NCBI GenBank assembly: GCA_004292755.1
Contig: RDXE01000024.1
Coordinates: 1 to 64,000 of the forward strand
DNA from: Alphaproteobacteria bacterium
Lineage (GTDB): Bacteria; Pseudomonadota; Alphaproteobacteria; Elsterales; Elsteraceae
DNA: 64,000 bases
Reading direction: 5' to 3'
Below are positions 1 to 64,000 of this stretch, piece after piece. The position numbers and the translations under genes were made by a program. The notes beneath the pieces were generated by a model. It did not search any database. It was not told the DNA's origin and was given only the letters and a program-made list of their open reading frames with translations. Position 1 is the stretch's first letter; each line of letters opens with the position of its first letter.

Positions 1-135
1 CAGCGAATAACCGCCCAGGATCTGGGCGGTCTGCATCACCTGCTCCTGGTAGACCATGATCCCGTAGGTCTCGGACAGCACCGGCTCCACGAGCGGATGC
101 GGATACTCCACGGGCTCGCGGCCGTGCTTGCGGGC
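1..135 (-). pseudogene. dnaE: Internal fragment of DNA polymerase III alpha subunit (DnaE)
   Basis: The minus strand encodes a stretch with the DnaE catalytic-core motifs [13 protein letters not shown] and [14 protein letters not shown], ending in GGYSL at the window edge. In intact DnaE this part is preceded by the YRPGPM...IP region. Here the similarity stops at the codons for LARKHG (about position 136), and the minus frame upstream has only an unrelated run from a possible ATG at 192, with a stop just before it. The N-terminal half of dnaE is therefore missing from this place, so the piece looks like the broken end of a rearranged or partial copy. Whether the C-terminal half is intact lies outside the window. 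An assembly join is the main alternative. Confidence 0.75.
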
Positions 136-201
136 CAGGGCAGTGCTGACGTCCGCCAACTCGCAGTCGCGCTGTTCCGCCGCCTGCGCCATCGCTCACC
201 G

Positions 202-1854
202 ATGATGTTTGTGCCGCCACGGGTGAATCTGGCGGGGTTGGACCTGTCTGGCGATCGCGCCGACTGGCTGTCGCACCGCCAGTTGGACGGGGCCGATCTT
301 TCCGGTGCCACTCTGTTGGGGGCGGACCTGCGGCAGGTGCAGTTTCGCACCTGTCTGCTGGAGGGCACCATTCTCGGCTCCGTCGCGTTCGACCGCTGCA
401 CCTTCACGGCGTGTTCCGGCGCACCGCGCAGCCTTGCCTCCGCCCGCGCGTTCGCCTGCGAGGATCCCGACGACTTCCTGCCCAACGGCGGCTTGGTGCT
501 GGACTTTCCGACAGGCGGGAAAAATTTCCGGTCGGCTTCGCCGCTGTCCTGTTTGCTTCGACCACATCTGGACGTGGTCACCAGCGCCAGCTTCTCTCAC
601 GATGGAGCGCGCATCGTTACTAGCTCCGTCGACAAAACTGCACGCGTCTGGGATGCCAGATCAGGACAAAGACTCCTCACTCTCTCTGGCCATCAGCGCA
701 CGGTCACCAGCGCCAGCTTCTCACACGATGGAGCGCGCATCGTCACCAGCTCCGACGACAACACTGCACGCGTCTGGGATGCCAGATCAGGACAAACGCT
801 CCTCACTCTCGAAGGCCATCAGAACTGGGTCACCAGCGCCAGCTTCTCGCACGATGGATCGCTCATCGTCACCAGCTCCTACGACAACACTGCACGCGTC
901 TGGGATGCCAGATCAGGACAAACAATCCTCACTCTCGAAGGCCATCAGGACCCGGTCTACAGCGCCAGCTTCTCGCACGATGGATCGCTCATCGTCACCA
1001 GCTCCCGCGACAACACTGCACGCGTCTGGGATGCCAGATCAGGACAAACAATCCTCACTCTCGAAGGCCATCAGGAGGCGGTCACCAGCGCCAGCTTCTC
1101 GCACGATGGAGCGCGCATCGTCACCAGCTCATACGACAACACTGCACGCGTGTGGGATGCCAGATCAGGACAAACAATCCTCACTCTCGAAGGCCATCAG
1201 AACTGGGTCACCAGAGCCAGCTTCTCACACGATGGATCGCGCATCGTTACCAGCTCATTCGACAACACTGCACGCGTGTGGGATGCCAGATCAGGACAAA
1301 CAATCCTCACTCTCAAAGGCCATCAGGACCCGGTTTCCAGCGCCAGCTTCTCGCACGATGGATTACGCATCGTCTCCAGCTCCTACGACAAAACTGCACG
1401 CGTCTGGGATGCTAGATCAGGACAAACAATCCTCACTCTCGAAGGCCATCAGAACTGGGTCACCAGCGCCAGCTTCTCGCACGATGGATCACGCATCGTC
1501 ACCAGCTCCTACGACAAAACTGCACGCGTCTGGGATGCCAACACTGGCGAAGAACTTGAGTGCCAAAGCGCCGAAGACTTCGACCGTCTGGCGGGTAACC
1601 CCACCGCCCGATCCCCAGACGGGACGCGCATTCTGAAGATCGACCGCGGGACCACCCAGATCTGCGATGCTGCGACGGGCAAGCCCATCCTAATCCGCGT
1701 CCACATCAACGATGCGTGGTTTGTCATTGATGAGAACGATGTCGTCCTGCGCATGTCGGAGAATGGCTGGCGTTATATCTATGGGAAGGAGGTCGGCCCC
1801 CATGGTCAAATCCGCATCGCCGCACCGCGGATGCCAGAGGTGGTGAGTGGCTGA
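202..1854 (+). CDS. WD40-repeat protein with pentapeptide-like N-terminus
   Basis: The protein has about 550 residues. The first ~60 residues resemble pentapeptide repeats (LDGADLSGATLLGADL). Eight WD40 blades of 42 residues follow (577-1539), each with a GHQ...SFSHDG...TARVWDA core, and then a ~100-residue tail without repeats. Beta-propellers of this kind bind partners through their top face; no catalytic domain is visible. The frame stays open back to 97, but positions 1-135 are antisense to a dnaE fragment, so the native start is probably lost or is the ATG at 202 or 205, which has no convincing ribosome site. The stop lies inside a 48-bp repeat. It may be the 3' part of a larger sensor (such WD40 arrays often end STAND NTPases), but that is inference. 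Confidence 0.8.
   Translation: MMFVPPRVNLAGLDLSGDRADWLSHRQLDGADLSGATLLGADLRQVQFRTCLLEGTILGSVAFDRCTFTACSGAPRSLASARAFACEDPDDFLPNGGLVLDFPTGGKNFRSASPLSCLLRPHLDVVTSASFSHDGARIVTSSVDKTARVWDARSGQRLLTLSGHQRTVTSASFSHDGARIVTSSDDNTARVWDARSGQTLLTLEGHQNWVTSASFSHDGSLIVTSSYDNTARVWDARSGQTILTLEGHQDPVYSASFSHDGSLIVTSSRDNTARVWDARSGQTILTLEGHQEAVTSASFSHDGARIVTSSYDNTARVWDARSGQTILTLEGHQNWVTRASFSHDGSRIVTSSFDNTARVWDARSGQTILTLKGHQDPVSSASFSHDGLRIVSSSYDKTARVWDARSGQTILTLEGHQNWVTSASFSHDGSRIVTSSYDKTARVWDANTGEELECQSAEDFDRLAGNPTARSPDGTRILKIDRGTTQICDAATGKPILIRVHINDAWFVIDENDVVLRMSENGWRYIYGKEVGPHGQIRIAAPRMPEVVSG
577..1539 (+). repeat. Eight tandem 126-bp WD40-coding repeats
   Basis: Units start at 577, 703, 829, 955, 1081, 1207, 1333 and 1459; the last keeps the pattern for 27 codons only. 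Most units differ at a handful of codons. The units at 829 and 955 differ only at codons 2, 18, 41 and 42, every change is an amino-acid change, and no silent change is seen. Such homogeneity indicates recent duplication or gene conversion. Confidence 0.95.
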
Positions 1855-1880
1855 CGCGGGCTTGCTGGGTGGGCCGGGTC
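1833..1880 (+). repeat. 48-bp direct repeat, copy 1
   Basis: This copy is identical over 48 bp to 2790-2837 and begins gccagaggtggtgagtgg. It covers the last codons and stop of the WD40 gene. The flanking bases differ on both sides, so the repeat ends are sharp. Together the copies bracket the toxin-antitoxin cassette. Confidence 0.97.
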
Positions 1881-1893
1881 GCGGGAGCTGGTA

Positions 1894-2415
1894 TCAGGTA
1901 CCCGCGTCGTCGCTCAACAGAGGTCCCAGCCGGTCGTGCAAGATTTTTGTTTGGGCGTGCGCTTTCTGGCACTCAGCGAGTAAAGCCGCCCAATCAGTTG
2001 GCGGATTGTTTTTGGTCAACATCGACCGAAATACCGTGTAAGCATCTGTATTACTGCCATACGTCCGCACTGTGTTTTCGTCGTTGACCCACCCAATTGC
2101 GATGATTTTGTCTGCTGAGTGAAATCGAAAAAACAGGCGATACCGCTGCCCTCCAAACTTGACGCGCCGCCACTCGGTATTGCTTCCTCCAAGCGTGGTG
2201 CCCTGACGAAATCGGGAGTGACCTGGGTCGTTTGGCACCTCATCCCTGATGATCTGGACAATCGAGACAAGCCGCAGCCACGGGTTCTTCTGAGTGTATG
2301 TTTCTGGCTGTTTTGCCTTATCTCTCTCCACTCTGGCGATCAGACTGTCCATCTGAGCGATGAAACACGGGTGGAAGTAGATGGTCCATCCGTTGATAAC
2401 CAGCGTCTTAGGCAT
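1894..2415 (-). CDS. yhaV: YhaV-family toxin of a type II toxin-antitoxin pair
   Basis: The 173-residue protein matches YhaV (a RelE-like ribosome-associated mRNA interferase of about 154 residues) through NGWTIYFHPCF near the start, RVKFGGQRYRLFFR in the middle, and GWVNDENTVRTYG plus DAYTVF towards the end. The start at 2415 (MPKTLVINGW) is chosen because it overlaps the antitoxin stop by 8 bp, as usual for coupled pairs, and because similarity begins there; the longer frame to 2523 is the antitoxin in another frame. Expression would kill or arrest the cell unless PrlF is present. The gene ends 14 bp before repeat copy 1. Confidence 0.9.
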   Translation of the reverse strand: MPKTLVINGWTIYFHPCFIAQMDSLIARVERDKAKQPETYTQKNPWLRLVSIVQIIRDEVPNDPGHSRFRQGTTLGGSNTEWRRVKFGGQRYRLFFRFHSADKIIAIGWVNDENTVRTYGSNTDAYTVFRSMLTKNNPPTDWAALLAECQKAHAQTKILHDRLGPLLSDDAGT

Positions 2416-2734
2416 TGTCGTCGTCGTCGGGCAGTGGCGCATCCAGGTTGAGCCGTGCGGTACCGACCATTGCCTCCATGCGGGCGAACAGCGACGCCGC
2501 TGGCTGGAGATTCCCGGCGGCAATATCGCGCTCTAGCAACGCAAGAAAGGCCATCAGTGCCGGATCCTCATGCTCTGCAGATCCGCGGATTGCACCGACC
2601 TCAACCTTGCCGCCAGGGGTGATTGTCCATGCGATCTTGTCGCGTTGCCCCAGCCCCAGTGCTGCGCGGACCGCGCTTGGAACGGTGGTCTGGTACCGAT
2701 CCGTAACGCTGCTCTCAAATTTCAGATCGGCCAT
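2408..2734 (-). CDS. prlF: PrlF-family antitoxin (AbrB/SpoVT-type swapped-hairpin DNA-binding protein)
   Basis: The protein has 108 residues, close to the 111 of E. coli PrlF. The N-terminal SSVTDRYQTTVPSAVRAALGL is the AbrB/MazE-like swapped-hairpin segment. The C-terminal part, with an acidic end (APLPDDDDNA), would bind the toxin. It is the first gene of the pair and overlaps yhaV by 8 bp. PrlF proteins normally repress their own operon; an inverted repeat sits in the predicted promoter just upstream (2766-2779). The operon lies between two 48-bp repeats. Confidence 0.9.
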   Translation of the reverse strand: MADLKFESSVTDRYQTTVPSAVRAALGLGQRDKIAWTITPGGKVEVGAIRGSAEHEDPALMAFLALLERDIAAGNLQPAASLFARMEAMVGTARLNLDAPLPDDDDNA

Positions 2735-2760
2735 GCCTAGCTCCGGCGTTGGTTTCAGCC

Positions 2761-2789
2761 AAAGTAATGCAAACGCATTGCTGCCTCAA
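2761..2789 (-). promoter_or_regulatory. Predicted prlF-yhaV promoter with operator-like inverted repeat
   Basis: On the minus strand TTGAGG (2784-2789) and TACTTT (2761-2766) are 17 bp apart. An inverted repeat AATGC-4-GCATT (2766-2779) fills the spacer and touches the -10, a good place for autorepression by PrlF. The -35 box ends exactly where repeat copy 2 begins. Confidence 0.5.
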
Positions 2790-2837
2790 GCCAGAGGTGG
2801 TGAGTGGCTGACGCGGGCTTGCTGGGTGGGCCGGGTC
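2790..2837 (+). repeat. 48-bp direct repeat, copy 2
   Basis: Exact second copy of 1833-1880, 957 bp downstream. It ends 17 bp before the ATG of the next gene at 2855, so it forms that gene's 5' region. Confidence 0.97.
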
Positions 2838-2854
2838 TGTGGCATTGTGTTCGC

Positions 2855-3289
2855 ATGACACGCCAAGGGTTGTTCCTAAGTGCTTGGATCGCTTTGCTGA
2901 TCGCAGCCACCCCGGCTGCGGCGCAGCGGGTTGACACGCCAACCAGCGGCGTCAACAAGCTGGTGCGCACGCCGCTGCCCTATTGGCAGGTGGGCGATGT
3001 GGATCGGGAATTGTCGCGCCTGTGCTCGATGGGGCAGTTCAACCAGCGCGCCATGTATCGGTTCTCGGCCCATTTCTCTGGCAACAATGGGCAATCGCTG
3101 GTCGGCGGGGCGAAGGGCAGTGGGCTCAATCTGGTGGACCCGTTGAGCCGCGCCAATCCTGAGTTTGATTATTGGTTCTACCGCGACCGCACGGCCAACT
3201 GCATCGTGTTCCGCGCCGCGGTTGATGGCTCCGGCGTGCGCCGGGATGGGCCGCTGCCAACCAATCCACCGTTCCGCCCAACCCGCTAG
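2855..3289 (+). CDS. Small secreted protein of unknown function
   Basis: The protein has 144 residues. Its N-terminus (FLSAWIALLIAATPAAAQ) is a clear Sec signal peptide with AxA cleavage near residue 24, so the mature ~120-residue protein should be periplasmic or exported. The mature part has two cysteines (in RLCSMGQF and TANCIVF), which could form a disulfide, and aromatic residues in PEFDYWFYRD. I do not recognise a family. The start at 2855 is chosen because the signal peptide begins there; the frame upstream is repeat copy 2. It is followed by a convergent gene. Confidence 0.7.
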   Translation: MTRQGLFLSAWIALLIAATPAAAQRVDTPTSGVNKLVRTPLPYWQVGDVDRELSRLCSMGQFNQRAMYRFSAHFSGNNGQSLVGGAKGSGLNLVDPLSRANPEFDYWFYRDRTANCIVFRAAVDGSGVRRDGPLPTNPPFRPTR

Positions 3290-3356
3290 ACGTCACCCTG
3301 TCAGCCTGCGTGGCCTGCGCCGCACTCGTCCGGGGGCGCTCGTCCGGGCGTGCTCG

Positions 3357-4415
3357 TCAGGGGGCGGCCGCCAGGGGGGAGGGCGGCACGGGCCAGCCAT
3401 CGGGAACCGCAGGCTCGACGGAGCCGGGTGTCGTCACGCACTCCATCAGGTTTGGGCCGCTGGGCGCCAACAACAGCCCGTTGCGCATGGCGTCGGCTGC
3501 CGCGGTGATCACCGGCAGGGCCGGGGCGATCACGGTGGCGTTGTGCTGATCATGGCTCCAGCCCACACCCCCCTCGGCAAGGCCCAGGCGATAGCGACCG
3601 GCCTGCCATTGCTGCTCGGCCACTTGGGTCAGCGCGCGATCAACGGCCGTGTCCACCCGCTTGACGGCCGAGGTGATGATGCGTCCGGGGTGGAGCGCGT
3701 TCTGATTGGCATCGACGCCAATACCAGCCGCACCGGCACGCACGGCCTCGCTCAAGGCTGCGCGCCCGGCAAGGCCAGCGGGGGCGAACAGTACATCCAC
3801 CCCCCGCCCGGTCAGGTCTTGTGCCGCGCGCACACCCGCCTCCCGGTCGCGGAACACAGTCGGGTCCTGGCCCAGCACCAGGGCTTCCAACTGGGCGGCG
3901 GGGGCGGCATGGCGGACACCCGCTGCAAAGCCACAGACAAAGCGCTGGATCGGCGGAATGTCCATCCCCGCCACCACGCCAATGCGGCCACCCCGGCTGA
4001 CCACACCGGCGGCGATGCCAGCCAGGAAGGCCGCTTCTTCTTCGGCGAACTCGATGGAGCGGATGTTGCCTCCCTCCACCACTGCGTCGATCAACGTGAA
4101 GCTGACCGTCGGATGGCGTTGCGCGACGGTGCGCACCGCTGGCGCATTGACCCAGCCAATCAGCACCAGATGCTTCACCCCAACGCGGATGAAGGCTTCC
4201 ATCCGGTTCACGCTGTCATCGGCTGAGGTGATCACGGCCTGGCGCACGCCCTGGCCAGTGCGCTGGCTGAAGCGCTCCGCCCCTTCGCTCGCCATCTCGT
4301 TGAAGCCACCGTCGCGGATGGCGTTGTTGAACAGCACGGCTTGGTCGGCCCCGGCCTGGGCAGGCGCGACCGTCACCGCCAACATCAACACCAATCCTGT
4401 CATCAACCGCCGCAT
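3357..4415 (-). CDS. BMP-family (PnrA/Med-like) ABC transporter substrate-binding protein
   Basis: The protein has 352 residues with a signal peptide ending APAQA. It has the basic-membrane-protein fold of nucleoside-binding lipoproteins and SBPs: AVLFNNAIRDGGFNEMA at the start of the mature protein, then HPTVSFTLIDAV, FAEEEAAFLAGIAAG and GRIGVVAGMDIPP. The family usually binds purine nucleosides or related ligands for an ABC importer. No lipobox is seen, so it is probably a free periplasmic protein. No permease or ATPase gene lies nearby, so it is an orphan. The start at 4415 puts the signal peptide at the N-terminus and has a GAGGG stretch upstream. It is 72 bp downstream of glpK on the same strand. 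Confidence 0.85.
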   Translation of the reverse strand: MRRLMTGLVLMLAVTVAPAQAGADQAVLFNNAIRDGGFNEMASEGAERFSQRTGQGVRQAVITSADDSVNRMEAFIRVGVKHLVLIGWVNAPAVRTVAQRHPTVSFTLIDAVVEGGNIRSIEFAEEEAAFLAGIAAGVVSRGGRIGVVAGMDIPPIQRFVCGFAAGVRHAAPAAQLEALVLGQDPTVFRDREAGVRAAQDLTGRGVDVLFAPAGLAGRAALSEAVRAGAAGIGVDANQNALHPGRIITSAVKRVDTAVDRALTQVAEQQWQAGRYRLGLAEGGVGWSHDQHNATVIAPALPVITAAADAMRNGLLLAPSGPNLMECVTTPGSVEPAVPDGWPVPPSPLAAAP

Positions 4416-4487
4416 CACCCTCACTCGCCTCTGCTTTGCAGTGCAGGATAGCAGCAAGTTATGACGGTGATGCGAACGATTAGCGGT

Positions 4488-5966
4488 CTAAGCCTTGGTC
4501 AACACGCGGGCGACAGCCTCCCGCCAGCCGCCATAGCGGCGCTCGCGCTCGGGCTGAGACATCGCCGGTTCGAACCGGCGATCCAATTGCCAAAGGTCCG
4601 CGATGGTGCCGAGGTCGCGATAGACACCCGCGCCCAGACCCGCCAGGAAGGCCGCCCCCATGGCGGTGGTCTCCAGCACCTTCGGGCGGTCGACGGTGAC
4701 GCCCAGGATGTCGGCCAGGAACTGCATCGCCCAGTCATTGGCGGTCATGCCGCCGTCCACCCGCAGGACAGTCGGCGGGCTGGCGCCGTCGGCCGCCATG
4801 GCCTCCAGCAAGTCGCGGGTTTGGAAACACACGGCCTCCAACGCGGCGCGCACGATGTCGGCGATGCAGGTGTCCCGCGTCAGGCCCAGGATGGCGCCGC
4901 GGGCGCGCGGGTCCCAATAGGGTGCGCCAAGACCGGTGAAGGCGGGCACCAGATACACCTCGCGCGCAGGGTCGGCCGCATGGGCCAGGGCCGCGGTTTC
5001 ACCGGCTGACTGGATCAGCTTCAACCCATCGCGCAGCCATTGCACGGCCGCGCCCGCAACGAAGATGGAGCCCTCCAGGGCAAACTGCATCTCGCCGCCC
5101 AAGCGAGAGCCCACTGTGGTGAGCAGCCGATGGTGGGAGGCGACGGGCTGGCGACCTGTGTTGCGCAAGATGAAGCAGCCCGTGCCATAGGTGCTTTTGA
5201 TCGAGCCGGGCTCAAAACACGCCTGCCCAATCGCTGCTGCTTGTTGATCGCCCGCCAGACCCGTAATCGCGATGGCGCCGCCGAACAGGTCAGGGCTGGT
5301 GGTACCGATCAGACCGGCGCAGTCCACCACCTCGGGCAGCACTGCGGCTGGCACCTGGAACAGTTCGCACAGCCAGGGGTCCCAGTGCCCGGTGTCGAGC
5401 GACAACAACAGGGTGCGGGCGGCGTTGGTGGCGTCGGTCACATGGCGGCCACCCGTCAGGCGCCAGACCAGGAAGCTTTCGACGGTGCCGAACGCCAACT
5501 CGCCCCGCTCGGCTGCGGCGCGGGCACCAGGGGTTTGATCCAGCAGCCATGCGATCTTGGTGGCACTGAAATAGGGGTCGATGACAAGGCCAGTGCGCGC
5601 GGCAACTGCGGCTTCGTGACCGGCTGCCACCAGCGCCTCGCACTGCGCCGTGGTGCGCCGGTCCTGCCAGACAATTGCGCGCGCGATCGGGCGACCTGTC
5701 TCGCGCTCCCACAGAATGGTGGTCTCGCGCTGGTTGGTAATGCCAATCCCGGCAATGGCCTCAGCACCACCCGCGATGGCGATCACCTCGGCGGTGACGG
5801 TGAGGGTGGCGCTCCAGATTTCCTCTGGGTCATGCTCCACCCAGCCCGGTTGGGGAAAGTGTTGGGTCAACTCGCGCTGAGCGCTCGCGGCGACCGTGCC
5901 ATCATCGCGCACCAGAAGGGCGCGGGTGGAGGTGGTGCCCTGATCGATGGCAAGCAAGAACGGCAT
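4488..5966 (-). CDS. glpK: Glycerol kinase
   Basis: ATP-dependent phosphorylation of glycerol to sn-glycerol 3-phosphate in the cytoplasm. The protein has 492 residues, a normal GlpK length. The FGGY-kinase phosphate-binding motif [10 protein letters not shown] begins at residue 8, and [32 protein letters not shown] and the C-terminal [19 protein letters not shown] are all typical. The start at 5966 is preferred over 5987 because it is preceded by GGGGGG at good spacing and matches the family N-terminus. No glpF or glpD is adjacent; the downstream gene is the BMP-type binding protein. Confidence 0.95.
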
Positions 5967-6080
5967 GAGTGATGATCCCCCCAACACAACTGACTGGCCG
6001 GGGTTGTGGTGGGAAACTGGTCCCGCCCCCGGTCCGCTGGGTGGCAGTCTGACGACGCGGGCAGGCCGCTGCCAAGAGGG

Positions 6081-6326
6081 TTAGGGCGCGGCCTCAGCGG
6101 CGAGGGTCCGCCCAAGCTCCGTCAAGCGGCAGACCAGCCAATCGGGCTTCAGCGGGTTGGCAAACCACGGCTCGGCCCAGCCGGCCGCCAGGCAGGAGCC
6201 GACAATGCCGGGATCAACGCGCTGACCCTCCAGATCAAACAGCGGCAGCTTGTAGCCTGCCTGGTCCAGCCCCCGGCGGAGCCAGGCCAGTTGAGCGCGC
6301 GAGGGGCGTTTGGTGCGTCGAGCCAT
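6081..6326 (-). CDS. Conserved-looking small protein, 81 residues
   Basis: A compact, basic-start protein (MARRTKRPSRAQLAWLRRGL) with LPLFDLEGQRVD, GWAEPWFANPLKPDW and LTELGRTLA. The layout, with LTELGRTLA at the end, resembles small winged-helix-like proteins of alphaproteobacteria, but I cannot name a family. It lies upstream of glpK on the same strand (115 bp away) and diverges from the MFS gene. No signal or membrane segment is seen. Confidence 0.6.
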   Translation of the reverse strand: MARRTKRPSRAQLAWLRRGLDQAGYKLPLFDLEGQRVDPGIVGSCLAAGWAEPWFANPLKPDWLVCRLTELGRTLAAEAAP

Positions 6327-6502
6327 AGCGTTCCGGTTCTAGCGCCATCTGCCGCGCGCGGGGAGGGGGCACATGCAGGCGAGATCGTGCGGCCCGGTGC
6401 TGGCACAGGGATGCCATTGGAGCGGACAAGACGCGACGAAGCGGCACTTCCCTCGGCCAGAGGGGCGGCGCACGATCACCGCTGGATCGGGGAGGACGCG
6501 TG

Positions 6503-7741
6503 ATGGGACAGACAGCGAGCGATGCGGGGGTCCACCACCGCCCCTCCCAACACCTTGCTCTGGGCTTTTCTGCCCTGGGTCACGTGTTCACCCATCTGCT
6601 GATGATGCTCTACCTCACCTTGGTGCTGGTGTTGGAGCGCGAGTGGCAGATGAGCTACGCCAGCCTGATCGGCCTCGTGTTCTGGTCGCAGGTGCTCTAC
6701 GGCGTGGCGGCCCTGCCCGCGGGCTGGCTGGGGGATCGGTGGTCGGCCCCTGGCATGATGGTGGTGTTCTTCATCGGCACTGGTGCTGCCACCATCGCTG
6801 CTGGCTTGGCGCGCACGCCAGTTGAACTCACCCTCGCGCTGGCCGCGATCGGGGTGTTTTCTGCCATCTACCACCCGGTTGGCATCGCATGGCTGGTGCG
6901 AGTGGCCGAGAATCGCGGCAAGGCAATTGGCATCAACGGCGTGTTCGGCTCCATCGGGATTGGCGGTGCCGCCCTGGTGGCGGGTGGTCTCGCCGATGTC
7001 TGGTCCTGGCGGGCAGCGTTTATTGTGCCGGGCGCGGTTTGCGTGGCCGTTGGGCTGGTGCTGTGGGTTTGTATCTGGACCGGGGCAGTCCGCGATCAGG
7101 CTGCGGACCGCACACCCGATCCACCCTCCAGCGCAGGGGACCGGCTGCGCGCCTTCTGGGTGCTGTCGGTCACCATGTTCGTGATGGGGGTGGCGACCAC
7201 CACCGCCTCGCTGGTGCTGCCAAAGCTGTTCGACTCGCGCATCGCCGAGGTGCAGGGCAGCACCACGGTGGTGGGCGCGCTGGTGTCGTTGATTTATGTC
7301 TGCACCGCGATGGCGCAGGTGTTGGGCGGCTATCTCGCCGATCGTATGCCGCTGCGGCGGGCCTACTGCTTGACCATGATGATACAGGTGCCACTGGTGC
7401 TCGCCGTCGCCCATGTCACTGGGTTGCCGCTGGTGTTGGTGACGGCAGTGGCGATGGTGTCCCAGTCGGCGGCGTTGCCTGCAGAGAATCTGCTGCTGGC
7501 GCGCTACACCCCGCCCGCGTGGCGAGCGACCGCCTTCGGTGCCAAGTTCGTGCTGGCGTTGGGGGCGGCAGCGCTGGCAGTGCCAGCGGTGCAGATCGTG
7601 TACGAGGGGTGGGGCGGGGTGGCACCGGTGTTCACCGGGCTTGCCGCTTTGACGTTGCTGGGGGCGCTAGCCGCTCTGCTTCTGCCGCGCGAACAGGATC
7701 GTGCTCCTGTTGAGGCGCCCGCTCTAAAGCCAGCCGAATGA
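6503..7741 (+). CDS. Major facilitator superfamily transporter
   Basis: The 412-residue protein has about 12 hydrophobic segments in two halves. The cytoplasmic loop after segment 2 has GWLGDRWSAPGM, and the matching place in the second half has GGYLADRMPLRRA, both typical MFS signatures. The inner-membrane location is clear; the substrate is not. The N-terminal ~20 residues are polar and cytoplasmic. The ATG at 6503 is chosen over the GTG at 6500 because GGAGG lies 7 nt upstream of it. The last ~25 residues are charged. It stands alone and converges with the small membrane gene at 7781. Confidence 0.9.
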   Translation: MGQTASDAGVHHRPSQHLALGFSALGHVFTHLLMMLYLTLVLVLEREWQMSYASLIGLVFWSQVLYGVAALPAGWLGDRWSAPGMMVVFFIGTGAATIAAGLARTPVELTLALAAIGVFSAIYHPVGIAWLVRVAENRGKAIGINGVFGSIGIGGAALVAGGLADVWSWRAAFIVPGAVCVAVGLVLWVCIWTGAVRDQAADRTPDPPSSAGDRLRAFWVLSVTMFVMGVATTTASLVLPKLFDSRIAEVQGSTTVVGALVSLIYVCTAMAQVLGGYLADRMPLRRAYCLTMMIQVPLVLAVAHVTGLPLVLVTAVAMVSQSAALPAENLLLARYTPPAWRATAFGAKFVLALGAAALAVPAVQIVYEGWGGVAPVFTGLAALTLLGALAALLLPREQDRAPVEAPALKPAE

Positions 7742-7780
7742 CACACTGGGGGCACCCAGCCCCCAGATATGTCGCGTTCC

Positions 7781-8068
7781 CTAACCGTCCGCGCGCTGGC
7801 TGAGGCTGCGCGGCAACCAGATTGCGGGCACCGCGGTGGCCGCGATCCAGCCCACAATCACCGTGATGGCGATTGGTGTTGGCACGGGCTCGCCGCTGAA
7901 GCCATTGGTCAACCACGTCAACACTGCGATCAGCGTGATGGACGTGACGACAGCCGTGCCGCCCAGCACCCAAGCCGCAAAGCGCGCCAGCTGATTGGAT
8001 CGACCGGGCAGTGGCCCCTGATCCACAGCGCGATCCAGGGAATGGATCGAAGCGCTCATGGACATCAC
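7781..8068 (-). CDS. Small membrane protein with two predicted TM segments
   Basis: A protein of 95 residues with hydrophobic segments at about 31-52 (AAWVLGGTAVVTSITLIAVL) and 64-82 (PIAITVIVGWIAATAVPAIW). Its start codon overlaps the stop of the upstream gene (ATGA, 8065-8068), so the two genes are translationally coupled. No family is recognised. The two products could act together in the inner membrane. Confidence 0.65.
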   Translation of the reverse strand: MMSMSASIHSLDRAVDQGPLPGRSNQLARFAAWVLGGTAVVTSITLIAVLTWLTNGFSGEPVPTPIAITVIVGWIAATAVPAIWLPRSLSQRADG

Positions 8069-8439
8069 CGCTGCGCCCAGAAGCGCGAGACCGGCTGAGA
8101 GGCTTCAGCCGCAACGGCACCCGCGACGACAGCCGCCACAACACCGAACACCACGGCGCCGATCATCCAGCCAGCCGAGCCAGCAATCGCCGTGCCCAGC
8201 GCCAGGATGCCGACCAGCACGCCGATCACCGTGGCAATCAAGGTTGCCGTCACCACCGGCACCAACGGACCAGCCAAGCCCATCACACCACGGGCTGCAG
8301 GCACCGTGAAGCCTGCCGGATCAGCCGATTGCCCCAGGGCGGTGGTATGCAGCGGGGCGGCGCTTTGGATGTCAGGCGTGGTTTGCGGGCGCGTGCGGAG
8401 GGTTTCGGACGGACGCGCAACAGACTGGGTCTCTGCCAT
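8065..8439 (-). CDS. Small membrane protein, first gene of a two-gene unit
   Basis: A protein of 124 residues. The first ~45 residues are polar (MAETQSVARPSETLRTR), followed by a strongly hydrophobic region of about 60 residues (two or three spans around PLVPVVTATLIATVIGVLVG and GWMIGAVVFGVVAAVVAGAV). The start at 8439 is chosen because GAGGAG lies just upstream; the longer frame to 8730 has no such signal and would run through the promoter region of the divergent gene. The family is unknown. Confidence 0.65.
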   Translation of the reverse strand: MAETQSVARPSETLRTRPQTTPDIQSAAPLHTTALGQSADPAGFTVPAARGVMGLAGPLVPVVTATLIATVIGVLVGILALGTAIAGSAGWMIGAVVFGVVAAVVAGAVAAEASQPVSRFWAQR

Positions 8440-8724
8440 TTCGGGCTCCTCAAATTTTTGCGACGCAGCATTTGAGCAAGCCACACCTCTCCCGTCTGAT
8501 GCGATGCACCATGGCAGAATTGTGGCAGACTGTGCGTCCTGGGCGGATGGGATGGGTACTGTGTTGCGGTGCGGCATCGCCGACGCTGTGGAGATAGGTA
8601 AGCGACGCTGGCCATTCAACACCACGAAATATGAGGTTTTATGTTTTCCCCATCTTGTATGTGGGCTTCGACGGACTACGCTTGCTTGACGAAGACGCAG
8701 TGGATCGTGCCACGGAGGGTGCGG

Positions 8725-9240
8725 ATGCAAAGTGCAGTGGCCTGGGGATTGGGTGTGCTGCTGGTGCTACTGGCACCAACCACCTTTGCTGTGCTGGCCT
8801 TCCTTGCCCTTGAACGCCGCCGCAAGCCCCGCGCCCGCTTGGCTCGATGGTTCGACACCGGTCCGGAGCCGCGGACCGCGGCGGTCGGTCAGGCTCTGGT
8901 GGTGTTGGCGTGGCGGCCTGCTGATGCGCTGCCTGCTCCGTTTTCCGCTCCGGCTCACCTGCTGGTGTTGACGCGCGGCACGCTGGACGAAGCCGCACGC
9001 AGCCACACCAACCTGCGCCGCTTCGGCCCCGGTCGGTTTGAGGGCGTCGCCCGGGTGGTGATCAACCGCCCCGACACCGTGCTCGCCATGCTCAAGGCCC
9101 GCTTCACCGACGCATTGATTCAAGACGACCTCTACCAAATTGACGCCGACACCATCCTCGCCGCCATCGACCACGCCCGCTTCATGCTCCCCGGCGTCCA
9201 CCTGACCCGCATCGAGCACGCGACCGCGACGGTGCGGTGA
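8725..9240 (+). CDS. Membrane-anchored protein of unknown function
   Basis: A protein of 171 residues. An N-terminal hydrophobic segment (AWGLGVLLVLLAPTTFAVLA, residues 5-24) is followed by a basic stretch (LERRRKPRAR), which predicts an anchor with the soluble part in the cytoplasm. The soluble part has no motif I know; it alternates strands and helices and ends HLTRIEHATATVR. The start at 8725 follows GGAGGG at good distance; the upstream extension to 8641 lacks coding character. It is divergent from the small membrane pair and convergent with ptuB. Confidence 0.6.
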   Translation: MQSAVAWGLGVLLVLLAPTTFAVLAFLALERRRKPRARLARWFDTGPEPRTAAVGQALVVLAWRPADALPAPFSAPAHLLVLTRGTLDEAARSHTNLRRFGPGRFEGVARVVINRPDTVLAMLKARFTDALIQDDLYQIDADTILAAIDHARFMLPGVHLTRIEHATATVR

Positions 9241-9349
9241 TCAGGAGATAAGGACGCGCGCGCCGCCAGACAACACCTCCCGATCGCGGATTGTGATGGC
9301 GCTTGTGGGTAACCAGACCTTGTCCCCCGCACCAAAGCCGGAATGCTGG

Positions 9350-10024
9350 TCAGCAGCGACCATTGGGTCGGGCCACGGTCGTACCGTCCGGAGCGAAGCA
9401 CTCCAACGCAGTACCTGGGAAGGCGTGGTTCAGCGCGTTCAGGACGTCCGGGTGATTGGCGAACTCCTGGTACCAAGCGAGCCAGAAGCCGATTTGGGTG
9501 GCGATGTTACAGATATCACTGACGTCAAGCTTTCCATCGTTGAACGACCTTTGATGTCGCTGAGCTGTTACCTGGGCTTTGTTTAAATCGTCCAGGCGGC
9601 TATCACCAATCGAACGTGGCATGCCGTTCAAATTGAACACAGTGAGGAGGGCGCTGACCTCTTTTCGTTCATCATCCCCCAAGCTTGGATGCGGGACCAG
9701 GGCGCCATGGTCGACGGAAAGAATGCGGCCCGTGTTGTCCCGATCAGGTCGAAACAGGTGATCGATCTCTTGAGTGCCCTTGCTTGTGTTGCATGATTTG
9801 CAGCAAAGAAGCAGATTGTTCCAATCGGTCTCCAGATGTCTATGCAGACTTTTCGGTTTGACGTGATCGATTTCCGGTGCGTGTGTCAATCGCGTATTGC
9901 AGTAGCAGCAGTAGCGACCGAGTCTGTTTATCAAATCTTCTCTTGCGTCACCGTAGCCGCCAAAAACCTTGAGTTGATTTTTTGTGTCATCTGTTGGCCT
10001 CGGGCCGCGGTTGACCGGACGCAT
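9350..10024 (-). CDS. ptuB: HNH endonuclease, PtuB of a Septu antiphage system
   Basis: The 224-residue protein has a complete HNH core: a CxxC pair at 39-42, EIDHVKPKS with the catalytic Asp53-His54, and NNLLLCCKSCN (69-79), where Asn and the second zinc CxxC lie. The C-terminal half is helical and lacks known motifs. It starts 3 bp after the ATPase stop. ATPase plus HNH side by side is the PtuA-PtuB arrangement of Septu, which cuts nucleic acid upon phage infection. No reverse transcriptase or retron RNA is seen, which argues against a retron-linked PtuAB. Confidence 0.85.
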   Translation of the reverse strand: MRPVNRGPRPTDDTKNQLKVFGGYGDAREDLINRLGRYCCYCNTRLTHAPEIDHVKPKSLHRHLETDWNNLLLCCKSCNTSKGTQEIDHLFRPDRDNTGRILSVDHGALVPHPSLGDDERKEVSALLTVFNLNGMPRSIGDSRLDDLNKAQVTAQRHQRSFNDGKLDVSDICNIATQIGFWLAWYQEFANHPDVLNALNHAFPGTALECFAPDGTTVARPNGRC

Positions 10025-10027
10025 GGG

Positions 10028-11431
10028 CTATAATCCCGCCGCCTTGCGCTCGGTTTCCAGGAGCGCTGTGCCGACCGGGTCATCCGAGAATGGCTCCATC
10101 AATTCATCCAACCGATGGCGCGCGGCAGCTTTCTCTGCATCGGTGGCAGGTGGGCGGCGATTGACCAAATCGTAGAATTCCCGCGCCGCAGCCATCATCT
10201 TCTGCCGCCGTACACTTTGCTGTGGCTTCTCAATTCCTTGAACATACTCAAGAATATCTTCCGGCGAGGTTCCTGGAAGATCCTCGGGAATGTCGGAGGA
10301 CAGGGAGATCAGCTCACTACGGTCACAAGACTGAATGACCAAAGGTGCATGGGTTGTGAAGATAAACTGAAGGTTTGGAAACGCGGTCCGCAATCCATTC
10401 ACAATTTCCCGCTGCCAGCGTGGATGAAGATGCAGATCCAGTTCGTCAATCAGCACAAAGCCGGGAGTTTTCTTTGGTGCTTCGGCGCCGAGGTCAGGGT
10501 TTAGGATCGCGCATCGCATCGCGATCTCACCGAAGATACTCAACATGCGCTGGTATCCCGATGAAAGGGTCGATAGTGGTACCCAAGAATGCCTACCACT
10601 GACATTCAACTCAGCCATCAAAGTTGTTGTGTCTGGATCATACGCGATTTCTAAAAGCCCAGGAAGGTTTTCAAGAATTGTTGATCTTACAATTTCGAAT
10701 AAAGGTTCTTTCCGTCCTAGTACCTTCTTTAACGCACGAAAGCAGAACCATTCATCAAGAATGGCCCAGTCACCATTTCCATTTAAACCAGAAAAAAACA
10801 CATCGTTTGAAATGTCTTTTGCTCCGTTCTGTGCAATTGCCAAAAAATCAAAAGTTCTTGATTGTAGTGGAGTTTTTTGTACAGGAATATAGAGAAAGAG
10901 TGCGCCCGGCTCAAATCGGCGTCTGTGTCTCATCGTAAAGGCGCTCAAAAATTCCTTACCTACTTCCTCCCTAATTGGCCGATATGCCATGATGTTGGCA
11001 TTCAGTCTACTCAATATTGAATCGACGTCAACAGTTATTGGTGCCCGAATCTTCTCCAAATCAGCCGCCCTGGAACCGACTGACCGTAGGTAATCCCATT
11101 TATGGAAAAGCTCATTGAGAATTTCCCTTACACCTTTCTCAATTTTATTGTCGATCACCAAATCGAACACAACACTCCATTGATTTGGATTTGGCTCGAT
11201 GATTTCGATGCTCCCGAACACTCCATCTTTGTATCTTCTGCGATCTTTTAATGGAATTTCAGTTTCGGCCGTCTTAAAGAGAGACCGGATCACACAATCC
11301 GCAATCGCATCCAGCACCGCTGTCTTACCCGAGCCGTTGGTGCCGATCAAACAATTGATCCCTGGCTTGAACTCTAACTCCAAGCTCTCAAAGCAGCGGT
11401 AGTTTTGCAGGCTTAGCTTTTTCACATACAT
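10028..11431 (-). CDS. ptuA: AAA/SMC-like ATPase, PtuA of a Septu antiphage system
   Basis: The 467-residue protein is an ABC/RecF-like ATPase: Walker A GTNGSGKT at 30-37, signature LSSGYQRM near 289, Walker B VLIDELD near 326-332 followed by the D-loop-like LHLHP, and switch FTTHAP near 358. There is no long coiled coil and no TOPRIM domain, which separates it from OLD nucleases. It precedes the HNH gene with 3 bp between them. The start at 11431 (MYVKKLSLQNYRCF) follows the gpx stop by 4 bp and fits the family N-terminus. The middle of the gene (about 10600-11300) is clearly AT-richer than its neighbours, a sign of transfer. Confidence 0.85.
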   Translation of the reverse strand: MYVKKLSLQNYRCFESLELEFKPGINCLIGTNGSGKTAVLDAIADCVIRSLFKTAETEIPLKDRRRYKDGVFGSIEIIEPNPNQWSVVFDLVIDNKIEKGVREILNELFHKWDYLRSVGSRAADLEKIRAPITVDVDSILSRLNANIMAYRPIREEVGKEFLSAFTMRHRRRFEPGALFLYIPVQKTPLQSRTFDFLAIAQNGAKDISNDVFFSGLNGNGDWAILDEWFCFRALKKVLGRKEPLFEIVRSTILENLPGLLEIAYDPDTTTLMAELNVSGRHSWVPLSTLSSGYQRMLSIFGEIAMRCAILNPDLGAEAPKKTPGFVLIDELDLHLHPRWQREIVNGLRTAFPNLQFIFTTHAPLVIQSCDRSELISLSSDIPEDLPGTSPEDILEYVQGIEKPQQSVRRQKMMAAAREFYDLVNRRPPATDAEKAAARHRLDELMEPFSDDPVGTALLETERKAAGL

Positions 11432-11435
11432 CGGA

Positions 11436-12086
11436 TTATCCCAACACACGCTCAATTGCGGCTAGAACACGGGCGTCGTCTGGGGCGACTTGGGTTGGGA
11501 ACCAAGCGGCCAGCCGACCGGTGCGGTCGATCAGGTATTTGTGGAAGTTCCAGCGCGGGGCGGCTGCGGGGCCGAGTTCGCGTTCGGCCCAGCGGTAGAA
11601 TGGGTGGGCGTTGGCGCCGCGGACGGAGACCTTGCCGGTCATCGGGAAGTCGATGCCGAAGGTCGTTTCGCAAAACGCCGCGATGTCGGCATTGCTGCCG
11701 GGTTCTTGCGCGCCGAAGTCGTTGGAGGGCACACCCAGCACGGTGAGGCCGCGGGGCTCCAGCCGCTCCCACAGCGCTTGCAGGGCGCGGTATTGGCTGG
11801 TGTAGCCGCAGAAGGATGCGGTGTTGACCACCAACAGCGCCCGACCCTGGAATTGGGCCAGCGGCAGAGGGCCGCCCTCCAGCGCATCAAAGGCGAAGCC
11901 GAAGGCGGACGTGGCAGCGTCGGCGGGGTCAGACATCAGCACACCTGCAACACCCAGCGTGGCAACACCCAGCGTGGCAACACCCAGCGCGCCAAGGCCC
12001 AGCATGGCGCACCGCCGTGTCGGCTGACTGCCCTCGGCACACGTCGGGACGGAGGGGGGAGGAGAACCAGGGAAGAGGGGCGTCAT
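11436..12086 (-). CDS. Glutathione peroxidase with a Tat-like export signal
   Basis: Reduces peroxides with a thiol donor. The protein has 216 residues: an N-terminal leader with TRRCAML (Arg24-Arg25) and a long Ala/Gly/Leu segment ending ADAAT, then the GPx domain with NTASFCGYTSQY (peroxidatic Cys93), GVPSNDFGAQEPG and a WNFHKYL motif. The arrangement suggests export by the twin-arginine route, uncommon for GPx. The leader contains three copies of a 15-bp repeat. The start at 12086 has GGAG 8 nt upstream. It lies on the same strand as metY upstream and ptuA downstream, and ends 4 bp before ptuA. Confidence 0.85.
   Translation of the reverse strand: MTPLFPGSPPPSVPTCAEGSQPTRRCAMLGLGALGVATLGVATLGVAGVLMSDPADAATSAFGFAFDALEGGPLPLAQFQGRALLVVNTASFCGYTSQYRALQALWERLEPRGLTVLGVPSNDFGAQEPGSNADIAAFCETTFGIDFPMTGKVSVRGANAHPFYRWAERELGPAAAPRWNFHKYLIDRTGRLAAWFPTQVAPDDARVLAAIERVLG
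11948..11992 (-). repeat. Three tandem 15-bp repeats in the gpx leader
   Basis: Unit caacacccagcgtgg (plus strand) occurs at 11948 and 11963, with a third unit at 11978 that differs in its last bases. The units encode repeated LGVAT in the hydrophobic core of the signal peptide, so copy-number slippage would keep the frame and change core length. Confidence 0.9.
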
Positions 12087-12168
12087 GGTGGTCACTCCAA
12101 GTCGCACGCCCTCAAGGTGGCGCGCCCGCCCCTGGCTGTCCAGAGGCGAGCCACCGCAACCATCGCTT

Positions 12169-13461
12169 CTATGCCGCCGCGCGGCTGAGGGCTTGGTCTA
12201 GATCGGCAAGCAAGTCGGCCACGGTCTCCAGCCCGATGGAGACGCGGATCACGTCGTCCCCGGCACCAGCGGCGACGCGCTGCGCCTCGGTCAATTGTCG
12301 GTGGGTGGTGGAGGCCGGGTGGATCACCAGCGAACGGGTGTCGCCGATGTTGGCCAGGTGGCTGAACAACTGCACCCCTTCCACCACGGCTTTGCCCGCG
12401 GCATAGCCACCCTTAACCCCGAAGGTGAACACCGATCCGGCCCGTCCCCCCAGATACTTTTGGGCCCGCGGATGGTAGGGGTTGCTGGGCAGCCCAGCAT
12501 AGTTCACCCATGCGACGGCGGAGTGGCTGGCCAAGTATTCGGCCACTGCCAGGGCATTGTCACAATGCCGCTCCATCCTGAGCGGCAGAGTTTCAATGCC
12601 GCTGATGGTCAGGAAGGCATTCAACGGCGCCATCGCTGCCCCCAAATCCCGCAGGCCCACCGCATGGCCGTGGACCGTGTAGGCCATATCGCCGAAGGTC
12701 TCGTGGAAACGCAGACCGTGATAGGCAGGCTCGGCGTCCGCTAGGGACGGGAAGTGGCCAGCAGCGGTCCAGTCAAACCGGCCACTGTCCACCACGGCTC
12801 CGCCCATGGCATTGCCATGGCCTGACAAGAACTTGGTGGTGGAGTGACACACAATGTCCGCCCCCCACTCAAAGGGGCGGCAGAGCGCCGGGGTCGCCAT
12901 GGTGTTGTCCACCACCAGCGGCACTTTGGCGGCGTGGGCGATCTCTGCAATTGGCTCCAGGTCGGTGATCACACCACCGGGGTTGGCGAGGCTTTCGCAG
13001 AACAGCACCCGCGTGGCGGGCGTGATCGCGGCGCGCACGGCAGCCAGGTCGTCGAAATCCACAAACCGGGTGGTCCAGCCAAACTTCTGAAACGCCCGTC
13101 CCAATTGGGTGACCGAACCACCATAGAGCCGGTTCGCGGCAACAATCTCCAACCCCGGCCCCATCAAGGGGAAGAGGGCGAGCAGCTGGGCGGCATGACC
13201 AGAGGCCGTGCAAGTGGCACCCTTGCCCCCTTCCAGACTGGCGAGCCGCCCTTCCAGCACCGAAACAGTCGGGTTGGTCAGCCGACTATAGACATAGCCA
13301 TAGGTTTGCAGATTGAACAGCGATGCTGCGTGGTCGGCGTCATCAAACACAAAGGCCGTGGTTTGATAGATTGGCGTTGCCCGCGCGCCCGTGGCCGCAT
13401 CGGGGGCAGCGCCGGCATGAATGGCGCGGGTGGCGAATCCAGGGGTGCGGGTGTTGGTCAT
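12169..13461 (-). CDS. metY: O-acetylhomoserine aminocarboxypropyltransferase (PLP-dependent)
   Basis: Makes homocysteine (or methionine) from O-acetylhomoserine and sulfide in methionine synthesis. The 430-residue protein is a Cys/Met metabolism PLP enzyme: TRAIHAG at the N-terminus, PIYQTTAFVFDD, YSRLTNPT, the DNTMATPALCRP strand with the PLP Asp, and the Schiff-base Lys in HSTTKFLSGHG. It is in tandem with the CoA-binding gene upstream (4 bp apart), a pairing common in alphaproteobacteria. It could be named MetZ in some schemes, but the length fits MetY better. Confidence 0.92.
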   Translation of the reverse strand: MTNTRTPGFATRAIHAGAAPDAATGARATPIYQTTAFVFDDADHAASLFNLQTYGYVYSRLTNPTVSVLEGRLASLEGGKGATCTASGHAAQLLALFPLMGPGLEIVAANRLYGGSVTQLGRAFQKFGWTTRFVDFDDLAAVRAAITPATRVLFCESLANPGGVITDLEPIAEIAHAAKVPLVVDNTMATPALCRPFEWGADIVCHSTTKFLSGHGNAMGGAVVDSGRFDWTAAGHFPSLADAEPAYHGLRFHETFGDMAYTVHGHAVGLRDLGAAMAPLNAFLTISGIETLPLRMERHCDNALAVAEYLASHSAVAWVNYAGLPSNPYHPRAQKYLGGRAGSVFTFGVKGGYAAGKAVVEGVQLFSHLANIGDTRSLVIHPASTTHRQLTEAQRVAAGAGDDVIRVSIGLETVADLLADLDQALSRAAA

Positions 13462-13465
13462 GGGG

Positions 13466-13987
13466 TCACGATCTCCAAGAGCGTTTCGGCAGCAACGGGC
13501 GTTTGCTGGACACTAGACCAGTGTCCAGCCCGCTCCAGCCCAATTCGCCCGTCAAGCGTGCAAATTCGATTTTCGGGCACCGATTCATAATGACAGTCAA
13601 TCCAGCTGCCTCGGCGCGGGCAGCCGCTGCATCGTGGCGTACGCCCAGTTGCATCCACACCACCTTCGCCCCGATGGCGATGGCCTCCTCCACAATGCCG
13701 GGGGCAGCCTCCGGTGCGCGGAAGACATCGACCATATCAACGGGGTCGGTGATGTCGGCCAGCCGGGCAACGACAGTTTCGCCCAGCAAGGCTTGACCGG
13801 CTGCACCGGGGTTCACAGGGATCACCCGAAATCCCTTGGCAATCAGATACTTGTGGACAAAGTGGCTGGGCCGGTTCCAGTTGGTGGAGGCCCCGACCAT
13901 GGCAATGGTCCGCACGGTGGTCAGCACGGTGCGGAGCAGTGCGTCGGGGTAGCTATCGTGGTGAGCAAGCGGTGTGACAGCGTCCAT
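13466..13987 (-). CDS. CoA-binding (Rossmann) domain protein, YccU-like
   Basis: The 173-residue protein has the CoA-binding fold of succinyl-CoA synthetase alpha: RTIAMVGASTNWNRPSHFV near residue 30, GFRVIPVNPG, DITDPVDMVDVFRAPE and AKVVWMQLGVRHD, with a late Cys in NRCPKIEFARL. Stand-alone proteins of this type have no agreed function. The gene lies 4 bp before metY on the same strand, which points to a shared role around methionine or CoA metabolism. Confidence 0.85.
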   Translation of the reverse strand: MDAVTPLAHHDSYPDALLRTVLTTVRTIAMVGASTNWNRPSHFVHKYLIAKGFRVIPVNPGAAGQALLGETVVARLADITDPVDMVDVFRAPEAAPGIVEEAIAIGAKVVWMQLGVRHDAAAARAEAAGLTVIMNRCPKIEFARLTGELGWSGLDTGLVSSKRPLLPKRSWRS

Positions 13988-14059
13988 GGTCGGCAGCCTA
14001 GCCGCCGCCCCGCCCCGCTGTCACGTCCGCTTGGCACGGTGGAAAGGGACGCCTGCTGG

Positions 14060-15886
14060 CTACCCCGCCCGAATGGAGGCAACGAAGCGTTCAGCGTCGC
14101 ACCGCAGCGCATCGAACTGTTGGGTTAAGTGCGCCGACAGGCTGCGCATCTCCGCGGCCGCCTCGCCCGTGGCAGCAGCCGATGCCGCCATCCCGGCGGT
14201 CTGTTGGGACACGTCGAGGGCGATCTCCTCAGCCTCGCGCACATGGGTCTGGATCGCGCGGGCGCTCTGGCTTTGGCGGTCAGCGTCGGCAATCACAGCT
14301 TGGCTGAGGCCAGCGAGATCCTCCACGGCTGTGGCGATGGTGCGCACGGCTGCCACCATGTTCCGGGTCGCTTCGAGAATCGCCTGCATCTGACCAGAGA
14401 TTTCCACGGTGGCCGTGCCAGTCTGCCCGGCCAGGGATTTGACTTCCCCTGCAACCACCGCAAAGCCACGCCCCGCTTCTCCGGCCCGAGCGGCCTCAAT
14501 GGTGGCGTTCAACGCCAACAGGTTGGTTTGATTGGCAATCGCACCAATCAGGCGCACGATGTCTTCGATGCGTCGGCAGCTTTCATCCAGCGCTGCCGCA
14601 GCCGCTTCACTCGACCCGACCAACTGGCGGGAGCGATCAACAGCCAGACCCACGGCATCGGCCCGACCGCGCACCCCATCGACAGCAGCGCAAATCGCCT
14701 CGGCCATATCATTCACACGCGCCACGGCAGCAGAGGTGCGCAAGGACCCCTCGCCAACCTGCAACGCCTGCTGGAGGGTGCGTTCGGCCGTCGACTGCAT
14801 GCCACTTGCCGCATCCTGAATGCGATCTGTGCTGCCAGAGACGGTTTCAATCACTTGACCAATCGATTGGTCGAAAGCGTCCGACACCCCCAGGAGCCCC
14901 TGGCGGCGGGCTGCCTCAGCATCGCGGGCAGCGGCTTCCAGGGCGCGGGTGTTGACCAGCGCATCGCGGAAGGCGATGCAGGCATGGGCAAGCCGCCCCA
15001 ATTCATCGGCGCGTCGGGCATCGGGCAGAGGGGCGTCCAGATCCCCCGCTGCCAGTCGGTCCAGCGCGTCAGCTTCCTGCCGCAGCGGTTCGATCACCAA
15101 GCGACGGGTCAGTGGCAGGATCAAGCCAAGCATGGTGCCGACGGCAATCAAGCCAATCGCGGCCAACACCCAGGGCAGGGCCGTGCGGGCCGATTCCAGA
15201 TCCTGCGTCGTGGCATCCAGGGTGGCACTCGTCTCAGCCAAGGCGGAAGAGACGTCAGCCGCCATCAGCCGCGTGGTGAGGTCGGCCAGGGTCCGGTCAA
15301 TCTGGGTGCGCAGCTGCGCCGGGTCATTGGCGGCTTGCACAGCCTCAGCGATGGCGGCTTTGACGGCGTCCAAATCACCGGTGACCCGTCGCTCCACGGC
15401 GCCAACCAAAGTGCTGCCATCCAGCTTGCCTTGCGACACGGCCACGGTTCCAGGCGCTGCGTCACTCGGGCGGTCGATCACAATCTCGCCCGGTCGCCGC
15501 AGGGCGATGCGGTTATCGCGGCTGTAGCGCCGGGCCAGTTCCTCCGCGGCAAACTCGCGGCGGGCAACTTCTGGGAAACTCGCGATCGCCCGCTCGATCT
15601 CGGCAGTGGGGTCAACCTTCAACCGGTCGCCCAGCCCCGTCAGCAGCGTTTGATAGAGTGTTAGTGACGTCCGGAACTGCGCATTCAGCGTTTGCACCAA
15701 CCGCTGGCGCTCATCATGGCGCGCTTCAATGCGGTGGGACACCAAGATGACTGCAGCTGTGGCCGAGCCAAGCACCAGGACCGTCACAACGGCCAAGGCC
15801 AGACCGATCTGGCGGTTGATGCTTGCCTTCAGCCAGGATGGCGACTGTGCTCGGGGGTGGGCATGGACAGGGTCTTGCTCCGGCAT
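14060..15886 (-). CDS. Methyl-accepting chemotaxis protein
   Basis: The 608-residue transmembrane receptor has a first TM segment ([20 protein letters not shown], about 28-47), a periplasmic helical domain of ~180 residues, and a second TM ([20 protein letters not shown]). A HAMP region follows, then the MA signalling domain with the hairpin tip around [20 protein letters not shown]. It signals to CheA/CheW in the cytoplasm. The ligand is unknown. No che genes are nearby. The ATG at 15886 follows GGAGGAG. Confidence 0.92.
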
Positions 15887-15939
15887 CGCGCAGTCAAACT
15901 CCTCCGCTGGACTTGTTGTCTGCCGCCGTTCTGAGGCGG

Positions 15940-15957
15940 TAGTGATGTTTCACTACT
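15940..15957. promoter_or_regulatory. Inverted repeat upstream of the chemoreceptor gene
   Basis: GTAGTGA-4-TCACTAC (7-bp arms) lies 54 bp before the start at 15886 in the gap between the chemoreceptor and the enoyl-CoA hydratase gene. It could be an operator; no other support is seen. Confidence 0.35.
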
Positions 15958-16129
15958 GTTATGACACCACGACAGCCGCATGTCCGCCACAAAGAAATGA
16001 GGGGTCTGCCGTCACGTCGCAGGACCGAGGCTTCTGCCGTCTGCCTTCCGTCTGATGACGCCTGAGGCAGTCGGCACGGCTGTTAGCAAACCGTTATAAA
16101 ACCGTCATCTTATCGTCTTTTTCTTTGCC

Positions 16130-16921
16130 CTAGCGATCTTGCCAGACTGGGTCGCGCCGGGTGAGAAAGGCGTCGATCCCTTCCCCGGCATCACAGCTTT
16201 GAAGGTTCTCCGCCATCTGGTCCGCGGCATATCGGTAAGCGGCTTCCAGTGGCAAGTCGCGCTGGTGCCAATAGGCCCGTTTGCCCAGCGCCAGCGTGAG
16301 GCGGGAGCGGCTGGCAATGCTTTGGGCGAGGGTGGCGACCGCGTCATCCAATGCGGATTCCGCAACCACGCGGTTGACCAGACCAACGGCGCGGGCCGTC
16401 TCGGCATCAATGGCTGCACCAGTGTAGAGCATCTCCGCGGCCGCGCGTGGCCCAATCGCGCGGGTCAACGCCACCATCGGGGTGGAGCAGAACAGGCCAA
16501 TCGATACCCCCGGAGTGGCGAAGCGCGCCACTGTGCTGGCGACCGCGAGGTCAGCTGTGGCGACCAGCTGGCAGCCTGCCGCCGTCGCCATCCCATGGAC
16601 GCGCGCGATCACCGGCTGGGGCAGGCGGGTCAAGGCCAGCATGGCATCCGCACAGCGGTGGAAGAGGGTGCGGCGAAACTCCGGGTCTGGATTGGCGCGG
16701 ATCTCCTTTAAATCATGCCCCGCGCAGAAGGCTGGTCCCGCCCCAGCCAACACCACCACCCGTACGGCTTGATCGGCGCCAAGCTCGTCGGTTGCTGCGA
16801 TCAGGGCATCCAGCATCGCCAGGGACAGGGCATTGCGACTGGCTGGGCGGTTGAGTGTGAGTGTTGCGATCGGCCCGGTGCGGTCAACAGCCAGCAGCGG
16901 CGCGTGGGTATCGGCGAGCAT
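16130..16921 (-). CDS. Enoyl-CoA hydratase/isomerase family protein
   Basis: The 263-residue crotonase-fold protein would hydrate or isomerise an enoyl-CoA. Motifs are GPIATLTLNRPASRNALS, AGAGPAFCAGHDLKEIR (oxyanion-hole region) and PVIARVHGMATAAGCQLVA (second oxyanion-hole Gly). A Glu expected at catalytic position 1 is not obvious in the CQLVATADLAVAS stretch, so the exact reaction is uncertain. AGGAAACC precedes the ATG. It is divergent from rplM. Confidence 0.88.
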   Translation of the reverse strand: MLADTHAPLLAVDRTGPIATLTLNRPASRNALSLAMLDALIAATDELGADQAVRVVVLAGAGPAFCAGHDLKEIRANPDPEFRRTLFHRCADAMLALTRLPQPVIARVHGMATAAGCQLVATADLAVASTVARFATPGVSIGLFCSTPMVALTRAIGPRAAAEMLYTGAAIDAETARAVGLVNRVVAESALDDAVATLAQSIASRSRLTLALGKRAYWHQRDLPLEAAYRYAADQMAENLQSCDAGEGIDAFLTRRDPVWQDR

Positions 16922-17006
16922 GGTTTCCTCCCATCTGTTCTGAGCGTTGCGACGCGGTATCTAGGTACCGCTCTTCGAAAAGGGTGATTTTCCAGGGTGT
17001 TCTGGC

Positions 17007-17035
17007 TTGACCGGCTGCGGGGTTTTCAGTATCAC
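17007..17035 (+). promoter_or_regulatory. Predicted sigma70 promoter of rplM-rpsI
   Basis: TTGACC (17007-17012), 17-bp spacer, TATCAC (17030-17035). The start would be near 17042, giving a ~90-nt leader with a hairpin GCTGCCC-ttt-GGGCGGC around 17060, a possible site for r-protein feedback. Confidence 0.5.
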
Positions 17036-17131
17036 GCTGCTCCTCCGAACGGCTGCCCTTTGGGCGGCTGTCGACACACATCCAGTCTTGCGTACCTCTC
17101 TGCCGCAAATCCTTCGTGCCATGGACGGACG

Positions 17132-17596
17132 ATGAAAACCTACTCCCTGAAGCCCGCCGACATTGATAAGCGGTGGTTTGTGATTGATGCCGACGGTGTC
17201 GTGCTCGGTCGCTTGGCCTCCGTGATTGCAATGCGCCTGCGTGGCAAGCACAAGACCACCTACACCCCGCACTTGGATTGCGGTGACAATATCATTGTGA
17301 TCAACGCCGAGAAGGTGCGCGTCACCGGTAACAAGCGGCGTGACAAGGTGTTCTTCTATCACACCGGTCACCCCGGCGGGATTAAGGAGCGCACCTGGGG
17401 CCACATCCTCGATGGTCGCTATCCCGAGCGTCTGATCATGAAGGCCGTGGAGCGTATGGTTCCGCGCGGCCCGCTCGGTCGCAAGCAGATGGGCAATCTG
17501 CGCGTCTACAAGGGGGCAACCCACCCCCATGAAGCGCAAAGCCCGGTGGTGCTGGATGTCGGCGCCATGAACCCGAAGAACAAGCGGAGCGTCTGA
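17132..17596 (+). CDS. rplM: Ribosomal protein uL13
   Basis: Large-subunit protein uL13, 154 residues. [20 protein letters not shown] starts the protein, followed by [30 protein letters not shown] and [13 protein letters not shown], all standard. The start at 17132 gives the normal length; the frame upstream to 16997 is the leader. rpsI follows after 2 bp, the conserved rplM-rpsI operon. Confidence 0.98.
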
Positions 17597-17598
17597 TC

Positions 17599-18099
17599 AT
17601 GGCGCAGTCGATTTCCGGCCAGGGCATGGCCGGCCTGTCCGTCCTGCAAAAGGCGGAGAAGAACCTGCCGACCGTTGAGACCAAGGCGCCAGCGGAGCAG
17701 AAGCTGGATGCGCAAGGCCGCGCCTACGCGACCGGCAAGCGCAAGAACGCCGTGGCCCGCGTTTGGATCAAGCCGGGCACCGGCAAGCTCACCGTCAATG
17801 GCCGCGATGGCGAGGTGTACTTCGCCCGCCCCGTGCTGCGCATGATCCTGAACCAGCCGTTCCTGATCGCGGATCGGGTTGGTCAGTATGACGTGTACTG
17901 CACGGTGACGGGCGGTGGCCTGTCCGGTCAGGCGGGCGCTGTGCGTCACGGCATCAGTCAGGCGCTCACCCACTACGAGCCGCCGCTGCGTCCGGCGCTG
18001 AAGACCGCAGGGTTCCTGACCCGCGACAGCCGCGTGGTTGAGCGTAAGAAGTACGGTCGCGCCAAGGCCCGCCGCAGCTTCCAGTTCTCCAAGCGCTAA
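17599..18099 (+). CDS. rpsI: Ribosomal protein uS9
   Basis: Small-subunit protein uS9. The 166 residues exceed the usual ~130 because of an N-terminal extension (about 40 residues) seen in alphaproteobacteria. The core has [48 protein letters not shown], and the C-terminal [17 protein letters not shown], whose basic tail reaches the P-site tRNA. Followed by a terminator. Confidence 0.98.
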
Positions 18100-18123
18100 G
18101 CGTCGCTGCTGCGATGTGTTTGG

Positions 18124-18156
18124 ACGGGGGTGTCGGGCGACCGGCGCCCCCGTTTC
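18124..18156 (+). terminator. Rho-independent terminator after rpsI
   Basis: ACGGGGG (18124-18130) pairs with CCCCCGT (18147-18153), with further G-C pairs inside, followed by ttctgtt. It lies 25 bp after the rpsI stop. Confidence 0.7.
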
Positions 18157-18206
18157 TGTTCTGGCCCGTTTCTGGTGTCGCTTGCCGCTCCGCTTGAGGT
18201 GATCTT

Positions 18207-18728
18207 ATGGCTTTGATCCTTCCCTGGCAGGGGGTTCTGCCAACCATAGCGCCGACCGCTTGGGTTGCGCCCAATGCCACCATCACCGGTGATGTGGTGC
18301 TGGGTGCGGAGGCGAGTGTGTGGTTCAACGTGGTCATCCGCGGTGATGTTCACGAGATCCGCGTCGGAGCGCGCACCAACATCCAGGACAACACCGTGGT
18401 GCACGCCACCAAGAATCGCCACGGCACCTATATCGGCCAGGACGTCACCATTGGGCACAGCGCCGTGCTGCACGCCTGCATTTTGGAAGATGCCAGCTTC
18501 GTCGGCATGGGGGCGATTGTCCTGGATGAAGCCGTGGTTGAGCATCACGGCATGCTCGCCGCCGGAGCGCTGCTGACCTCGGGCAAGCGAGTGAAGAGTG
18601 GGGAGTTGTGGGCGGGCAACCCAGCCCGCAAGCTGCGCGATCTGACCGCAGCGGAAATCCAGGCGATTGATAACTCGGCTCTGCGCTATGTCGAGTATGC
18701 AGCTGGCTATAAAGTGCCCTCAGCCTGA
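18207..18728 (+). CDS. Gamma-class carbonic anhydrase family protein (left-handed beta-helix)
   Basis: The 173-residue hexapeptide-repeat protein of the YrdA/PaaY/CaiE type has APNATITGDVVLGAEASVWF, VIRGDVHEIRVGARTNIQDN, and metal ligands in VVHAT, IGHSAVLHACIL (the spaced His residues of gamma-CAs). It probably forms a trimer with Zn or Fe at subunit interfaces. Enzyme activity is not certain for this subfamily. It overlaps the tail of the convergent DUF2794 gene by 9 bp. Confidence 0.9.
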   Translation: MALILPWQGVLPTIAPTAWVAPNATITGDVVLGAEASVWFNVVIRGDVHEIRVGARTNIQDNTVVHATKNRHGTYIGQDVTIGHSAVLHACILEDASFVGMGAIVLDEAVVEHHGMLAAGALLTSGKRVKSGELWAGNPARKLRDLTAAEIQAIDNSALRYVEYAAGYKVPSA

Positions 18729-19064
18729 GGAGACCAGCCTGGGTTGGCGTTCAAGCACCGCCAGCACCTCCTCCAACTCCCGGCTTTGCTTCAAAACCTC
18801 GCGACCGGAGCGCAAACGGTACAGCGCGGGCTGGCCTGGGCGGGGAATGGTTTTCTCAATCGCGAACAGTGGCTGTTCGAAGCTGGATCGGAAGATGGAG
18901 AACACCGCCTCGCCCGCATCATGGTCAATCGCATAGTCGCGCCAATGGCCCGCCGCAACGAACCGGCTGTAGGTGTTCAACAGCCGGTTCAACTCCGCCC
19001 GGTCAAAATACACCCGGCGGGCAGCACCGCGGCTACGGTCGGTCAGCGAGGTAACGGTTCCCAT
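18720..19064 (-). CDS. DUF2794 family protein
   Basis: The 114-residue cytoplasmic protein of an alphaproteobacterial family of unknown function has VYFDRAELNRLLNTYSRFVA, GHWRDYAIDHDAGEAVFSIF and RPGQPALYRLRSGREVLKQ. The family occurs almost only in alphaproteobacteria, which helps the taxonomic placement. It converges on the carbonic anhydrase gene with overlapping tails. Confidence 0.88.
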   Translation of the reverse strand: MGTVTSLTDRSRGAARRVYFDRAELNRLLNTYSRFVAAGHWRDYAIDHDAGEAVFSIFRSSFEQPLFAIEKTIPRPGQPALYRLRSGREVLKQSRELEEVLAVLERQPRLVSSG

Positions 19065-19428
19065 CGCGCTGATTTCACCAGAGACGGCCGCACTTGAAAA
19101 GAGTTACGGCCAGGTGACGGTGCAAACTCAGTCGCGATGCCCCATTGGGCTGTCGGGTAGCGGCGTTGCAGGTGGTGGCACTCTCCCGTCCGACACGTGT
19201 GTCGGCATCCTCTGGCCCAGCCACAGCCACAAGGATCGCCTCGTGACCTTCCCGCCGGACATCGTGCTGGCCGGGATCATCGCCACAGGTGACCACCGGT
19301 TGTGAGTCCAGACCCCGCCCGGCGCACTGACACGATCCGTCAGACTGTCACACGCTGGTTTGCCATTCCGCGGGCTTGGGGGTAAGGTCCGGCGCGTTTT
19401 CCGTTTTGCCGCTGGTCCGAGGGCTGCC
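19065..19428. other. 364-bp divergent gap between DUF2794 and the TPR gene
   Basis: No convincing gene or tRNA is seen in either strand. It holds a small hairpin CCGACA-cgtg-TGTCGG (19190-19205). It must contain the promoters of both flanking genes, but no clear -35/-10 pair stands out. Short open frames cross it without ribosome sites. Confidence 0.6.
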
Positions 19429-20073
19429 TTGTCTGACATTTTTACCGAAGTTGACCGCGACCTCCGCGCCCAGCGCGCTGAAGAGCTATGGCGGCGCTAT
19501 GGCGGCCTCGTGATCGCCGCCGCTGTGGCGATTGTGCTGGGCACAGCGGCCTATGTCGGCTGGAAGGAGTGGGAGCGGCGCAAGTCCATCGCTGCTGGTG
19601 ATGCTTTCCAAGCCGCTGCCATCGCAGCCGAGCGGGGCGATCCCTCGGCCGCAGCCGCGGCAGCCCAGGCATTGGCTGGCGGGGCGCCCAGTGGGTACGC
19701 GCTGCTTTCGCGTCTGGCCGAGGCAGGCTGGCTGGCGGAGCAGGGGCGCATCGATGATGCCATTCAGCGCTATGAAGCGCTGGCCAACAGCCTGTCGGGG
19801 GAGTGGGAGTTTCGGGACCTCGCGTTGATCTCCGCCGCCAAGCTGCGTCTGGATCGTGACCCCCCTGCCACTGTGTTGAGCGTGCTGGAGCCGTTGAGTG
19901 CTGCGACTGCGCCCTATCGCTTCACCGCCCGTGAGCTTCGGGCGTTGGCGCAGCTGAAGGCCGGCGACCAAGCGGCCGCGCGGGTGAGCCTGCAAGCCCT
20001 GGCCGATGATCTGGAGGCGCCGTCTGGCGTTCGAGCCCGTGCGAGCGAACTGTTGCAAGCGATCGGGGGCTAG
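19429..20073 (+). CDS. Membrane-anchored TPR-like protein (YfgM-type)
   Basis: The 214-residue protein starts SDIFTEVDRDLRAQRAEELW, then a TM segment (LVIAAAVAIVLGTAAYVGW) and a periplasmic helical-repeat part. It is the alphaproteobacterial counterpart of YfgM, which lies next to bamB and assists envelope protein traffic. The TTG at 19429 is chosen as start because it follows GAGGG and the family begins with SDIF; the ATG at 19360 has no ribosome site. bamB follows after 3 bp and der after that. Confidence 0.82.
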   Translation: MSDIFTEVDRDLRAQRAEELWRRYGGLVIAAAVAIVLGTAAYVGWKEWERRKSIAAGDAFQAAAIAAERGDPSAAAAAAQALAGGAPSGYALLSRLAEAGWLAEQGRIDDAIQRYEALANSLSGEWEFRDLALISAAKLRLDRDPPATVLSVLEPLSAATAPYRFTARELRALAQLKAGDQAAARVSLQALADDLEAPSGVRARASELLQAIGG

Positions 20074-20076
20074 CCC

Positions 20077-21396
20077 ATGCTGCGCATCTTGCCGTTGGTC
20101 GCAGCCATAGCCCTGGGCGGCTGTTCTGCCCTTGATTCGGTGTTTGGCGCCGCGGAAACCGCCCCTTTGCCTGGGGAGCGCGTCTCGATCCTGCAGCAAG
20201 GCAACGCTGTCGAGCCGAGCGAGGGTGTGCAGGGTGTGGTGATCCGGTTGCCGCGGCCTCAGCGCGTTGCGGAGTGGCCGCAGGCGGGCGGTTATCCTGA
20301 TCGCGCCATGCACCATCTTGAGCTGAGCGACGAGCCGCGACTGGTCTGGAGTGTTTCGGCAGGGTCTGGTTCGTCGTCGACAACGTTTCTGACGGCAGCA
20401 CCGATTGTCGCCAACGGGCGTGTTTACACGATGGACGCCTACGGTCAGGTCTCGGCTTTCGAGGCGGCAACCGGACGGTCGCTCTGGCGGGTGGATGTCA
20501 CGCCTGCGGACGAGTCCTCGGCTGTGGTCGCGGGCGGCATCGCTGCCGCGGGTGGACGGGTGTTTGTCGGCTCTGGCTATGCCGAGGTATTGGCGCTGGA
20601 CGGAACGACTGGACAGGTGATCTGGCGTGTGACGGCCACGGCGCCGGTGCGGGCAGCCCCCGCGGTGTTTGGGGACCGGTTGTATGTGATCACAGCCGAG
20701 AACCAAACCCTGGCCCTGTCCGCCAGCACAGGCGAGCGGATTTGGAGCCACCAGGGCATTCAAGAAACCGCTGGCTTGCTGGGTGGGTCCTCCCCCGCAA
20801 CCGATGGCAGCGTGGTCATTGCCCCCTACAGCTCCGGCGAGGTGGTGGCCTTGCGCGCCGACACAGGGCGGGTGCTGTGGGGCGATAACCTAGCTGCCGT
20901 GCGGCGCCAGAATGCTGTCGCTGCGCTCAGCGACATTCGCGGCCTGCCGGTGATCGACCGCGGCTTGGTGTATGCCGTCAGCCACTCGGGTCGCACGGCC
21001 GCGATTGACGTGCGCAGCGGTGTGCGCCTGTGGGATCGCGAACTGGGCGGGCAGGAGACTGTCTGGGTCGCCGGTGATTGGTTGTTTCTTGTGACTGCCG
21101 AGGCGGAAGTGGTGGCCCTGTCGCGGCGCGACGGGCAGGTCCGCTGGGTCACCCGTCTGCCACGCTGGAACGATCCGGACCGCCGTCGTGGCCCGATTAC
21201 CTGGACCGGGCCAGTGCTGGCATCGGATCGTCTGGTGCTGGCGGGCAGCAATGGCGAAGCCGTCTCCCTCTCGCCCTATACAGGGGAGGTGACGGGCGTG
21301 CTGCGCCTGCCGGGTGCGACCCGGGTGCCACCCGTGGTGGCCGATGGTACCCTTTACATCCTGACCGACAGCGCGACGCTCGTCGCGTTGCGCTGA
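20077..21396 (+). CDS. bamB: Outer-membrane assembly lipoprotein BamB
   Basis: The 439-residue lipoprotein: the signal peptide ends with lipobox ALGGC (Cys ~17), followed by an eight-bladed PQQ-type beta-propeller with repeated AxxG..LWxxxL motifs (AATGRSLWRVDV, TTGQVIWRVTATAP, STGERIWSHQGI, RSGVRLWDRELGG, RDGQVRWVTRLP). It is anchored in the outer membrane facing the periplasm and helps BamA insert beta-barrels. The position between the YfgM-like gene and der is conserved. Confidence 0.93.
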   Translation: MLRILPLVAAIALGGCSALDSVFGAAETAPLPGERVSILQQGNAVEPSEGVQGVVIRLPRPQRVAEWPQAGGYPDRAMHHLELSDEPRLVWSVSAGSGSSSTTFLTAAPIVANGRVYTMDAYGQVSAFEAATGRSLWRVDVTPADESSAVVAGGIAAAGGRVFVGSGYAEVLALDGTTGQVIWRVTATAPVRAAPAVFGDRLYVITAENQTLALSASTGERIWSHQGIQETAGLLGGSSPATDGSVVIAPYSSGEVVALRADTGRVLWGDNLAAVRRQNAVAALSDIRGLPVIDRGLVYAVSHSGRTAAIDVRSGVRLWDRELGGQETVWVAGDWLFLVTAEAEVVALSRRDGQVRWVTRLPRWNDPDRRRGPITWTGPVLASDRLVLAGSNGEAVSLSPYTGEVTGVLRLPGATRVPPVVADGTLYILTDSATLVALR

Positions 21397-21402
21397 GCCA
21401 TC

Positions 21403-22752
21403 ATGACCTTCTCTGTCGCCATTGTGGGTCGGCCAAATGTTGGCAAGTCCACCTTGTTCAATCGGTTGGTTGGCAAAAAGCTGGCCTTGGTCGATGACAC
21501 ACCGGGGGTTACCCGCGACCGGCGCGAAGGCAAGGGACGGATTGGCGATCTCGCCTTCACGGTGATTGACACCGCAGGTTTGGAGGATGTGAGCGACGAC
21601 AGTCTGGAGGCGCGCATGCGCCGCCAGACTGAACGCGCGGTGGAGGAAGCCGACGTTGCCTTGTTGGTGGTGGATGCCCGCGCAGGCGTCACGCCGACCG
21701 ACCGGCATTTCGCCGCGCTGCTGCGCCGCGGACGTACCCCCGTGGTGTTGGTGGCCAACAAGGCTGAGGGGCGGGCAGGCGAGGGCGGCTTGTACGAGGC
21801 CTTTGAGCTGGGCCTGGGCGAGCCTGTGCCGATCTCTGCCGAGCACGGCGAAGGCATGGCCGACCTCTACGCCGCCCTGGCACCGTTTCGCGGCGAGGAT
21901 GATGCGCCTCTTGCGGTCGATGCCGAAGTTGGCAGCCGCGAGCGTCCCTTGCAGATCGCGATTGTCGGGCGGCCCAATGTGGGCAAATCCACGCTGATCA
22001 ATGCGCTGCTGGGCGATGACCGGCTGTTGACTGGCCCGGAAGCTGGCATCACCCGCGATTCCATCGCCGTGCCGTTTGAGCGTGCGGGCCGGTCCTACAA
22101 GCTGGTCGACACCGCTGGCCTGCGCCGGAAGGCGCGGGTTGAGGAGAAGCTGGAGAAGCTGTCGGTTGCCGAAACCCTGCGCTCCCTGCGCTTTGCAGAG
22201 GTGTGTTGTCTGGTGCTGGATGCCAGCGTCGGGTTGGAGAAGCAGGACCTCGCCATCGCCGATCTGGTGGAGCAAGAGGGGCGCTGTCTGGTCATCGTGC
22301 TGAACAAGTGGGACCTGGTCAGCGACCGCAAGGCCGCCCTTCAGCAGGTGCGCGATCGCATTCAAACCTCCCTGCCCAGTGCGCGTGCGGTACCGGTGTT
22401 AACAGTCTCTGGTGCCCAGGGCCGGGGCTTGGATCAGATGCTGGATGCGGCGATGGCGGCGCACAAACAGTGGAACACCCGCGTCTCGACGGCAGAATTG
22501 AACCGCTGGTTGGGTCCCGCCCTGGACCAACATCCACCGCCGCTGGTCGATGGCCGCCGCATCCGCATCCGCTACGGCACCCAGATCAAAACCCGGCCGC
22601 CAACCATCGCTCTGTTCGTGTCCCGCCCAGAAGACTTGCCGGAACACTATCTGCGCTATCTGGCCAACAGCTTTCGGGATCGATTTGACATTTCCGGCGT
22701 GCCGGTCCGGTTTGTGATGCGCAAGCCGAAGAATCCCTATGATGATGGTTAA
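21403..22752 (+). CDS. der: Ribosome-assembly GTPase Der (EngA)
   Basis: The 449-residue protein has two tandem GTPase domains and a KH-like C-terminus. Domain 1: GRPNVGKST near residue 8, DTPG, and VANKAEG where NKxD is normally found (Glu in place of Asp). Domain 2: GRPNVGKST near 188, [21 protein letters not shown]. The C-terminus [22 protein letters not shown] is standard. Needed for 50S maturation. Follows bamB by 6 bp. Confidence 0.97.
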
Positions 22753-22843
22753 TGTCAGCTCTGCCCACCAACCATTGCAGATGGATGGTGATTAAGTGCC
22801 GGGTGACGGTCAGTCTAAACAGACATAATCTGGTGCCGATAGC

Positions 22844-22871
22844 TTGACGATTTCCAATTGTAAAGTATAAT
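22844..22871 (+). promoter_or_regulatory. Strong predicted sigma70 promoter of the ygiB-ygiC-DUF350 operon
   Basis: TTGACG (22844-22849), 16-bp spacer, perfect TATAAT (22866-22871), in a locally AT-rich stretch. The start would be near 22878, about 29 nt before the ATG at 22907. This is the best consensus promoter in the window. Confidence 0.7.
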
Positions 22872-22906
22872 CTAGGGCACCGATCCAAGGGTGGGGCGGA
22901 GCGTTT

Positions 22907-23659
22907 ATGTCAACAGACCCAGCACCCAAACCCAATATCCACCCCCCGCAAGACGCATCCGCTGTGGCGCCGTCCTCGCCACTGGCAAGAAGGCGATCCT
23001 CCGCCGTTGAAGTGCTTCTCTTTGGCATCGTGGCGACGCCGGTCACAGCAATGATTCTGCTGGCCCAAACCTCGTCTCGCATGCAGACCCAGATCTTGGC
23101 CGAGGTAACCGAACTCCCAATCGCCTACCTCTCGTCCGTGCACCAGTGCGCTGCCGTCAGCGGGAGCCGCGAAGCGTGCAATCGGATGTGGACGCAAGCC
23201 ACTGAGTTGCATCGAAGCGGCATGCAGCTGTTTGCCGACGAGCGGGAATGTCGTGTGGCCTCAGAGCGGTGCGAGTCGGTTCCCAATGCAGTGGGACGGT
23301 TCATCCCATCGATGACCGCTGTAGTGATCAGAACCGATGTGCCTGATCCGTTGGCCCACGGAAAGCCAGTATGGACCCGTGCGTCGGGGGAGTTGCGCCA
23401 TTTCAATGTTCCGGTGGCATTGAGCCGCATACAGCCGGGCAACTCTAACTCGCACGTTGTGCTCACACGGTGTGAGTGGCGTGGCCAGCAGATGGACCAG
23501 TTTGCCATCTGTCGCAGCGGGAGCGGGAGCGCGACTGGGGTTCCACCCAATGTCGGGTTCGGCAATAGCTATACTCATGTGACGTGGAACGACGCTGGCC
23601 GCAGCACCACGGTTCGGGGGGGCTTTGGCAGCATTGGTGTGCGCAGCGCGGGAGGCTAA
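22907..23659 (+). CDS. DUF1190/YgiB-like membrane-anchored protein
   Basis: The 250-residue protein has a cytoplasmic proline-rich start, one TM segment (VEVLLFGIVATPVTAMILLA, about 34-53) and an extracytoplasmic part with seven Cys (in HQCAAV, EACNRM, ERECRVASERCES, TRCEW and AICRSG) and a Gly/Ser-rich end. YgiB/YjfM proteins are found with YgiC/YjfC ATP-grasp proteins, as here. The function is unknown. Confidence 0.78.
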   Translation: MSTDPAPKPNIHPPQDASAVAPSSPLARRRSSAVEVLLFGIVATPVTAMILLAQTSSRMQTQILAEVTELPIAYLSSVHQCAAVSGSREACNRMWTQATELHRSGMQLFADERECRVASERCESVPNAVGRFIPSMTAVVIRTDVPDPLAHGKPVWTRASGELRHFNVPVALSRIQPGNSNSHVVLTRCEWRGQQMDQFAICRSGSGSATGVPPNVGFGNSYTHVTWNDAGRSTTVRGGFGSIGVRSAGG

Positions 23660-23662
23660 CCG

Positions 23663-24799
23663 ATGGACCGGCAACTCTGTCGGATGCGTCCCGACTGGCA
23701 GCGACGCGTGGAGGAGCGTGGCTGCGCCTTCCACACCAGCAATGGTATCCAGTACTGGGTAGAAGGGGCGTACTACCAGTTCACCTTAGATGAAATTGAC
23801 CGGATCGAAGCCGTTGCTAGTGAATTGCACGAGATGTGCTTGGAGGTCGTGTCTGATACGGTCCAGCGCGGCGATTATCAGTCATTCTGTTTGCCAGAAA
23901 ACGCTATTGGCTTGATTGAGGCTAGTTGGAGGCAATCGCATAAAGGTATCTATGGACGATTTGATTTATGCATCGGCGCATCAGACGATCCAAAACTCTA
24001 CGAATACAATGCCGATACACCGACTGCGCTTCTAGAAGCGGCGGTGCTACAGTGGGATTGGCTGGAAGACGTTGGCCTGAAACTGGTTCCCGGTGCGGAC
24101 CAGTTTAACTCCATCCACGAGCGTCTGATCGCGCGCTGGCGGGAGGTGGAGGTGTTGTCACCCGTGCTACACGTCACCGGCCTCGCCAGCAGCCGTGAGG
24201 ACTGGTCAACTGCGCTCTATGTGGCTGAAACCGCAATGCAAGCAGGTCTGTGCTCCAAAGCGGTACCGATTGACGATATCGGGTGGCAAGACGGCGTGCA
24301 GTTTGTTGACCAGGATGACCAGCCGATCCGCACCTTATTCAAGCTCTACCCCTGGGAATGGCTGCTAGCGGAAAGTTTCGGGCCCTACATCACTAGCGAT
24401 GCGCCACGGATGATTGAGCCTGCTTGGAAGCTGTTGCTCGCCTCCAAGGGCGTGCTGGTGGAGCTTTGGCGGCGCTTTCCAACCCATCCAGCGCTGCTGC
24501 CTGCGAGCTTTGTCCGCGCTGAGATCGATGGTCCGGCAGTGCGCAAGCCGGTTTGGGGGCGAGAGGGCAGCAATATCCTGTTGGAACGTGCAGGTCGCGC
24601 GCCGATCCGCACCGATGGTCCTTTTGCCGAGGGGCCATTTGTCTGGCAACGCGCGCATTCACCACGACTGGTCGGCGGCGCCTATCCGGTCATTGGTGCG
24701 TGGATGGTGGGGGACACAGCCTGCGGTGTTGGAATCCGTGAAAGCGACGGTTTGGTGACTGATGATCGGGCACGCTTTGTGCCTCACCTCTTTGCTTAG
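23663..24799 (+). CDS. Glutathionylspermidine synthase-like ATP-grasp protein (YgiC/YjfC)
   Basis: The 378-residue protein has the C-terminal (synthetase) fold of GspS without the amidase half: GRFDLCIGASDDPKLYEYNADTPTALLEAA (substrate and Mg site), YPWEWLLAESFG, LLASKGVLVELWRRFPTHP and KPVWGREGSNI, where ATP-grasp Lys and the GREG loop lie. It is likely to ligate a peptide-like acid to an amine, but YgiC itself was not shown to make glutathionylspermidine. It follows the YgiB gene by 3 bp. Confidence 0.88.
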   Translation: MDRQLCRMRPDWQRRVEERGCAFHTSNGIQYWVEGAYYQFTLDEIDRIEAVASELHEMCLEVVSDTVQRGDYQSFCLPENAIGLIEASWRQSHKGIYGRFDLCIGASDDPKLYEYNADTPTALLEAAVLQWDWLEDVGLKLVPGADQFNSIHERLIARWREVEVLSPVLHVTGLASSREDWSTALYVAETAMQAGLCSKAVPIDDIGWQDGVQFVDQDDQPIRTLFKLYPWEWLLAESFGPYITSDAPRMIEPAWKLLLASKGVLVELWRRFPTHPALLPASFVRAEIDGPAVRKPVWGREGSNILLERAGRAPIRTDGPFAEGPFVWQRAHSPRLVGGAYPVIGAWMVGDTACGVGIRESDGLVTDDRARFVPHLFA

Positions 24800-24810
24800 G
24801 GACGTTCCCA

Positions 24811-25200
24811 ATGGTCAGAAGCGCGTTGACTTTCGCCTTATACTTCGCAGCCTCTATCAGCCTGCTAGGTATATTTTTGATGGCCTATGTTCGGCTGACC
24901 CGCCATGCGGAGTTCGCTGCCATCCGTGCGGGTAATACTGCAGCCGCCATCAGTTTGGGTGGGGCCACCCTTGGCTTTGCGTTGCCAGTGGCAGAGATCG
25001 CGCGCAATTCCGTCGGCGTCGACGAATTCTTGATCTGGGCTTTGGTCGCAGGAGTGGCACAAGCGATCGTCTATCTTGCGGCTCGCGCGCTGTGGCGCGA
25101 CCTCTCTGATCAGATTGATCAGGGGTCGACGGCGCACGGCATAGCGCTGGCTGCCTTTTCCCTCGCGGTGGGTGTGCTGAACGCGGCCTGCTTGAGCTAA
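24811..25200 (+). CDS. DUF350 membrane protein (YjfL-like)
   Basis: The 129-residue protein has four hydrophobic segments; AIRAGNTAAAISLGGATLGFALPVA is the typical DUF350 segment, here with a second half (ALAAFSLAVGVLNAACLS). Genes for YgiB/YjfM, YgiC/YjfC and DUF350 commonly travel together, which this operon repeats (11 bp after ygiC). The role may be in the envelope or in polyamine handling; neither is proven. Confidence 0.82.
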   Translation: MVRSALTFALYFAASISLLGIFLMAYVRLTRHAEFAAIRAGNTAAAISLGGATLGFALPVAEIARNSVGVDEFLIWALVAGVAQAIVYLAARALWRDLSDQIDQGSTAHGIALAAFSLAVGVLNAACLS

Positions 25201-25254
25201 GCCCGCGCAGGTGGCTACACTCCCCCAGCTTTGGTGAGGGCATTGGTGGTTGGC

Positions 25255-25523
25255 CGCTGGTGCTCGAGAGGGAATGGGGTGTGGGCCACCGGGGATATCC
25301 ATCCTCCGTCTGGTCCAAAGCCTCAGCCGCCCCCGCGACCGTAAGCGGCGCTTGGCGCTGAGGCGACCCAGGGACCATGCCTGGATCGTACCACCGTGTG
25401 CCAAGACACTAGGATGGGGCAGGGAAGTGTTCGCTTCCTGTGCCACGCCACCGCAGCGCCACTGTCCGCACGGGATGGGAAGGGGGTGCGGGGGAACCGA
25501 AGCCGCAAGCCGGGAAACCTGCC
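25255..25523 (+). promoter_or_regulatory. Cobalamin riboswitch
   Basis: All landmark elements of the AdoCbl riboswitch are present in order: GGGAA near 25270, the CCCCGCGACCGTAAGCGG core (25331-25348), the B12-box GCCACTG (25458-25464) and GGGAAGG (25477-25483), and GCCGGGAAACCTGCC (25509-25523). The element is long because of a large insert between the core and GCCACTG. A GC-rich stretch able to pair with the region before GGAGG follows (25524-25590), so B12 probably blocks translation of the gene at 25602. Confidence 0.93.
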
Positions 25524-25601
25524 AAGGCCGCGCCGCCGTCCCACCGGCTGCGCCGATCCTGTCCATTGGCGCCGCGGCGGGCGGCGTGCGGAGGTCTTCC
25601 T

Positions 25602-26255
25602 ATGCATATCGAGCTTGGCATCATCGATCCGGTGCGGCTGGCTGCCGCCAACACGGCAGCAGTGGCTGTTGTGGCAACCCAGGCACCGGCTGGCTGGCGC
25701 GCCCCTGTCGTGTTGGTCAAAGCAGGTATCGTTACCTGTTTGGTCAGCGCGCTGATGCAATCCTGGCAGTTATCGGTTGGACCGTCGGAGTTGCACCTGA
25801 TCGGCGCGACCACGATGTATCTGGTGTTCGGCTTCCCCGCGGCGCTGATCGGCTTTGCCGGTGCGTTGCTGCTGCAAGCACTGGTGTTTGAGCCAGCGGA
25901 TATGGCCCATATCGGCGTCAACACCCTGTCCTTGACCCTGCCGCTGCTGGCGGCGCACCTGACCTTTGGGCGCCGCTTGTTTGCAGCCACGCATCAAGAC
26001 CGCTTTACCCTGGCGCGGGTGGTGCGGCTGGATGCCGTTTACTACGCCGGGGTGGCGGCGATGGTGGCGTTCTGGCTTGGCATTTCCAACGACCCAGCCC
26101 CGGTTGCCGACTGGGCGCGCTGGGCCCTGGCGTATCTGCCGGTGTTCCTGGCCGAGGCGACCTTGACCTATGGCACCGTCGCCCTGTTGAGCCAGTGGCG
26201 TGATCGCCGGACGGTCCGCGCATTCACCGTCGTTGGGTCGCTACGCACGGCCTAA
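25602..26255 (+). CDS. CbiM-like energy-coupling-factor transporter S/permease protein
   Basis: The 217-residue membrane protein starts with MHI, whose His2 is a metal ligand in CbiM/NikM. It has about six TM segments. SELHLIGATTMYLVFGFPAA and the DMAHIGVNTLSLTLPL region carry His and Asn residues fitting the CbiM family, which takes up Co2+ (or Ni2+) for cobalamin synthesis. CbiN, CbiQ and CbiO are not adjacent. A cobalamin riboswitch upstream supports cobalt transport. The start has GGAGG 7 nt upstream. Confidence 0.82.
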   Translation: MHIELGIIDPVRLAAANTAAVAVVATQAPAGWRAPVVLVKAGIVTCLVSALMQSWQLSVGPSELHLIGATTMYLVFGFPAALIGFAGALLLQALVFEPADMAHIGVNTLSLTLPLLAAHLTFGRRLFAATHQDRFTLARVVRLDAVYYAGVAAMVAFWLGISNDPAPVADWARWALAYLPVFLAEATLTYGTVALLSQWRDRRTVRAFTVVGSLRTA

Positions 26256-26265
26256 CTCGCTGACC

Positions 26266-26297
26266 CCTCAGGCCATCCAGGAGTGGGTGGCCTGAGG
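26266..26297. terminator. Bidirectional hairpin between convergent genes
   Basis: CCTCAGGCCA (26266-26275) and TGGCCTGAGG (26288-26297) form a perfect 10-bp stem with a 12-nt loop. There is no U-tract. It lies between the cbiM-like gene and the methyltransferase gene tails. Confidence 0.6.
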
Positions 26298-26334
26298 CTG
26301 CCGCCGCCGGCGGACTGGTCGCTGGTGCGGATGG

Positions 26335-27390
26335 CTACTCGCTGCCGTACTTGCGTGCCTGGAAGCGCCCGACCACGATATCGCCCGCATCAATTGCGAC
26401 GATTAGGCGCTGCCAACGCTCGCACTCCGCCACCACTGGCTTCAACGCCGCGCGGCTGAGTGGGCTGGAGCGGATGTGCTGCGTGGCTGCATCCCACGAC
26501 GCAGTCACATGGGTGCGGTAGGTTGGGGTGACGTCTTCCGCCCGCAGAATCTCAAATCCAGCATGCTTCAAGGCCGCCTCGGTGTCAGCGATGCTGCCCG
26601 GTTGCGGCTGCGGGGTCTGACCACCAAGCCAGATGTCATAGGCTTCTGACGTCGGGCCACCGGGCAGTAGGAAATCGGTGAACACCAACTGCCCGCCGGG
26701 CTTCAGCCCATTGCCGAGCGCGCGGAACAGGCGCCCGCGGTCGGTCACTGTGTGGAAGCTTTCGCGTGCGAACACGCAATCAAAACTGCGGGCCCGAAGC
26801 TCAAACCGGTCCGGGTCATACATTCTGACCGGAGCGCGCGCCTCCATCCCCATTTGGATGGAGCGGTCATGCCCCTCGCGTGACAGCAGGGGATCGGCTT
26901 CCAGCCCAGTGACCCAGCACCCAAACTCCTCCGCCAGAACGCGGGTACCGCCGCCGATGCCCGCGCCCAAATGCAGCAGGTTCTTCGCTTTGATCTGGCC
27001 CAGCGGCCGCGCGAAGCCGACGAACAGTTCGGCGCCACCGGGCTGGGTGAAATCCTGCCCCCAGATCAGTTCAGAAGCGGCCAGCCGCTCGCCGGTCCAG
27101 GAGCCGTCCTCCGGCTCGTCCTCATAGACGCGGCGGGTCAGCAGCAAGGGCTCGTCCTGGGTGAAGCGCGGCCCGGCTGGCGTGAGGTCCGGCTGGGGTG
27201 GTGCTGCCCTGCCACCAGGTGCCGCCGCTGGTGCTGCTGTGCTGGTGGCTGGCGTTGTGCGGGTTTGTCGCGGCGGGGGAATCGCAGCGGCCCCCGTTGG
27301 CGCGTTCGGCGGGTCTGGCGGGAGGTCAATCCCCTCCCACCAGGCGTGGAGCCGCTTGGAGAGCGGTGGTTTGGACGGCTTGCGGGCCAT
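26335..27390 (-). CDS. SAM-dependent methyltransferase
   Basis: The 351-residue class I methyltransferase has motif I LLHLGAGIGGGTRVLAEEFG, the acidic end of strand 2 in VTGLEADP, and the post-motifs DCVFARESFHTV and LKPGGQLVFTDFLLPGG. The first ~75 residues are Pro/Ala-rich and disordered. The substrate is unknown; the layout resembles small-molecule (sterol/SAM-MT 11) enzymes. The start overlaps by one base with the stop of the DUF465 gene upstream. Confidence 0.85.
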   Translation of the reverse strand: MARKPSKPPLSKRLHAWWEGIDLPPDPPNAPTGAAAIPPPRQTRTTPATSTAAPAAAPGGRAAPPQPDLTPAGPRFTQDEPLLLTRRVYEDEPEDGSWTGERLAASELIWGQDFTQPGGAELFVGFARPLGQIKAKNLLHLGAGIGGGTRVLAEEFGCWVTGLEADPLLSREGHDRSIQMGMEARAPVRMYDPDRFELRARSFDCVFARESFHTVTDRGRLFRALGNGLKPGGQLVFTDFLLPGGPTSEAYDIWLGGQTPQPQPGSIADTEAALKHAGFEILRAEDVTPTYRTHVTASWDAATQHIRSSPLSRAALKPVVAECERWQRLIVAIDAGDIVVGRFQARKYGSE

Positions 27391-27593
27391 CAGGCGATGA
27401 TGTCCGGCAGCAATTCGCTCTCCAGCCGCAGGATCATGTCCTTCAACACGAGCTTGCGCTTCTTCAATCGCTGCATTTGCAATTGGTCCACCACCGGGCT
27501 GCCATCAGCCAGCCGTGCGATCACGGCATCCAGGTCGCGGTGCTCCAGACGGAGCTGCTCCAGCTTTTCCCGTAGGATCGTCTGCTCGTCCAT
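27390..27593 (-). CDS. DUF465 (YdcH-like) small coiled-coil protein
   Basis: The 67-residue protein is a helical hairpin: EKLEQLRLEHRDLDAVIARL, then MQRLKKRKLVLKDMI, the LKKRKLxLKDxI motif of DUF465. The start at 27593 (MDEQTIL) is selected because the motif-containing part begins there; the longer frame would overlap the divergent gene. Family function unknown. It is in an operon with the methyltransferase. Confidence 0.85.
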   Translation of the reverse strand: MDEQTILREKLEQLRLEHRDLDAVIARLADGSPVVDQLQMQRLKKRKLVLKDMILRLESELLPDIIA

Positions 27594-27688
27594 CGTCTGG
27601 GTTCGCCGCCTCAGTTCGCGTCTGTCTGCGACCCACCTGTTGTGCCGGGTTGGCACGGCGGGTTGCTTCGCAGTATCCAAAACCGACC

Positions 27689-28168
27689 ATGAGCGTCCAC
27701 CCTGAAACGATGTCGCCGCGCTCTGCGGACGCACTTTGGCACTTCGCTGTCACGGATTGGGCGCGCCCGGAGCATGCCGAGCGACTGATCCGCCTGCAGG
27801 ATCGTCACGGGATTGACCCGCTGCTGGTCCTTGTGGCGCGCTGGCTCGCCTCGCTGGACCTTGGGTTGGCGGACAACGATGCAGCAGCGCTGGTCGCGGC
27901 CCATCAACCTTGGTTGGGTGCCGTGATCCAGCCGCTGCGGGCCGTGCGGCGTACTCTTCGCCGCGAGGGTGCAGAGGGCCAGCTGCGCGACGAGGTGCAG
28001 CGGCTTGAGCTAGCAGCAGAGCGGATTGGGTTGGAGCGTTTGCACGCTGTTGCTCTGCAGCACGCTCGCCAAGGTGGTGCAGCCTGCGACACAATGTCCG
28101 CAGTGCTGGTGGCAAGTGGCTTGGACTCCGCGACGGCTGCGGCATTCATCGAACAGTTATGCAGTTGA
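27689..28168 (+). CDS. TIGR02444/DUF2390 family protein
   Basis: The 159-residue helical protein has DALWHFAVTDWARPEHAERL, LQDRHGIDPLLVLVARWLAS and LGAVIQPLRAVRRTLR, standard for this uncharacterised proteobacterial family. No signal or membrane segment. The start at 27689 matches the family N-terminus. It diverges from the first DUF465 gene and is followed 108 bp later by the second one. Confidence 0.83.
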   Translation: MSVHPETMSPRSADALWHFAVTDWARPEHAERLIRLQDRHGIDPLLVLVARWLASLDLGLADNDAAALVAAHQPWLGAVIQPLRAVRRTLRREGAEGQLRDEVQRLELAAERIGLERLHAVALQHARQGGAACDTMSAVLVASGLDSATAAAFIEQLCS

Positions 28169-28275
28169 GACATGGTTGCAACTTGAGCCATGCGCCCTCG
28201 GTGGTTGGTGTCGGATGGGGTGAGCGCCTACGTTGGAAGTGTGGCTAGAGGCCCGCACTTGAAGCAGGAGGCACC

Positions 28276-28443
28276 ATGACTGCCATGGATCGCGTTCAGT
28301 CCCTGAAGACCCGGCATACCGAGGTTGACTCAACCCTGCAGATGGAGATGGCGCGTCCGCATCCTGACGATTCCCGCATCGCTGACCTGAAGCGGCAGAA
28401 GTTACGCATTAAGGACGAGATCGAACGATTGGTCCGGCATTAG
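28276..28443 (+). CDS. Second DUF465 (YdcH-like) mini-protein, 55 residues
   Basis: Reads MTAMDRVQSLKTRHTEVDST at the start, then RIADLKRQKLRIKDEIERL, the same KRxKLxxKDEI motif as the copy at 27390-27593, so it is a paralogue rather than a chance frame. A GGAGG lies 6 nt before the ATG and a strong terminator follows at 28506, so it is probably its own transcript. Function unknown. Confidence 0.85.
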   Translation: MTAMDRVQSLKTRHTEVDSTLQMEMARPHPDDSRIADLKRQKLRIKDEIERLVRH

Positions 28444-28505
28444 ACCATGTGCTGCGCGCTGGGCGGGTTGCCCCAGTGCGCCACTGGTTGTCGGCAGACA
28501 CAGGC

Positions 28506-28540
28506 GGCGGCGGGTCTCTGACCCGCCGCCGTTGTATTTA
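28506..28540 (+). terminator. Rho-independent terminator after the second DUF465 gene
   Basis: GGCGGCGGGTC (28506-28516) and GACCCGCCGCC (28520-28530) form a perfect 11-bp stem with a tct loop, followed by gttgtattta. Confidence 0.85.
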
Positions 28541-28664
28541 AAGCGCCCCTAACGGTACCAGAACACCGCAACGAACATTTCTTTCCCAGATGCGGCAAGA
28601 CCACACTTGTCGATGGGCTGTTCCAGCGTCAGGATAACCCCGCCGCCTGACAGGAGAAGGCACA

Positions 28665-29102
28665 ATGGCGGATCTTTGGTCGCCCGCATCCGATCCCTAC
28701 ACGGTGCAACTCCGGGCGATCCTGGATGCACTGGAAGCTCACGTCGCCCTGATTGACCGGCATGGTCAAATCCAGGAAGTGAACCGCTCATGGCGCCGCT
28801 TTGCCGTGGACAATGGCCTGACGGACCGGTCCTACGGCGTGGGCGGCAACTACCTCACCGTCTGCGATACCTCGACGGGGGACTGTTCGGATGAGGCCGT
28901 GGCGGTCGCACGCGGGATCCGCGCTGTGCTGGACGGTGTGCTGCAGCGCTTTGCGGTTGAGTATCCGTGCCATTCCCCGACGGAGCAGCGCTGGTTCCGG
29001 TGTGTGGTGACGCCAGTTGGCAAGGGCACAGACATCACCGGCGCGGTGATCATGCATGTCAACGTGACCGACACAATCCTAGCAGCCAAGGCGACGGCCT
29101 AA
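28665..29102 (+). CDS. Stand-alone PAS domain protein
   Basis: The 145-residue soluble protein is one PAS fold: ILDALEAHVALIDRHGQIQE at residues 16-35, VNRSWRRFAVDNGL, and the later strands EQRWFRCVVTPV and GAVIMHVNVTDTI. There is no output domain, so it may sense a ligand and act on a partner. Three Cys are present (in TVCDTST, TGDCSDE and YPCHSPT). A GGAGAAGG site precedes the ATG. Confidence 0.8.
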   Translation: MADLWSPASDPYTVQLRAILDALEAHVALIDRHGQIQEVNRSWRRFAVDNGLTDRSYGVGGNYLTVCDTSTGDCSDEAVAVARGIRAVLDGVLQRFAVEYPCHSPTEQRWFRCVVTPVGKGTDITGAVIMHVNVTDTILAAKATA

Positions 29103-29153
29103 GCCCGTACGGTGGACGCCGCCGAAACCCTGGCGGCAGCCGGTCTGCGCTGA

Positions 29154-29759
29154 CTAGACGCCAACATCGAAAACCGGGTGGGCAGGACGTGGCGGGCAGC
29201 CGCGGCGTTGGAAGGTGGTGACCCGGCGCAACAGCCGCTCCAGACTATGATCGCGAAACCCGAGGGCGGTCAGCGCCTGGATGGTGTTCTCCAGATAGCT
29301 GCGATTGCAGCCGCGCTCACCGTGAGAGGTGGCAATCAGGCAGGCAACCTCATCCTCACCATGATGTCCGGCATATTGGCCATGGTCCCGGCGGATGGTG
29401 AAGGTTTGCGCGCTGATCGTGCCCTCATCCGTCACCAAGGCAATCATGCGGGGATGATAGGCGTCTGAGATCATCTCCCGCTGCCAGAGGTAGCTGCGCA
29501 CAGCCTCCACCTGATCCGGGGCGATGCGATAGGCCAAGCCGTGGCAAGAACCACCGCGATCCAGGCCCAGCACCAGCCCCGGCTGCTGCGGCGTGCCACG
29601 ATAGCGGTGGGAATAGAGGCAGAACCGACGGTGCCACCCAAAAGCCCGCGCTGGACGCTGTTCGGCAAACGCGAAGCCGGGATTCCAGATCAAGGACCCG
29701 TAGGCAAACACCCAGTAGGAACCACCAGTCCAGGGCGGTGGGGTCGGCGGTACGCTCAT
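29154..29759 (-). CDS. chaC: ChaC-like gamma-glutamylcyclotransferase
   Basis: The 201-residue enzyme would degrade glutathione to 5-oxoproline and Cys-Gly. VFAYGSLIWNPGF (the YGSL substrate-binding loop), RRFCLYSHRYRGTP, PGLVLGLDRGGSC, and the C-terminal GCNRSYLENTIQALTALG are diagnostic of ChaC. The catalytic Glu falls in the LWQREMISDAYHP segment. It lies next to a DMT transporter on the same strand. Confidence 0.9.
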   Translation of the reverse strand: MSVPPTPPPWTGGSYWVFAYGSLIWNPGFAFAEQRPARAFGWHRRFCLYSHRYRGTPQQPGLVLGLDRGGSCHGLAYRIAPDQVEAVRSYLWQREMISDAYHPRMIALVTDEGTISAQTFTIRRDHGQYAGHHGEDEVACLIATSHGERGCNRSYLENTIQALTALGFRDHSLERLLRRVTTFQRRGCPPRPAHPVFDVGV

Positions 29760-29822
29760 GGATTTGAGACTCGAGACAAGGCGAGAGGTGAGGGGGGCTG
29801 GAACGACTAGCTTCTAGCGCCG

Positions 29823-30719
29823 TCAGCGCCGATTGACCAGTGCAACACCGGTTGCGACAACGATAACGCCAATCAATCCAACAATGCCCAGTTGCTCCCC
29901 AAACAACACCCAGGCCATGGCGGCTGTGGTCGGTGGAACCAGATACATCACCGAGGCAACGCGCGCCGCATCGCCCCGCCGGATCAACAGCGTGTAGAGC
30001 GCGATCGCACCGACGGAGAGCACCACACTCGACCATGCAAGAGCGATCCACAGCTCGGGATGCGGTTGAAACTCGGTCTGCCCAAGCAGCGGTGCCAAAG
30101 CACCCAGCACGACGGCTGAGGCAACGAACTGCACGCAGGAGCCAGTGCGCAGATCAATGGCGCTGCCCAAGCGCTTTTGCCACAAGGTGGCAAGCGTAAT
30201 GCCCAGCAAGGCTGCGATCGACCAGCTGAGCGAGGCGAGCGTGATGCCGTCAAACGCCAGCCGATCCCACAGCACGGCCGCCACTCCGGCCAGACCCAGC
30301 AACAAACCAATCCAGACCGTGCGCGCAATCCGGTCGCCCAGCAGCGGGCCCACCAACACGCCAGTCAACAGCGGCTGCAGACTGACGATCAGGGCAGAAA
30401 CCCCGGCTGGCATGCCAAGCTTGATGGAGGCGAACACGCCGCCGAGATATGTTGCCTGCAACAGCAGTCCAACCCCCGCGGCGTGGAGTGCCAGCCGCGG
30501 TGACGGCCAGGGCGCGCGAAAGGCAAGCGCCAGCAGTGCCAACAGCGCGGCGGCAATCGCGAATCGCACCGCGAGGAAGAGTGTCGGCGCCGCGTGCGGC
30601 ATGGCGAGCTTGGCGAAGATGAAGCCAGTCGACCACAAAAACACAAAAACGCCGGGCATCACCAGCCCAAGTCCCGGTTGAGTGCTGCTGGGTGGGGCTG
30701 GTTTGGGGTCGCGGCTCAT
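29823..30719 (-). CDS. EamA-family (DMT superfamily) transporter
   Basis: The 298-residue protein has ten hydrophobic segments in two EamA repeats: FVFLWSTGFIFAKLAMPHA in the first and YLVPPTTAAMAWVLFGEQLG in the second (the PxxxALxAxxxLGE-like signature). Inner-membrane exporter of metabolites or amino acids; the substrate is not predictable. The start at 30719 gives a short cytoplasmic tail; the longer frame runs antisense into the rimP leader and is not credible. Confidence 0.88.
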   Translation of the reverse strand: MSRDPKPAPPSSTQPGLGLVMPGVFVFLWSTGFIFAKLAMPHAAPTLFLAVRFAIAAALLALLALAFRAPWPSPRLALHAAGVGLLLQATYLGGVFASIKLGMPAGVSALIVSLQPLLTGVLVGPLLGDRIARTVWIGLLLGLAGVAAVLWDRLAFDGITLASLSWSIAALLGITLATLWQKRLGSAIDLRTGSCVQFVASAVVLGALAPLLGQTEFQPHPELWIALAWSSVVLSVGAIALYTLLIRRGDAARVASVMYLVPPTTAAMAWVLFGEQLGIVGLIGVIVVATGVALVNRR

Positions 30720-30839
30720 CACTGTCTCCGCAGCGCCGCATCCGTTGGTGGGCGCGGGCTTGCACCTGGGCAGGGTGAGGCCCTGGGCTGCTCTGTGCAA
30801 GCTGCGGCACTGACATGACAGGCGAGGCCACGGCGATGG

Positions 30840-30868
30840 TTGCGGGGGGACCAGCAAGGCTGTATATC
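30840..30868 (+). promoter_or_regulatory. Predicted promoter of the rimP-nusA-ylxR-infB operon
   Basis: TTGCGG (30840-30845), 17-bp spacer, TATATC (30863-30868). A start near 30875 would give a ~65-nt leader that contains a terminator-like hairpin before rimP. Confidence 0.5.
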
Positions 30869-30901
30869 CTCGGTCGTTCTCCTTGGATCGCCGATCGCGA
30901 G

Positions 30902-30924
30902 GTGGGCTTCGGCCCACTTTTTTT
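30902..30924 (+). terminator. Intrinsic terminator/attenuator in the rimP leader
   Basis: GTGGGC-uucg-GCCCAC (30902-30917) is followed by seven Ts (30918-30924). It is a textbook UUCG-capped terminator placed between the predicted promoter and the rimP start, so it should end part of the transcripts. Confidence 0.8.
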
Positions 30925-30938
30925 GTTTGGGACAGCGC

Positions 30939-31589
30939 TTGACCGAGATCGAGCAAGACACTGCCACTCCGGCTTCGGCCGGCTCCTCGCCTGTCGCCGC
31001 TGCGGCAGACTGCCTGGAGACTGTGCGCCCGGATGAGATGGTTTCGGGTGACACGCGCATGGTGGAGATCGCCGACACCCCGTCGTTGCGCGCGACTGGC
31101 CTCGCCCAAAAGGTTGAGGCGCTGCTGGCACCGTCGGTGGAGAGCATGGGTTATGCCATCGTCCGCGTGTTGCTGATGGGCCAGCGGCGGATGACGTTGC
31201 AGATCATGGTGGAACGCCTGGATCAGGCGCCGTTGTCGGTGGAGGATTGTGCCGATGTCAGCCGGGCCGTGTCGGCTCTGCTGGATGTCCATGATCCGAT
31301 CAAGTCGGAGTATGTGTTGGAGGTGTCGTCGCCGGGGATCGACCGGCCACTCACCCGCCCGGCACATTTTGAACGCTTTCGGGGCTTTGAAGCGCGCCTC
31401 GAAACAGATCGCATGATCGACGAGCGTAAGCGATTCAAGGGGCGGTTGGACGGGCTGGACGCCGACGGACGCGTTCGTCTGATCGAAGGAGAAACGGTGT
31501 GGTTGGTGCCCCTGCGGGCGGTTGCCAAAGCAAAGCTGATCTTGACCGATGAGCTGCTGGCAACCTCGCCGGACCGGCCACGGCAGTAG
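30939..31589 (+). CDS. rimP: Ribosome maturation factor RimP
   Basis: 30S maturation factor. The conserved core begins AQKVEALLAPSVESMGYAIV, with VEDCADVSRAVSALLDVHDP, the EVSSPGIDRPLTRPAHFERF motif, and the C-terminal SH3-like domain. The start is uncertain: TTG at 30939 is preceded by GGGA, giving 216 residues; ATG at 31039 or 31060 would give the more usual length. The extra N-terminal part is Ala/Ser-rich. Head of the conserved operon with nusA. Confidence 0.93.
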   Translation: MTEIEQDTATPASAGSSPVAAAADCLETVRPDEMVSGDTRMVEIADTPSLRATGLAQKVEALLAPSVESMGYAIVRVLLMGQRRMTLQIMVERLDQAPLSVEDCADVSRAVSALLDVHDPIKSEYVLEVSSPGIDRPLTRPAHFERFRGFEARLETDRMIDERKRFKGRLDGLDADGRVRLIEGETVWLVPLRAVAKAKLILTDELLATSPDRPRQ

Positions 31590-31605
31590 GGACGAGGTGG
31601 GTTCG

Positions 31606-33126
31606 ATGGATATGTCCGCTCTTCAGCCGCGCGCGGAATTGTTGCAAGTCGCCGACGCGGTGGCGCGGGAGAAGACGATTGACCGCGAGGAAGTGTTGAT
31701 CGCCATGGAACAGGCGATCCAGAAAGCCGCGCGGTCGAAATACGGCCTGGAGCATGACATTCGCGCTGAAATCGACCGTTCGAACGGCGAAATCCGCATC
31801 CGTCGGTTCCGTGAAGTTGTCGAGAGTGTCGATAACGAACCCGTGCAAATGCTGCTGGCCGAAGCGCAGGCTCGCAATCCTGAAGCCGAGGTGGGCGACT
31901 TTATTGTCGACCCGCTGCCACCGATTGACTTCGGGCGCATCGCAGCGCAAACCGCCAAGCAGGTGATCGTCCAGCGGGTCCGCGAGGCCGAGCGGGATCG
32001 CCAGTACCGCGAATACAAGGATCGCGCTGGCGAGATCATCAATGGTCTGGTCAAGCGGGTGGAGTTTGGCAACGTCACCGTTGATCTGGGCCGCGCCGAA
32101 GCGATCCTGCGCCGGGACGAGCTGTTGCCGCGCGAAGTGTTCAAGGTTGGCGACCGTGTGCGCGCTTACATTGCCGATGTGCGGCGGGAGCCGCGCGGTC
32201 CGCAAATCTTCCTGTCGCGCACCCACCCGCAGTTCATGGCGAAGCTGTTCGCCCAAGAGGTGCCGGAGGTGTACGACGGCATTATCGAGATCAAGGCTGT
32301 GGCGCGCGATCCTGGCAGCCGCGCCAAGATCGGCGTCATCAGCTATGACAGTTCGATCGATCCCGTTGGCGCCTGCGTCGGTATGCGCGGCAGCCGCGTG
32401 CAAGCCGTGGTCGGTGAACTGCAGGGCGAGAAGATCGACATCATCCCGTGGTCCGACAATCCAGCGACCTTCGTGGTCAACGCCCTCGCGCCCGCTGAAG
32501 TGGCGAAGGTGGTGCTGGATGAGGAAAGCCACCGCATCGAAGTGATCGTTCCCGATGACCAGCTGAGTCTGGCGATTGGTCGGCGCGGCCAGAATGTGCG
32601 TCTGGCCTCGCAATTGACGGGCTGGGCCATCGACATCATGACCGAGGCCGAGGAGAGCGAGCGCCGCCAGGAAGAATTCCGCACCCGCTCCGCCCGGTTC
32701 ATCGAAGCACTGGATGTGGACGACGTGATCGCCCATCTGCTGGTCACCGAGGGCTTCACCAAGGTCGAGGAAGTGGCCTTCATCGATATTGAAGAGCTGG
32801 CGGGGATCGAAGGCTTTGATGAGGACGTGGCGACCGAGTTGCAAAACCGCGCGCGCACCTTCCTGGAAGCCCGGGACACCCGGTTTGACGAGGAGCGTCG
32901 GCAGTTGGGCGTTGGCGAGGATGTGGCAACCCTGCCGCACATGACGCCAGGCTTCATGGTCGCGCTTGGCCGCAAGGGTGTGAAGAGCCTGGACGATGTC
33001 GCCGACCTTGCCTCCGACGAACTGATCGAGATCGTCGGCAAGGACGAGTTGAGCGAAGACGACGCGAATGAATTGATCATGGCTGCCCGCGCCCACTGGT
33101 TTGAGGACGCGGAGGCAAACGGCTAA
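31606..33126 (+). CDS. nusA: Transcription termination/antitermination factor NusA
   Basis: The 506-residue protein has an N-terminal RNA polymerase-binding domain ([20 protein letters not shown]), an S1 domain ([17 protein letters not shown]), two KH domains ([20 protein letters not shown] and the later [17 protein letters not shown]), and two C-terminal acidic HhH repeats ([15 protein letters not shown] and [14 protein letters not shown]). The start at 31606 fits the family N-terminus. Confidence 0.97.
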
Positions 33127-33129
33127 AGC

Positions 33130-33765
33130 ATGGCTGCGGACCCCGCAGACTTGCCAGCCGACGACGAGGATGACCATCGGGATGACCATGGGCCGGTACG
33201 CCGGTGTGTGGTCTCCTCAGAGCGCTTGCCAGTGGCAGCTTTGCTGCGGCTGACGGTGGCGCCCGATGGAGAGGTGGTGCCAGATCTGGACCATCGGTTG
33301 CCAGGGCGCGGGCTGTATGTCCGGGCGGACCGGGCATCGGTGGCGAGGCTGACAGCAAAGGGGGTACTTGCACGCGCGGCCCGCCGCTCGGTGACGGTGC
33401 CTCCGGAGCTGCCAGAGCGGTTGGTGACGATGGTGCGGGATCGCGCGCTTGCCGTGATTGGCTTGGCGCGCCGCGCCGGTCAGGCCGTGGCGGGGTATGA
33501 TCAAGTGGCGGTCGCGTTGAAGGCTCGGCGCCTGAAACTGCTGACCCAAGCCATTGATGGTGCAGAAGAACCGCGACAGCGGTTTCGCGTTCAACTCCCA
33601 GGCGGGGCGATCGATGCCCTGACCGGAGAGGAGTTGGGTCGGCCTTGGTCTCGCGACCGGCTGGTGCATGTGGGTGTGACGCCGGGCGGGTTGGCCGACC
33701 GGTTGCGGATTGAGCTGGAACGCCTTGCCGCCTTGCGCGGCGGTGACGGACAGGACACGGTGTAG
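33130..33765 (+). CDS. ylxR: YlxR-type RNA-binding protein fused to an L7Ae-like domain
   Basis: The 211-residue protein: an acidic start, the DUF448/YlxR domain ([20 protein letters not shown], then [12 protein letters not shown]), and a C-terminal L7Ae/L30e-like part ([20 protein letters not shown]). The usual YlxR is ~90 residues; this longer form is typical of alphaproteobacteria. It probably binds RNA and may act on RnpB or tRNA, but the role is not settled. Lies between nusA (3 bp) and infB (2 bp). Confidence 0.9.
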
Positions 33766-33767
33766 GA

Positions 33768-36425
33768 ATGAGCAACGAGAGCGATCAGTCATCCAAAAAG
33801 CCTCTGACCCTGGGCAAGGGAACGCTGGGTCTGAAGCGCCCGATGGAGACCGATACTGTCCGTCAGAGCTTCAGCCACGGGCGGTCGAAGACCGTTGCTG
33901 TTGAGGTGAAGAAAACCCGCGTCGGTCCGGCTGTGACGCCAGCGCCAGTCGCGCCGCGCGCACCAGCGCCGACGCCAGCACCGCCGCCGCCGCAGGCACG
34001 CGTGCAGGAGCCGCCGGTGCGGGTGCCGCCGCCGCCGCCGCAACCACCCCGCAAGCCTGCCGTCCTGCGCGAGTTGACAGCCGAAGAACGCGCTCAGCGC
34101 GAAAAGGCACTGCTGCTCGCCCGTCAGGCCGAGGAAGAAGCCCGGCGCCGCGCTGTTGAAGAAGCCAAGCGCCGCGAGGAAGAAGAAGCCCGCCGCCGAG
34201 CGGAGGAAGAGGCCCGTCGCCTCGCGGAGGAGGAGGAGGCCCGTCGCCTCGCTGCGGAGGAGGCTGCCCGCGCCGCCGAGGAAGCGGCCCGTCCGAAGTC
34301 CGAGGTGAAGGTCGAGGGCGAAGTTGAGAAGGTGCCGCTGCCCGGTCATGTTGTTGACACCCGCGTTGAGCGGGTTGCGCCGGTAACCAAGGTTGCCGTG
34401 TCGGCCGAACTGGCCGCCAAGGCTGGCGCCCGTCCAGCGGACGAGGAAGAAGAAGAGCGGCCGCGCAAGGCCGTGGCCGCCAAGGGCGCGCCGCAGCCAA
34501 AGCGTCCGGTTGCCACCCCGCGGGCCGAGCCCCGGCGGCGGGCTGGCAAAATCACCGTCACCCAAGCGCTGGACGAGCCGGAGCAGGATCGCGTTCGCTC
34601 GCTCGCATCCATGCGCCGCGCCCGTGAGCGCGAGCGTCTGCGCCAAATGCAGCGCGGACAGGAGAAAGTCATTCGCGAAGTCATCATCCCAGACGCCATC
34701 ACCGTGCAGGAGCTTGCCTCGCGCATGGCAGAGCGCGGCGGCGACGTGATCAAGAGCCTGATGCGCCAGGGCATCATGGCGACCATCAACCATGTGCTGG
34801 ATGCCGATACTGCTGAGCTGATCGTGACCGACTTCGGCCATACGCCGAAGCGGCAGTCGGAAAGCGATGTGGAGTTGGGTCTGGTCGGTGGTCCCGATGA
34901 GGATACGCTGCTGCAGCCGCGCGCGCCTGTCGTCACCATCATGGGCCACGTTGACCACGGCAAAACCTCCCTGCTGGATGCGTTGCGCAACGCAGACGTT
35001 GCCGCGCACGAGGCAGGTGGTATCACCCAGCACATTGGTGCCTACCGGGTGCGCTTGGCCTCTGGTGAAACAATCACCTTCATTGACACGCCGGGCCACG
35101 AGGCCTTCACCGAGATGCGTGCCCGCGGCGCCAATGTCACCGACATTGTCGTTCTCGTGGTGGCCGCCGATGATGGCGTGATGCCGCAGACCATTGAGGC
35201 GATCAAGCACGCCAAGGCGGCACAGGTTCCGATCATCGTCGCCGTCAACAAGTGCGACAAGCCAGACGCCCGCCCGGATCGAGTGAAGACCGAGCTGTTG
35301 AGCCACGAAATCGTGGTGGAAGACATGGGCGGCGATGTCCAGGCGGTGGAAGTCTCGGCCAAGACCGGGGATGGCCTTGATCGCTTGAAGGAAGCCATCC
35401 TGCTGCAGGCCGAAGTGCTGGAACTGCGGGCCAATCCGGATCGCAGTGCCGAGGGCCGCGTGATCGAAGCGCAATTGGATCGCGGTCGCGGTGCAGTTGC
35501 CACTGTGCTGGTTCAGCGCGGCACCCTGCACACAGGCGACATCTTCGTTGCTGGTGCGGAGTGGGGCCGGGTGCGTGCTCTGGTGGATGAGCGCGGCAAC
35601 CAGCTGAAAGAAGCCGGTCCCGGTGTCCCCGTGGAGGTGCTGGGCCTGCAAGGGGTTCCCGTCGCCGGTGACGATTTCATCGTGGTCGAGAACGAAACCC
35701 GCGCCCGCGACGTGACCGAGTTCCGCCAGCGCAAGAAGCGCGAACAGGAATTGAAGGCGGCCACCCGCTCCACGGTTGCCGAGATGATCGGTCGAATTCA
35801 GGCGGGTGAGGCGAAGGAACTGCCCATCGTCGTGAAGTCGGACGTGCATGGCTCGTTGGAGGCTATTGTCGCGTCGATCTTGAAGATGGGCACTGAGGAA
35901 GTGGTGCCGCGGCTGCTGCACTCAGGCGTCGGTGCGATCTCCGAATCCGATGTCACTCTCGCCAAGGCCTCCAACGCGCTGATCATCGCCTTCAATGTCC
36001 GCGCCAATGCCCAGGCCCGCGACATGGCCAAGCGGGATGGCATCGACATTCGCTACTACTCCGTCATCTACAATGTTGTGGATGATGTGAAGGCGGCGCT
36101 GTCGGGTCTGCTGTCGCCAGAGCAACGCGAGAACTTCCTTGGCTACGCCGAAATCCGTGCCATCTTCGACATCACCAAAGTTGGCAAGGTTGCTGGCTGC
36201 CGCGTGACCGAAGGAATGGTGAAGCGTGGCGCCAAGGTTCGATTGCTACGCGACAACGTGGTGATCCACGAAGGTACCTTGAAAACTCTGCGTCGCTTCA
36301 AAGATGAAGTGCGCGAAGTGCAGCAAGGGTTCGAGTGCGGCATGGCCTTCGAAAACTACTCGGACATTCGCGAAGGCGATGTCATCGAGTGCTTCGAAAT
36401 TGTTGAGTCGGCCAGAACTTTGTAG
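33768..36425 (+). CDS. infB: Translation initiation factor IF-2
   Basis: The 885-residue GTPase: a long N-terminal region with proline-rich and charged helical segments ([17 protein letters not shown] type, residues ~120-180), an IF2-N domain ([20 protein letters not shown]), then the G domain with [22 protein letters not shown] and NKCDKP, followed by domains II-IV ending VIECFEIVE. Brings initiator tRNA to the ribosome. Followed by a terminator, then, unusually, by a chemoreceptor gene. Confidence 0.98.
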
Positions 36426-36444
36426 ACTAAGAGAACAGATTTCA

Positions 36445-36476
36445 GGGGCGGCAATGAGAATTGCCGCCCCTTTTTT
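36445..36476 (+). terminator. Strong intrinsic terminator after infB
   Basis: GGGGCGGCAA (36445-36454) and TTGCCGCCCC (36461-36470) form a perfect 10-bp stem with a tgagaa loop, followed by six Ts. It separates infB from rbfA and downstream genes. Confidence 0.95.
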
Positions 36477-36567
36477 GTTCGGGCCTGCCGAAAGCCACTG
36501 TCAATGTGCGGGATGGGATGTAACATTCCGCCGACAATGAGGTCGGGGCTTACCTAGGAGGCCACTC

Positions 36568-38577
36568 GTGCTGTCTTCGCTGACTGTTGGCCGGAAACTG
36601 GCGCTGATCGTTGTGTTGTTCGTGCTCCCGGTCGCCTACCTAGCCTGGACCACTGTGACGGCAAAAATGGTGGCCGTGGATTTCGCGCGAAAGGAATTGG
36701 ACGGCACGGCTGTGGTTGCGCCGACCCGCGCGTTGCTTGAGGTGGTTCAACAGCTACCACCCGCGGCACCGGCTGAGTTGGAGGCGCGCCTGACTGCCGT
36801 CAGTGCCGCGCTCGCCGCCCGTGGTGGTGAGCTTGATGCCGGGGCTCAGGCGCAAGCCTTGACCACCGCGGTCCGCGCGCTGGCGCGCGATGCCGGCACG
36901 GCGCCTGACCGCAGCGCCTTGGTGAGCGCAGCGGTCACGGCAATCCGGGATTTGATCACCCGCGTCGGTGATACCTCCAACCTGATCCTCGATCCAGACC
37001 TCGACAGCTACTACGTCATGGATCTGACGGTGCTGAAGTTGCCAGCGCTGGTTGATCGCATCGATGCGCTGACTGGGATTGCGATGAGGGTAGTCGCTGC
37101 CGGTCGTCTGGATGCCGAGGGCCGGACCGAGTTTCTGATTGCCAAGGGTGGCCTCGACTCCCTGGTGCAGGACATCGAAGCCTCGATGGCAGGTGCCTAT
37201 CGCGGCACGGATGCTGCTGACAAAAGCCTGCGCACCAGTTTGCCCGCCCCCTATGGTCGCCTGACCCAGGCGATGACGGCGCTGATGGCTGCGACCTCCC
37301 AAGCCGTGCTGGATCGCCAGGGGCAAGGAGTTGATCCAGCCCAGATTCGCCGGGTGGAACGTCAAGCGCTGGTGGAGGCACACCGCTTCTGGACCGTGGG
37401 TCTGGTGGAGCTTGACCGCCTCCTGCAGGCCCGCATCTCTGGCTTTTTCCGCCAGATGGCGGTTGAGCTGACGATTGCGGCAGTGCTGGTGGGCGCCGCG
37501 CTTTGGTTGGTGGTGCTGATTTCGCTCTCGATTGTCCGGCCCGTCAGCACACTGGCGAAGACGGCCGATGCTGTCGGGCGTACCGGCGACTACAGTCTGC
37601 GTGCCGATTGGGCCAGCCAGTGCGAGTTGGGCGCCTTGACCAACTCCTTCAATGAGATGCTCGCCACCGTCGAAGCCTCCCGCGCGGCAGAGGCCGACCG
37701 GGCCGAGGCGCAACGGCGCGAATTGGAGCGGGCGAACGAATTGCTGAGTGCTGCGCGCCGCTTTGACCAGACGATGGGCGAAGTGGTCTCCGCACTGGTG
37801 CAGGCCGTGGATCGCATGAACAGCCGCGCCCAAAGCCTCGCCTCGACGGCGGAGCAACTGAACCGTAAGGCGCAGGCTGTCAACACTGAAGCCGACGCTG
37901 CGACGCGGCAGGTGGAGTTGTCGGCAGCGGCGACTTCAGAATTGTCGTCCTCAATCTCGGAAATCGGTCGACAAGTCGAAGGCTCTGTCTCCATCGCGGG
38001 ACGGGCGGTCACCCAGGCTGATGCAGCCGATGCCAGCATTCGCAAGCTCTCCTTGCAGGCGGATCGGGTGGGCGAAATCGTCAAGCTGATCTCCGAAATT
38101 GCCGAGCAGACCAATCTGCTGGCGCTCAACGCCACCATTGAAGCGGCGCGGGCGGGCGAGGCAGGCAAGGGTTTCGCGGTGGTGGCGAATGAAGTGAAGA
38201 GCCTGGCCACGCAAACCGGGCGGGCGACCGAGGAAATCACTCAGGAAATCAACGCCATCCGCGCTGCCACAGAAGGGGCAGTGCTGACGGTGCGCGAGAT
38301 TGCCGGCACCATTCAGGCGATGAACGAAGTCTCGACAGCCGTAGCCGCGGCTGTGGAGCAGCAGCGCGCTGCCGCGGGTGAGATTGCCCGCTCTGTCACT
38401 GCTGCAGCGGAGGAAACCGGGCGTGTGCGAGACGATATGCAGGAAGTGGAGGGTGCGGCCCACGACACCGGCTCGGCTGCAGCCTCGTTGCTGATGGTCG
38501 CAGGTCAGGTGGAAGGGCAAACCGTTCGACTGAAGTCAGCGGTTGCAGATATGGTGGCGACGGTCGGCGCGGCGTGA
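36568..38577 (+). CDS. Methyl-accepting chemotaxis protein inserted between infB and rbfA
   Basis: The 669-residue receptor has a first TM ([20 protein letters not shown]), a ~270-residue periplasmic helical sensor with [17 protein letters not shown] (a motif common in alphaproteobacterial sensors), a second TM ([20 protein letters not shown]), HAMP, then the MA domain with [20 protein letters not shown]. The start is GTG at 36568, preceded by AGGAGG at 6 nt. No pentapeptide CheR tether is seen at the C-terminus. Its place inside the translation operon is unusual. Confidence 0.93.
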
Positions 38578-38611
38578 TCGCCGCTCTGCAGCGTCGGAGG
38601 AGTGAAGAAGA

Positions 38612-39001
38612 ATGACCAGGTCTCGCGGCGGTCCACCGTCGCAGCGGCAATTGCGGGTGGGGGAGGCGGTGCGCCACGCCCTGGTTGCCGTGCTTGCCCG
38701 TGGCGAAGTGCGCGATCCAGGACTTGAAGCCTTGGGCCACGGCACACTCGTCACCGTCAGCGAAGTGCGCATGAGCCCAGACTTGAAGCACGCGACGTGT
38801 TTTGTCACCCCGCTCGGCGGTGGTGATGCAACGGAGTTGGTGCGGGCGCTGAAGCGTGTGGCGCCCTGGCTGCGGGCAGAGGTCGCGCGCGCCGTCACGT
38901 TGAAGTTTGCGCCGGATTTGCATTTCCAACCCGATACCAGCTTTGACGATGCCGCCCGCCTGGACCAGTTGATCACCCAGGTGACGGATGGCGCGTCGTA
39001 A
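38612..39001 (+). CDS. rbfA: Ribosome-binding factor A
   Basis: The 129-residue KH-type 30S maturation and cold-adaptation factor: QLRVGEAVRHALVAVLARGE, VTVSEVRMSPDLKHATCFVT, and the final FAPDLHFQPDTSFDDAARLD are diagnostic. GGAGTGAAGAAGA precedes the ATG. Overlaps truB by 14 bp, so the two are coupled. Confidence 0.96.
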   Translation: MTRSRGGPPSQRQLRVGEAVRHALVAVLARGEVRDPGLEALGHGTLVTVSEVRMSPDLKHATCFVTPLGGGDATELVRALKRVAPWLRAEVARAVTLKFAPDLHFQPDTSFDDAARLDQLITQVTDGAS

Positions 39002-39953
39002 GGGCCAGCCCCTTGATGGCTGGCTGATTCTAGACAAGCCGCTGGGCCAGACCTCAACGGCAATGGTTGGTCGGGCGCGCTGGCTGCTGGATGCCCGCAA
39101 ATGCGGCCATGCGGGCACGCTCGACCCACTCGCGACGGGTGTCTTGCCGCTGGCCTTCGGCGAGGCAACCAAGACGCTGCCCTTCCTGGTCGATCGCGAT
39201 AAGGAATACCGCTTCACCATCGCCTTTGGCGCCGAGACCGACAGCGGCGATGCGGAAGGCAGGGTCATCCACACCAGTGAGGTGCGCCCCGGGGTCGAGG
39301 CTGTGGAGGGGGTGCTGCCCCAGTTTCGCGGGTCGATCCTGCAGCGACCGCCAATCTTCTCCGCCCTCAAAGTCGGTGGACAACGCGCCTATGACTTGGC
39401 GCGCGCGGGCGAGGAGGTTGAGTTGGCCCCTCGCCCGGTGGTGATCCACGCTTTGGCAGTGGAAACCGCCGATGCCGACAGTGTGAGCCTCCGGGTCGTG
39501 TGCTCCAAGGGCACTTATGTGCGGAGTCTGGCGCGTGATATTGCAGCAGCATTGGGCAGTTGTGGTCATGTCAGCCAGTTGCGGCGCACGCGCGTTGGCC
39601 CGTTTCACGAGTCGGCAGCGATTTCACTGGACACGGTGAGTGAGATTGGAGATGGTCCGGTCCGAGAGCAGGGTCGGCCCGTGCCAGCCCTGCTTGACCG
39701 CATTTTGCCGCTCGCGACCGCGCTGGACGACATCCCGGCGGTGGCCGTAGCTGGCGAGGCGGCCCAACGTCTTCGCTCCGGACAAGCGGTGCGTCACCCC
39801 AGCCCAGGAGGATCACCTGGGCTGTTCGGGGTTGATGGCACGGTGTCTGCGTCGCTGTGGTTGGTGGTGACTGCCGAGGATCGGCCAGTCGCTCTGGCTG
39901 AGCATCGAGGGGAGTTGTTGGTGCCGGTGCGGGTGTTCAACCTCGCATCTTAA
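38988..39953 (+). CDS. truB: tRNA pseudouridine-55 synthase TruB
   Basis: The 321-residue enzyme converts U55 of tRNA T-loops to pseudouridine. [14 protein letters not shown] opens it, the catalytic Asp is in [20 protein letters not shown], and [18 protein letters not shown] and [16 protein letters not shown] follow. The C-terminus has the usual PUA-like tail. Start overlaps the rbfA end. Confidence 0.97.
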
Positions 39954-39981
39954 CCGATGCGGTGCCTGGAAGGAGGCTCCG

Positions 39982-40251
39982 ATGTCGATTACTCCCGACC
40001 GGAAGGCCGAGCTGATCAAAGAATACGCCCGCGCAGAAGCGGACACTGGGTCGCCCGAAGTGCAGGTTGCTATCCTGTCTGAGCGGATCCGCAATCTGAC
40101 GGATCACTTGGGCACGCATCAGAAGGACTTCCACTCCCGCCGCGGCTTGCTGGTCATGGTTGGTCAGCGTCGCTCGCTGCTGGATTACCTGAAGCGCAAG
40201 GATCAAAAGCGCTACGAAAGCTTGATCCAGCGCCTCGGTCTGCGCCGCTAG
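39982..40251 (+). CDS. rpsO: Ribosomal protein uS15
   Basis: The 89-residue protein has the standard sequence [73 protein letters not shown] precedes the start. In most bacteria rpsO is followed closely by pnp; here a 403-bp gap lies between. Confidence 0.98.
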
Positions 40252-40654
40252 TGGCGCCAGCCGAACCCGGATCTGGACCAGGGACCGACGTCACAGACCG
40301 TGGCGTCGGTTCCCCTCCAGACCTTTGCCATCTGCCCGCCATCCATGTCCGGACCAGGACGATGGGACCAGGGGTGGAGGGGTTTGGCTCCGATTTTCGC
40401 TTCGACCAGAGATGCACAGTGGCGTTGGCGGAGGGTGCGTGGCACCGCTCCGCTGCACGTGCTTCTTTTTACTCTCGTCATCGCCCGCTGGGCGAGGTCG
40501 GTGTCGCCCGCGGGGTGCATCGGAGCGCGAGATCCCAGGTGGGCCGGGGTCGGTCTGCCGGTGCGGGTGACGGGGCCATGGGCCCGACCCGAAACACCCT
40601 GCCGGGTCCGGGCGGTTGGGTGTCTGTCCGTACGTTGTGGAAGGAAACCCTCTG
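40252..40654 (+). other. 403-bp rpsO-pnp gap with hairpins, probable pnp leader
   Basis: No gene is supported here. One hairpin pairs 40281-40290 with 40304-40314 (10 bp, one bulge; no U-tract after it), placed where rpsO terminators and RNase III sites lie in other bacteria. Another pairs around the palindrome GGGCC-atg-GGCCC (40564-40591, bulged). The rest is GC-rich and unstructured by eye. In E. coli the equivalent leader mediates PNPase autocontrol. Confidence 0.55.
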
Positions 40655-42817
40655 ATGTTTAACATTTTCCGGAAAGAAATCGACTGGGCTGGCCGCAAGC
40701 TGGTGCTGGAGACTGGTCGGATCGCACGTCAGGCCGATGGCGCTGTGCTGGCGACATATGGCGAGACCTCGGTCCTCTGCACGGTGGTCTTTAACAAGAC
40801 TGCCAAGCCGGGTGTTGACTTCTTTCCGTTGACGGTCAACTACCAGGAAAAGACCTTTGCCGCGGGCAAGATCCCCGGTGGCTTCTTCAAGCGCGAAGGA
40901 CGCCCGACGGAGAAGGAAACCCTGGTTTCCCGTCTGGTTGACCGCCCGATCCGCCCGCTGTTCGCGTCCGGCTTCAAGAACGAAACCCAAGTGATCTGCA
41001 CCGTGTTGAGCCATGATCTGGAGAATGATCCGGATATTGTCTCCATGGTGGGCGCGTCGGCAGCCCTGACCCTGTCGGGTGCGCCGTTCCTGGGTCCCAT
41101 CGGTGCTGCCCGCGTCGGCTACAAGAACGGCCAGTTCATCTTGAACCCGCGTCAAGATGACATGACCGACAGTGACCTGGACCTCGTGGTCGCCGGCACC
41201 ACCGAAGGCGTGCTGATGGTCGAGTCCGAGGCAAAGGAACTGCCTGAGGACGTGATGCTGGGCGCGGTCACCTTCGGTCACGATGGGTTCCAACCGGTGA
41301 TCGACGCGATCATCGCGCTGGCCGAAGTGGCTGCGAAGGAGCCGTTTGAGATGCCAGCCCCGGCGCCGGAGGTGGATGCCGTGCGCTCGCGCCTGCGCGA
41401 ACTGGCTCTGGATGGTCTGACCGCTGCTTACACCGAAAAGCAAAAGCAGGTGCGGCACGAAAAGGTGCAGGCCGTGAAGGCCGAAGCCCTAGCCAAGATC
41501 ACCGAAGAGGGGCTGCCCGCTGACCTCGCCCAATCCAAGTTCAAGGAACTGGAACAGGACGTGGTGCGCGGTGGCATCATCGATACGGGTCTGCGCATCG
41601 ATGGTCGCGACACCAAGACTGTCCGCCCGATCGTGTGCGAAATCGGCATTCTGCCGCGCGCCCACGGCTCCGCCCTGTTCACCCGCGGTGAGACCCAGGC
41701 CCTGGTGGTCACCACCCTGGGCACTGGCCAGGACGAGCAGGTGATTGACGCGCTGGAAGGCGAGTACCGTGAGCATTTCATGCTGCACTACAACTTCCCC
41801 CCCTATTCGGTGGGTGAGGCAGGGCGCATGGGCTCGCCGGGTCGGCGCGAGATCGGCCACGGCAAGCTGGCTTGGCGCGCGGTGCATCCATTGCTGCCTG
41901 CCAAGGAAAGCTTCCCCTACACCATGCGCGTGGTGTCGGAGATCACGGAGTCGAACGGTTCCTCCTCCATGGCCACCGTGTGCGGTGCGTCCCTGTCGAT
42001 GATGGATGCGGGTGTGCCGCTGCCGCGCCCGGTTGCTGGAATCGCCATGGGCCTGATCAAGGAAGACCGCGGTTTTGCCGTGCTGTCGGACATTCTGGGC
42101 GACGAAGATCACCTGGGCGACATGGACTTCAAGGTCGCCGGGACGGAGCGGGGTGTCACCTCGCTGCAGATGGACATCAAGATCACCTCGATCACGCGCG
42201 ACATCATGAAGATCGCGCTGGATCAGGCTCGCGATGGTCGCTTGCACATTCTGGGTGAGATGGCGAAGGCGATCACGGTCGCCCGTGGCAGCGTCGCTGA
42301 GACGGCACCGCGGATCACCATCATCAATGTGCCAAAGGAAAAGATCCGCGAAGTGATCGGCTCCGGCGGCAAGGTGATCCGTGAGATCACTGAGACCACG
42401 GGCTGCAAGATCGACATCGAAGACGACGGCACGATCAAGGTAGCCTCCTCCGACAGTGAGAAGGCGCAGCGCGCGATTGATTGGATCCGCGGCATTGTGG
42501 CGGAGCCGGAAATCGGCGTGATCTACACCGGCAAGGTGGTGAAGACTGTCGATTTCGGCGCCTTCGTCAACTTCCTGGGCAGCCGTGATGGTCTGGTTCA
42601 CATCTCCGAACTGGCACCGCGCCGCGTTGGCAAGGTGACCGATGTTGTCAATGTCGGCGACGCGGTGAAGGTCAAGGTTGTCGGCTTCGATGACCGCGGC
42701 AAGATCAAGCTGTCGATGAAGGTGGTGGACCAGGAGACCGGTGAAGACATCACCGAGCAACTGAAGGCGCAAAGCCAAGCCCCGCGCGTGCCGGGCCAAG
42801 GCGAGCAGCCGGTCTAA
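40655..42817 (+). CDS. pnp: Polyribonucleotide nucleotidyltransferase (PNPase)
   Basis: The 720-residue 3'-5' phosphorolytic exoribonuclease of the degradosome has two RNase PH domains ([20 protein letters not shown]; then [20 protein letters not shown] with [19 protein letters not shown]), a KH domain ([20 protein letters not shown]) and an S1 domain ([17 protein letters not shown]). The start at 40655 ([11 protein letters not shown]) fits the family and follows GGAAGGAAA. Confidence 0.98.
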
Positions 42818-42819
42818 CC

Positions 42820-43569
42820 ATGGCGCTGCTGCCGGCTCTGATCGGGCACCGCGGCAGTGCGGCAACGGCGCCGGAGAACACCCTCTCCGGCATCCGTGCT
42901 GCCTATGAGGCGGGCGCGGGCGCGGTCGAGGTGGACGTCAAGCTGACCCGCGACGGGGTCGCGGTGCTGATGCATGACGACACCCTGGCGCGCACCACCA
43001 ACGGCGTTGGTCGCATGGTCGACGCCGATTGGGCCACGGTGAAGGGACTGGATGCGGGTTATGCCAGCCGGTTCGGGACTCGCTTCGCTGACGAACCCGT
43101 GCCGCGCCTGGATGCCGTGCTCACTTGCGTGATCGAGCTTGGCATGGCGATCAACCTGGAGATCAAGCCCTGCCCAGGCCGGGAGCGGGAAACCGCGCTT
43201 GCCACAGTGGAGGCGGTGCGGCGCCTTTGGCCCGCGGACCGGCCCTGGCCGGTCCTGTCCTCCTTCCAGCGGGACTGTTTGGTCACCGTGCGGGAAGTCG
43301 CGCCCGATTTGCCGCGCGGCTATCTGGTGGAGGCACTCGGCCCCGATTGGTTGGCGGAGGCAACCGCGTTGGGGGTTGCAACTGTGCACCCCGGGCGCAA
43401 GCATTTGAGCGATGATCAGGCGCGGTCCGTTGTCGCAAGCGGCCTGCCGTTGATTGTCTGGACAGTGAATGACGACAGCGAAGCCAAGCACTTGCTGGGC
43501 CTTGGCGCAGCCGGGATCATCACTGATGACCCAGCGTCGCTAATGCCCCTCTTTGTGAAGGGTATTTGA
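42820..43569 (+). CDS. ugpQ: Glycerophosphodiester phosphodiesterase
   Basis: The 249-residue GDPD TIM barrel has IGHRGSAATAPENTLSGI with catalytic HRG and the PENT segment, EVDVKLTRDGVAVLMHDDTL (metal Glu/Asp and the second catalytic His), and LEIKPCPG. No signal peptide, so cytoplasmic like UgpQ. It yields glycerol 3-phosphate from glycerophosphodiesters. The name is by family only. It starts 2 bp after pnp. Confidence 0.9.
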   Translation: MALLPALIGHRGSAATAPENTLSGIRAAYEAGAGAVEVDVKLTRDGVAVLMHDDTLARTTNGVGRMVDADWATVKGLDAGYASRFGTRFADEPVPRLDAVLTCVIELGMAINLEIKPCPGRERETALATVEAVRRLWPADRPWPVLSSFQRDCLVTVREVAPDLPRGYLVEALGPDWLAEATALGVATVHPGRKHLSDDQARSVVASGLPLIVWTVNDDSEAKHLLGLGAAGIITDDPASLMPLFVKGI

Positions 43570-43651
43570 CGCTGGCTGGGCTGACTAAGCTATCGGGCGA
43601 GAGGGGCAGGGCCGTGCCATGCTCCAGAAATGACAGGGGAAGAAACGATCC

Positions 43652-45049
43652 GTGAAGGCGCTCAATGCGATTGTGATGTCTGGCCGCGAGGTCCTGCCGC
43701 TGGTTGAGGGTGGCAAGGGCGTGTCGGTCTCCAATGGTCAATCCTCCGGCGCCTGGGCGGCGGCAGGCGGGATTGGCACCTTTTCGGGCGTGAATGCCGA
43801 CAGCTACGACGCTGACGGAAGACCCATACCCCAGCTGTATCATGGCAAGACCCGGCGCGAGCGGCACGAGGAACTGATCGCCTATGCGATCAGCGGCGGC
43901 ATCACCCAAGCGCGCATTGCCCATGAGATGGCAGGTGGGCGCGGGCGCATCCACGTCAACATCCTGTGGGAGATGGGCGGCGCTGAGCGGGTACTGCACG
44001 GCATTCTCGATGGCGCCAAGGGGTTGGTGCACGGCGTCACCTGTGGTGCGGGCATGCCCTACCGCATTGCTGAGATTTGCGCGCGCTACGGCGTGTTCTA
44101 TTACCCCATCGTCTCCTCGGCACGGGCGTTCCGGGCCTTGTGGAAGCGCGCCTATCACCGCTTCGCCGACTGGCTGGGCGCAGTGGTCTATGAAGATCCG
44201 TGGCTGGCCGGTGGCCATAATGGCCTGTCGAACTCCGAAGACCCGCGGGTTCCCGAAGACCCCTATCCCCGGGTGCGCGATCTGCGCGCCACCTTGCGCG
44301 AGTTTGGTCAGGGCCACGTGCCGGTGATCATGGCGGGCGGTGTCTGGTATCTGCGCGAGTGGGAGAACTGGCTGGACAATGGGGAGATTGGCCCCGTCGC
44401 CTTCCAGTTCGGCACCAGACCGCTGTTGACCAAGGAATCGCCGATCTCGGACGCTTGGAAGCGTCGGCTGCTGGAGCTGAAGCCGGGCGATGTTTACCTC
44501 AACCGCTTCTCGCCGACCGGCTTCTACAGTTCGGCCGTGACGAATCCGTTCCTGGAGGAGCTGCGCGAGCGCTCCGAACGGCAGATCGCGTTCACCGCCA
44601 AGCCCTATGGCGAGCATGATACGGAGCTGAAGATCGGTGCCCGCGGACGGAGCGTGTGGGTGACAGCAACCGACCATGCCCATGCCAGCGGCTGGATCGC
44701 GGCAGGCTTCACGGAAGCTTTGCGAACCCCCGACGGCACCTTGATTTTTGTCGACCCCGAGCGCGGTCGTCAGATCCGTACCGATCAGATCGATTGCATG
44801 GGATGCCTCAGCGCGTGCCGGTTCTCCAACTGGGCGCAGACGGAGGAGGGGACCAATGGCAAATCGCCAGATCCGCGGTCGTTCTGCATTCAAAAGACCC
44901 TGCAAACCATCAGCCACTCCGATGACATCGACCATCAACTGATGTTCGCCGGCCACAACGCCTATCGGTTTGGTGAGGACCCGTTCTATTCCAACGGCTT
45001 CATTCCGACGGTGCAGCAGTTGGTAGAGCGGATCACGACTGGGGATTGA
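43652..45049 (+). CDS. Nitronate monooxygenase-like flavin oxidoreductase with C-terminal Cys cluster
   Basis: The 465-residue protein is of the NPD/NMO type: an FMN-binding TIM barrel with SNGQSSGAWAAAGGIGTFSG, VHGVTCGAGMPYRIAEI and PVIMAGGVWYLREW. It is longer than class I NMOs (~350). Near the end lies DCMGCLSACRFSNW (C-x2-C-x3-C) and another Cys in SFCIQKT about 28 residues on, a pattern suggesting a 4Fe-4S cluster as in dienoyl-CoA reductases. The start is GTG at 43652. The reaction is unknown. Confidence 0.82.
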   Translation: MKALNAIVMSGREVLPLVEGGKGVSVSNGQSSGAWAAAGGIGTFSGVNADSYDADGRPIPQLYHGKTRRERHEELIAYAISGGITQARIAHEMAGGRGRIHVNILWEMGGAERVLHGILDGAKGLVHGVTCGAGMPYRIAEICARYGVFYYPIVSSARAFRALWKRAYHRFADWLGAVVYEDPWLAGGHNGLSNSEDPRVPEDPYPRVRDLRATLREFGQGHVPVIMAGGVWYLREWENWLDNGEIGPVAFQFGTRPLLTKESPISDAWKRRLLELKPGDVYLNRFSPTGFYSSAVTNPFLEELRERSERQIAFTAKPYGEHDTELKIGARGRSVWVTATDHAHASGWIAAGFTEALRTPDGTLIFVDPERGRQIRTDQIDCMGCLSACRFSNWAQTEEGTNGKSPDPRSFCIQKTLQTISHSDDIDHQLMFAGHNAYRFGEDPFYSNGFIPTVQQLVERITTGD

Positions 45050-45108
45050 TCGCGCTGCGAAGCAAAACATCGTTGGTTCATCCACCAATACAGTAGTGGC
45101 ATGGTAAT

Positions 45109-45132
45109 CGCGGCAGCCGGTGCGCTGCCGCG
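45109..45132. other. 8-bp perfect hairpin between the oxidoreductase and irr
   Basis: CGCGGCAG (45109-45116) and CTGCCGCG (45125-45132) with an 8-nt loop, no U-tract. It may terminate or protect the upstream transcript. Confidence 0.45.
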
Positions 45133-45170
45133 AGCCTAGCCCCCTGATCGCCGCAGCGACAAAGCTGCGC

Positions 45171-45198
45171 TTGCAAGTTTCTGCGCAGGCGATATAGT
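45171..45198 (+). promoter_or_regulatory. Predicted irr promoter (leaderless start)
   Basis: TTGCAA (45171-45176), 16-bp spacer, TATAGT (45193-45198). Only 7 nt separate the -10 box from the ATG at 45206, so transcription would begin at or next to the start codon and no ribosome site exists. Confidence 0.55.
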
Positions 45199-45205
45199 CC
45201 CGCGC

Positions 45206-45625
45206 ATGTCTGATACCCGCGCCTATGCCCGTACCCTGGAACGGCTCAAAAAAGCCGGACTTCGGCCGACTCGCCAACGTCTAGCCCTTGGCAAGCTGTT
45301 GTTCGAAGGTGGTCACCGCCATGTGACGGCCGAACAACTGCATTCGGAAGCGGCGAAGAATCAGGCGCGGGTGTCACTCGCCACGGTCTACAACACGCTG
45401 CACCAATTCACCGAAGCGGGCCTGATGCGCGAGGTGGTGGTGGAGGCCGGGCGGTCGTACTTCGACACCAATATCGACGACCACCATCACTTCTTCCACG
45501 TCGATACGGGTGAGTTGCAGGACATCTCCGGCTCCGACGTGATGGTGACGGCGATGCCGTCCATGCCCATGGGAACGGCTCTCGATCGGGTGGACGTGAT
45601 CATCCGGGTGCGCAGCGCCGCTTGA
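45206..45625 (+). CDS. irr: Fur-family iron response regulator Irr
   Basis: The 139-residue regulator has a winged helix (GLRPTRQRLALGKLLFEGG, then ATVYNTLHQFTEAGLMREV) and the Irr-specific DDHHHFFHVDTGEL motif (His93-95) rather than the Fur metal sites. Irr represses or activates iron, heme and peroxide genes under iron limitation in alphaproteobacteria. No cysteine occurs anywhere, so the heme-regulatory Cys-Pro motif of Bradyrhizobium Irr is missing and stability must be controlled otherwise. Followed by rubrerythrin with a predicted Irr box. Confidence 0.92.
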   Translation: MSDTRAYARTLERLKKAGLRPTRQRLALGKLLFEGGHRHVTAEQLHSEAAKNQARVSLATVYNTLHQFTEAGLMREVVVEAGRSYFDTNIDDHHHFFHVDTGELQDISGSDVMVTAMPSMPMGTALDRVDVIIRVRSAA

Positions 45626-45756
45626 GCACACAGCTGCGCTAAACCTGCCGCCTTCAGTCGTTTCGGGCTGGTTAAGGCGGCTTTAGTTTGGTACTGACCA
45701 GCCACAGCGTGTGTTCAGCGCCCTGCGATGCGGGTGGCGTCCGACGTTGTCTTTAA

Positions 45757-45806
45757 TTGGAAAAATTCTAAAGGGCTTGACACAAGCGCCTTTCAACGCA
45801 CATAGA
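45757..45806 (+). promoter_or_regulatory. Predicted Irr box and promoter upstream of rubrerythrin
   Basis: TTGGAA-3-TTCTAA (45757-45771) is a near-perfect iron-control-element palindrome of the Irr type. It ends 5 bp before TTGACA (45777-45782), a perfect -35 box, with a weaker -10 (CATAGA, 45801-45806, 18-bp spacing). A bound Irr would contact RNA polymerase at the -35 side. Confidence 0.6.
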
Positions 45807-45888
45807 TGCTCGCGACCGGGACGGGGGTCCGGTCGAGTGTGTTATCCGGCGGCCGGTCCGGTCGCCGCCAACTACCAGGGAGCATCCC

Positions 45889-46308
45889 ATGTCCTTGAAG
45901 GGCTCGCGCACCGAAGAGAATTTGAAGGCCGCGTTTGCTGGTGAAAGCCAGGCCAACCGCCGCTACCTGTACTTCGCACAAAAGGCGGACGTCGAAGGCT
46001 ACAACGACGTCGCTGCTGTGTTCCGTTCCACCGCCGAAGGTGAAACCGGCCACGCCCACGGCCACCTGGAGTACCTGGAAGCCGTTGGCGACCCGGCCAC
46101 TGGTCACCCGATCGGCTCGACCGAGCTGAACCTGAAGGCGTCGATCGCCGGTGAGACTCACGAGTACACCGACATGTACCCGGGCATGGCTCGGACTGCC
46201 CGGGAAGAGGGCTTCGACGAAATCGCCGACTGGTTCGAGACCCTGGCGAAGGCGGAAAAGAGCCATGCCGGTCGCTTCCAGAAGGCGCTGGATCAGCTGA
46301 ACGCCTAA
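45889..46308 (+). CDS. rbr: Rubrerythrin, diiron domain only
   Basis: The 139-residue ferritin-like protein has Glu ligands in [17 protein letters not shown] (Glu19), EGETGH (Glu52 and His55), [15 protein letters not shown] and [10 protein letters not shown]. It lacks the C-terminal rubredoxin domain (no Cys at all), so electrons must come from a separate carrier, for which the Fe-S protein downstream is a candidate. Peroxide reduction is the known role of full rubrerythrins. AGGGAG precedes the start. Confidence 0.92.
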
Positions 46309-46320
46309 CCAATCCGGGAC

Positions 46321-46350
46321 GTGTGGAGGGAGGGTATCCGCCCTCCACAC
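46321..46350 (+). terminator. Hairpin after rubrerythrin
   Basis: GTGTGGAGGG (46321-46330) and CCCTCCACAC (46341-46350) form a perfect 10-bp stem 13 bp after the rbr stop, without U-tract. It may reduce read-through and so set the rbr to Fe-S protein ratio. Confidence 0.6.
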
Positions 46351-46437
46351 GCCATCCCCATTGGTATAGTCACGCGTCAGTTCATTCCGTCCTCGACATA
46401 TCCCCCGCGTTGTCGCGGTAGCAGAAGAGTGTAAACC

Positions 46438-47778
46438 ATGCGCGAAGGCAGCCTGGACGCACCGGTCCGTCATCCTCTCAACTGGCAGGACCCGGAATTC
46501 TACGACGAAGCCAAGCTGGATGAAGAACTCCGGCGCGTCTTCGACATCTGTCACGGGTGCCGACGCTGCTTTAACTTGTGTGACAGCTTCCCCAAGCTGT
46601 TCGACTTGGTGGACGAAGCTGGGGACGAAGAACTGGAAGCCGTGAGTTCGGACAAGTTTGGCACCGTCGTTGACGCCTGCACCTTGTGCGACTTGTGCTT
46701 CATGACCAAGTGCCCCTACGTCCCACCCCATGAATTCAACTTGGACTTCCCGCACCTGATGCTGCGCTACCGCGCCGTCGAGCGGAAGAAGGGCAAGACC
46801 GGTGGTCTGGCCGAGCAGTTGGTTGAAACCGATCGCAATGGCAAGCTGGCAGGACTGGTTGCACCACTCGCCAATTGGGCGTCGGACACCAACAATGGAA
46901 TGACCCGCGGCGTGCTGGAATCGGTGGCAGGGGTTCACCGCGAAGCGGCCCTGCCGAAATTCCACGGCAAGACTTTTGCCATGCGCGCGAAGTCGGACGG
47001 CATCACAGTCAACAGTGCGGCGCCCGCTGCTGGCAAGCGCAAGGCTGTGATCTATGCCACCTGCTTTGTGAACTACAACAATCCGTCCATTGGTGAGGCC
47101 GCCCGCCGGGTGCTGGCGCATAATGGCGTCGAGACCAAGGTGGTGTACCCCTCCTGCTGTGGCATGCCGCAGCTGGAACAGGGTGATGTTGCGCGGGTTG
47201 CCGCGACGGCCGCCAAAGTCGCGGCTGAAATGGAAGCCCATATCCGTGACGGGTGGGACATCATCGCGCTGGTGCCATCCTGCGCCCTGATGCTGAAGTT
47301 TGAATGGCCGTTGTTGGTACCCGACAACGCCCAAGTCAAAGCCCTGGCGCAATCCACCTTTGACATCAGTGAGTATGTTGTAGACATCTCCAAGCGTCAT
47401 GGCCTGGCCGATGGCCTTGTTGCCCTGGATGGTGGGGTCACCCTCCACATCGCCTGCCATGCGCGGGCCCAGAACATGGGCCAGAAGGCAGCCGAGATGC
47501 TGCGCCTCATTCCCGGTGCCACCGTTGGCGTGATCGAGCGGTGCTCGGGCCATGGCGGGTCCTGGGGGGTGATGAAGGACAATTTCGAAATCGCCCTCAA
47601 GGTTGGCAAGCCGGTCGCCAAGCAGGCGGCCCAGGCCAATCGCGCCTACATCGCGTCGGAGTGTCCACTGGCAGGTGAGCACATCATCCAGGGCATGCAG
47701 CGTCTGGATGGGGCAGCTCCCAGTGTCAGCCACTCTACCCATCCCATCGAACTGTTCGCCCGCGCCTACGGGCTGTGA
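46438..47778 (+). CDS. Fe-S protein with two 4Fe-4S motifs and CCG (heterodisulfide reductase-like) domains
   Basis: The 446-residue protein has ferredoxin-like motifs C38-x2-C41-x2-C44-x3-C48 (CHGCRRCFNLC) and C81-x2-C-x2-C-x4-C (CTLCDLCFMTKCP). It then has two CCG-type segments, one with YPSCCGMPQ and one with RCSGHGGSWG, as in GlpC and HdrB. The likely role is electron transfer or thiol/disulfide redox chemistry, perhaps feeding rubrerythrin. Lies between rbr and DUF3501 in a recurring gene order. Confidence 0.88.
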   Translation: MREGSLDAPVRHPLNWQDPEFYDEAKLDEELRRVFDICHGCRRCFNLCDSFPKLFDLVDEAGDEELEAVSSDKFGTVVDACTLCDLCFMTKCPYVPPHEFNLDFPHLMLRYRAVERKKGKTGGLAEQLVETDRNGKLAGLVAPLANWASDTNNGMTRGVLESVAGVHREAALPKFHGKTFAMRAKSDGITVNSAAPAAGKRKAVIYATCFVNYNNPSIGEAARRVLAHNGVETKVVYPSCCGMPQLEQGDVARVAATAAKVAAEMEAHIRDGWDIIALVPSCALMLKFEWPLLVPDNAQVKALAQSTFDISEYVVDISKRHGLADGLVALDGGVTLHIACHARAQNMGQKAAEMLRLIPGATVGVIERCSGHGGSWGVMKDNFEIALKVGKPVAKQAAQANRAYIASECPLAGEHIIQGMQRLDGAAPSVSHSTHPIELFARAYGL

Positions 47779-47788
47779 GAGGCACACG

Positions 47789-48385
47789 ATGATGTCAGCC
47801 GCAAAGCGTGAAATCACCCGCGCCGATATTCTGCCGATGGCAGAATACGGCAAGATCCGCACTGAGAAGCGCAAGGAATATGTGGCGCTGAAAAAGCAAC
47901 GCCGCATCGAAGTTGGCCCCTTTGCGACCGTCCTGTTTGAAAGCTACACCTCAATGTGGCTGCAAGTTCACGAGATGCTCTACATCGAAAAAGGTGGGGA
48001 GGAGCAGATCGAAGGTGAACTGGCAGCCTACAATCCAATGATCCCGAACGGGCGGGAATTGACCTGCACCGTGCTGTTCGAGATCGACGACCCGATCCGC
48101 CGCAAGAATGTGCTGGGCCGGATCGGCGGGGTTGAAGAGACCATGACGGTCAGCTTTGCGGGCGAGGTGGTCCGCGGCGTGCCGGAAGAGGACACCGACC
48201 GCACCTCGGGCGATGGCAAAGCCTCGTCGGTTCAATTCATCCACTTCCCGTTCACCGCAGCCCAGGCCGCGTTGTTCAAACAACCGGGGACACAGGTTCT
48301 GGTTGGTTTTACGCACGAGAATTACGGCCATATGGCAGTCATGCCAGAAGCGATGCGCGCCTCTTTGGCGTCTGACCTCGACTAG
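47789..48385 (+). CDS. DUF3501 family protein
   Basis: The 198-residue cytoplasmic protein has EITRADILPMAEYGKIRTEK, TVLFESYTSMWLQVHEMLYI and IEGELAAYNPMIPNGRELTC, which define the family. Its function is unknown, but it occurs with rubrerythrin and the Fe-S protein, here 10 bp behind the latter. The start ATG at 47789 or 47792 (ATGATG) are equally possible. Confidence 0.87.
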   Translation: MMSAAKREITRADILPMAEYGKIRTEKRKEYVALKKQRRIEVGPFATVLFESYTSMWLQVHEMLYIEKGGEEQIEGELAAYNPMIPNGRELTCTVLFEIDDPIRRKNVLGRIGGVEETMTVSFAGEVVRGVPEEDTDRTSGDGKASSVQFIHFPFTAAQAALFKQPGTQVLVGFTHENYGHMAVMPEAMRASLASDLD

Positions 48386-48436
48386 GCTGATCGCAGGATA
48401 GTTTTACTACCGCATGGTCTGGCCTAGTGTTGGGCC

Positions 48437-49888
48437 ATGCGGTGGATAGCTTTGATCGGCGCGCTGGTGTGGCTTGCAACAGCCACCAGCGCGCATGCCT
48501 TGTCAGTCGATGAGGCGCGGCACTTGGTGTCGCGCACCGGGTTCGGCGCCTCGGTGCAAGAGATCGAGGCGATGCGACCGCTGGATCGCGCCGCGGCCGT
48601 GGACCGGTTGATCTCAGGCCTGCGGTCAGTCCCGACGGTGCCACCGCCGGCGTTCGTCTCCGGTCCGCGGCCCGATTGGCCCGCCTTCTATCGCTCCCGC
48701 GATGAGGAGGTGCGCCGAACCTTCAATCGTGCGCGTGACGCAGAAGCTGCGCAGCTGAAGGCTTGGTGGTTGGCGGAGATGGCCGCCACCCCGTCGCCCT
48801 TGACGGAACGATTGGTGCTGTTCTGGCACAATCACTTCACCAGCTCGGTCGATAAGGTGCGGCATATCGATCTGCTGTTCCGGCAGAACCAATTGTTCCG
48901 CAGCCATGCTGCTGGGGATGTGCGGGCGCTGATGCACGCGATCCCCATTGACGCTGCGATGCTGCGCTATCTGGATGGCAATACCTCTCGCCGCGGGCGC
49001 CCGAACGAGAACTTTGCCCGCGAATGGTTCGAGCTGTTCACCCTGGGTGAGGGCGCCTACACCGAGGCGGACATCAAGGAGGCCGCACGGGCGTTCACCG
49101 GCTGGACAATCGAGGAAGCTACCGGCACGCCGCGTCTGCTGCGCAACCAGCATGACGACGGAGAGAAGCGGCTGTTTGGCCAGATCATTCCCGCTGGCCC
49201 CGACAGCCAGAGGGTGGTGGTGGACCTCACCTTGGCGCAGCCAGCCGCGGCCCGGTTCCTGGTTGGCAAGCTCTGGCGGGAGTTTGTTTCGCCCACGCCC
49301 GATCCCGCGACAGTTGAGCGCTTGGCCACGCGTCTGCGCCAGGATTGGCAGTTGGCGCCCGTGCTTCGCGCCTTGCTGCTGGATCCTGCCTTTTGGGCGG
49401 AGGAGACGCGCGGCAGCCTAATCAAAAGCCCGGTAGACCTGATCATCGGCACCATCCGCAGCTTGGAGTTGGTGACGCCAGACATGGCCGCCCTGGTCAC
49501 AGTCACCCGCCTGTTGGGCCAGGACCTGTTCAATCCGCCCAATGTGCGCGGTTGGCCAGGCCATGAGGCCTGGATCGGCACACAAACCCTGCTGGTGCGG
49601 CGCGATGCCCTGCAGCGCCTTGCGCGCGGCGAGGGGGTGCGTGGCGGTGGGGCAAACGAGGCGGGGATGATGGCGGGCGGCATGATGGCCGCTGGGGCCG
49701 CACCCGCTGCAGTTGCGTCTCTGCGAGGTCGAGCCGTTGGCGTCGCAGGGTGGTTGGCACTCTATCCTCGGTTGGGGGAGGAGCGGGCGGTGTTGCTGGC
49801 GGTGCCGCCGGTGGATCGCGCCGAGACTGGTGACCGCTTAGCGCGGGTGGAGCGCTGGATGCTCGACCCCGCCTATCACGTGAAGTAA
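48437..49888 (+). CDS. DUF1800 family protein
   Basis: The 483-residue protein begins with a signal peptide (MRWIALIGALVWLATATSAHA), followed by DUF1800 motifs: EARHLVSRTGFGAS, AWWLAEMAATPSPLTERLVL, FWHNHFTSSVDKV, ENFAREWFELFTLGEGAYTE and LFNPPNVRGWPGHEAWI. An exported protein of unknown function which nearly always precedes a DUF1501 gene, as here. It is 51 bp after DUF3501, so may belong to another unit. Confidence 0.9.
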   Translation: MRWIALIGALVWLATATSAHALSVDEARHLVSRTGFGASVQEIEAMRPLDRAAAVDRLISGLRSVPTVPPPAFVSGPRPDWPAFYRSRDEEVRRTFNRARDAEAAQLKAWWLAEMAATPSPLTERLVLFWHNHFTSSVDKVRHIDLLFRQNQLFRSHAAGDVRALMHAIPIDAAMLRYLDGNTSRRGRPNENFAREWFELFTLGEGAYTEADIKEAARAFTGWTIEEATGTPRLLRNQHDDGEKRLFGQIIPAGPDSQRVVVDLTLAQPAAARFLVGKLWREFVSPTPDPATVERLATRLRQDWQLAPVLRALLLDPAFWAEETRGSLIKSPVDLIIGTIRSLELVTPDMAALVTVTRLLGQDLFNPPNVRGWPGHEAWIGTQTLLVRRDALQRLARGEGVRGGGANEAGMMAGGMMAAGAAPAAVASLRGRAVGVAGWLALYPRLGEERAVLLAVPPVDRAETGDRLARVERWMLDPAYHVK

Positions 49889-49914
49889 CCGCGCCGCAGA
49901 GGGGGGACAGGAGC

Positions 49915-51129
49915 ATGGCGAGCGACCAACTGACGCGTCGGGTGATGGTCGCCCGGCTGGCAGGGCTTGGCCTTGCGGGGCTGCTGCCTGCTGCCTGTGC
50001 TACGCAGACTGCGGCCCCGCTGTCTGGATCCGTGGGCCAGCGCACGTTGGTGCTGGTGGAACTGACTGGTGGCAATGATGGGTTGAACACCATCATCCCG
50101 ATTGCCGATCCACTGTATCGCGCCATGCGGCCACGCCTCGCCATCTCGGCTGGCGATGCCATACCGCTGGCGGATGGTCTGGCGGCTCATCCGTCCCTGG
50201 CAGCTTTGATGCCTGCCTGGCGCGCGCGCGATTGCGCCGTGCTGCTGGGAGTTGGCTATCCGCAACCCAACCGGTCCCACTTCCGCGGCATTGAGATTTG
50301 GGATACGGCCTCGGACGCAGGTGAGATTCTGTCCGATGGCTGGGTCGCCCGCGCGCTCACCCAGCATCAGCGGCGGGCGATTGATGCCGTTGCTCTGGGT
50401 CGCCCGTATCTTGGCCCACTGCTGGGGCCCGACGTGGCAGTGGTCGCCCTTGCCAACCCCCAAGCGTTTGCGGCCAGTGCGCGCACCGTCTCGGTACCAG
50501 CAACCGAGGCCCATGCCACGCGTCCAGCCGCACTGGAGCATGTGGTGCGCACCCAGGCACGCTTGAGCGCAGCGGGTGCCACATTGCAGCAACGCCTGCA
50601 GGGCAGGCCCGCGCCTGAAGGCTTTCCGCGGACTGGGATCGGCGGGCAGATGGCCACCGCCGCGCGGCTGATCCTGGCGGGGATGGATGTGCCCGTGATC
50701 AAGGTCTCCCTCGGCAGCTTTGACACCCACGTGTTTCAGCGTGCCACCCACGCCCGGCTGCTGCGGGAGTTGGCAGAAGCACTGGCCGCCTTCCGAGACG
50801 CCATGATTACCGCCAACCGCTGGGATGATGTCCTGGTGCTGACCTACTCAGAATTTGGTCGCCGCCCGCAGGAGAATGGCGGGACGCCCGGCAATGCCGA
50901 CAGCCCCGGCACGGACCATGGCACCGCTGCGCCCCACTTCGCCCTGGGCGGTCGAGTGCGCGGCGGGTTGCTTGGCAGACAGCCTCCGCTGACTGATCTC
51001 GATGGTCAGGACCTGCGCTACACCCAGGACTTCCGCAGTATCTTCGCAACGCTGGCCCGCCGCTGGTGGGACATTTCCCCCGACCGCGTGGTCCGCGGCA
51101 GCTTCGACCCCGTCCCGCTGTTTGCGTGA
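49915..51129 (+). CDS. DUF1501 family protein with twin-arginine signal
   Basis: The 404-residue protein has a Tat-type start (TRRVMVARLAGLGLAGLLPA) followed by AAC, possibly a lipobox. The rest is alkaline-phosphatase/sulfatase-like: TLVLVELTGGNDGLNTIIPI, LGVGYPQPNRSHFRGIEIWD, VSLGSFDTHVFQR and LTYSEFGRRPQENGG, TDHGTAAPHFALGG (metal-binding Asp-His). Paired with DUF1800 (26 bp upstream). The substrate is unknown. Confidence 0.9.
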   Translation: MASDQLTRRVMVARLAGLGLAGLLPAACATQTAAPLSGSVGQRTLVLVELTGGNDGLNTIIPIADPLYRAMRPRLAISAGDAIPLADGLAAHPSLAALMPAWRARDCAVLLGVGYPQPNRSHFRGIEIWDTASDAGEILSDGWVARALTQHQRRAIDAVALGRPYLGPLLGPDVAVVALANPQAFAASARTVSVPATEAHATRPAALEHVVRTQARLSAAGATLQQRLQGRPAPEGFPRTGIGGQMATAARLILAGMDVPVIKVSLGSFDTHVFQRATHARLLRELAEALAAFRDAMITANRWDDVLVLTYSEFGRRPQENGGTPGNADSPGTDHGTAAPHFALGGRVRGGLLGRQPPLTDLDGQDLRYTQDFRSIFATLARRWWDISPDRVVRGSFDPVPLFA

Positions 51130-51143
51130 GGCTGGATAGGGGG

Positions 51144-51224
51144 CCCCAAAACGCAACGGGCGCGGCCAAATGGCCGCGGCGTTACCCCCAAAACGCAACG
51201 GGCGCGGCCAGAAGGCCGCGCCCG
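51144..51224. terminator. Two tandem 35-bp terminator-like repeats between convergent genes
   Basis: Copies at 51144-51178 and 51186-51220 begin ccccaaaacgcaacgggcg and differ at two bases. Each has a GGCC-rich stem; the second forms GGGCGCGGCC-agaa-GGCCGCGCCC (51200-51223). On the minus strand it is followed by a short T-run, so it fits termination of the gene at 51247. Confidence 0.75.
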
Positions 51225-51246
51225 GGCGTTCGGCGTGGGGCTTGGC

Positions 51247-51672
51247 TTACTCAGCCGCGACCGGCACGTCCATCCCAGCCTGCTGCTCCAGCTCAACTTC
51301 GCGAGCGATCAGCTTCAGGCAGGCGTTGAGCGCGCTGCGGAAGTTGCCGAGCACGAGGGCATCGCCGATTTCGGTCATGATCTCGACCATCGACGGCACG
51401 TTGGACTCGATGGCGAGGTTCATCAGGGTGAGGAAGGAGTCGCGCCACTTGGCCAGACCCTCGTCGCCCTCGATGTAGATGTTCATCACCACGTAGTAGA
51501 CCTTCATGGCGAAGGTTGCCGTGGCGTCGGAATTCACGATCTCGCTCTGGTGCAGCACGGCGCCTTGGCCGGTGCACTCCAGCGTGACCGCGGTGCCAGA
51601 GGTGTTCTTGACCATCATCTTGCCAATGAGCGCCTGCTCACCAGCCTTCAGCTCCACCGACTGCGTCTCCAT
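51247..51672 (-). CDS. FlbT-like flagellar regulator
   Basis: The 141-residue protein has an N-terminal strand-rich part (ELKAGEQALIGKMMVKNTSG, VLHQSEIV) followed by helices (MKVYYVVMNIYIEGD, GNFRSALNACLKLIAREVE). This order and the LKxGE..G start and KLIxxE end match FlbT, which represses flagellin translation in alphaproteobacteria. Identity is modest and no flagellar gene is near, so the assignment is by pattern. CCTGGAGG precedes the start. Confidence 0.55.
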   Translation of the reverse strand: METQSVELKAGEQALIGKMMVKNTSGTAVTLECTGQGAVLHQSEIVNSDATATFAMKVYYVVMNIYIEGDEGLAKWRDSFLTLMNLAIESNVPSMVEIMTEIGDALVLGNFRSALNACLKLIAREVELEQQAGMDVPVAAE

Positions 51673-51731
51673 GATCCCTCCAGGTGCGGGCGAGGTTGCG
51701 GAAGAGATTCTAACAGGTTACGCGGCGACTT

Positions 51732-53033
51732 TCACCTATTCTCTGAGAAAGCCCGTTCGATTAGCGTGGCAACCGAGCGATGGTGCGGTGCAAGATCGAA
51801 CAGACGCTCCAAATCATCCGCGCTCAAGTAGCGGCAGACCTCAGGATCTGCCAGCAATCGTGGTTTCAGGCTGCCGCCCTGTTGCCAAACCGCCATGGCG
51901 TTACGCTGCACTGCAGCATAGGCATCCTCCCGGCTCATCCCGGCCTGGGTGAGGGCCAGCAGCACCTGCTGGGAATGCACAAGACCACCCAGCGCATCCA
52001 GATTCGCCTGCATCCGTTCCGGATAGACCACCAGTTGGTCGACCACGCGGGCGAGGCGGGCGAGGGCGAAGTCAAGGGCAATCGTGGCGTCGGGGGCGAT
52101 CACCCGCTCCACCGAACTGTGGGAAATGTCGCGTTCGTGCCAAAGCGCCACATTCTCCATAGCAGGGGTGACCATGCCACGGATCAGGCGGGCAATGCCG
52201 GTCAGGTTCTCGGTCAGCACTGGGTTGCGCTTGTGCGGCATCGCCGAGGAGCCCTTCTGCCCCGGCGTGAAGTATTCTTCCGCCTCACGCACCTCGGTGC
52301 GTTGCAGGTGCCGGATTTCCACCGCCAACCGCTCAATGGAGGAGGCGATCACACCGAGTGCAGCGAAGTAGGCAGCATGGCGATCCCGCGGGATCACCTG
52401 GGTTGCCACGGGTTCCGGTCGCAGTCCCAGCTTGCCCGCCACATGGGCCTCAATCGACGGCGGTAGATGCGCGAAGGTGCCAACCGCGCCCGAAATCTTT
52501 GCGGTCGCAATCTCCTCGCGCGCTGCGACCAGACGACGCCGGTTGCGTGCGAATTCGGCGTAGTAGCCAGCCAGTTTCAGGCCAAAGGTCACCGGCTCGG
52601 CGTGAATGCCGTGGCTGCGACCGATGCACGGCGTGTCGGCATGTTCGACCGCACGACGCTTCAACGCGGCAAGCAGCTGATCCAGGTCTGCCAACAGCAA
52701 GTCCGTGGCTTGACACAGCTGGACGGCAAGACAGGTATCAAGCACGTCGGAAGACGTCATCCCCTGGTGCAGGAAGCGCGCCTCCGGGCCGACATGCTCT
52801 GACACCGAGGTGAGGAAGGCGATGACATCGTGCTTCACTTCCGCCTCTATGGCGTCAATGCGGGCAATGTCAAAGCCGCCCCGCGCGCGCACAGCCGCTG
52901 TGGTGCCAGCGGGAATGATGCCCTCGGCCTCCATGGCTTCGGCGGCCAGCGTTTCGATCTCAAGCCAAATCCGGAAGCGGTTGTCTGGCTCCCAGATCGC
53001 AGTCATCTCACGGCGGCTGTAGCGAGGGATCAT
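51732..53033 (-). CDS. purB: Adenylosuccinate lyase
   Basis: Purine synthesis: cleaves SAICAR and adenylosuccinate to fumarate plus product. The 433-residue protein begins MIPRYSRREMTAIWEPDNRF, has HQGMTSSDVLDTCLAVQL (catalytic His and TSSD), GRSHGIHAEPVTFGLKLA, and the signature GSSAMPHKRNP with the flexible loop. One of the fumarase/aspartase superfamily. Follows the NIPSNAP gene by 7 bp. Confidence 0.97.
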   Translation of the reverse strand: MIPRYSRREMTAIWEPDNRFRIWLEIETLAAEAMEAEGIIPAGTTAAVRARGGFDIARIDAIEAEVKHDVIAFLTSVSEHVGPEARFLHQGMTSSDVLDTCLAVQLCQATDLLLADLDQLLAALKRRAVEHADTPCIGRSHGIHAEPVTFGLKLAGYYAEFARNRRRLVAAREEIATAKISGAVGTFAHLPPSIEAHVAGKLGLRPEPVATQVIPRDRHAAYFAALGVIASSIERLAVEIRHLQRTEVREAEEYFTPGQKGSSAMPHKRNPVLTENLTGIARLIRGMVTPAMENVALWHERDISHSSVERVIAPDATIALDFALARLARVVDQLVVYPERMQANLDALGGLVHSQQVLLALTQAGMSREDAYAAVQRNAMAVWQQGGSLKPRLLADPEVCRYLSADDLERLFDLAPHHRSVATLIERAFSENR

Positions 53034-53040
53034 CAGCGTC

Positions 53041-53355
53041 TCAGCGGATCGGAGAAAAGGACGTGGGCAGCAGGATGCGGCTGGTCATCTCCTCCAGCAG
53101 TGGCAAAGCCTCGTCCAAATAGGCCTGCCACTCGGGCAGGGCGGCCAACTCGGCGCGCCGCCGTTCCCGCTCTGCATAGGAGTCATAGCCCCACAGATGC
53201 ACGATCCGGCTCAACCCACCAATGTCGGTGGTGAAGTGCCCAATCAGATTGCCCAGCACTGGAATCTGTACCGGCAACCCCTTGGTGCCGTGCAGGCGTA
53301 CGAACTCAGGCAACTTGCCCACCTTCACCCGGTAGTCGCGTTCTTCAATGATCAT
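53041..53355 (-). CDS. NIPSNAP family protein
   Basis: The 104-residue dimeric alpha/beta-barrel protein has EERDYRVKVGKLPEFVRL, GHFTTDIGGLSRIVHLWGYD (the H-x-W-x-Y motif), SYAERERRRAEL and EWQAYLDEALPLLEEM, all characteristic. No catalytic role is established. Same strand as purB (7 bp upstream of it), so probably cotranscribed. Confidence 0.9.
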   Translation of the reverse strand: MIIEERDYRVKVGKLPEFVRLHGTKGLPVQIPVLGNLIGHFTTDIGGLSRIVHLWGYDSYAERERRRAELAALPEWQAYLDEALPLLEEMTSRILLPTSFSPIR

Positions 53356-53373
53356 TGCCAGCTCCTCCGGGTT

Positions 53374-55032
53374 TTAGGCCGTCAAGTTGGTGTTAAACTG
53401 CAGACTGGAGACACCGAAGGAGGCTGCCGACGCACCACCAATTTCGACCAGATTGTAGGTCAGTCCATTGGCGCCGACGACCAGCACATTGGGGTCGTAG
53501 GCCATCATCAGTTTGGCTGCGTCAGTCTGGTAGATCACCAGCGCTGCAGTTGCGCCCGCGCCTGGCAGATTGTCGATGAAGTCATCGACATCGCCGATGG
53601 TGGTGAAGGTGCGGTGACGGATCACCAGGACATTGCCGCCCGTGATGTCGGTGGTGTTCGATGTCACCACTCTCTCGGCAAAGGTGCCACCAAACAGCGT
53701 GCTGGGGATTGAGAGGACGTCGTTCTGTGCGCTGTTGAAGTCGGTTATGACATCGGGTGTGTTGCCATTGACCCGCAGCGATGAAGTGTCGATCCAGAAT
53801 TGATCGGCGCCCAAGCCGCCGGTGAGGGTGTCGGCGCTGGAGTCGCTGCCGTATAGCGTGTCGTTGTCGTCGCCACCATCCAGCAGATCGCTGCCAGCTC
53901 CGCCATACAGTTGGTCGGCATCGGCGCCACCACGCAGCGTGTCGGCACCCGCGTCACCATTGAGGATATCACCGCCGGAGCCGCCTTCGAGGCGGTCTCC
54001 GTCATCACCACCGGAGAGGTTGTCCGCACCGCCACCGGCGTTGAGCGAGTCGGCACCAGCCCCGCCGAAGATCACATCGTTGTTGTCGCCACCATCCAGC
54101 GCGTCGGTGCCATCACCGCCATCGATGGTGTCGTCACCAGTGGAGCCGAAGATCGTGTCCGCACCAGCACCGCCATCGAAACGATCATTGCCGACGCCGC
54201 CATCCAGGCTGTCATTCCCAGCGCCGCCATCCAGGCGATCATTGCCAGCATCACCCTGAATGGTGTCGGCCCCGTCGGCGCCATCCAGCGTGTCGTCGCC
54301 ATCACCACCAAACAGCAAGTCGTCGCCGATCGAGCCATTCACGATGTCATTGCCAGCATTGCCCTGGACCGTGTCATTGCCCGACCCGCCACCGACGGAG
54401 TCACTGCCATCACCGCCCACCAGCGAATCATTGCCGGTGTTGCCTTCCATCACGTCAGCGCCGGCGCCACCCAGCAACGTGTCGTTGCCGTCGCCACCAT
54501 CGATCGTATCCCCGCCATCGCCGCCATCGATGAAGTCGGTGCCCGCCTCGCCCTGCAGCACGTCATCGCCCAGGAGGCCCAAGAGCGTGTCCGAGCCACC
54601 GCTGGCGTTGATCGTGTCGTTGAAGCTGGACCCGTTGTAGAGGTCGGCGTTTGCCGTGCCGTCATACCGCTCGCCCAGGACGGTGGAGGCGGGGAAGCTG
54701 CGGCCCTCGGCAATGCCAAAAAACTGATAGTGGGCCAGCGGGTTCACCCCGGCAGCGCGTACGTCCTGCTGGCGGTTCAAATAGACCCGCGTCGAAAAGA
54801 GGGCGCTGGGGTCGCGCGCCTCGCGCCAACCGAAGGTGTCGAAGTGCAGCAACGGCTCGATGTTCGCACGCGCGACGTCTTGGTTGGTTTGAAGATAGTA
54901 GTTGGTATCAAAGGTAGCGTTGGGATTGCGTCCCTCGCGCCAGCCAAAGGTGCGGAAGTGGGTTTCTGGATTGATGCCCGCCGCAACGACGTCGGGATTG
55001 TTCTGGCGATAGAAATTTGCGTCGAACGACAT
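53374..55032 (-). CDS. RTX calcium-binding protein with N-terminal NPDV-type repeats
   Basis: The 552-residue protein starts with three ~38-residue repeats of the pattern FDxxYYLxxNPDVxxA...HFxxFGWREGR (residues ~3-115), followed by ~25 RTX nonapeptides (GGxGxDxLx, residues ~135-400) that bind Ca2+ in a beta-roll, and a C-terminal domain with ITDFNSAQNDVLSI. The lack of a Sec signal and the RTX tail point to a type I secretion substrate; no ABC exporter genes are near. Strong GGAGGGG site. Confidence 0.9.
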   Translation of the reverse strand: MSFDANFYRQNNPDVVAAGINPETHFRTFGWREGRNPNATFDTNYYLQTNQDVARANIEPLLHFDTFGWREARDPSALFSTRVYLNRQQDVRAAGVNPLAHYQFFGIAEGRSFPASTVLGERYDGTANADLYNGSSFNDTINASGGSDTLLGLLGDDVLQGEAGTDFIDGGDGGDTIDGGDGNDTLLGGAGADVMEGNTGNDSLVGGDGSDSVGGGSGNDTVQGNAGNDIVNGSIGDDLLFGGDGDDTLDGADGADTIQGDAGNDRLDGGAGNDSLDGGVGNDRFDGGAGADTIFGSTGDDTIDGGDGTDALDGGDNNDVIFGGAGADSLNAGGGADNLSGGDDGDRLEGGSGGDILNGDAGADTLRGGADADQLYGGAGSDLLDGGDDNDTLYGSDSSADTLTGGLGADQFWIDTSSLRVNGNTPDVITDFNSAQNDVLSIPSTLFGGTFAERVVTSNTTDITGGNVLVIRHRTFTTIGDVDDFIDNLPGAGATAALVIYQTDAAKLMMAYDPNVLVVGANGLTYNLVEIGGASAASFGVSSLQFNTNLTA

Positions 55033-55132
55033 AGACCCCTCCTTCGGCGCAGGGGTGTCCCCGCGGCCAAACGCGCGTACACAGAGTCTATGGATGGTGA
55101 CAGCAAAGATAAAGCGTCTGCGACGCTCCGAC

Positions 55133-56098
55133 TCAGGTGTCCAGCCAGGTCATGAAATCGGCGAACGCTGCATCTAAGTCAAACCGAGGCCGGAAGCCAG
55201 TTTCCGCCACCAACCGGTCGATCAACAACGGTGCGCGGTCGGTCGTTGAGAACAGATCAACGGTCATTTCCGCCGGATCAGCCGACAGCCGCCACGCGAA
55301 TCCGGGATAGCGGCGGGCCAAGCGGCTGCACCAGTCTTCCAAAGTCCAGCGGAAGCCTGACCCGATATGGTAAACCCCGTGATCGAGTTTGGGGGCGTTC
55401 AGCAAGCGCACGATTCCGTCTGCAACGTCGCGCGCATACACCCAGTCGCGCAAGCCGGGCCGCGGCAGCACCGCCTCCCGCCCCTCAATCGCGTGGACCA
55501 AACACTGATAGGGCGGGGAGAGGGTATCCCGCAGGCCGGTGTCGCGTTCCCACGGGCCGAACACAGCACCCAGGCGGGCGGCGACGACATCCAGTCCCGA
55601 CAGTTGCTTGATGCGAAGTCCGGTTCGCTCGGCTGCGTATTTGGTGATAGAGTAAAGGCCGTCGGGCCGCACTGGCGCCTCTTCGTCCAAGGGCTGGCTG
55701 ACGAACCCCGCCTGACCAAACACCGCGACAGAGGACAGCAGCACCACGCGGCGGATCGGGCGGCGTTGGGCTGCCTCCAGCACACTCAAGGTGCCCATCA
55801 AGTTGATGTCGAGGATTTGCTTGGGGTCACGCCGCTCCCGCTGCGGGCCGGCAGTGACCACGGCTGCATGCACCACGCGATCAACATCCGCCTCGGCCAT
55901 CAACGCTTCGACAGTGGCTTGGTCGCGCACATCGCCCTGGATCGCCGCGATCTGACCCGGCAGACGGGCCGCCATGGCGGGGGCGTGGGGCGGCGGCGGC
56001 TCCAGAGACAACAGCACGACACGTTCGCCCTGGGCGGCCAGCGCCTCGGCGACATTCATTCCGATGAACCCAGTGCCGCCTGTGATCAGAACACTCAT
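55133..56098 (-). CDS. NAD-dependent epimerase/dehydratase (extended SDR)
   Basis: The 321-residue protein has GGTGFIGMNVAEALAAQGER (NAD-binding GxxGxxG), DVRDQATVEALM, the VVLLSSVAVFGQAG strand with catalytic Ser, the YSITKYAAE active-site YxxxK, and the LGAVFGPWERDTGLRDTL sugar-binding region. Nucleotide-sugar epimerase/dehydratase in type, but the substrate is not clear. The start at 56098 precedes the Rossmann fold directly and follows GGGGAGTGGGCG. Confidence 0.88.
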   Translation of the reverse strand: MSVLITGGTGFIGMNVAEALAAQGERVVLLSLEPPPPHAPAMAARLPGQIAAIQGDVRDQATVEALMAEADVDRVVHAAVVTAGPQRERRDPKQILDINLMGTLSVLEAAQRRPIRRVVLLSSVAVFGQAGFVSQPLDEEAPVRPDGLYSITKYAAERTGLRIKQLSGLDVVAARLGAVFGPWERDTGLRDTLSPPYQCLVHAIEGREAVLPRPGLRDWVYARDVADGIVRLLNAPKLDHGVYHIGSGFRWTLEDWCSRLARRYPGFAWRLSADPAEMTVDLFSTTDRAPLLIDRLVAETGFRPRFDLDAAFADFMTWLDT

Positions 56099-56217
56099 CG
56101 CCCACTCCCCAGTGGCTCGGGCCGCCACGCTGGTCCCAGCATGGTGGTTGACCGCTGGTGGCGGCAAGGTTGTTTGCCAACGCGGAGTGTGGGGACCGTA
56201 GCAGGCCAGCGCCGCGT

Positions 56218-57231
56218 CTAGTGCAGCGCGGTGACAGCCGTGACGGGGGCCCCCGCCTCAAACCCCTGCGCCCAGCCTTCGCCCGTGGCCGGGCAGAGAT
56301 CAACGGCGAGGCGGGTCGTCTCGTTCAGGACAGGATAGACCAGCCAGTCGAGCGGCCGCTGGCTGGCCGCGCTGGCATCTTCCATGGTGCGCCGCCGCTC
56401 CGGACTGCGCTGGGTTGACTGGCGGGAGCGCATCCGCCCCGGCAGGTCTGGCGCGATCCAGTGGTTGGCGGCAACGGTTGGGCCGTCATGCACCCGGGCT
56501 TCGCGCTCCAGCCGCTCCACCACCACTTGCTCACCGGGTTTGGTGCCGACCAGGGTGAAGATCGCAGGCATCGCCAGCGGCGTGGCAATCAGCCGGGCGC
56601 GGGCGGTTGCAAAATCGGCGCTGGTCTCGCAAATCTCTCGCAGGGCGAGGGCAGGGGGCAGGCCGCCATTGCGCCACAACCGCCAGCGATTGACCAACCA
56701 GTCGCCCACCCGGCCATAGCCATGGGGCAGCATCGGCGCTTGATTGATTGAAACGGCAAAGCGACCCGGTGCGAACCCGGTCAATACGCCAACGAACCCT
56801 GGCCAGGTCATCGCCATCCAATCGCCCGCGGGGCTGCTGAGCCGGGCGGCTGTGGCAGTTTGCCCAAGCCCTTCCAGCGGCCAGTCGAGCGTCCGCCGCA
56901 GCACTGGGCGCTGGTGGCTGTCTGCTGCAGCCGCGGCTGTGCAGCCCCACTCAAACGAGAGGTTGAGCATCCAGGCCCCTGGTCCGGCTGTTGTCGCCGC
57001 GACCCGCTCAATCTCCCCCTCAACCGCCAGTCCATGCCTGCCAACCCAGGCGCGCGACAGCCGGTCCCCCAAGGCCAGCGGGGCGCGACCATAGGTGCGC
57101 TCCGCAATCCGGCGCAACGCTTCGGTCTGGTCGGGCGCCAGCGCCGCGAGGGTACCGAGGGGCGCCGTACCAAGGTGGCGGATGGGCAGGTGTGGCAGTG
57201 TCATCGAAGAGTCATCACCGCGGGGTGTCAT
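56218..57231 (-). CDS. Acid ceramidase/NAAA-like Ntn-hydrolase
   Basis: The ~337-residue protein has a candidate N-terminal nucleophile Cys in SFEWGCTAAAAAD (autoprocessing site), RRTLDWPLEGLGQ (the R-x-x-D-W substrate motif) and TWPGFVGVLTGFAPGRFAVS, matching the acid ceramidase / N-acylethanolamine amidohydrolase family, which hydrolyses fatty amides. No signal peptide is obvious, so cytoplasmic unless another start is used. The start (57231 or 57204) is uncertain. Confidence 0.68.
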   Translation of the reverse strand: MTPRGDDSSMTLPHLPIRHLGTAPLGTLAALAPDQTEALRRIAERTYGRAPLALGDRLSRAWVGRHGLAVEGEIERVAATTAGPGAWMLNLSFEWGCTAAAAADSHQRPVLRRTLDWPLEGLGQTATAARLSSPAGDWMAMTWPGFVGVLTGFAPGRFAVSINQAPMLPHGYGRVGDWLVNRWRLWRNGGLPPALALREICETSADFATARARLIATPLAMPAIFTLVGTKPGEQVVVERLEREARVHDGPTVAANHWIAPDLPGRMRSRQSTQRSPERRRTMEDASAASQRPLDWLVYPVLNETTRLAVDLCPATGEGWAQGFEAGAPVTAVTALH

Positions 57232-57334
57232 GGGCCTGTCATGATACACGTCGCGATGCGTCTGTCTATCGCATTGCAGCACTCATCGTGGCGCTGGTCT
57301 TGCTTTCTGGAGGGAGGCTCTGGAGAGTGAGGTT

Positions 57335-58408
57335 ATGTCTTCCCGCTTTGTCCGCTACGCCGCGATTTGGGTGCTGCTGCTGCTGACCATCTGGGTCGCC
57401 GACAGCTTTCTGCGGAGCCTCTACCTGACCCAGAGCGAGCCCCGCACTGTGGCCGCCCGCGGAGACCTGTCGAGCACCGAACAGCACACCATCCAACTGT
57501 TCCAGGCGATCAGCCCCTCGGTGGTCTATCTGTTCACCGATGGGGATCGACCGGGGGAGCGGGGGCGACGGGGTGCCGGGTCCGGGTTTCTCTGGGATGC
57601 GGCGGGCCACGTGGTGACCAACTTCCACGTTGTCGAAGGCTCCCGCCGAGTGCGGGTGCGCCTGGACACCGGCGAGGCGGTGGATGCCACTGTGGTCGGC
57701 ACCGCCCCGGACCACGACCTCGCCGTTGTCCGCCTTGCCGAAACCCGTGCCGCGCTCCGCCCGATCCCGATTGGTCGGTCGGCCGATTTGAAGGTGGGCC
57801 AGCAGGTGTTTGCCATCGGTAACCCCTTTGGCTTGGACCGGACTTTGACCACCGGCATCATCTCCGCCCTGGGGCGGCGGCTGCCCACCTCTGGCGCGCG
57901 GGAGATCGCTGATGTGATCCAGACCGATGCTGCCATCAATCCTGGCAACTCCGGGGGCCCGCTGTTGGACAGTGCCGGGCGGTTGATCGGGGTGACGACA
58001 GCGATCCTGTCGCAGACCGGTGTGTTTGCCGGTGTTGGCTTTGCGGTGCCGGTAGATGCCGTCAACCGCGTGGTACCAGCGCTGATCCGCAATGGCCGGA
58101 TCGCACGCCCAGGCATCGGCATCCTCGCCCTGGGTGAGGAGGATGCGGCGCGGTTTGGCGCAACCGGTTTGATCATCGCGCGGGTGGAGGCAGGTTCGGC
58201 TGCCGCGCAGGCCGGATTGCAGGGGCAAGACCGCGCAGGGTCACCGGGTGACATAATCACCCACGTCAATGGTCGCCCCGTCGCGCGCATCGCCGACTTT
58301 GCGCTGGAACTGGAGCGCGCAGGCGTTGGCGCCACCGTGGAATTGATGGTCACGCGCGATGGACGCTCCCGCCGGGTGCCCGTGCGGGTGATGGACATCG
58401 CCAACTAG
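57335..58408 (+). CDS. DegS/HtrA-type membrane-anchored serine protease
   Basis: The 357-residue protease has an N-terminal TM anchor (AAIWVLLLLTIWVADSFL), a trypsin-like domain with the triad His in TNFHVVEG, Asp in DHDLAVVRL and Ser in NPGNSGGPLLDSAG, and a single C-terminal PDZ domain (EAGSAAAQAGLQGQDRAGSP...). One PDZ plus anchor resembles DegS; it cleaves misfolded or regulatory envelope proteins in the periplasm. It converges on the large RTX gene. Confidence 0.93.
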   Translation: MSSRFVRYAAIWVLLLLTIWVADSFLRSLYLTQSEPRTVAARGDLSSTEQHTIQLFQAISPSVVYLFTDGDRPGERGRRGAGSGFLWDAAGHVVTNFHVVEGSRRVRVRLDTGEAVDATVVGTAPDHDLAVVRLAETRAALRPIPIGRSADLKVGQQVFAIGNPFGLDRTLTTGIISALGRRLPTSGAREIADVIQTDAAINPGNSGGPLLDSAGRLIGVTTAILSQTGVFAGVGFAVPVDAVNRVVPALIRNGRIARPGIGILALGEEDAARFGATGLIIARVEAGSAAAQAGLQGQDRAGSPGDIITHVNGRPVARIADFALELERAGVGATVELMVTRDGRSRRVPVRVMDIAN

Positions 58409-58417
58409 GCTGGCGCG

Positions 58418-61400
58418 TTACATCAGATCCGTGTTGGTCAGTGGCGCTGTCACGCCTGCCAATTGAATGGTGAGCGAACCCGCCGTGATGTGCAGCCCGC
58501 CACTCACCGTGACTTGGGTTAGGGCAGAGGCATTGGTGCCGATGCTGGACAGACCTCCGGTGAAGATCAGGCGGTCCTGGCCAACGGTAAAGTCAGTGAT
58601 CAGCACGGTGACCGCTTGGTCAATCAGCACAACACGGTCGAGGCCGCTGCCCGTCCAGATCGTATCGGCGCCGTTGGCGTCGATGGTGTCGTTGCCGCTA
58701 CCGCCCAGGATCAAATCATTGCCGAGCCCGCCAACCAGCGAGTCGTCTCCCCCATTGCCGAAGATGGTGTCTGGACCGTGGGAGCCAACCACAGTGTCGT
58801 TGCCACCCGCCAGGCTTGAGGCATCGTCCCCCACCAGGATCACACCGCCGGTGCCGCTGCCGCCAAACAACGCATCGTTGCCAGCATTGCCGAGTAACAC
58901 CTCGCCACCCGCTCCCGTGGCGACCAAGCGATCATTGCCTGCGCCGCCGAGCATCGTGTCGGTGCCGGTTCCACCCTCCAGCGTGTCAGCGCCGTCGCCG
59001 CCGAACATGACATCTGCACCGAGCCCGCCGAGGAGCGAGTCATCGCCCAGGTCGCCCACCAGCGTGTCGGCCCCCTGGTCGCCGTGGATGGTATCGCCAC
59101 CGCCGCCGCCAAACACAACATCGGGGGAGGTTGTTCCAGTGATCGTGTGGGAAAAGGTATTCCCAACCGGCACTTCCGTTACAGCGCCGGGCCGCGCCGT
59201 GATGCTGCTGGCCGAGTTCGGGTTGAACCGCAGCGCCTCAACCCCGGCTAGGGTGTAGGTTGCTGCGTTGATCGACGCATAAGTGCCGTTGATCACCAGT
59301 AAGTCGCTGCCAGCACCAAGGTCGATGCCATTCGATCCTGTGAATGCGGTGACTTGGGTCAGTGTCAGGACAAGGGTGTCGTTTCCGGAACTGCCGATCA
59401 CAGATTCAATGTTGTTGACCGTCGCGGCAGAAAAGTCATACCCGCCGCCGCCATACAGGATCATGGTATCGGTATCAGCGCCACCGTCGTAGAGTTCGCT
59501 ATTGGCCGCGTCTCCGGGGAACAGGCCAATAGTATCGGCGCCAGCGCCGCCCAATACAGTATCAACCCCCAAGCCACCAATCAAACTGTCGGCGCCACTG
59601 TCACCGGCCAGACTGTCGTTACCACTGGCGCCGTTCAGGCTGTCTGCTTGAGCGCTGCCGTTGATCGTATTGTTGCTGTCATTGCCGGTGATGTTGGCGC
59701 CCAAACCCAGCAGTGCTGTCGCCGTCACGGTGGTCAAGCCGGTATTGGTGCCACCCGTGGGGGCTACGCCAAAGCCGTTGTGTGTTGTGGTCGCGACACC
59801 GGACGCATTCAATGTCGCAATTGCGGGTGCGGTGAGTGTGCCGCTGAGGGTCAGAGTGGTGCCAGAGATGGTGCTGACCAGCGGCTGAGGCGGCGGAATG
59901 CGTGTCAAGGACCCGCCACTGAGCGAGAGTTCGTTAACCCCAAGGCTGCCAGACAAGGTCACAACAGCGTCAGCAACACCATCGTTATTTACGTCTATGT
60001 GTAGAAGAGTGTTGGGTGCATTGATTTCAACCTGAATACCCATGCCTGGCATCGCGGTTCCATTGCCTGCCGAGACCGAGCTAAAAGTCGCCCCCGCAAT
60101 GGTAAGTTTGTCCCCGATCGAAAAGTCAGTGATGATGTCAGCCGCGTTAGAGATTGAGTTATACCAAAAAACATCCGCCCCAGCACCACCAGTCAAACTG
60201 TCAACACCCGCACTACCGATGAACGTATCGGCCCCCGCCCCGCCGATAATGGTTTCGTTCAGCGAGCCTCCGTTGAGGGTGACGGCGCCGGTAAACGAAG
60301 CATCCAACGTACCCGAGGCACCATTGCCGACGGTGAAGGCTTCAATTCCAGTAACAACTTTACCAGTCAAATCAAATGAGCCGTTGACGATGAAGGTGTC
60401 GATGCCGCCACCACCCGTCAGACTTGTTAATCCACCGACAAAGGCAGCACCAAGAGTAACGTTCCCACCAGCGCCACCGGATACCTCAAGATGCTCAATC
60501 CCAGAGATAGAATTACTGGTTAGGTTGATGGCACCTGCGGCCACGAGTCGAAGCGTATCATTGCCGGCACCACCATCAATCACATCGCCGGTTAAATCTG
60601 TGCCGCTTTGGACCAAGAACACGTCGTCGCCATCACCGCCAACCATGCTGTCAGCGCCAGCATCACCTTGCAAAGTATCGGCGCCAGTATTCCCCACGAG
60701 AGTATCGTTACCAGTGCTGCCGGCCATATAGCGCCCGAATCCGGCGACTGCGTGAAGGATATCTGCTCCAACATTACCAGAGATACGTTCAATATTAGCC
60801 AATGACCCATAGGATGAACCAACAGTAACATCATTTCCGGACATGATCACGTTGTTAGCTACATTGAAGTTAACAAAATCGAAACCAGACCCGCCGTCGA
60901 TAATTTCACCTGAGCCCAGGGCTGTACCCTGAACCACTATTGTATCGTCGCCACCACCTGCGTTGATTGTATCTGTCCCGTTGCCTGCTTCGATTGAATC
61001 GGCGCCGCCGCCCAACGAGATCACATCATTCTGCGCCGATCCTTGAACCAAAAAGTTCGACGTGACAACTGGGTTGATGGTCAGTTGGGTAGCGTTACCC
61101 AACGTAATACGCTCGATACTGGTCAATACCACGCTCGACAAATCAGCTGCGCCACCGGTGATCGAAAGATAATCAGTTCCACCGCCTCCCGTGATGGAGG
61201 ACACACTCGCGAACAACGCCCCGCTGCCAACCAGGGTCGCGCCACCAGTCAACATCTGCAAATGTTCGAAGTTCGACCAAGTGCCAAGGGTGAGAGTATA
61301 GGCTTGTGCATAGGCGAAACGGGCGGTATCCACACCTATGCCGCCGTCATAGAGTTCGCCAGAAACCAAGTCGCCACTTGAGTTGATCAGAATGATGTCA

Positions 61401-62158
61401 TCATCATCGCCGCCAAGAACGGAATCAATACCAGTGGAGCTGACGAGGCTGTCGGCACCGGCGCCGCCTTCCATGGAATCATTGCCGTCGCCACCGTCTA
61501 ATGTGTCGTGGCCAAGGTTACCCACCAACGTATCATCACCGTTTGCTCCAAGGAGCAGGTCGTCGCCCCCATATCCATCGGCGTAGTTGTTGTTCGCGTC
61601 TCCAGTGAAGGTATCATTGCCAGCGGTCGGCACGCTGCTCGACCAGGACAAGGTTCCCCGCCAGCTTGCCATAGCAGGCTCGCTGAGCGGGCAGTCGGTG
61701 TCGGCGCCTGCGGTGCTGACAGTCAGGCACCAGTCCCCGCCCAAGTCGCGATGGCCCAGCGTGCGTTCCGCTGCGGCGACTGCGCGGCCCGACAGGTGGG
61801 CGAGGGTGTGGACCAATTGGCGTCCCGACGCCCCTTGGGCCGCGTCGCAGGCGAGAATCTGGATGGTCGCATCCGCGCTCAACCACTGCTGCCAACCGCG
61901 CACGGCAGCGCTGGCATCCAGCAATCGCTCCACCGTCACGCCGGTGCCAAGCTGCACGCACCCAGCTGCGCCATGGGCGATCAACACCAGCCGGGTAACA
62001 GGAGCGAGGGTGCCAGCGAGGGCCTGCGTGATCGCTGCAACGGGATCGGCGTCGATTGCCACGTCGTGGCACACAATCGGTCCAGTGACACCAGCCAGCA
62101 GGTCGGTGCGTTCCGCAACACGGGCGTCGATCAAAAAAACCTGCACAACGTCAGACAT
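58418..62158 (-). CDS. Giant DUF4347-RTX calcium-binding protein (1246 residues)
   Basis: Residues ~1-170 are a DUF4347 domain (VQVFLIDARVAERTDLLAGV, LVLIAHGAAGCVQLGTGVTV, ILACDAAQGASGRQLVH, GGDWCLTVSTAG), which is found at the start of many large adhesins. Four or more blocks of RTX nonapeptides are separated by spacers of beta-rich sequence with IERITLGNATQL-like repeats, and the end is LTIQLAGVTAPLTNTDLM. Probably type I-secreted to the cell surface. The ATG at 62158 follows GGAGGG at 6 nt; the GTG at 62161 is adjacent. Confidence 0.9.
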   Translation of the reverse strand: MSDVVQVFLIDARVAERTDLLAGVTGPIVCHDVAIDADPVAAITQALAGTLAPVTRLVLIAHGAAGCVQLGTGVTVERLLDASAAVRGWQQWLSADATIQILACDAAQGASGRQLVHTLAHLSGRAVAAAERTLGHRDLGGDWCLTVSTAGADTDCPLSEPAMASWRGTLSWSSSVPTAGNDTFTGDANNNYADGYGGDDLLLGANGDDTLVGNLGHDTLDGGDGNDSMEGGAGADSLVSSTGIDSVLGGDDDDIILINSSGDLVSGELYDGGIGVDTARFAYAQAYTLTLGTWSNFEHLQMLTGGATLVGSGALFASVSSITGGGGTDYLSITGGAADLSSVVLTSIERITLGNATQLTINPVVTSNFLVQGSAQNDVISLGGGADSIEAGNGTDTINAGGGDDTIVVQGTALGSGEIIDGGSGFDFVNFNVANNVIMSGNDVTVGSSYGSLANIERISGNVGADILHAVAGFGRYMAGSTGNDTLVGNTGADTLQGDAGADSMVGGDGDDVFLVQSGTDLTGDVIDGGAGNDTLRLVAAGAINLTSNSISGIEHLEVSGGAGGNVTLGAAFVGGLTSLTGGGGIDTFIVNGSFDLTGKVVTGIEAFTVGNGASGTLDASFTGAVTLNGGSLNETIIGGAGADTFIGSAGVDSLTGGAGADVFWYNSISNAADIITDFSIGDKLTIAGATFSSVSAGNGTAMPGMGIQVEINAPNTLLHIDVNNDGVADAVVTLSGSLGVNELSLSGGSLTRIPPPQPLVSTISGTTLTLSGTLTAPAIATLNASGVATTTHNGFGVAPTGGTNTGLTTVTATALLGLGANITGNDSNNTINGSAQADSLNGASGNDSLAGDSGADSLIGGLGVDTVLGGAGADTIGLFPGDAANSELYDGGADTDTMILYGGGGYDFSAATVNNIESVIGSSGNDTLVLTLTQVTAFTGSNGIDLGAGSDLLVINGTYASINAATYTLAGVEALRFNPNSASSITARPGAVTEVPVGNTFSHTITGTTSPDVVFGGGGGDTIHGDQGADTLVGDLGDDSLLGGLGADVMFGGDGADTLEGGTGTDTMLGGAGNDRLVATGAGGEVLLGNAGNDALFGGSGTGGVILVGDDASSLAGGNDTVVGSHGPDTIFGNGGDDSLVGGLGNDLILGGSGNDTIDANGADTIWTGSGLDRVVLIDQAVTVLITDFTVGQDRLIFTGGLSSIGTNASALTQVTVSGGLHITAGSLTIQLAGVTAPLTNTDLM

Positions 62159-62268
62159 CACTAACCCTCCGGGACCGGCGCCTCATTATAAGCCAAAACA
62201 AGGTTGGGAAACCTGTTCTTGGACGCCGTCATCCGGTCTAGGCGGATTGGGCTAGACCAGCATCGCCT

Positions 62269-63498
62269 TTGACAGAGGGCGGTTGGAGGCGGCATCAACA
62301 GGGGGTGTTGTTCCTGCACGCAGCCGACATCCATCTCGACAGCCCGTTGCGCGGGCTCGCTCGCTATCCCGGTCTGCCAGCCGAGCGGTTGCGACTGGCC
62401 ACGCGCGAGGCATTTGCCAATCTGATCGACCTCGCCATTGGCGAGCGGGTCGATCTCGTGGTGCTGGCCGGGGACCTTTATGACGGCGAATGGCCGGATG
62501 TTCACACTGGCCTCACCTTCGTTGCCGCCATGACGCGCCTAGCGCAGGCGGGCATAGCCGCGGTGATCGTCCAGGGCAATCACGACGCTGCTGCCAAGAT
62601 CACCCGCGCGCTGCCGCTGCCGCCAGGGGTGCACGTGCTGCCCAGCGACCGCCCGGCCACCGTTTTGATTGGGGAGCATTACGCCTGCCACGGCCAAAGC
62701 TATGCCGTGGAAGCAACTGTCGAGAATCTGGCCCAGGGCTATCCTGCACCGGTGCCGGGGCGCATTAACATCGGCGTGCTGCACACAGCATTGAGTGGAC
62801 GCGCAGACGGCCACATGCCCTACGCGCCGTGCACCACCCAGGACTTGATGCGCCTGGGCTATGAGTATTGGGCCCTGGGCCACGTCCATCGTCGCCAAGT
62901 GGTGGAGAGCGATCCGCCCATTGTCTATCCCGGCAATCTGCAGGGCCGCCACGCCCGCGAGACGGGGGCGAAGGGAGCGATGCTGGTGCGCGTCATTGAT
63001 GGCCGTTGCGTGCCAGAGTTCCGCGCCCTTGACGTGATCCGGTGGGAGCGCGTGGAGATCGCGGCCCGCGATTGTCCCAATCCCGATGGTCTGCGCACCC
63101 GGCTGGTGGCGGCCGTCGATGCCCTCGTTGGCGCTGCTGAGGGGCGCTTCCTTGTTGTGCGCGCGGTTGTGCAGGGTGCCGACCCCGCACTCGCTGCCTA
63201 CCTCGGTGGCGAGGGGTTGGATGACCTCCGCGCGGCCGTGCTCGCCATCGGTGGGGTGGCGTTGGAGAAGGTGGAGGTGGTTGAGGCTGCTGCGATTGAG
63301 GCAGAGGCAGGCGATGCATCGGCGCTGGCCGCCTTGCTGCACGGCGCCGATCCAGCCGAGGAGGTGTTCGCCGATGTCCGCCGCTTGCTGGAGGTGCTGC
63401 CCGATGCGCTGAAGGACGATCCCGCCTTTGCACCGGAAGCTTTGTTGCGCACCGCCGAGGCCGTGGCCCTCGCGCATCTCTCGGACACCTCTACATGA
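62269..63498 (+). CDS. SbcD/YhaO-like DNA repair metallophosphoesterase
   Basis: The protein has ~409 residues. The Mre11-type phosphoesterase core is clear: LFLHAADIHLDSPLRGL, VVLAGDLYDGEWPDV, VQGNHDAAAKI and YWALGHVHRRQVV supply the Mn-binding Asp/His. DNA nuclease subunit acting with the ATPase encoded next, whose start overlaps this stop by 4 bp. The start is TTG at 62269 or GTG at 62305; neither has a clear Shine-Dalgarno signal. Confidence 0.88.
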   Translation: MTEGGWRRHQQGVLFLHAADIHLDSPLRGLARYPGLPAERLRLATREAFANLIDLAIGERVDLVVLAGDLYDGEWPDVHTGLTFVAAMTRLAQAGIAAVIVQGNHDAAAKITRALPLPPGVHVLPSDRPATVLIGEHYACHGQSYAVEATVENLAQGYPAPVPGRINIGVLHTALSGRADGHMPYAPCTTQDLMRLGYEYWALGHVHRRQVVESDPPIVYPGNLQGRHARETGAKGAMLVRVIDGRCVPEFRALDVIRWERVEIAARDCPNPDGLRTRLVAAVDALVGAAEGRFLVVRAVVQGADPALAAYLGGEGLDDLRAAVLAIGGVALEKVEVVEAAAIEAEAGDASALAALLHGADPAEEVFADVRRLLEVLPDALKDDPAFAPEALLRTAEAVALAHLSDTST

Positions 63499-64000
63499 GG
63501 CTAGAGCGGCTGCTGCTGAGCGCCTATGGCGGCTTCACCGATCGGGTGCTGGACCTCGGCCCTCCGGGGCGTCTGGTGCTGGTGGTCGGCCGCAACGAAG
63601 CGGGCAAGAGCACCACGCTGCAGGCGATTGAGGATTTGCTGTTCGGGTTTCCGAAGAATGATGACGCGCCGATCCCTGCGCTTAAGGATCGCTGGCGCCG
63701 CCAGTTTCTGCATCGGCTGGATGCCGTGCGGGTGGGGGCGGTGGTCGATGGTCGCACCATGTTCCGCCGTCGCACCAATCGCGGTCCGGGCTGGGTGGGG
63801 GAGGATCGCCAGACCCCGATCGAGGATCCCCTGGGCGCCCTGCTGGCTGGGGTTGACCGCGCGCTGTTTGTCCGTCTGTGGAGCCTGGACCATCAACGCC
63901 TGCGTGCCGGGGCGGAGGAGTTGCGCGCCAATCACGGCGCACTGGGGGAGGCATTGTTTGCCGCCACCACGGGTGCCACCCGTCTGCGGCGCGCCCGTCA
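63495..64000 (+). CDS. YhaN-like AAA (SbcC-type) ATPase, N-terminal part, cut by window end
   Basis: 168 codons are visible. MRLERLLLSAYGGFTDRVLD leads to Walker A GRNEAGKSTTLQAI and IEDLLFGFPKND, then RFRRRTNRG-like and GVDRALFVRLWSLDHQRLR segments typical of YhaN. The coiled coil and Walker B lie beyond the window. Coupled to the YhaO-like gene (ATGA overlap), forming an Mre11-Rad50-like complex. Confidence 0.88.
   Translation, partial: MRLERLLLSAYGGFTDRVLDLGPPGRLVLVVGRNEAGKSTTLQAIEDLLFGFPKNDDAPIPALKDRWRRQFLHRLDAVRVGAVVDGRTMFRRRTNRGPGWVGEDRQTPIEDPLGALLAGVDRALFVRLWSLDHQRLRAGAEELRANHGALGEALFAATTGATRLRRAR

Follow-up and report, generated by a model that had tools for sequence, protein, structure and literature searches.

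The WD40 array at the tip of the window, as we call the 64,000-nucleotide stretch of alphaproteobacterial DNA analysed here, is probably the propeller by which a STAND/NLR-type receptor, equipped with a TIR effector and a NACHT switch, senses its ligand, and it is probably diversifying at its top face. Codon by codon, this bacterial STAND-WD40 array varies where the HET-D/HET-E proteins of fungi diversify. Window position 1 is also the end of a contig (C1, 1-64000) and, because the window begins there, the original prediction of a repeat-shuffling recognition protein had half a gene in view. The features of this region are as follows.

1-117, minus strand: dnaE-like fragment (finger domain; Pfam PF17657, E 2.3e-18)
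112-184, plus strand: overlap with the end of contig C64 (12608-12680), 73 bp at 96%, in frame, joining the receptor halves
112-1854, plus strand: C-terminal part of the predicted TIR-NACHT-pentapeptide-WD40 receptor ORF (the frame is open over 1-1854, with its stop at 1852-1854)
223-366, plus strand: pentapeptide-repeat segment between the NACHT half and the propeller (NCBIfam penta_Alr5209, E 1.7e-4, residues 13-60 of 187-1854)
562-1569, plus strand: eight WD40 blades of 42 codons in the WD register (Tandem Repeats Finder, Pfam and AF2 model; units placed at 577-1539 in the original prediction)
1570-1854, plus strand: C-terminal cap, including a degenerate WD-like segment and a conserved end (read from translations; low model confidence)

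The N-terminal 785 aa of the receptor are encoded on C64:10325-12679, in an ORF that is open at the contig end. The 73-bp overlap contains three mismatches, and both reading frames run on into each other, giving a total length of ~1,341 aa (by arithmetic, both halves joined). In a congeneric metagenome-assembled genome, a single frame runs from the TIR-NACHT region (61% identity) through the pentapeptide segment into WD40 blades 1 and 2, with the contig ending within the WD40 array. A distant orthologue (G332) is complete at 1,594 aa, and comprises TIR, NACHT, pentapeptide, ~14 blades and a similar C-terminal end (DAWFVIDENDVVLRMSENGWRYIY in the window versus WVVFDADGEILRHGPNIWRYAY in the orthologue). 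The C-terminal repeat sensor and the NACHT domain share one chain in both relatives. Because of the C64 half, the in-frame overlap, the one-frame congener and the complete orthologue, we read the protein from its sequence as a predicted TIR-NACHT-pentapeptide-WD40 receptor of STAND/NLR type. Taken alone, the window ORF has no effector domain and abuts the dnaE fragment, as might a pseudogene whose WD40 half had lost its effector half; with the N-terminal half recovered on C64, the overlap in frame, the congener contiguous and no stops or frameshifts, such a decaying remnant is very improbable and was rejected.

The dnaE fragment shows 67% amino acid identity to the intact DnaE of the genome (C63) and is similar to DnaE of other bacteria; a DNA-level search of the genome found no other copy of it. 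It is probably a foreign, chimeric contig tip, and its boundary with the receptor falls within a short shared stretch at ~112-135. Insertion of the receptor gene into a broken dnaE was rejected, given the intact DnaE proteins elsewhere in the genome and the probably foreign fragment.

The C64 ORF matched NACHT (PF05729, E 1e-9), the sole NACHT above cut-off in the window genome, and TIR_2 (E 4.7e-5; 24.3 bits, below the curated Pfam cut-off of 28), and the congener weakly matched the TIR-like FxsC (NCBIfam). No HET domain was matched at the receptor N-terminus, which is TIR-like instead. The NACHT domain carries Walker A (GSFGSGKT) and Walker B (FDGLDEI) motifs that are kept in the three orthologues, with GxFGxGKT and FDGLDE invariant across all three. 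The S, C, Q and E of a WYxSxxCQxE motif, which by our placement falls where the catalytic Glu of TIR domains usually lies, were likewise invariant across the three orthologues. These residues, together with GxFGxGKT, fit a predicted live enzyme. The pentapeptide segment, with its recurring AxLxx pattern, is conserved in the congener and in the G332 orthologue. The structure model of the TIR-NACHT half was of modest confidence (pLDDT 66) and weakly matched NLRP2, NLRC4, NOD2 and plant RPP1 (query-normalised TM ≤0.32); among PDB sequences, the TIR-NACHT profile had no match. No PADLOC model matched the NACHT half, and neither PADLOC nor NCBIfam gave a match to a receptor model.

The receptor gene is rare, with a match in 3 of the 385 sampled genomes of the class, the window genome included. 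A profile scan with the NACHT half had the congener as its sole match, and a scan of genome contigs with the WD40 half matched no relative. A family-mate genome (G003:C643; L036:2-4780, minus strand) encodes a 1,593-aa protein, open at the contig end, with ~16 similar WD40 blades that follow what reads as a DUF4062-like N-terminus, assigned by eye, and an AAA/STAND-like NTPase. DUF4062 has recently been reported as a TIR-like NADase (PMC13174449).

The array itself has a period of 126 bp and 7.7 copies, with 91% matches and no indels (Tandem Repeats Finder, 576-1540), and Pfam WD40 matched eight stretches of the receptor ORF. Mean DNA identity among the eight 126-bp units was 86%, and the longest exact repeat inside the array was 69 bp. 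The description of all eight units as almost identical was borne out for the array as a real entity and for its six inner blades (87-94% DNA identity), but not for its ends: blade 1 shared 82-86% with the inner blades and blade 8 just 73-81% with the others, the last unit departing from the consensus beyond codon 27. At least six of the eight contiguous repeats thus have high pairwise identity (inner six, 87-94% DNA), as in highly repetitive WD40 proteins. The count of eight blades is provisional, because arrays of this kind are prone to misassembly from short reads (PMC12222747). The window genome also encodes a second WD40 protein (C2:290394-291233; L013), with diverged blades and a cytochrome-c-like CxACH motif, that is unrelated to the array.

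An AF2 single-sequence model of the propeller had eight four-stranded blades, with residues 13-345 mostly at pLDDT >90. Among PDB entries it was best matched by ODA16 and by Tako8, a design with eight blades (TM to the target, 0.96). In the model strands, codons 41, 42 and 2 of the unit fall at the d-a loop and where strand a begins, while the b-c turn holds codons 18 and 20; all five are modelled on one face of the propeller. The original prediction had assigned its variable codons (2-3, 11-12, 18 and 41-42) to a binding face, which the model supports for 41, 42, 2 and 18, whereas codons 11-12 follow the a-b turn and would lie on the opposite face. Also missing from that list were codon 20, which varies between K and N, a single change at codon 15, and the changes that the end units carry at codons 28-37. 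The contrast drawn between two units was accurate: those at 829 and 955 differ solely at codons 2, 18, 41 and 42, with every change a replacement and none silent.

The suggested likeness to fungal HET-E/HET-D repeats extended to individual residues. In the WD40 unit of Podospora HET-D/HET-E, strong positive selection acts on codons 7, 9, 25 and 27, which occupy the d-a loop and b-c turn of the top face (Paoletti 2007, PMC1805685). With the two repeats aligned on a V and a D that both conserve, at a spacing of 18 residues in each, these four corresponded to unit codons 42, 2, 18 and 20 (HET positions 12, 14, 30 and 32). The entropy of these four codons ranked 1, 6, 2 and 8 out of 42, and their summed entropy was matched by 0.05% of random four-position sets (P 0.0005). 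A later numbering, published with the repeat sequence, lists high dN/dS at HET positions 10, 11, 12, 14, 30, 32 and 39 (PMC12222747), and five of these seven were variable in the window array. The true register came first among the 42 cyclic shifts for the four-site and seven-site patterns alike. The clustering of variable positions in the window array thus exceeds chance, and the eight blades carry eight different four-residue combinations at the HET-E sites.

This pattern recurred elsewhere. Among the 42 shifts, the HET register also took first place in the arrays of Caballeronia (13 blades), Paraburkholderia sprentiae (8) and G332 (13) (entropy P 0.001-0.003) and, because it ranked first in each, the position pattern is present in 4/4 testable arrays, the window included; two Nostoc arrays were left out owing to irregular spacing. 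The Caballeronia array belongs to a TIR-nSTAND1-WD40 protein of strain NK8 (WP_213234667.1), whose 13 blades used here share 81% identity. Its gene (L053:1305-5705) is carried on plasmid pNK84, with a site-specific integrase gene close by.

Replacement changes were concentrated at the same codons. By minimum-change counts over the eight units, codons 42, 2, 18 and 20 accumulated 13 replacement and no silent changes, compared with 30 and 18 at all other codons (Fisher P 0.006). The original prediction proposed such a codon-level comparison and would have been undermined by silent changes as frequent as replacements; at the four face codons there were none, and silent differences among units lie at other codons (1, 7, 11, 14, 17, 24, 27 and 30). 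The absence of silent changes at four codons is uninformative alone, because together they contain ~2.4 synonymous sites. Omega was 2.2 at the four codons versus 0.57 elsewhere across all blades (P 0.024), and 4.2 versus 0.47 across the six inner blades (P 0.002). These P values are approximate, because the six to eight blades compared are not independent of each other and the change counts are minima. For both arrays from Burkholderiales, the HET sites gave an omega of just 1.1-1.6, which was non-significant, and the G332 blades were too diverged for an omega test. The site-specific replacement excess is thus supported in one array, the most homogeneous of those tested: positive selection is supported solely in the window array, whilst the other tested arrays show the position pattern.

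Part of this variation could reflect surface loops that are under relaxed constraint. Under that explanation, the propeller was recently amplified, its surface loop codons drift while purifying selection preserves structural positions, and the receptor architecture stands with no arms race. Bacterial propellers are continually amplified from single blades (PMC9218822), in keeping with such drift, as is an omega near 1 at the top-face sites of the Caballeronia and Paraburkholderia arrays. In the window, however, replacements exceed the silent rate at the four codons, the c-d and a-b surface turns of the inner blades vary less than the HET-E sites, and the four sites coincide with those diversifying in fungi. 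We therefore give drift alone a modest chance of being the right account, and regard a sensor diversifying at its top face as the probable one.

Uniformity of the blade scaffold was a further property of the array. Blade identity was 86% within the genome versus a mean of 75% to the blades of the congener, and the flanking receptor gene is ~69-70% identical between the two species. The end blade retains DANTGE, which resembles the DANTGQ of the congener and fits a position on the border of an array undergoing homogenisation. Homogenisation was thus observed within one array. Among the inner blades, 10 of the 21 informative site pairs failed the four-gamete test; pairs in all four combinations are expected if blades exchange parts, and recurrent mutation could give the same result. 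Mosaic blades in one genome are suggestive of blade shuffling. A whole-genome contig search found no second similar array with which exchange could occur.

Two of the variable codons (2 and 18) change at their first two bases and keep the third constant. This NNC pattern might be produced by the reverse-transcriptase-driven mutation of a diversity-generating retroelement (DGR), of which the array would be the target, and NACHT-linked sensors are diversified by DGRs elsewhere (PMC10907252). The window genome contains one RVT_1 gene, its single reverse transcriptase gene (C36:38147-38764; L051). This gene sits on a different contig from the array, a DNA search found no template-repeat copy of a blade elsewhere in the genome, and eight tandem copies with whole-unit homogenisation are unlike DGR anatomy. 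A DGR origin of the variable codons is hardly credible on these grounds and was rejected.

In comparison with known systems, the closest known counterparts of the window receptor are the cyanobacterial WRAP/STAND proteins. WRAP (Npun_R6612) and related STAND proteins of cyanobacteria have a STAND NTPase, a C-terminal array of near-identical WD40 repeats and a TIR partner, and proteins of this type have been proposed to turn over rapidly and to serve prokaryotic innate immunity (Dunin-Horkawicz 2014, via PMC9218822). The WRAP TIR domain is placed on a second, co-transcribed STAND protein, the 14 blades have just 10 point mutations, and 2ymu is the structure of a related highly repetitive propeller. 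The window receptor differs in having a predicted TIR, NACHT and WD40 on one chain, together with a pentapeptide segment, and variation focused on four face codons. A survey of highly repetitive WD40 proteins reported that their variation falls at interaction hot spots identified by prediction, and bacterial members have the same strong internal identity and hot-spot diversity as seen here; in the sections consulted, the survey describes neither a codon-level selection test nor a TIR-NACHT-pentapeptide architecture (Hu 2017, PMC5587647). Bacterial STAND proteins with WD40 domains of this highly repetitive sort were already known, and it is the codon-level signal of the window array that is unusually clear.

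The Caballeronia protein is likewise a single-chain TIR-STAND-WD40 protein with ~81% identical blades and variation at the same register, but has nSTAND1 instead of NACHT and an omega at the sites that is not significantly >1. Bacterial NACHT/Avs anti-phage proteins and APAF-1 have the same tripartite effector-STAND-sensor plan, the window receptor differing from the former in matching no PADLOC model. The sensors of known Avs/bNACHT proteins are mostly other than repetitive WD40 arrays. HET-D/HET-E (HNWD) proteins of Podospora anserina share a NACHT centre, near-alike 42-aa WD40 repeats and diversification at positions 12, 14, 30 and 32; they differ in being fungal, in having an N-terminal HET domain rather than TIR and ~10-12 repeats in two propellers, and in concerted exchange across ten paralogues. 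Such exchange between several paralogous arrays does not apply to the window genome, with its one repetitive array and one NACHT above cut-off. The window receptor is thus HET-E-like at its sensor, yet lies outside HNWD in having no HET domain and no paralogous arrays.

Downstream of the receptor gene, the window contains the following features.

1833-1880, plus strand: 48-bp perfect direct repeat, left copy, spanning the final codons of the receptor gene and its stop
1894-2415, minus strand: YhaV toxin (Pfam PF11663, E 2.8e-49)
2408-2734, minus strand: PrlF antitoxin (Pfam PF15937, E 1.5e-23)
2790-2837, plus strand: 48-bp perfect direct repeat, right copy
9350-10024, minus strand: Septu PtuB, HNH (PADLOC, E 2.8e-50)
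10028-11455, minus strand: Septu PtuA (PADLOC, E 1e-79)

The prlF-yhaV toxin-antitoxin module is flanked by both 48-bp repeats (1833-2837) directly downstream of the receptor gene, with no integrase between the two copies. Because the end of the receptor coding sequence, stop codon included, lies within the repeat, insertion of the module left the receptor gene intact. The Septu anti-phage pair (9350-11455) lies 7.5 kb downstream. Both systems are consistent with a defence neighbourhood, and the role of the receptor is most likely defence.

Its four diversified positions and NACHT-WD40 layout, as in HET-E (PMC1805685), might instead point to allorecognition, in which the receptor would detect not phage but a polymorphic self protein carried by kin or by other strains. 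That would have to occur with no HET domain and no paralogous arrays for exchange, and the adjacent Septu points to an anti-phage context. Nor is cell fusion known to occur in bacteria of this sort, which further counts against allorecognition. We consider it improbable here, and a sensor of phage or other intracellular threats is the likelier bacterial role than self/non-self recognition.

For such a threat sensor, the following mechanism can be proposed. STAND proteins pass from a closed to an oligomeric state once a ligand binds their C-terminal repeats (PMC7159879). The cue would be intracellular, most probably a protein of a phage or other invader, and would bind the propeller at its top face, which the d-a loops and b-c turns of the blades make up; this binding would free the NACHT domain for ATP binding and oligomerisation. 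NAD+ hydrolysis is common among TIR domains. The assembled TIR domains may then degrade NAD+, resulting in growth stop or cell death. Unequal crossing-over or conversion would keep the blade scaffold uniform, while selection would alter three or four top-face residues per blade. Because the scaffold stays uniform and only top-face residues change, specificity could shift fast with the fold unbroken.

These data tie the repeat pattern to a whole receptor architecture that can be tested. Draft assemblies can split receptor genes of this kind, and defence catalogues may miss such receptors because of this. It is conceivable, albeit doubtful, that bacterial TIR-STAND-WD40 proteins and fungal HET-type NLRs independently reached the same means of renewing specificity, through blade shuffling combined with diversifying selection on the same top-face residues, three or four in number. 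If so, these arrays would be a fast-evolving bacterial counterpart of allorecognition or antigen receptors, with strain-specific ligands readable from blade combinations. If population data confirm the pattern, blade combinations would provide a readable record of the ligand specificity of a bacterial immune receptor.

Follow-up and report, generated by a model that had tools for sequence, protein, structure and literature searches.

In the btuB and env8 corrinoid riboswitches, a kissing interaction between loops L5 and L13 stabilizes P13 and hence the hairpin at the ribosome-binding site (PMC10653944, cited from a partial text). For cobalt transport, an excerpt of a review gives CbiM together with CbiN as the minimum (PMC7689651). 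Here, we describe a cobalamin riboswitch upstream of a lone cbiM gene in an alphaproteobacterial genome (G000), on a 64-kb stretch of DNA that is referred to in its entirety as the window. The locus was compared with that of a sister species (G001) and with other fetched loci, which carry L-numbers. The reading that we favor, with a probability of about 0.84, is that cbiM, taken to encode a cobalt-uptake protein that stands alone, is controlled by a cobalamin riboswitch that represses translation and whose P6 accessory arm is enlarged. The coordinates of all features are collected in Table 1.

A cobalamin riboswitch precedes cbiM

The covariance-model scan that had been proposed as a check returned a single Rfam match above the gathering threshold in the 64-kb window, to the cobalamin riboswitch family RF00174. 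This match, on the forward strand at 25216-25540, extends over the entire model (positions 1-189 of 189) and scores 40.2 bits against a gathering score of 31.5 (E 1.1e-6). By comparison, 13 other riboswitches scored 82.9-124.3 bits, and the low value in the window counts against its reading as a working switch. The low score is due mainly to the Rfam alignment, in which 108 positions are left unaligned and the insertion is put at the wrong place. For a separate model, R1, which does not contain the window, 26 riboswitch sequences were taken out of the 31 extracted, the five left aside being L048, L042, L025, the long L006 and the second hit in L034; it spans the region from just 5' of the CCACUG motif to just 3' of the B12 box. 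R1 gave a single, complete match in the window at 25445-25524 (39.1 bits, E 6.1e-8), corresponding to the 3' half of the aptamer, which indicates that the core is intact and that the extra sequence lies 5' of the CCACUG arm.

According to motif positions, a pair check, folds and R1, the conserved stretches (the L5 motif, CCACUG/GGGAAGG, the B12 box, P1, P2 and P13) are all intact once the insertion is correctly placed, in agreement with the original observation that all consensus elements are present. The riboswitch also lies where it had been located, at 25255-25601, but that range begins too late and so misses P1 (25226-25234) together with the greater part of P2 (25238-25265). We conclude that the window riboswitch, although long, is an ordinary representative of the widespread RF00174 class.

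Table 1. Features of the riboswitch and of the gene downstream, in window coordinates.
Feature	Position	Strand	Basis or remark
Cobalamin riboswitch aptamer	25216-25540	+	RF00174 match
P1, 5' strand	25226-25234	+	Pairs with 25522-25530, 8 of 9 pairs standard (pair check)
P2 hairpin, 12 bp, UUGG loop at 25250-25253	25238-25265	+	Pair check
P4 with extended L4	25276-25324	+	L4 insertions also in relatives
P5/L5; CCCGC at 25332-25336 complementary to L13	25326-25337	+	Sequence
P7, 5' strand	25345-25349	+	Pairs with 25502-25506 in free fold
Inserted domain, three hairpins (25363-25389, 25391-25417, 25418-25444)	25363-25444	+	Free minimum-energy fold
Conserved P8-P10 arm, CCACUG...GGGAAGG at 25459-25483	25451-25491	+	Folds; R1 match
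B12 box AAGCCGGGAAACCTGCC	25507-25523	+	RF00174 match and pattern match
Predicted RBS-sequestering helix, 25555-25562 with 25588-25596, stacked on P13	25555-25596	+	Constrained fold, prediction only
P13 hairpin, 7 bp, L13 GGCGG	25569-25587	+	Pairing statistics, shuffles
Shine-Dalgarno sequence GGAGG	25590-25594	+	Sequence
Orphan CbiM, 217 aa	25602-26255	+	PF01891, 1.4e-28

An inserted domain enlarges the accessory arm

The part between the core and the B12 box had been described as about 110 nt longer than usual; the excess is real, but it amounts to about 90 nt. The comparison of lengths covers 41 distinct sequences, an uneven sample drawn from the fetched loci, in which both the L5 motif and the B12 box were recognized by two patterns. 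In the window, L5 motif and B12 box are 165 nt apart, the longest such distance among the 41 sequences examined, versus 65-122 nt in the other 40 and a median of 76 nt for all 41. The excess of ~89 nt lies entirely 5' of the CCACUG motif, which follows the L5 motif at 116 nt in the window, at 20-26 nt in 28 sequences and at 50 nt in three, with nine of the 41 lacking a match to the motif.

In the free minimum-energy fold of 25336-25515, P7, P8 and P10 are canonical and the excess forms three hairpins between P7 and P8; the fold is unchanged when P8-P10 are enforced (-81.0 kcal/mol in both cases). An alternative helix within the insertion, 25354-25360 with 25454-25460, competes with P8 at a cost of 3.5 kcal/mol and was set aside. 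No orthologue of the inserted domain was found among the sequences compared, so the three hairpins stand without support from covariation. A mobile or repeated element was likewise considered and rejected, at the sensitivity of a search in which the 115-nt stretch 25376-25490 matched nowhere else in the assembly of 4.21 Mb.

The P6 accessory arm that houses such an insertion is described as highly variable (PMC9600662, partial text), and we regard the insertion as the long end of known variation. The window riboswitch is useful as an example, at the upper end, of an insertion into the accessory arm that is aligned wrongly by a covariance model. If the insertion had instead broken the aptamer, binding would have been lost and cbiM would be expressed constitutively. 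The low Rfam score would agree with such decay, as would the sister species described below, which lacks the aptamer, so that control of cbiM appears dispensable in the genus. However, the conserved parts from the L5 motif to P13 are in place, and the insertion, placed in an arm of known variability, folds into closed hairpins with the canonical arm still present in the free minimum; we consider a decayed riboswitch decidedly improbable.

A conserved hairpin adjoins the Shine-Dalgarno sequence

The GC-rich 3' helix that had been noted near the ribosome site corresponds to P13 (25569-25587), which ends 2 nt 5' of the GGAGG Shine-Dalgarno sequence (25590-25594). In this hairpin, GCGGG (25577-25581) is complementary to CCCGC of the nearly invariant L5 (25332-25336), which predicts a kiss between the two. 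The hairpin recurs, with a loop of the GGUGG or GGGUG type, in orphan-cbiM riboswitches from other genera. Of the 16 loci examined, window and sister included, 11 have it 13-16 nt before the start codon; the hairpins of L010 and L008 lie 108-109 nt before the cbiM start, and those of L001, L007 and L063 serve other genes. Short frames occur in L010 (1404-1427, MTFYPSG) and L008 (1334-1354, MAKPDI) directly 3' of P13 and a Shine-Dalgarno sequence, ~95 nt before cbiM, and may represent riboswitch-controlled leader peptides.

Pairing in P13 was counted for 13 of the 16 located or known hairpins, with L009 and L023 (6-nt loops) and L063 left out. Pairing was found in 92.3% of 78 cells over these 13 hairpins, a percentage that is biased upward because the stems themselves had helped to locate the hairpins. 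In 26 cells both sides had changed, compared with a mean of 8.8 in shuffles, none of 500 being as high, and pairing was lost when the partners were slid. A hairpin with a GG[ACT]GG loop at the window's spacing arose in two of 5000 shuffles of the window leader, as judged by a filter written after the hairpins had been seen.

A covarying P13 with a loop complementary to L5, located just 5' of the Shine-Dalgarno sequence, makes repression of translation by B12 likely. Adenosylcobalamin or a related corrinoid would fill the aptamer, whereupon L5 (CCCGC) would kiss L13 (GCGGG); the kiss would stabilize P13 and the helix below it that holds the Shine-Dalgarno sequence, and translation of cbiM would fall. 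When B12 is short, CbiM would be made and would deliver Co2+ for aerobic B12 synthesis (cobU-cobW-cobN), whose genes follow the second cobalamin riboswitch of the genome. The cell would thus probably throttle cobalt uptake when B12 is sufficient.

Constrained folding with P13 formed adds the helix 25555-25562/25588-25596 over the Shine-Dalgarno sequence, which is still mostly paired in the model when P1 and P13 are both formed. However, the Shine-Dalgarno sequence is paired in the free whole-leader ensemble even without P13, which counts against the repressing model, and the folding z-score of the whole leader, only -1.46, is a further point against. The free fold of the whole leader (-197.8 kcal/mol) is 14.3 kcal/mol more stable than that in which P1, P2 and P13 are enforced (-183.5 kcal/mol). 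Because such free folds pair the Shine-Dalgarno sequence without P13, they allow for an activating or mixed mechanism. In an activating switch, the ligand-free 3' strand of P1 (AAGGCC) would pair with GGUCUU over the Shine-Dalgarno region, as it does in the free minimum-energy fold of 25516-25610, and ligand would form P1 and free the site. An activating corrinoid riboswitch has been published (PMC10653944, partial text), and the free ensemble would agree with this arrangement; yet it would turn on cobalt uptake when B12 is plentiful, the modeled pairing of the Shine-Dalgarno sequence with P1 and P13 formed opposes it, and P13 beside the ribosome-binding site is conserved in relatives. We therefore consider activation very improbable and retain the repressing switch.

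The sister species lacks the aptamer

The CbiM of the sister species (L004, L005 and L050) is 71-72% identical to that of the window. At the sister cbiM (L004/L005), no Rfam match, to RF00174 or any other family, was obtained even at E 1, and R1 gave only a 17-nt fragment inside der; the notion that an aptamer had been missed by the gathering cut-off was therefore rejected. The sister keeps RF00174 at cobU, where cobU and cobW were read by eye from their similarity to G000. Its cbiM starts 88 nt past the der stop, whereas in the window the two genes are separated by three reading frames and the aptamer.

A hairpin of 7 bp with the loop CGTGG (L005, 1039-1055, within 985-1070) stands exactly 14 nt before the sister start codon, as in the window, and its stem shows a G-C to A-U exchange. 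The loop falls outside the strict GG[ACT]GG pattern. Such a hairpin arose in nine of 5000 shuffles of the sister leader, again under a filter written after the hairpins had been seen. Homology by sequence alone was rejected, as a local score of 24 is not significant against shuffles with a mean of 21.3 and a maximum of 33; the case for homology comes from position, loop and spacing. Most simply, the sister would have lost its aptamer through a deletion that ran from der to just before P13, although a misjoin at der-cbiM is possible because this assembly is a fragmented draft (560 contigs, 88% complete).

An orphan member of the CbiM family

The cbiM start codon lies 61 bases past the end of the RF00174 match (25540 to 25602). 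Its product matches PF01891 with 100.6 bits against a gathering score of 23.1 (1.4e-28), the one such match in the whole of G000, and falls short of the NCBIfam CbiM equivalog cut-offs (at best 48.3 of 173 bits). The protein is thus a member of the CbiM family and not a standard CbiM. In an alignment of 13 orphan CbiMs, M1, H2 and H65 are invariant, and those of the window correspond to M1, H2 and H67 in the chain 4m5b, which bears the name CbiM; we take these to be metal-binding residues. The first two residues (Met1, His2) are given as metal ligands in the available part of PMC6828968. An AlphaFold2 model of the window protein reached a mean pLDDT of 79.4 and a pTM of 0.80, with residues 1-5 below 50. 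Foldseek placed 4m5b first among PDB matches (probability 1.00, TM 0.50) and the CbiM chain of CbiMQO 5x3x second (0.97, TM 0.54); none of its 88 matches reached E 0.001.

By sequence, the closest PDB relatives are 4m5b and 4m58, presumably NikM2 structures, and these relatives, like the unreached equivalog cut-offs, would suit a protein that carries nickel or another metal, or that serves as a sensor, rather than a cobalt importer. However, B12 riboswitches and B12 genes occur around cbiM across genera, and neither NicO nor CbtA, the other cobalt importers sought, was found in G000 or in the sister genome. We judge such alternative roles unlikely and continue to read the protein as a cobalt importer. 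Among the 17 genomes carrying CbiM relatives, NicO is present in 10 and CbtA in three, so several relatives have another candidate importer.

In the window, cbiM is flanked upstream by genes for a DUF350 protein and a GSP-synthase-like protein, and downstream by a methyltransferase gene on the opposite strand. No cbiN, cbiQ or cbiO adjoins it, and a genome-wide profile search found no CbiN (PF02553) in G000, which bears out the original description of a lone CbiM-like gene. The glutathionylspermidine-synthase-like protein and the DUF350 membrane protein that follows it occupy 23663-25200, just 5' of the riboswitch; a 250-aa frame at 22907-23659 has no Pfam match. CbiN occurs in three of the 17 genomes with CbiM relatives. 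CbiQ (PF02361) is matched in 10 of them at E 0.001 (nine above the cut-off), on another contig or ~17 kb or more from cbiM, and is unmatched in the other seven.

The only CbiQ-family match in G000 lies on contig 12, in a 762-aa protein that also contains two ABC ATPase regions (an A-A-T fusion). A cluster there (L049, 5145-8773) consists of a TPP riboswitch, a Ykof protein, a PF09819 S-component and the fusion, and a Pfam name in it says cobalt. The location of the CbiQ-type fusion beside PF09819 and Ykof, behind a TPP riboswitch, points to a thiamin-type ECF transporter. CbiM would not be functionally orphan if it borrowed this A-A-T fusion as its motor: the fusion is the one CbiQ-domain protein of the genome, and ECF modules common to many S units are known (PMC3246461 and PMC6828968, both partial texts). 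Yet the thiamin-type cluster has its own S-component and Ykof under TPP control, and the seven genomes whose CbiM relatives are accompanied by no CbiQ-family match also argue against a borrowed motor, which we regard as unlikely.

Other genomes of the class have a B12 riboswitch before an orphan cbiM

At E 1e-10, CbiM relatives were found in 16 of 289 genomes of the class, G000 included. Besides the window, 15 loci were fetched, of which nine have a co-oriented RF00174 match upstream and five (L013-L016 and L018) have none, while L012 ends at the contig start. Three further named relatives, L006-L008, all have RF00174, that of L007 lying 2 kb away before a TonB receptor gene in the same array. 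The arrangement thus recurs in the class, with 12 loci other than the window showing a co-oriented RF00174 match upstream of an orphan cbiM.

In L008, cobW follows cbiM, and in L058, CobU precedes it and a tetrapyrrole methylase follows. The array in L007 (1708-6428) runs from a cobalamin riboswitch through a TonB receptor, CbiM and a FecCD permease to an ABC ATPase, which places this CbiM inside a B12-uptake-like operon. The neighbors in relatives would support cobalt for B12 as the role of CbiM. G000 itself has a second RF00174 match (106.6 bits) upstream of cobU and cobW; downstream of these are a 1207-aa cobN-like and a 489-aa cobQ-like frame, named from a reading of the sequences rather than from a profile match. 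The observations thus establish the aptamer, the anatomy and covariation of P13/L13, the gene family and the missing partners; the ligand, the direction of control, the substrate, and that CbiM works without CbiN, CbiQ and CbiO, are inferred. With RF00174 above threshold, an intact core, a CbiM-family protein (PF01891), no CbiN, and CbiQ confined to a thiamin cluster, B12 control of an orphan cobalt S-component, as predicted from the start, is the best prediction.

Comparison with known systems

The orphan CbiM family matters more than the riboswitch, as B12 switches guard CbiM without CbiN both in G000 and elsewhere in the class. In literature searches on a solitary CbiM, none of the papers listed describes one in its title or in the opening of its abstract. 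Given also that seven of 17 genomes are without a CbiQ-family match, transport by a lone ECF S-component becomes a testable question. We propose tentatively, at a little under even odds, that a family of B12-riboswitch-controlled orphan CbiMs in the Alphaproteobacteria imports cobalt alone, without CbiN, T or A components, and that its regulation is being lost in the genus of the window, where the sister species has dropped the aptamer and kept the P13 hairpin. If true, a CbiM that imports cobalt alone would contradict the minimum given in the review, to which CbiN also belongs.

The window protein resembles the CbiMNQO group I ECF cobalt transporter in its PF01891 domain and in the alignment of M1, H2 and H65 with M1, H2 and H67 of 4m5b; it differs in that its genome is without CbiN, no CbiQ lies near cbiM, and the NCBIfam equivalog cut-offs are unmet. 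With RF00174 riboswitches of the type with a P7-P11 arm, the window switch shares the L5 motif, the CCACUG/GGGAAGG arm, the B12 box, P1, P2 and the P13/L13 kissing-loop partner, but it adds about 90 nt, as three hairpins, between P7 and P8. Like the translational corrinoid riboswitches btuB and env8HyCbl, as presented in a partial text (PMC10653944), it has a predicted L5-L13 kissing loop beside the ribosome-binding site; unlike them, it precedes an orphan CbiM and has an enlarged accessory arm.
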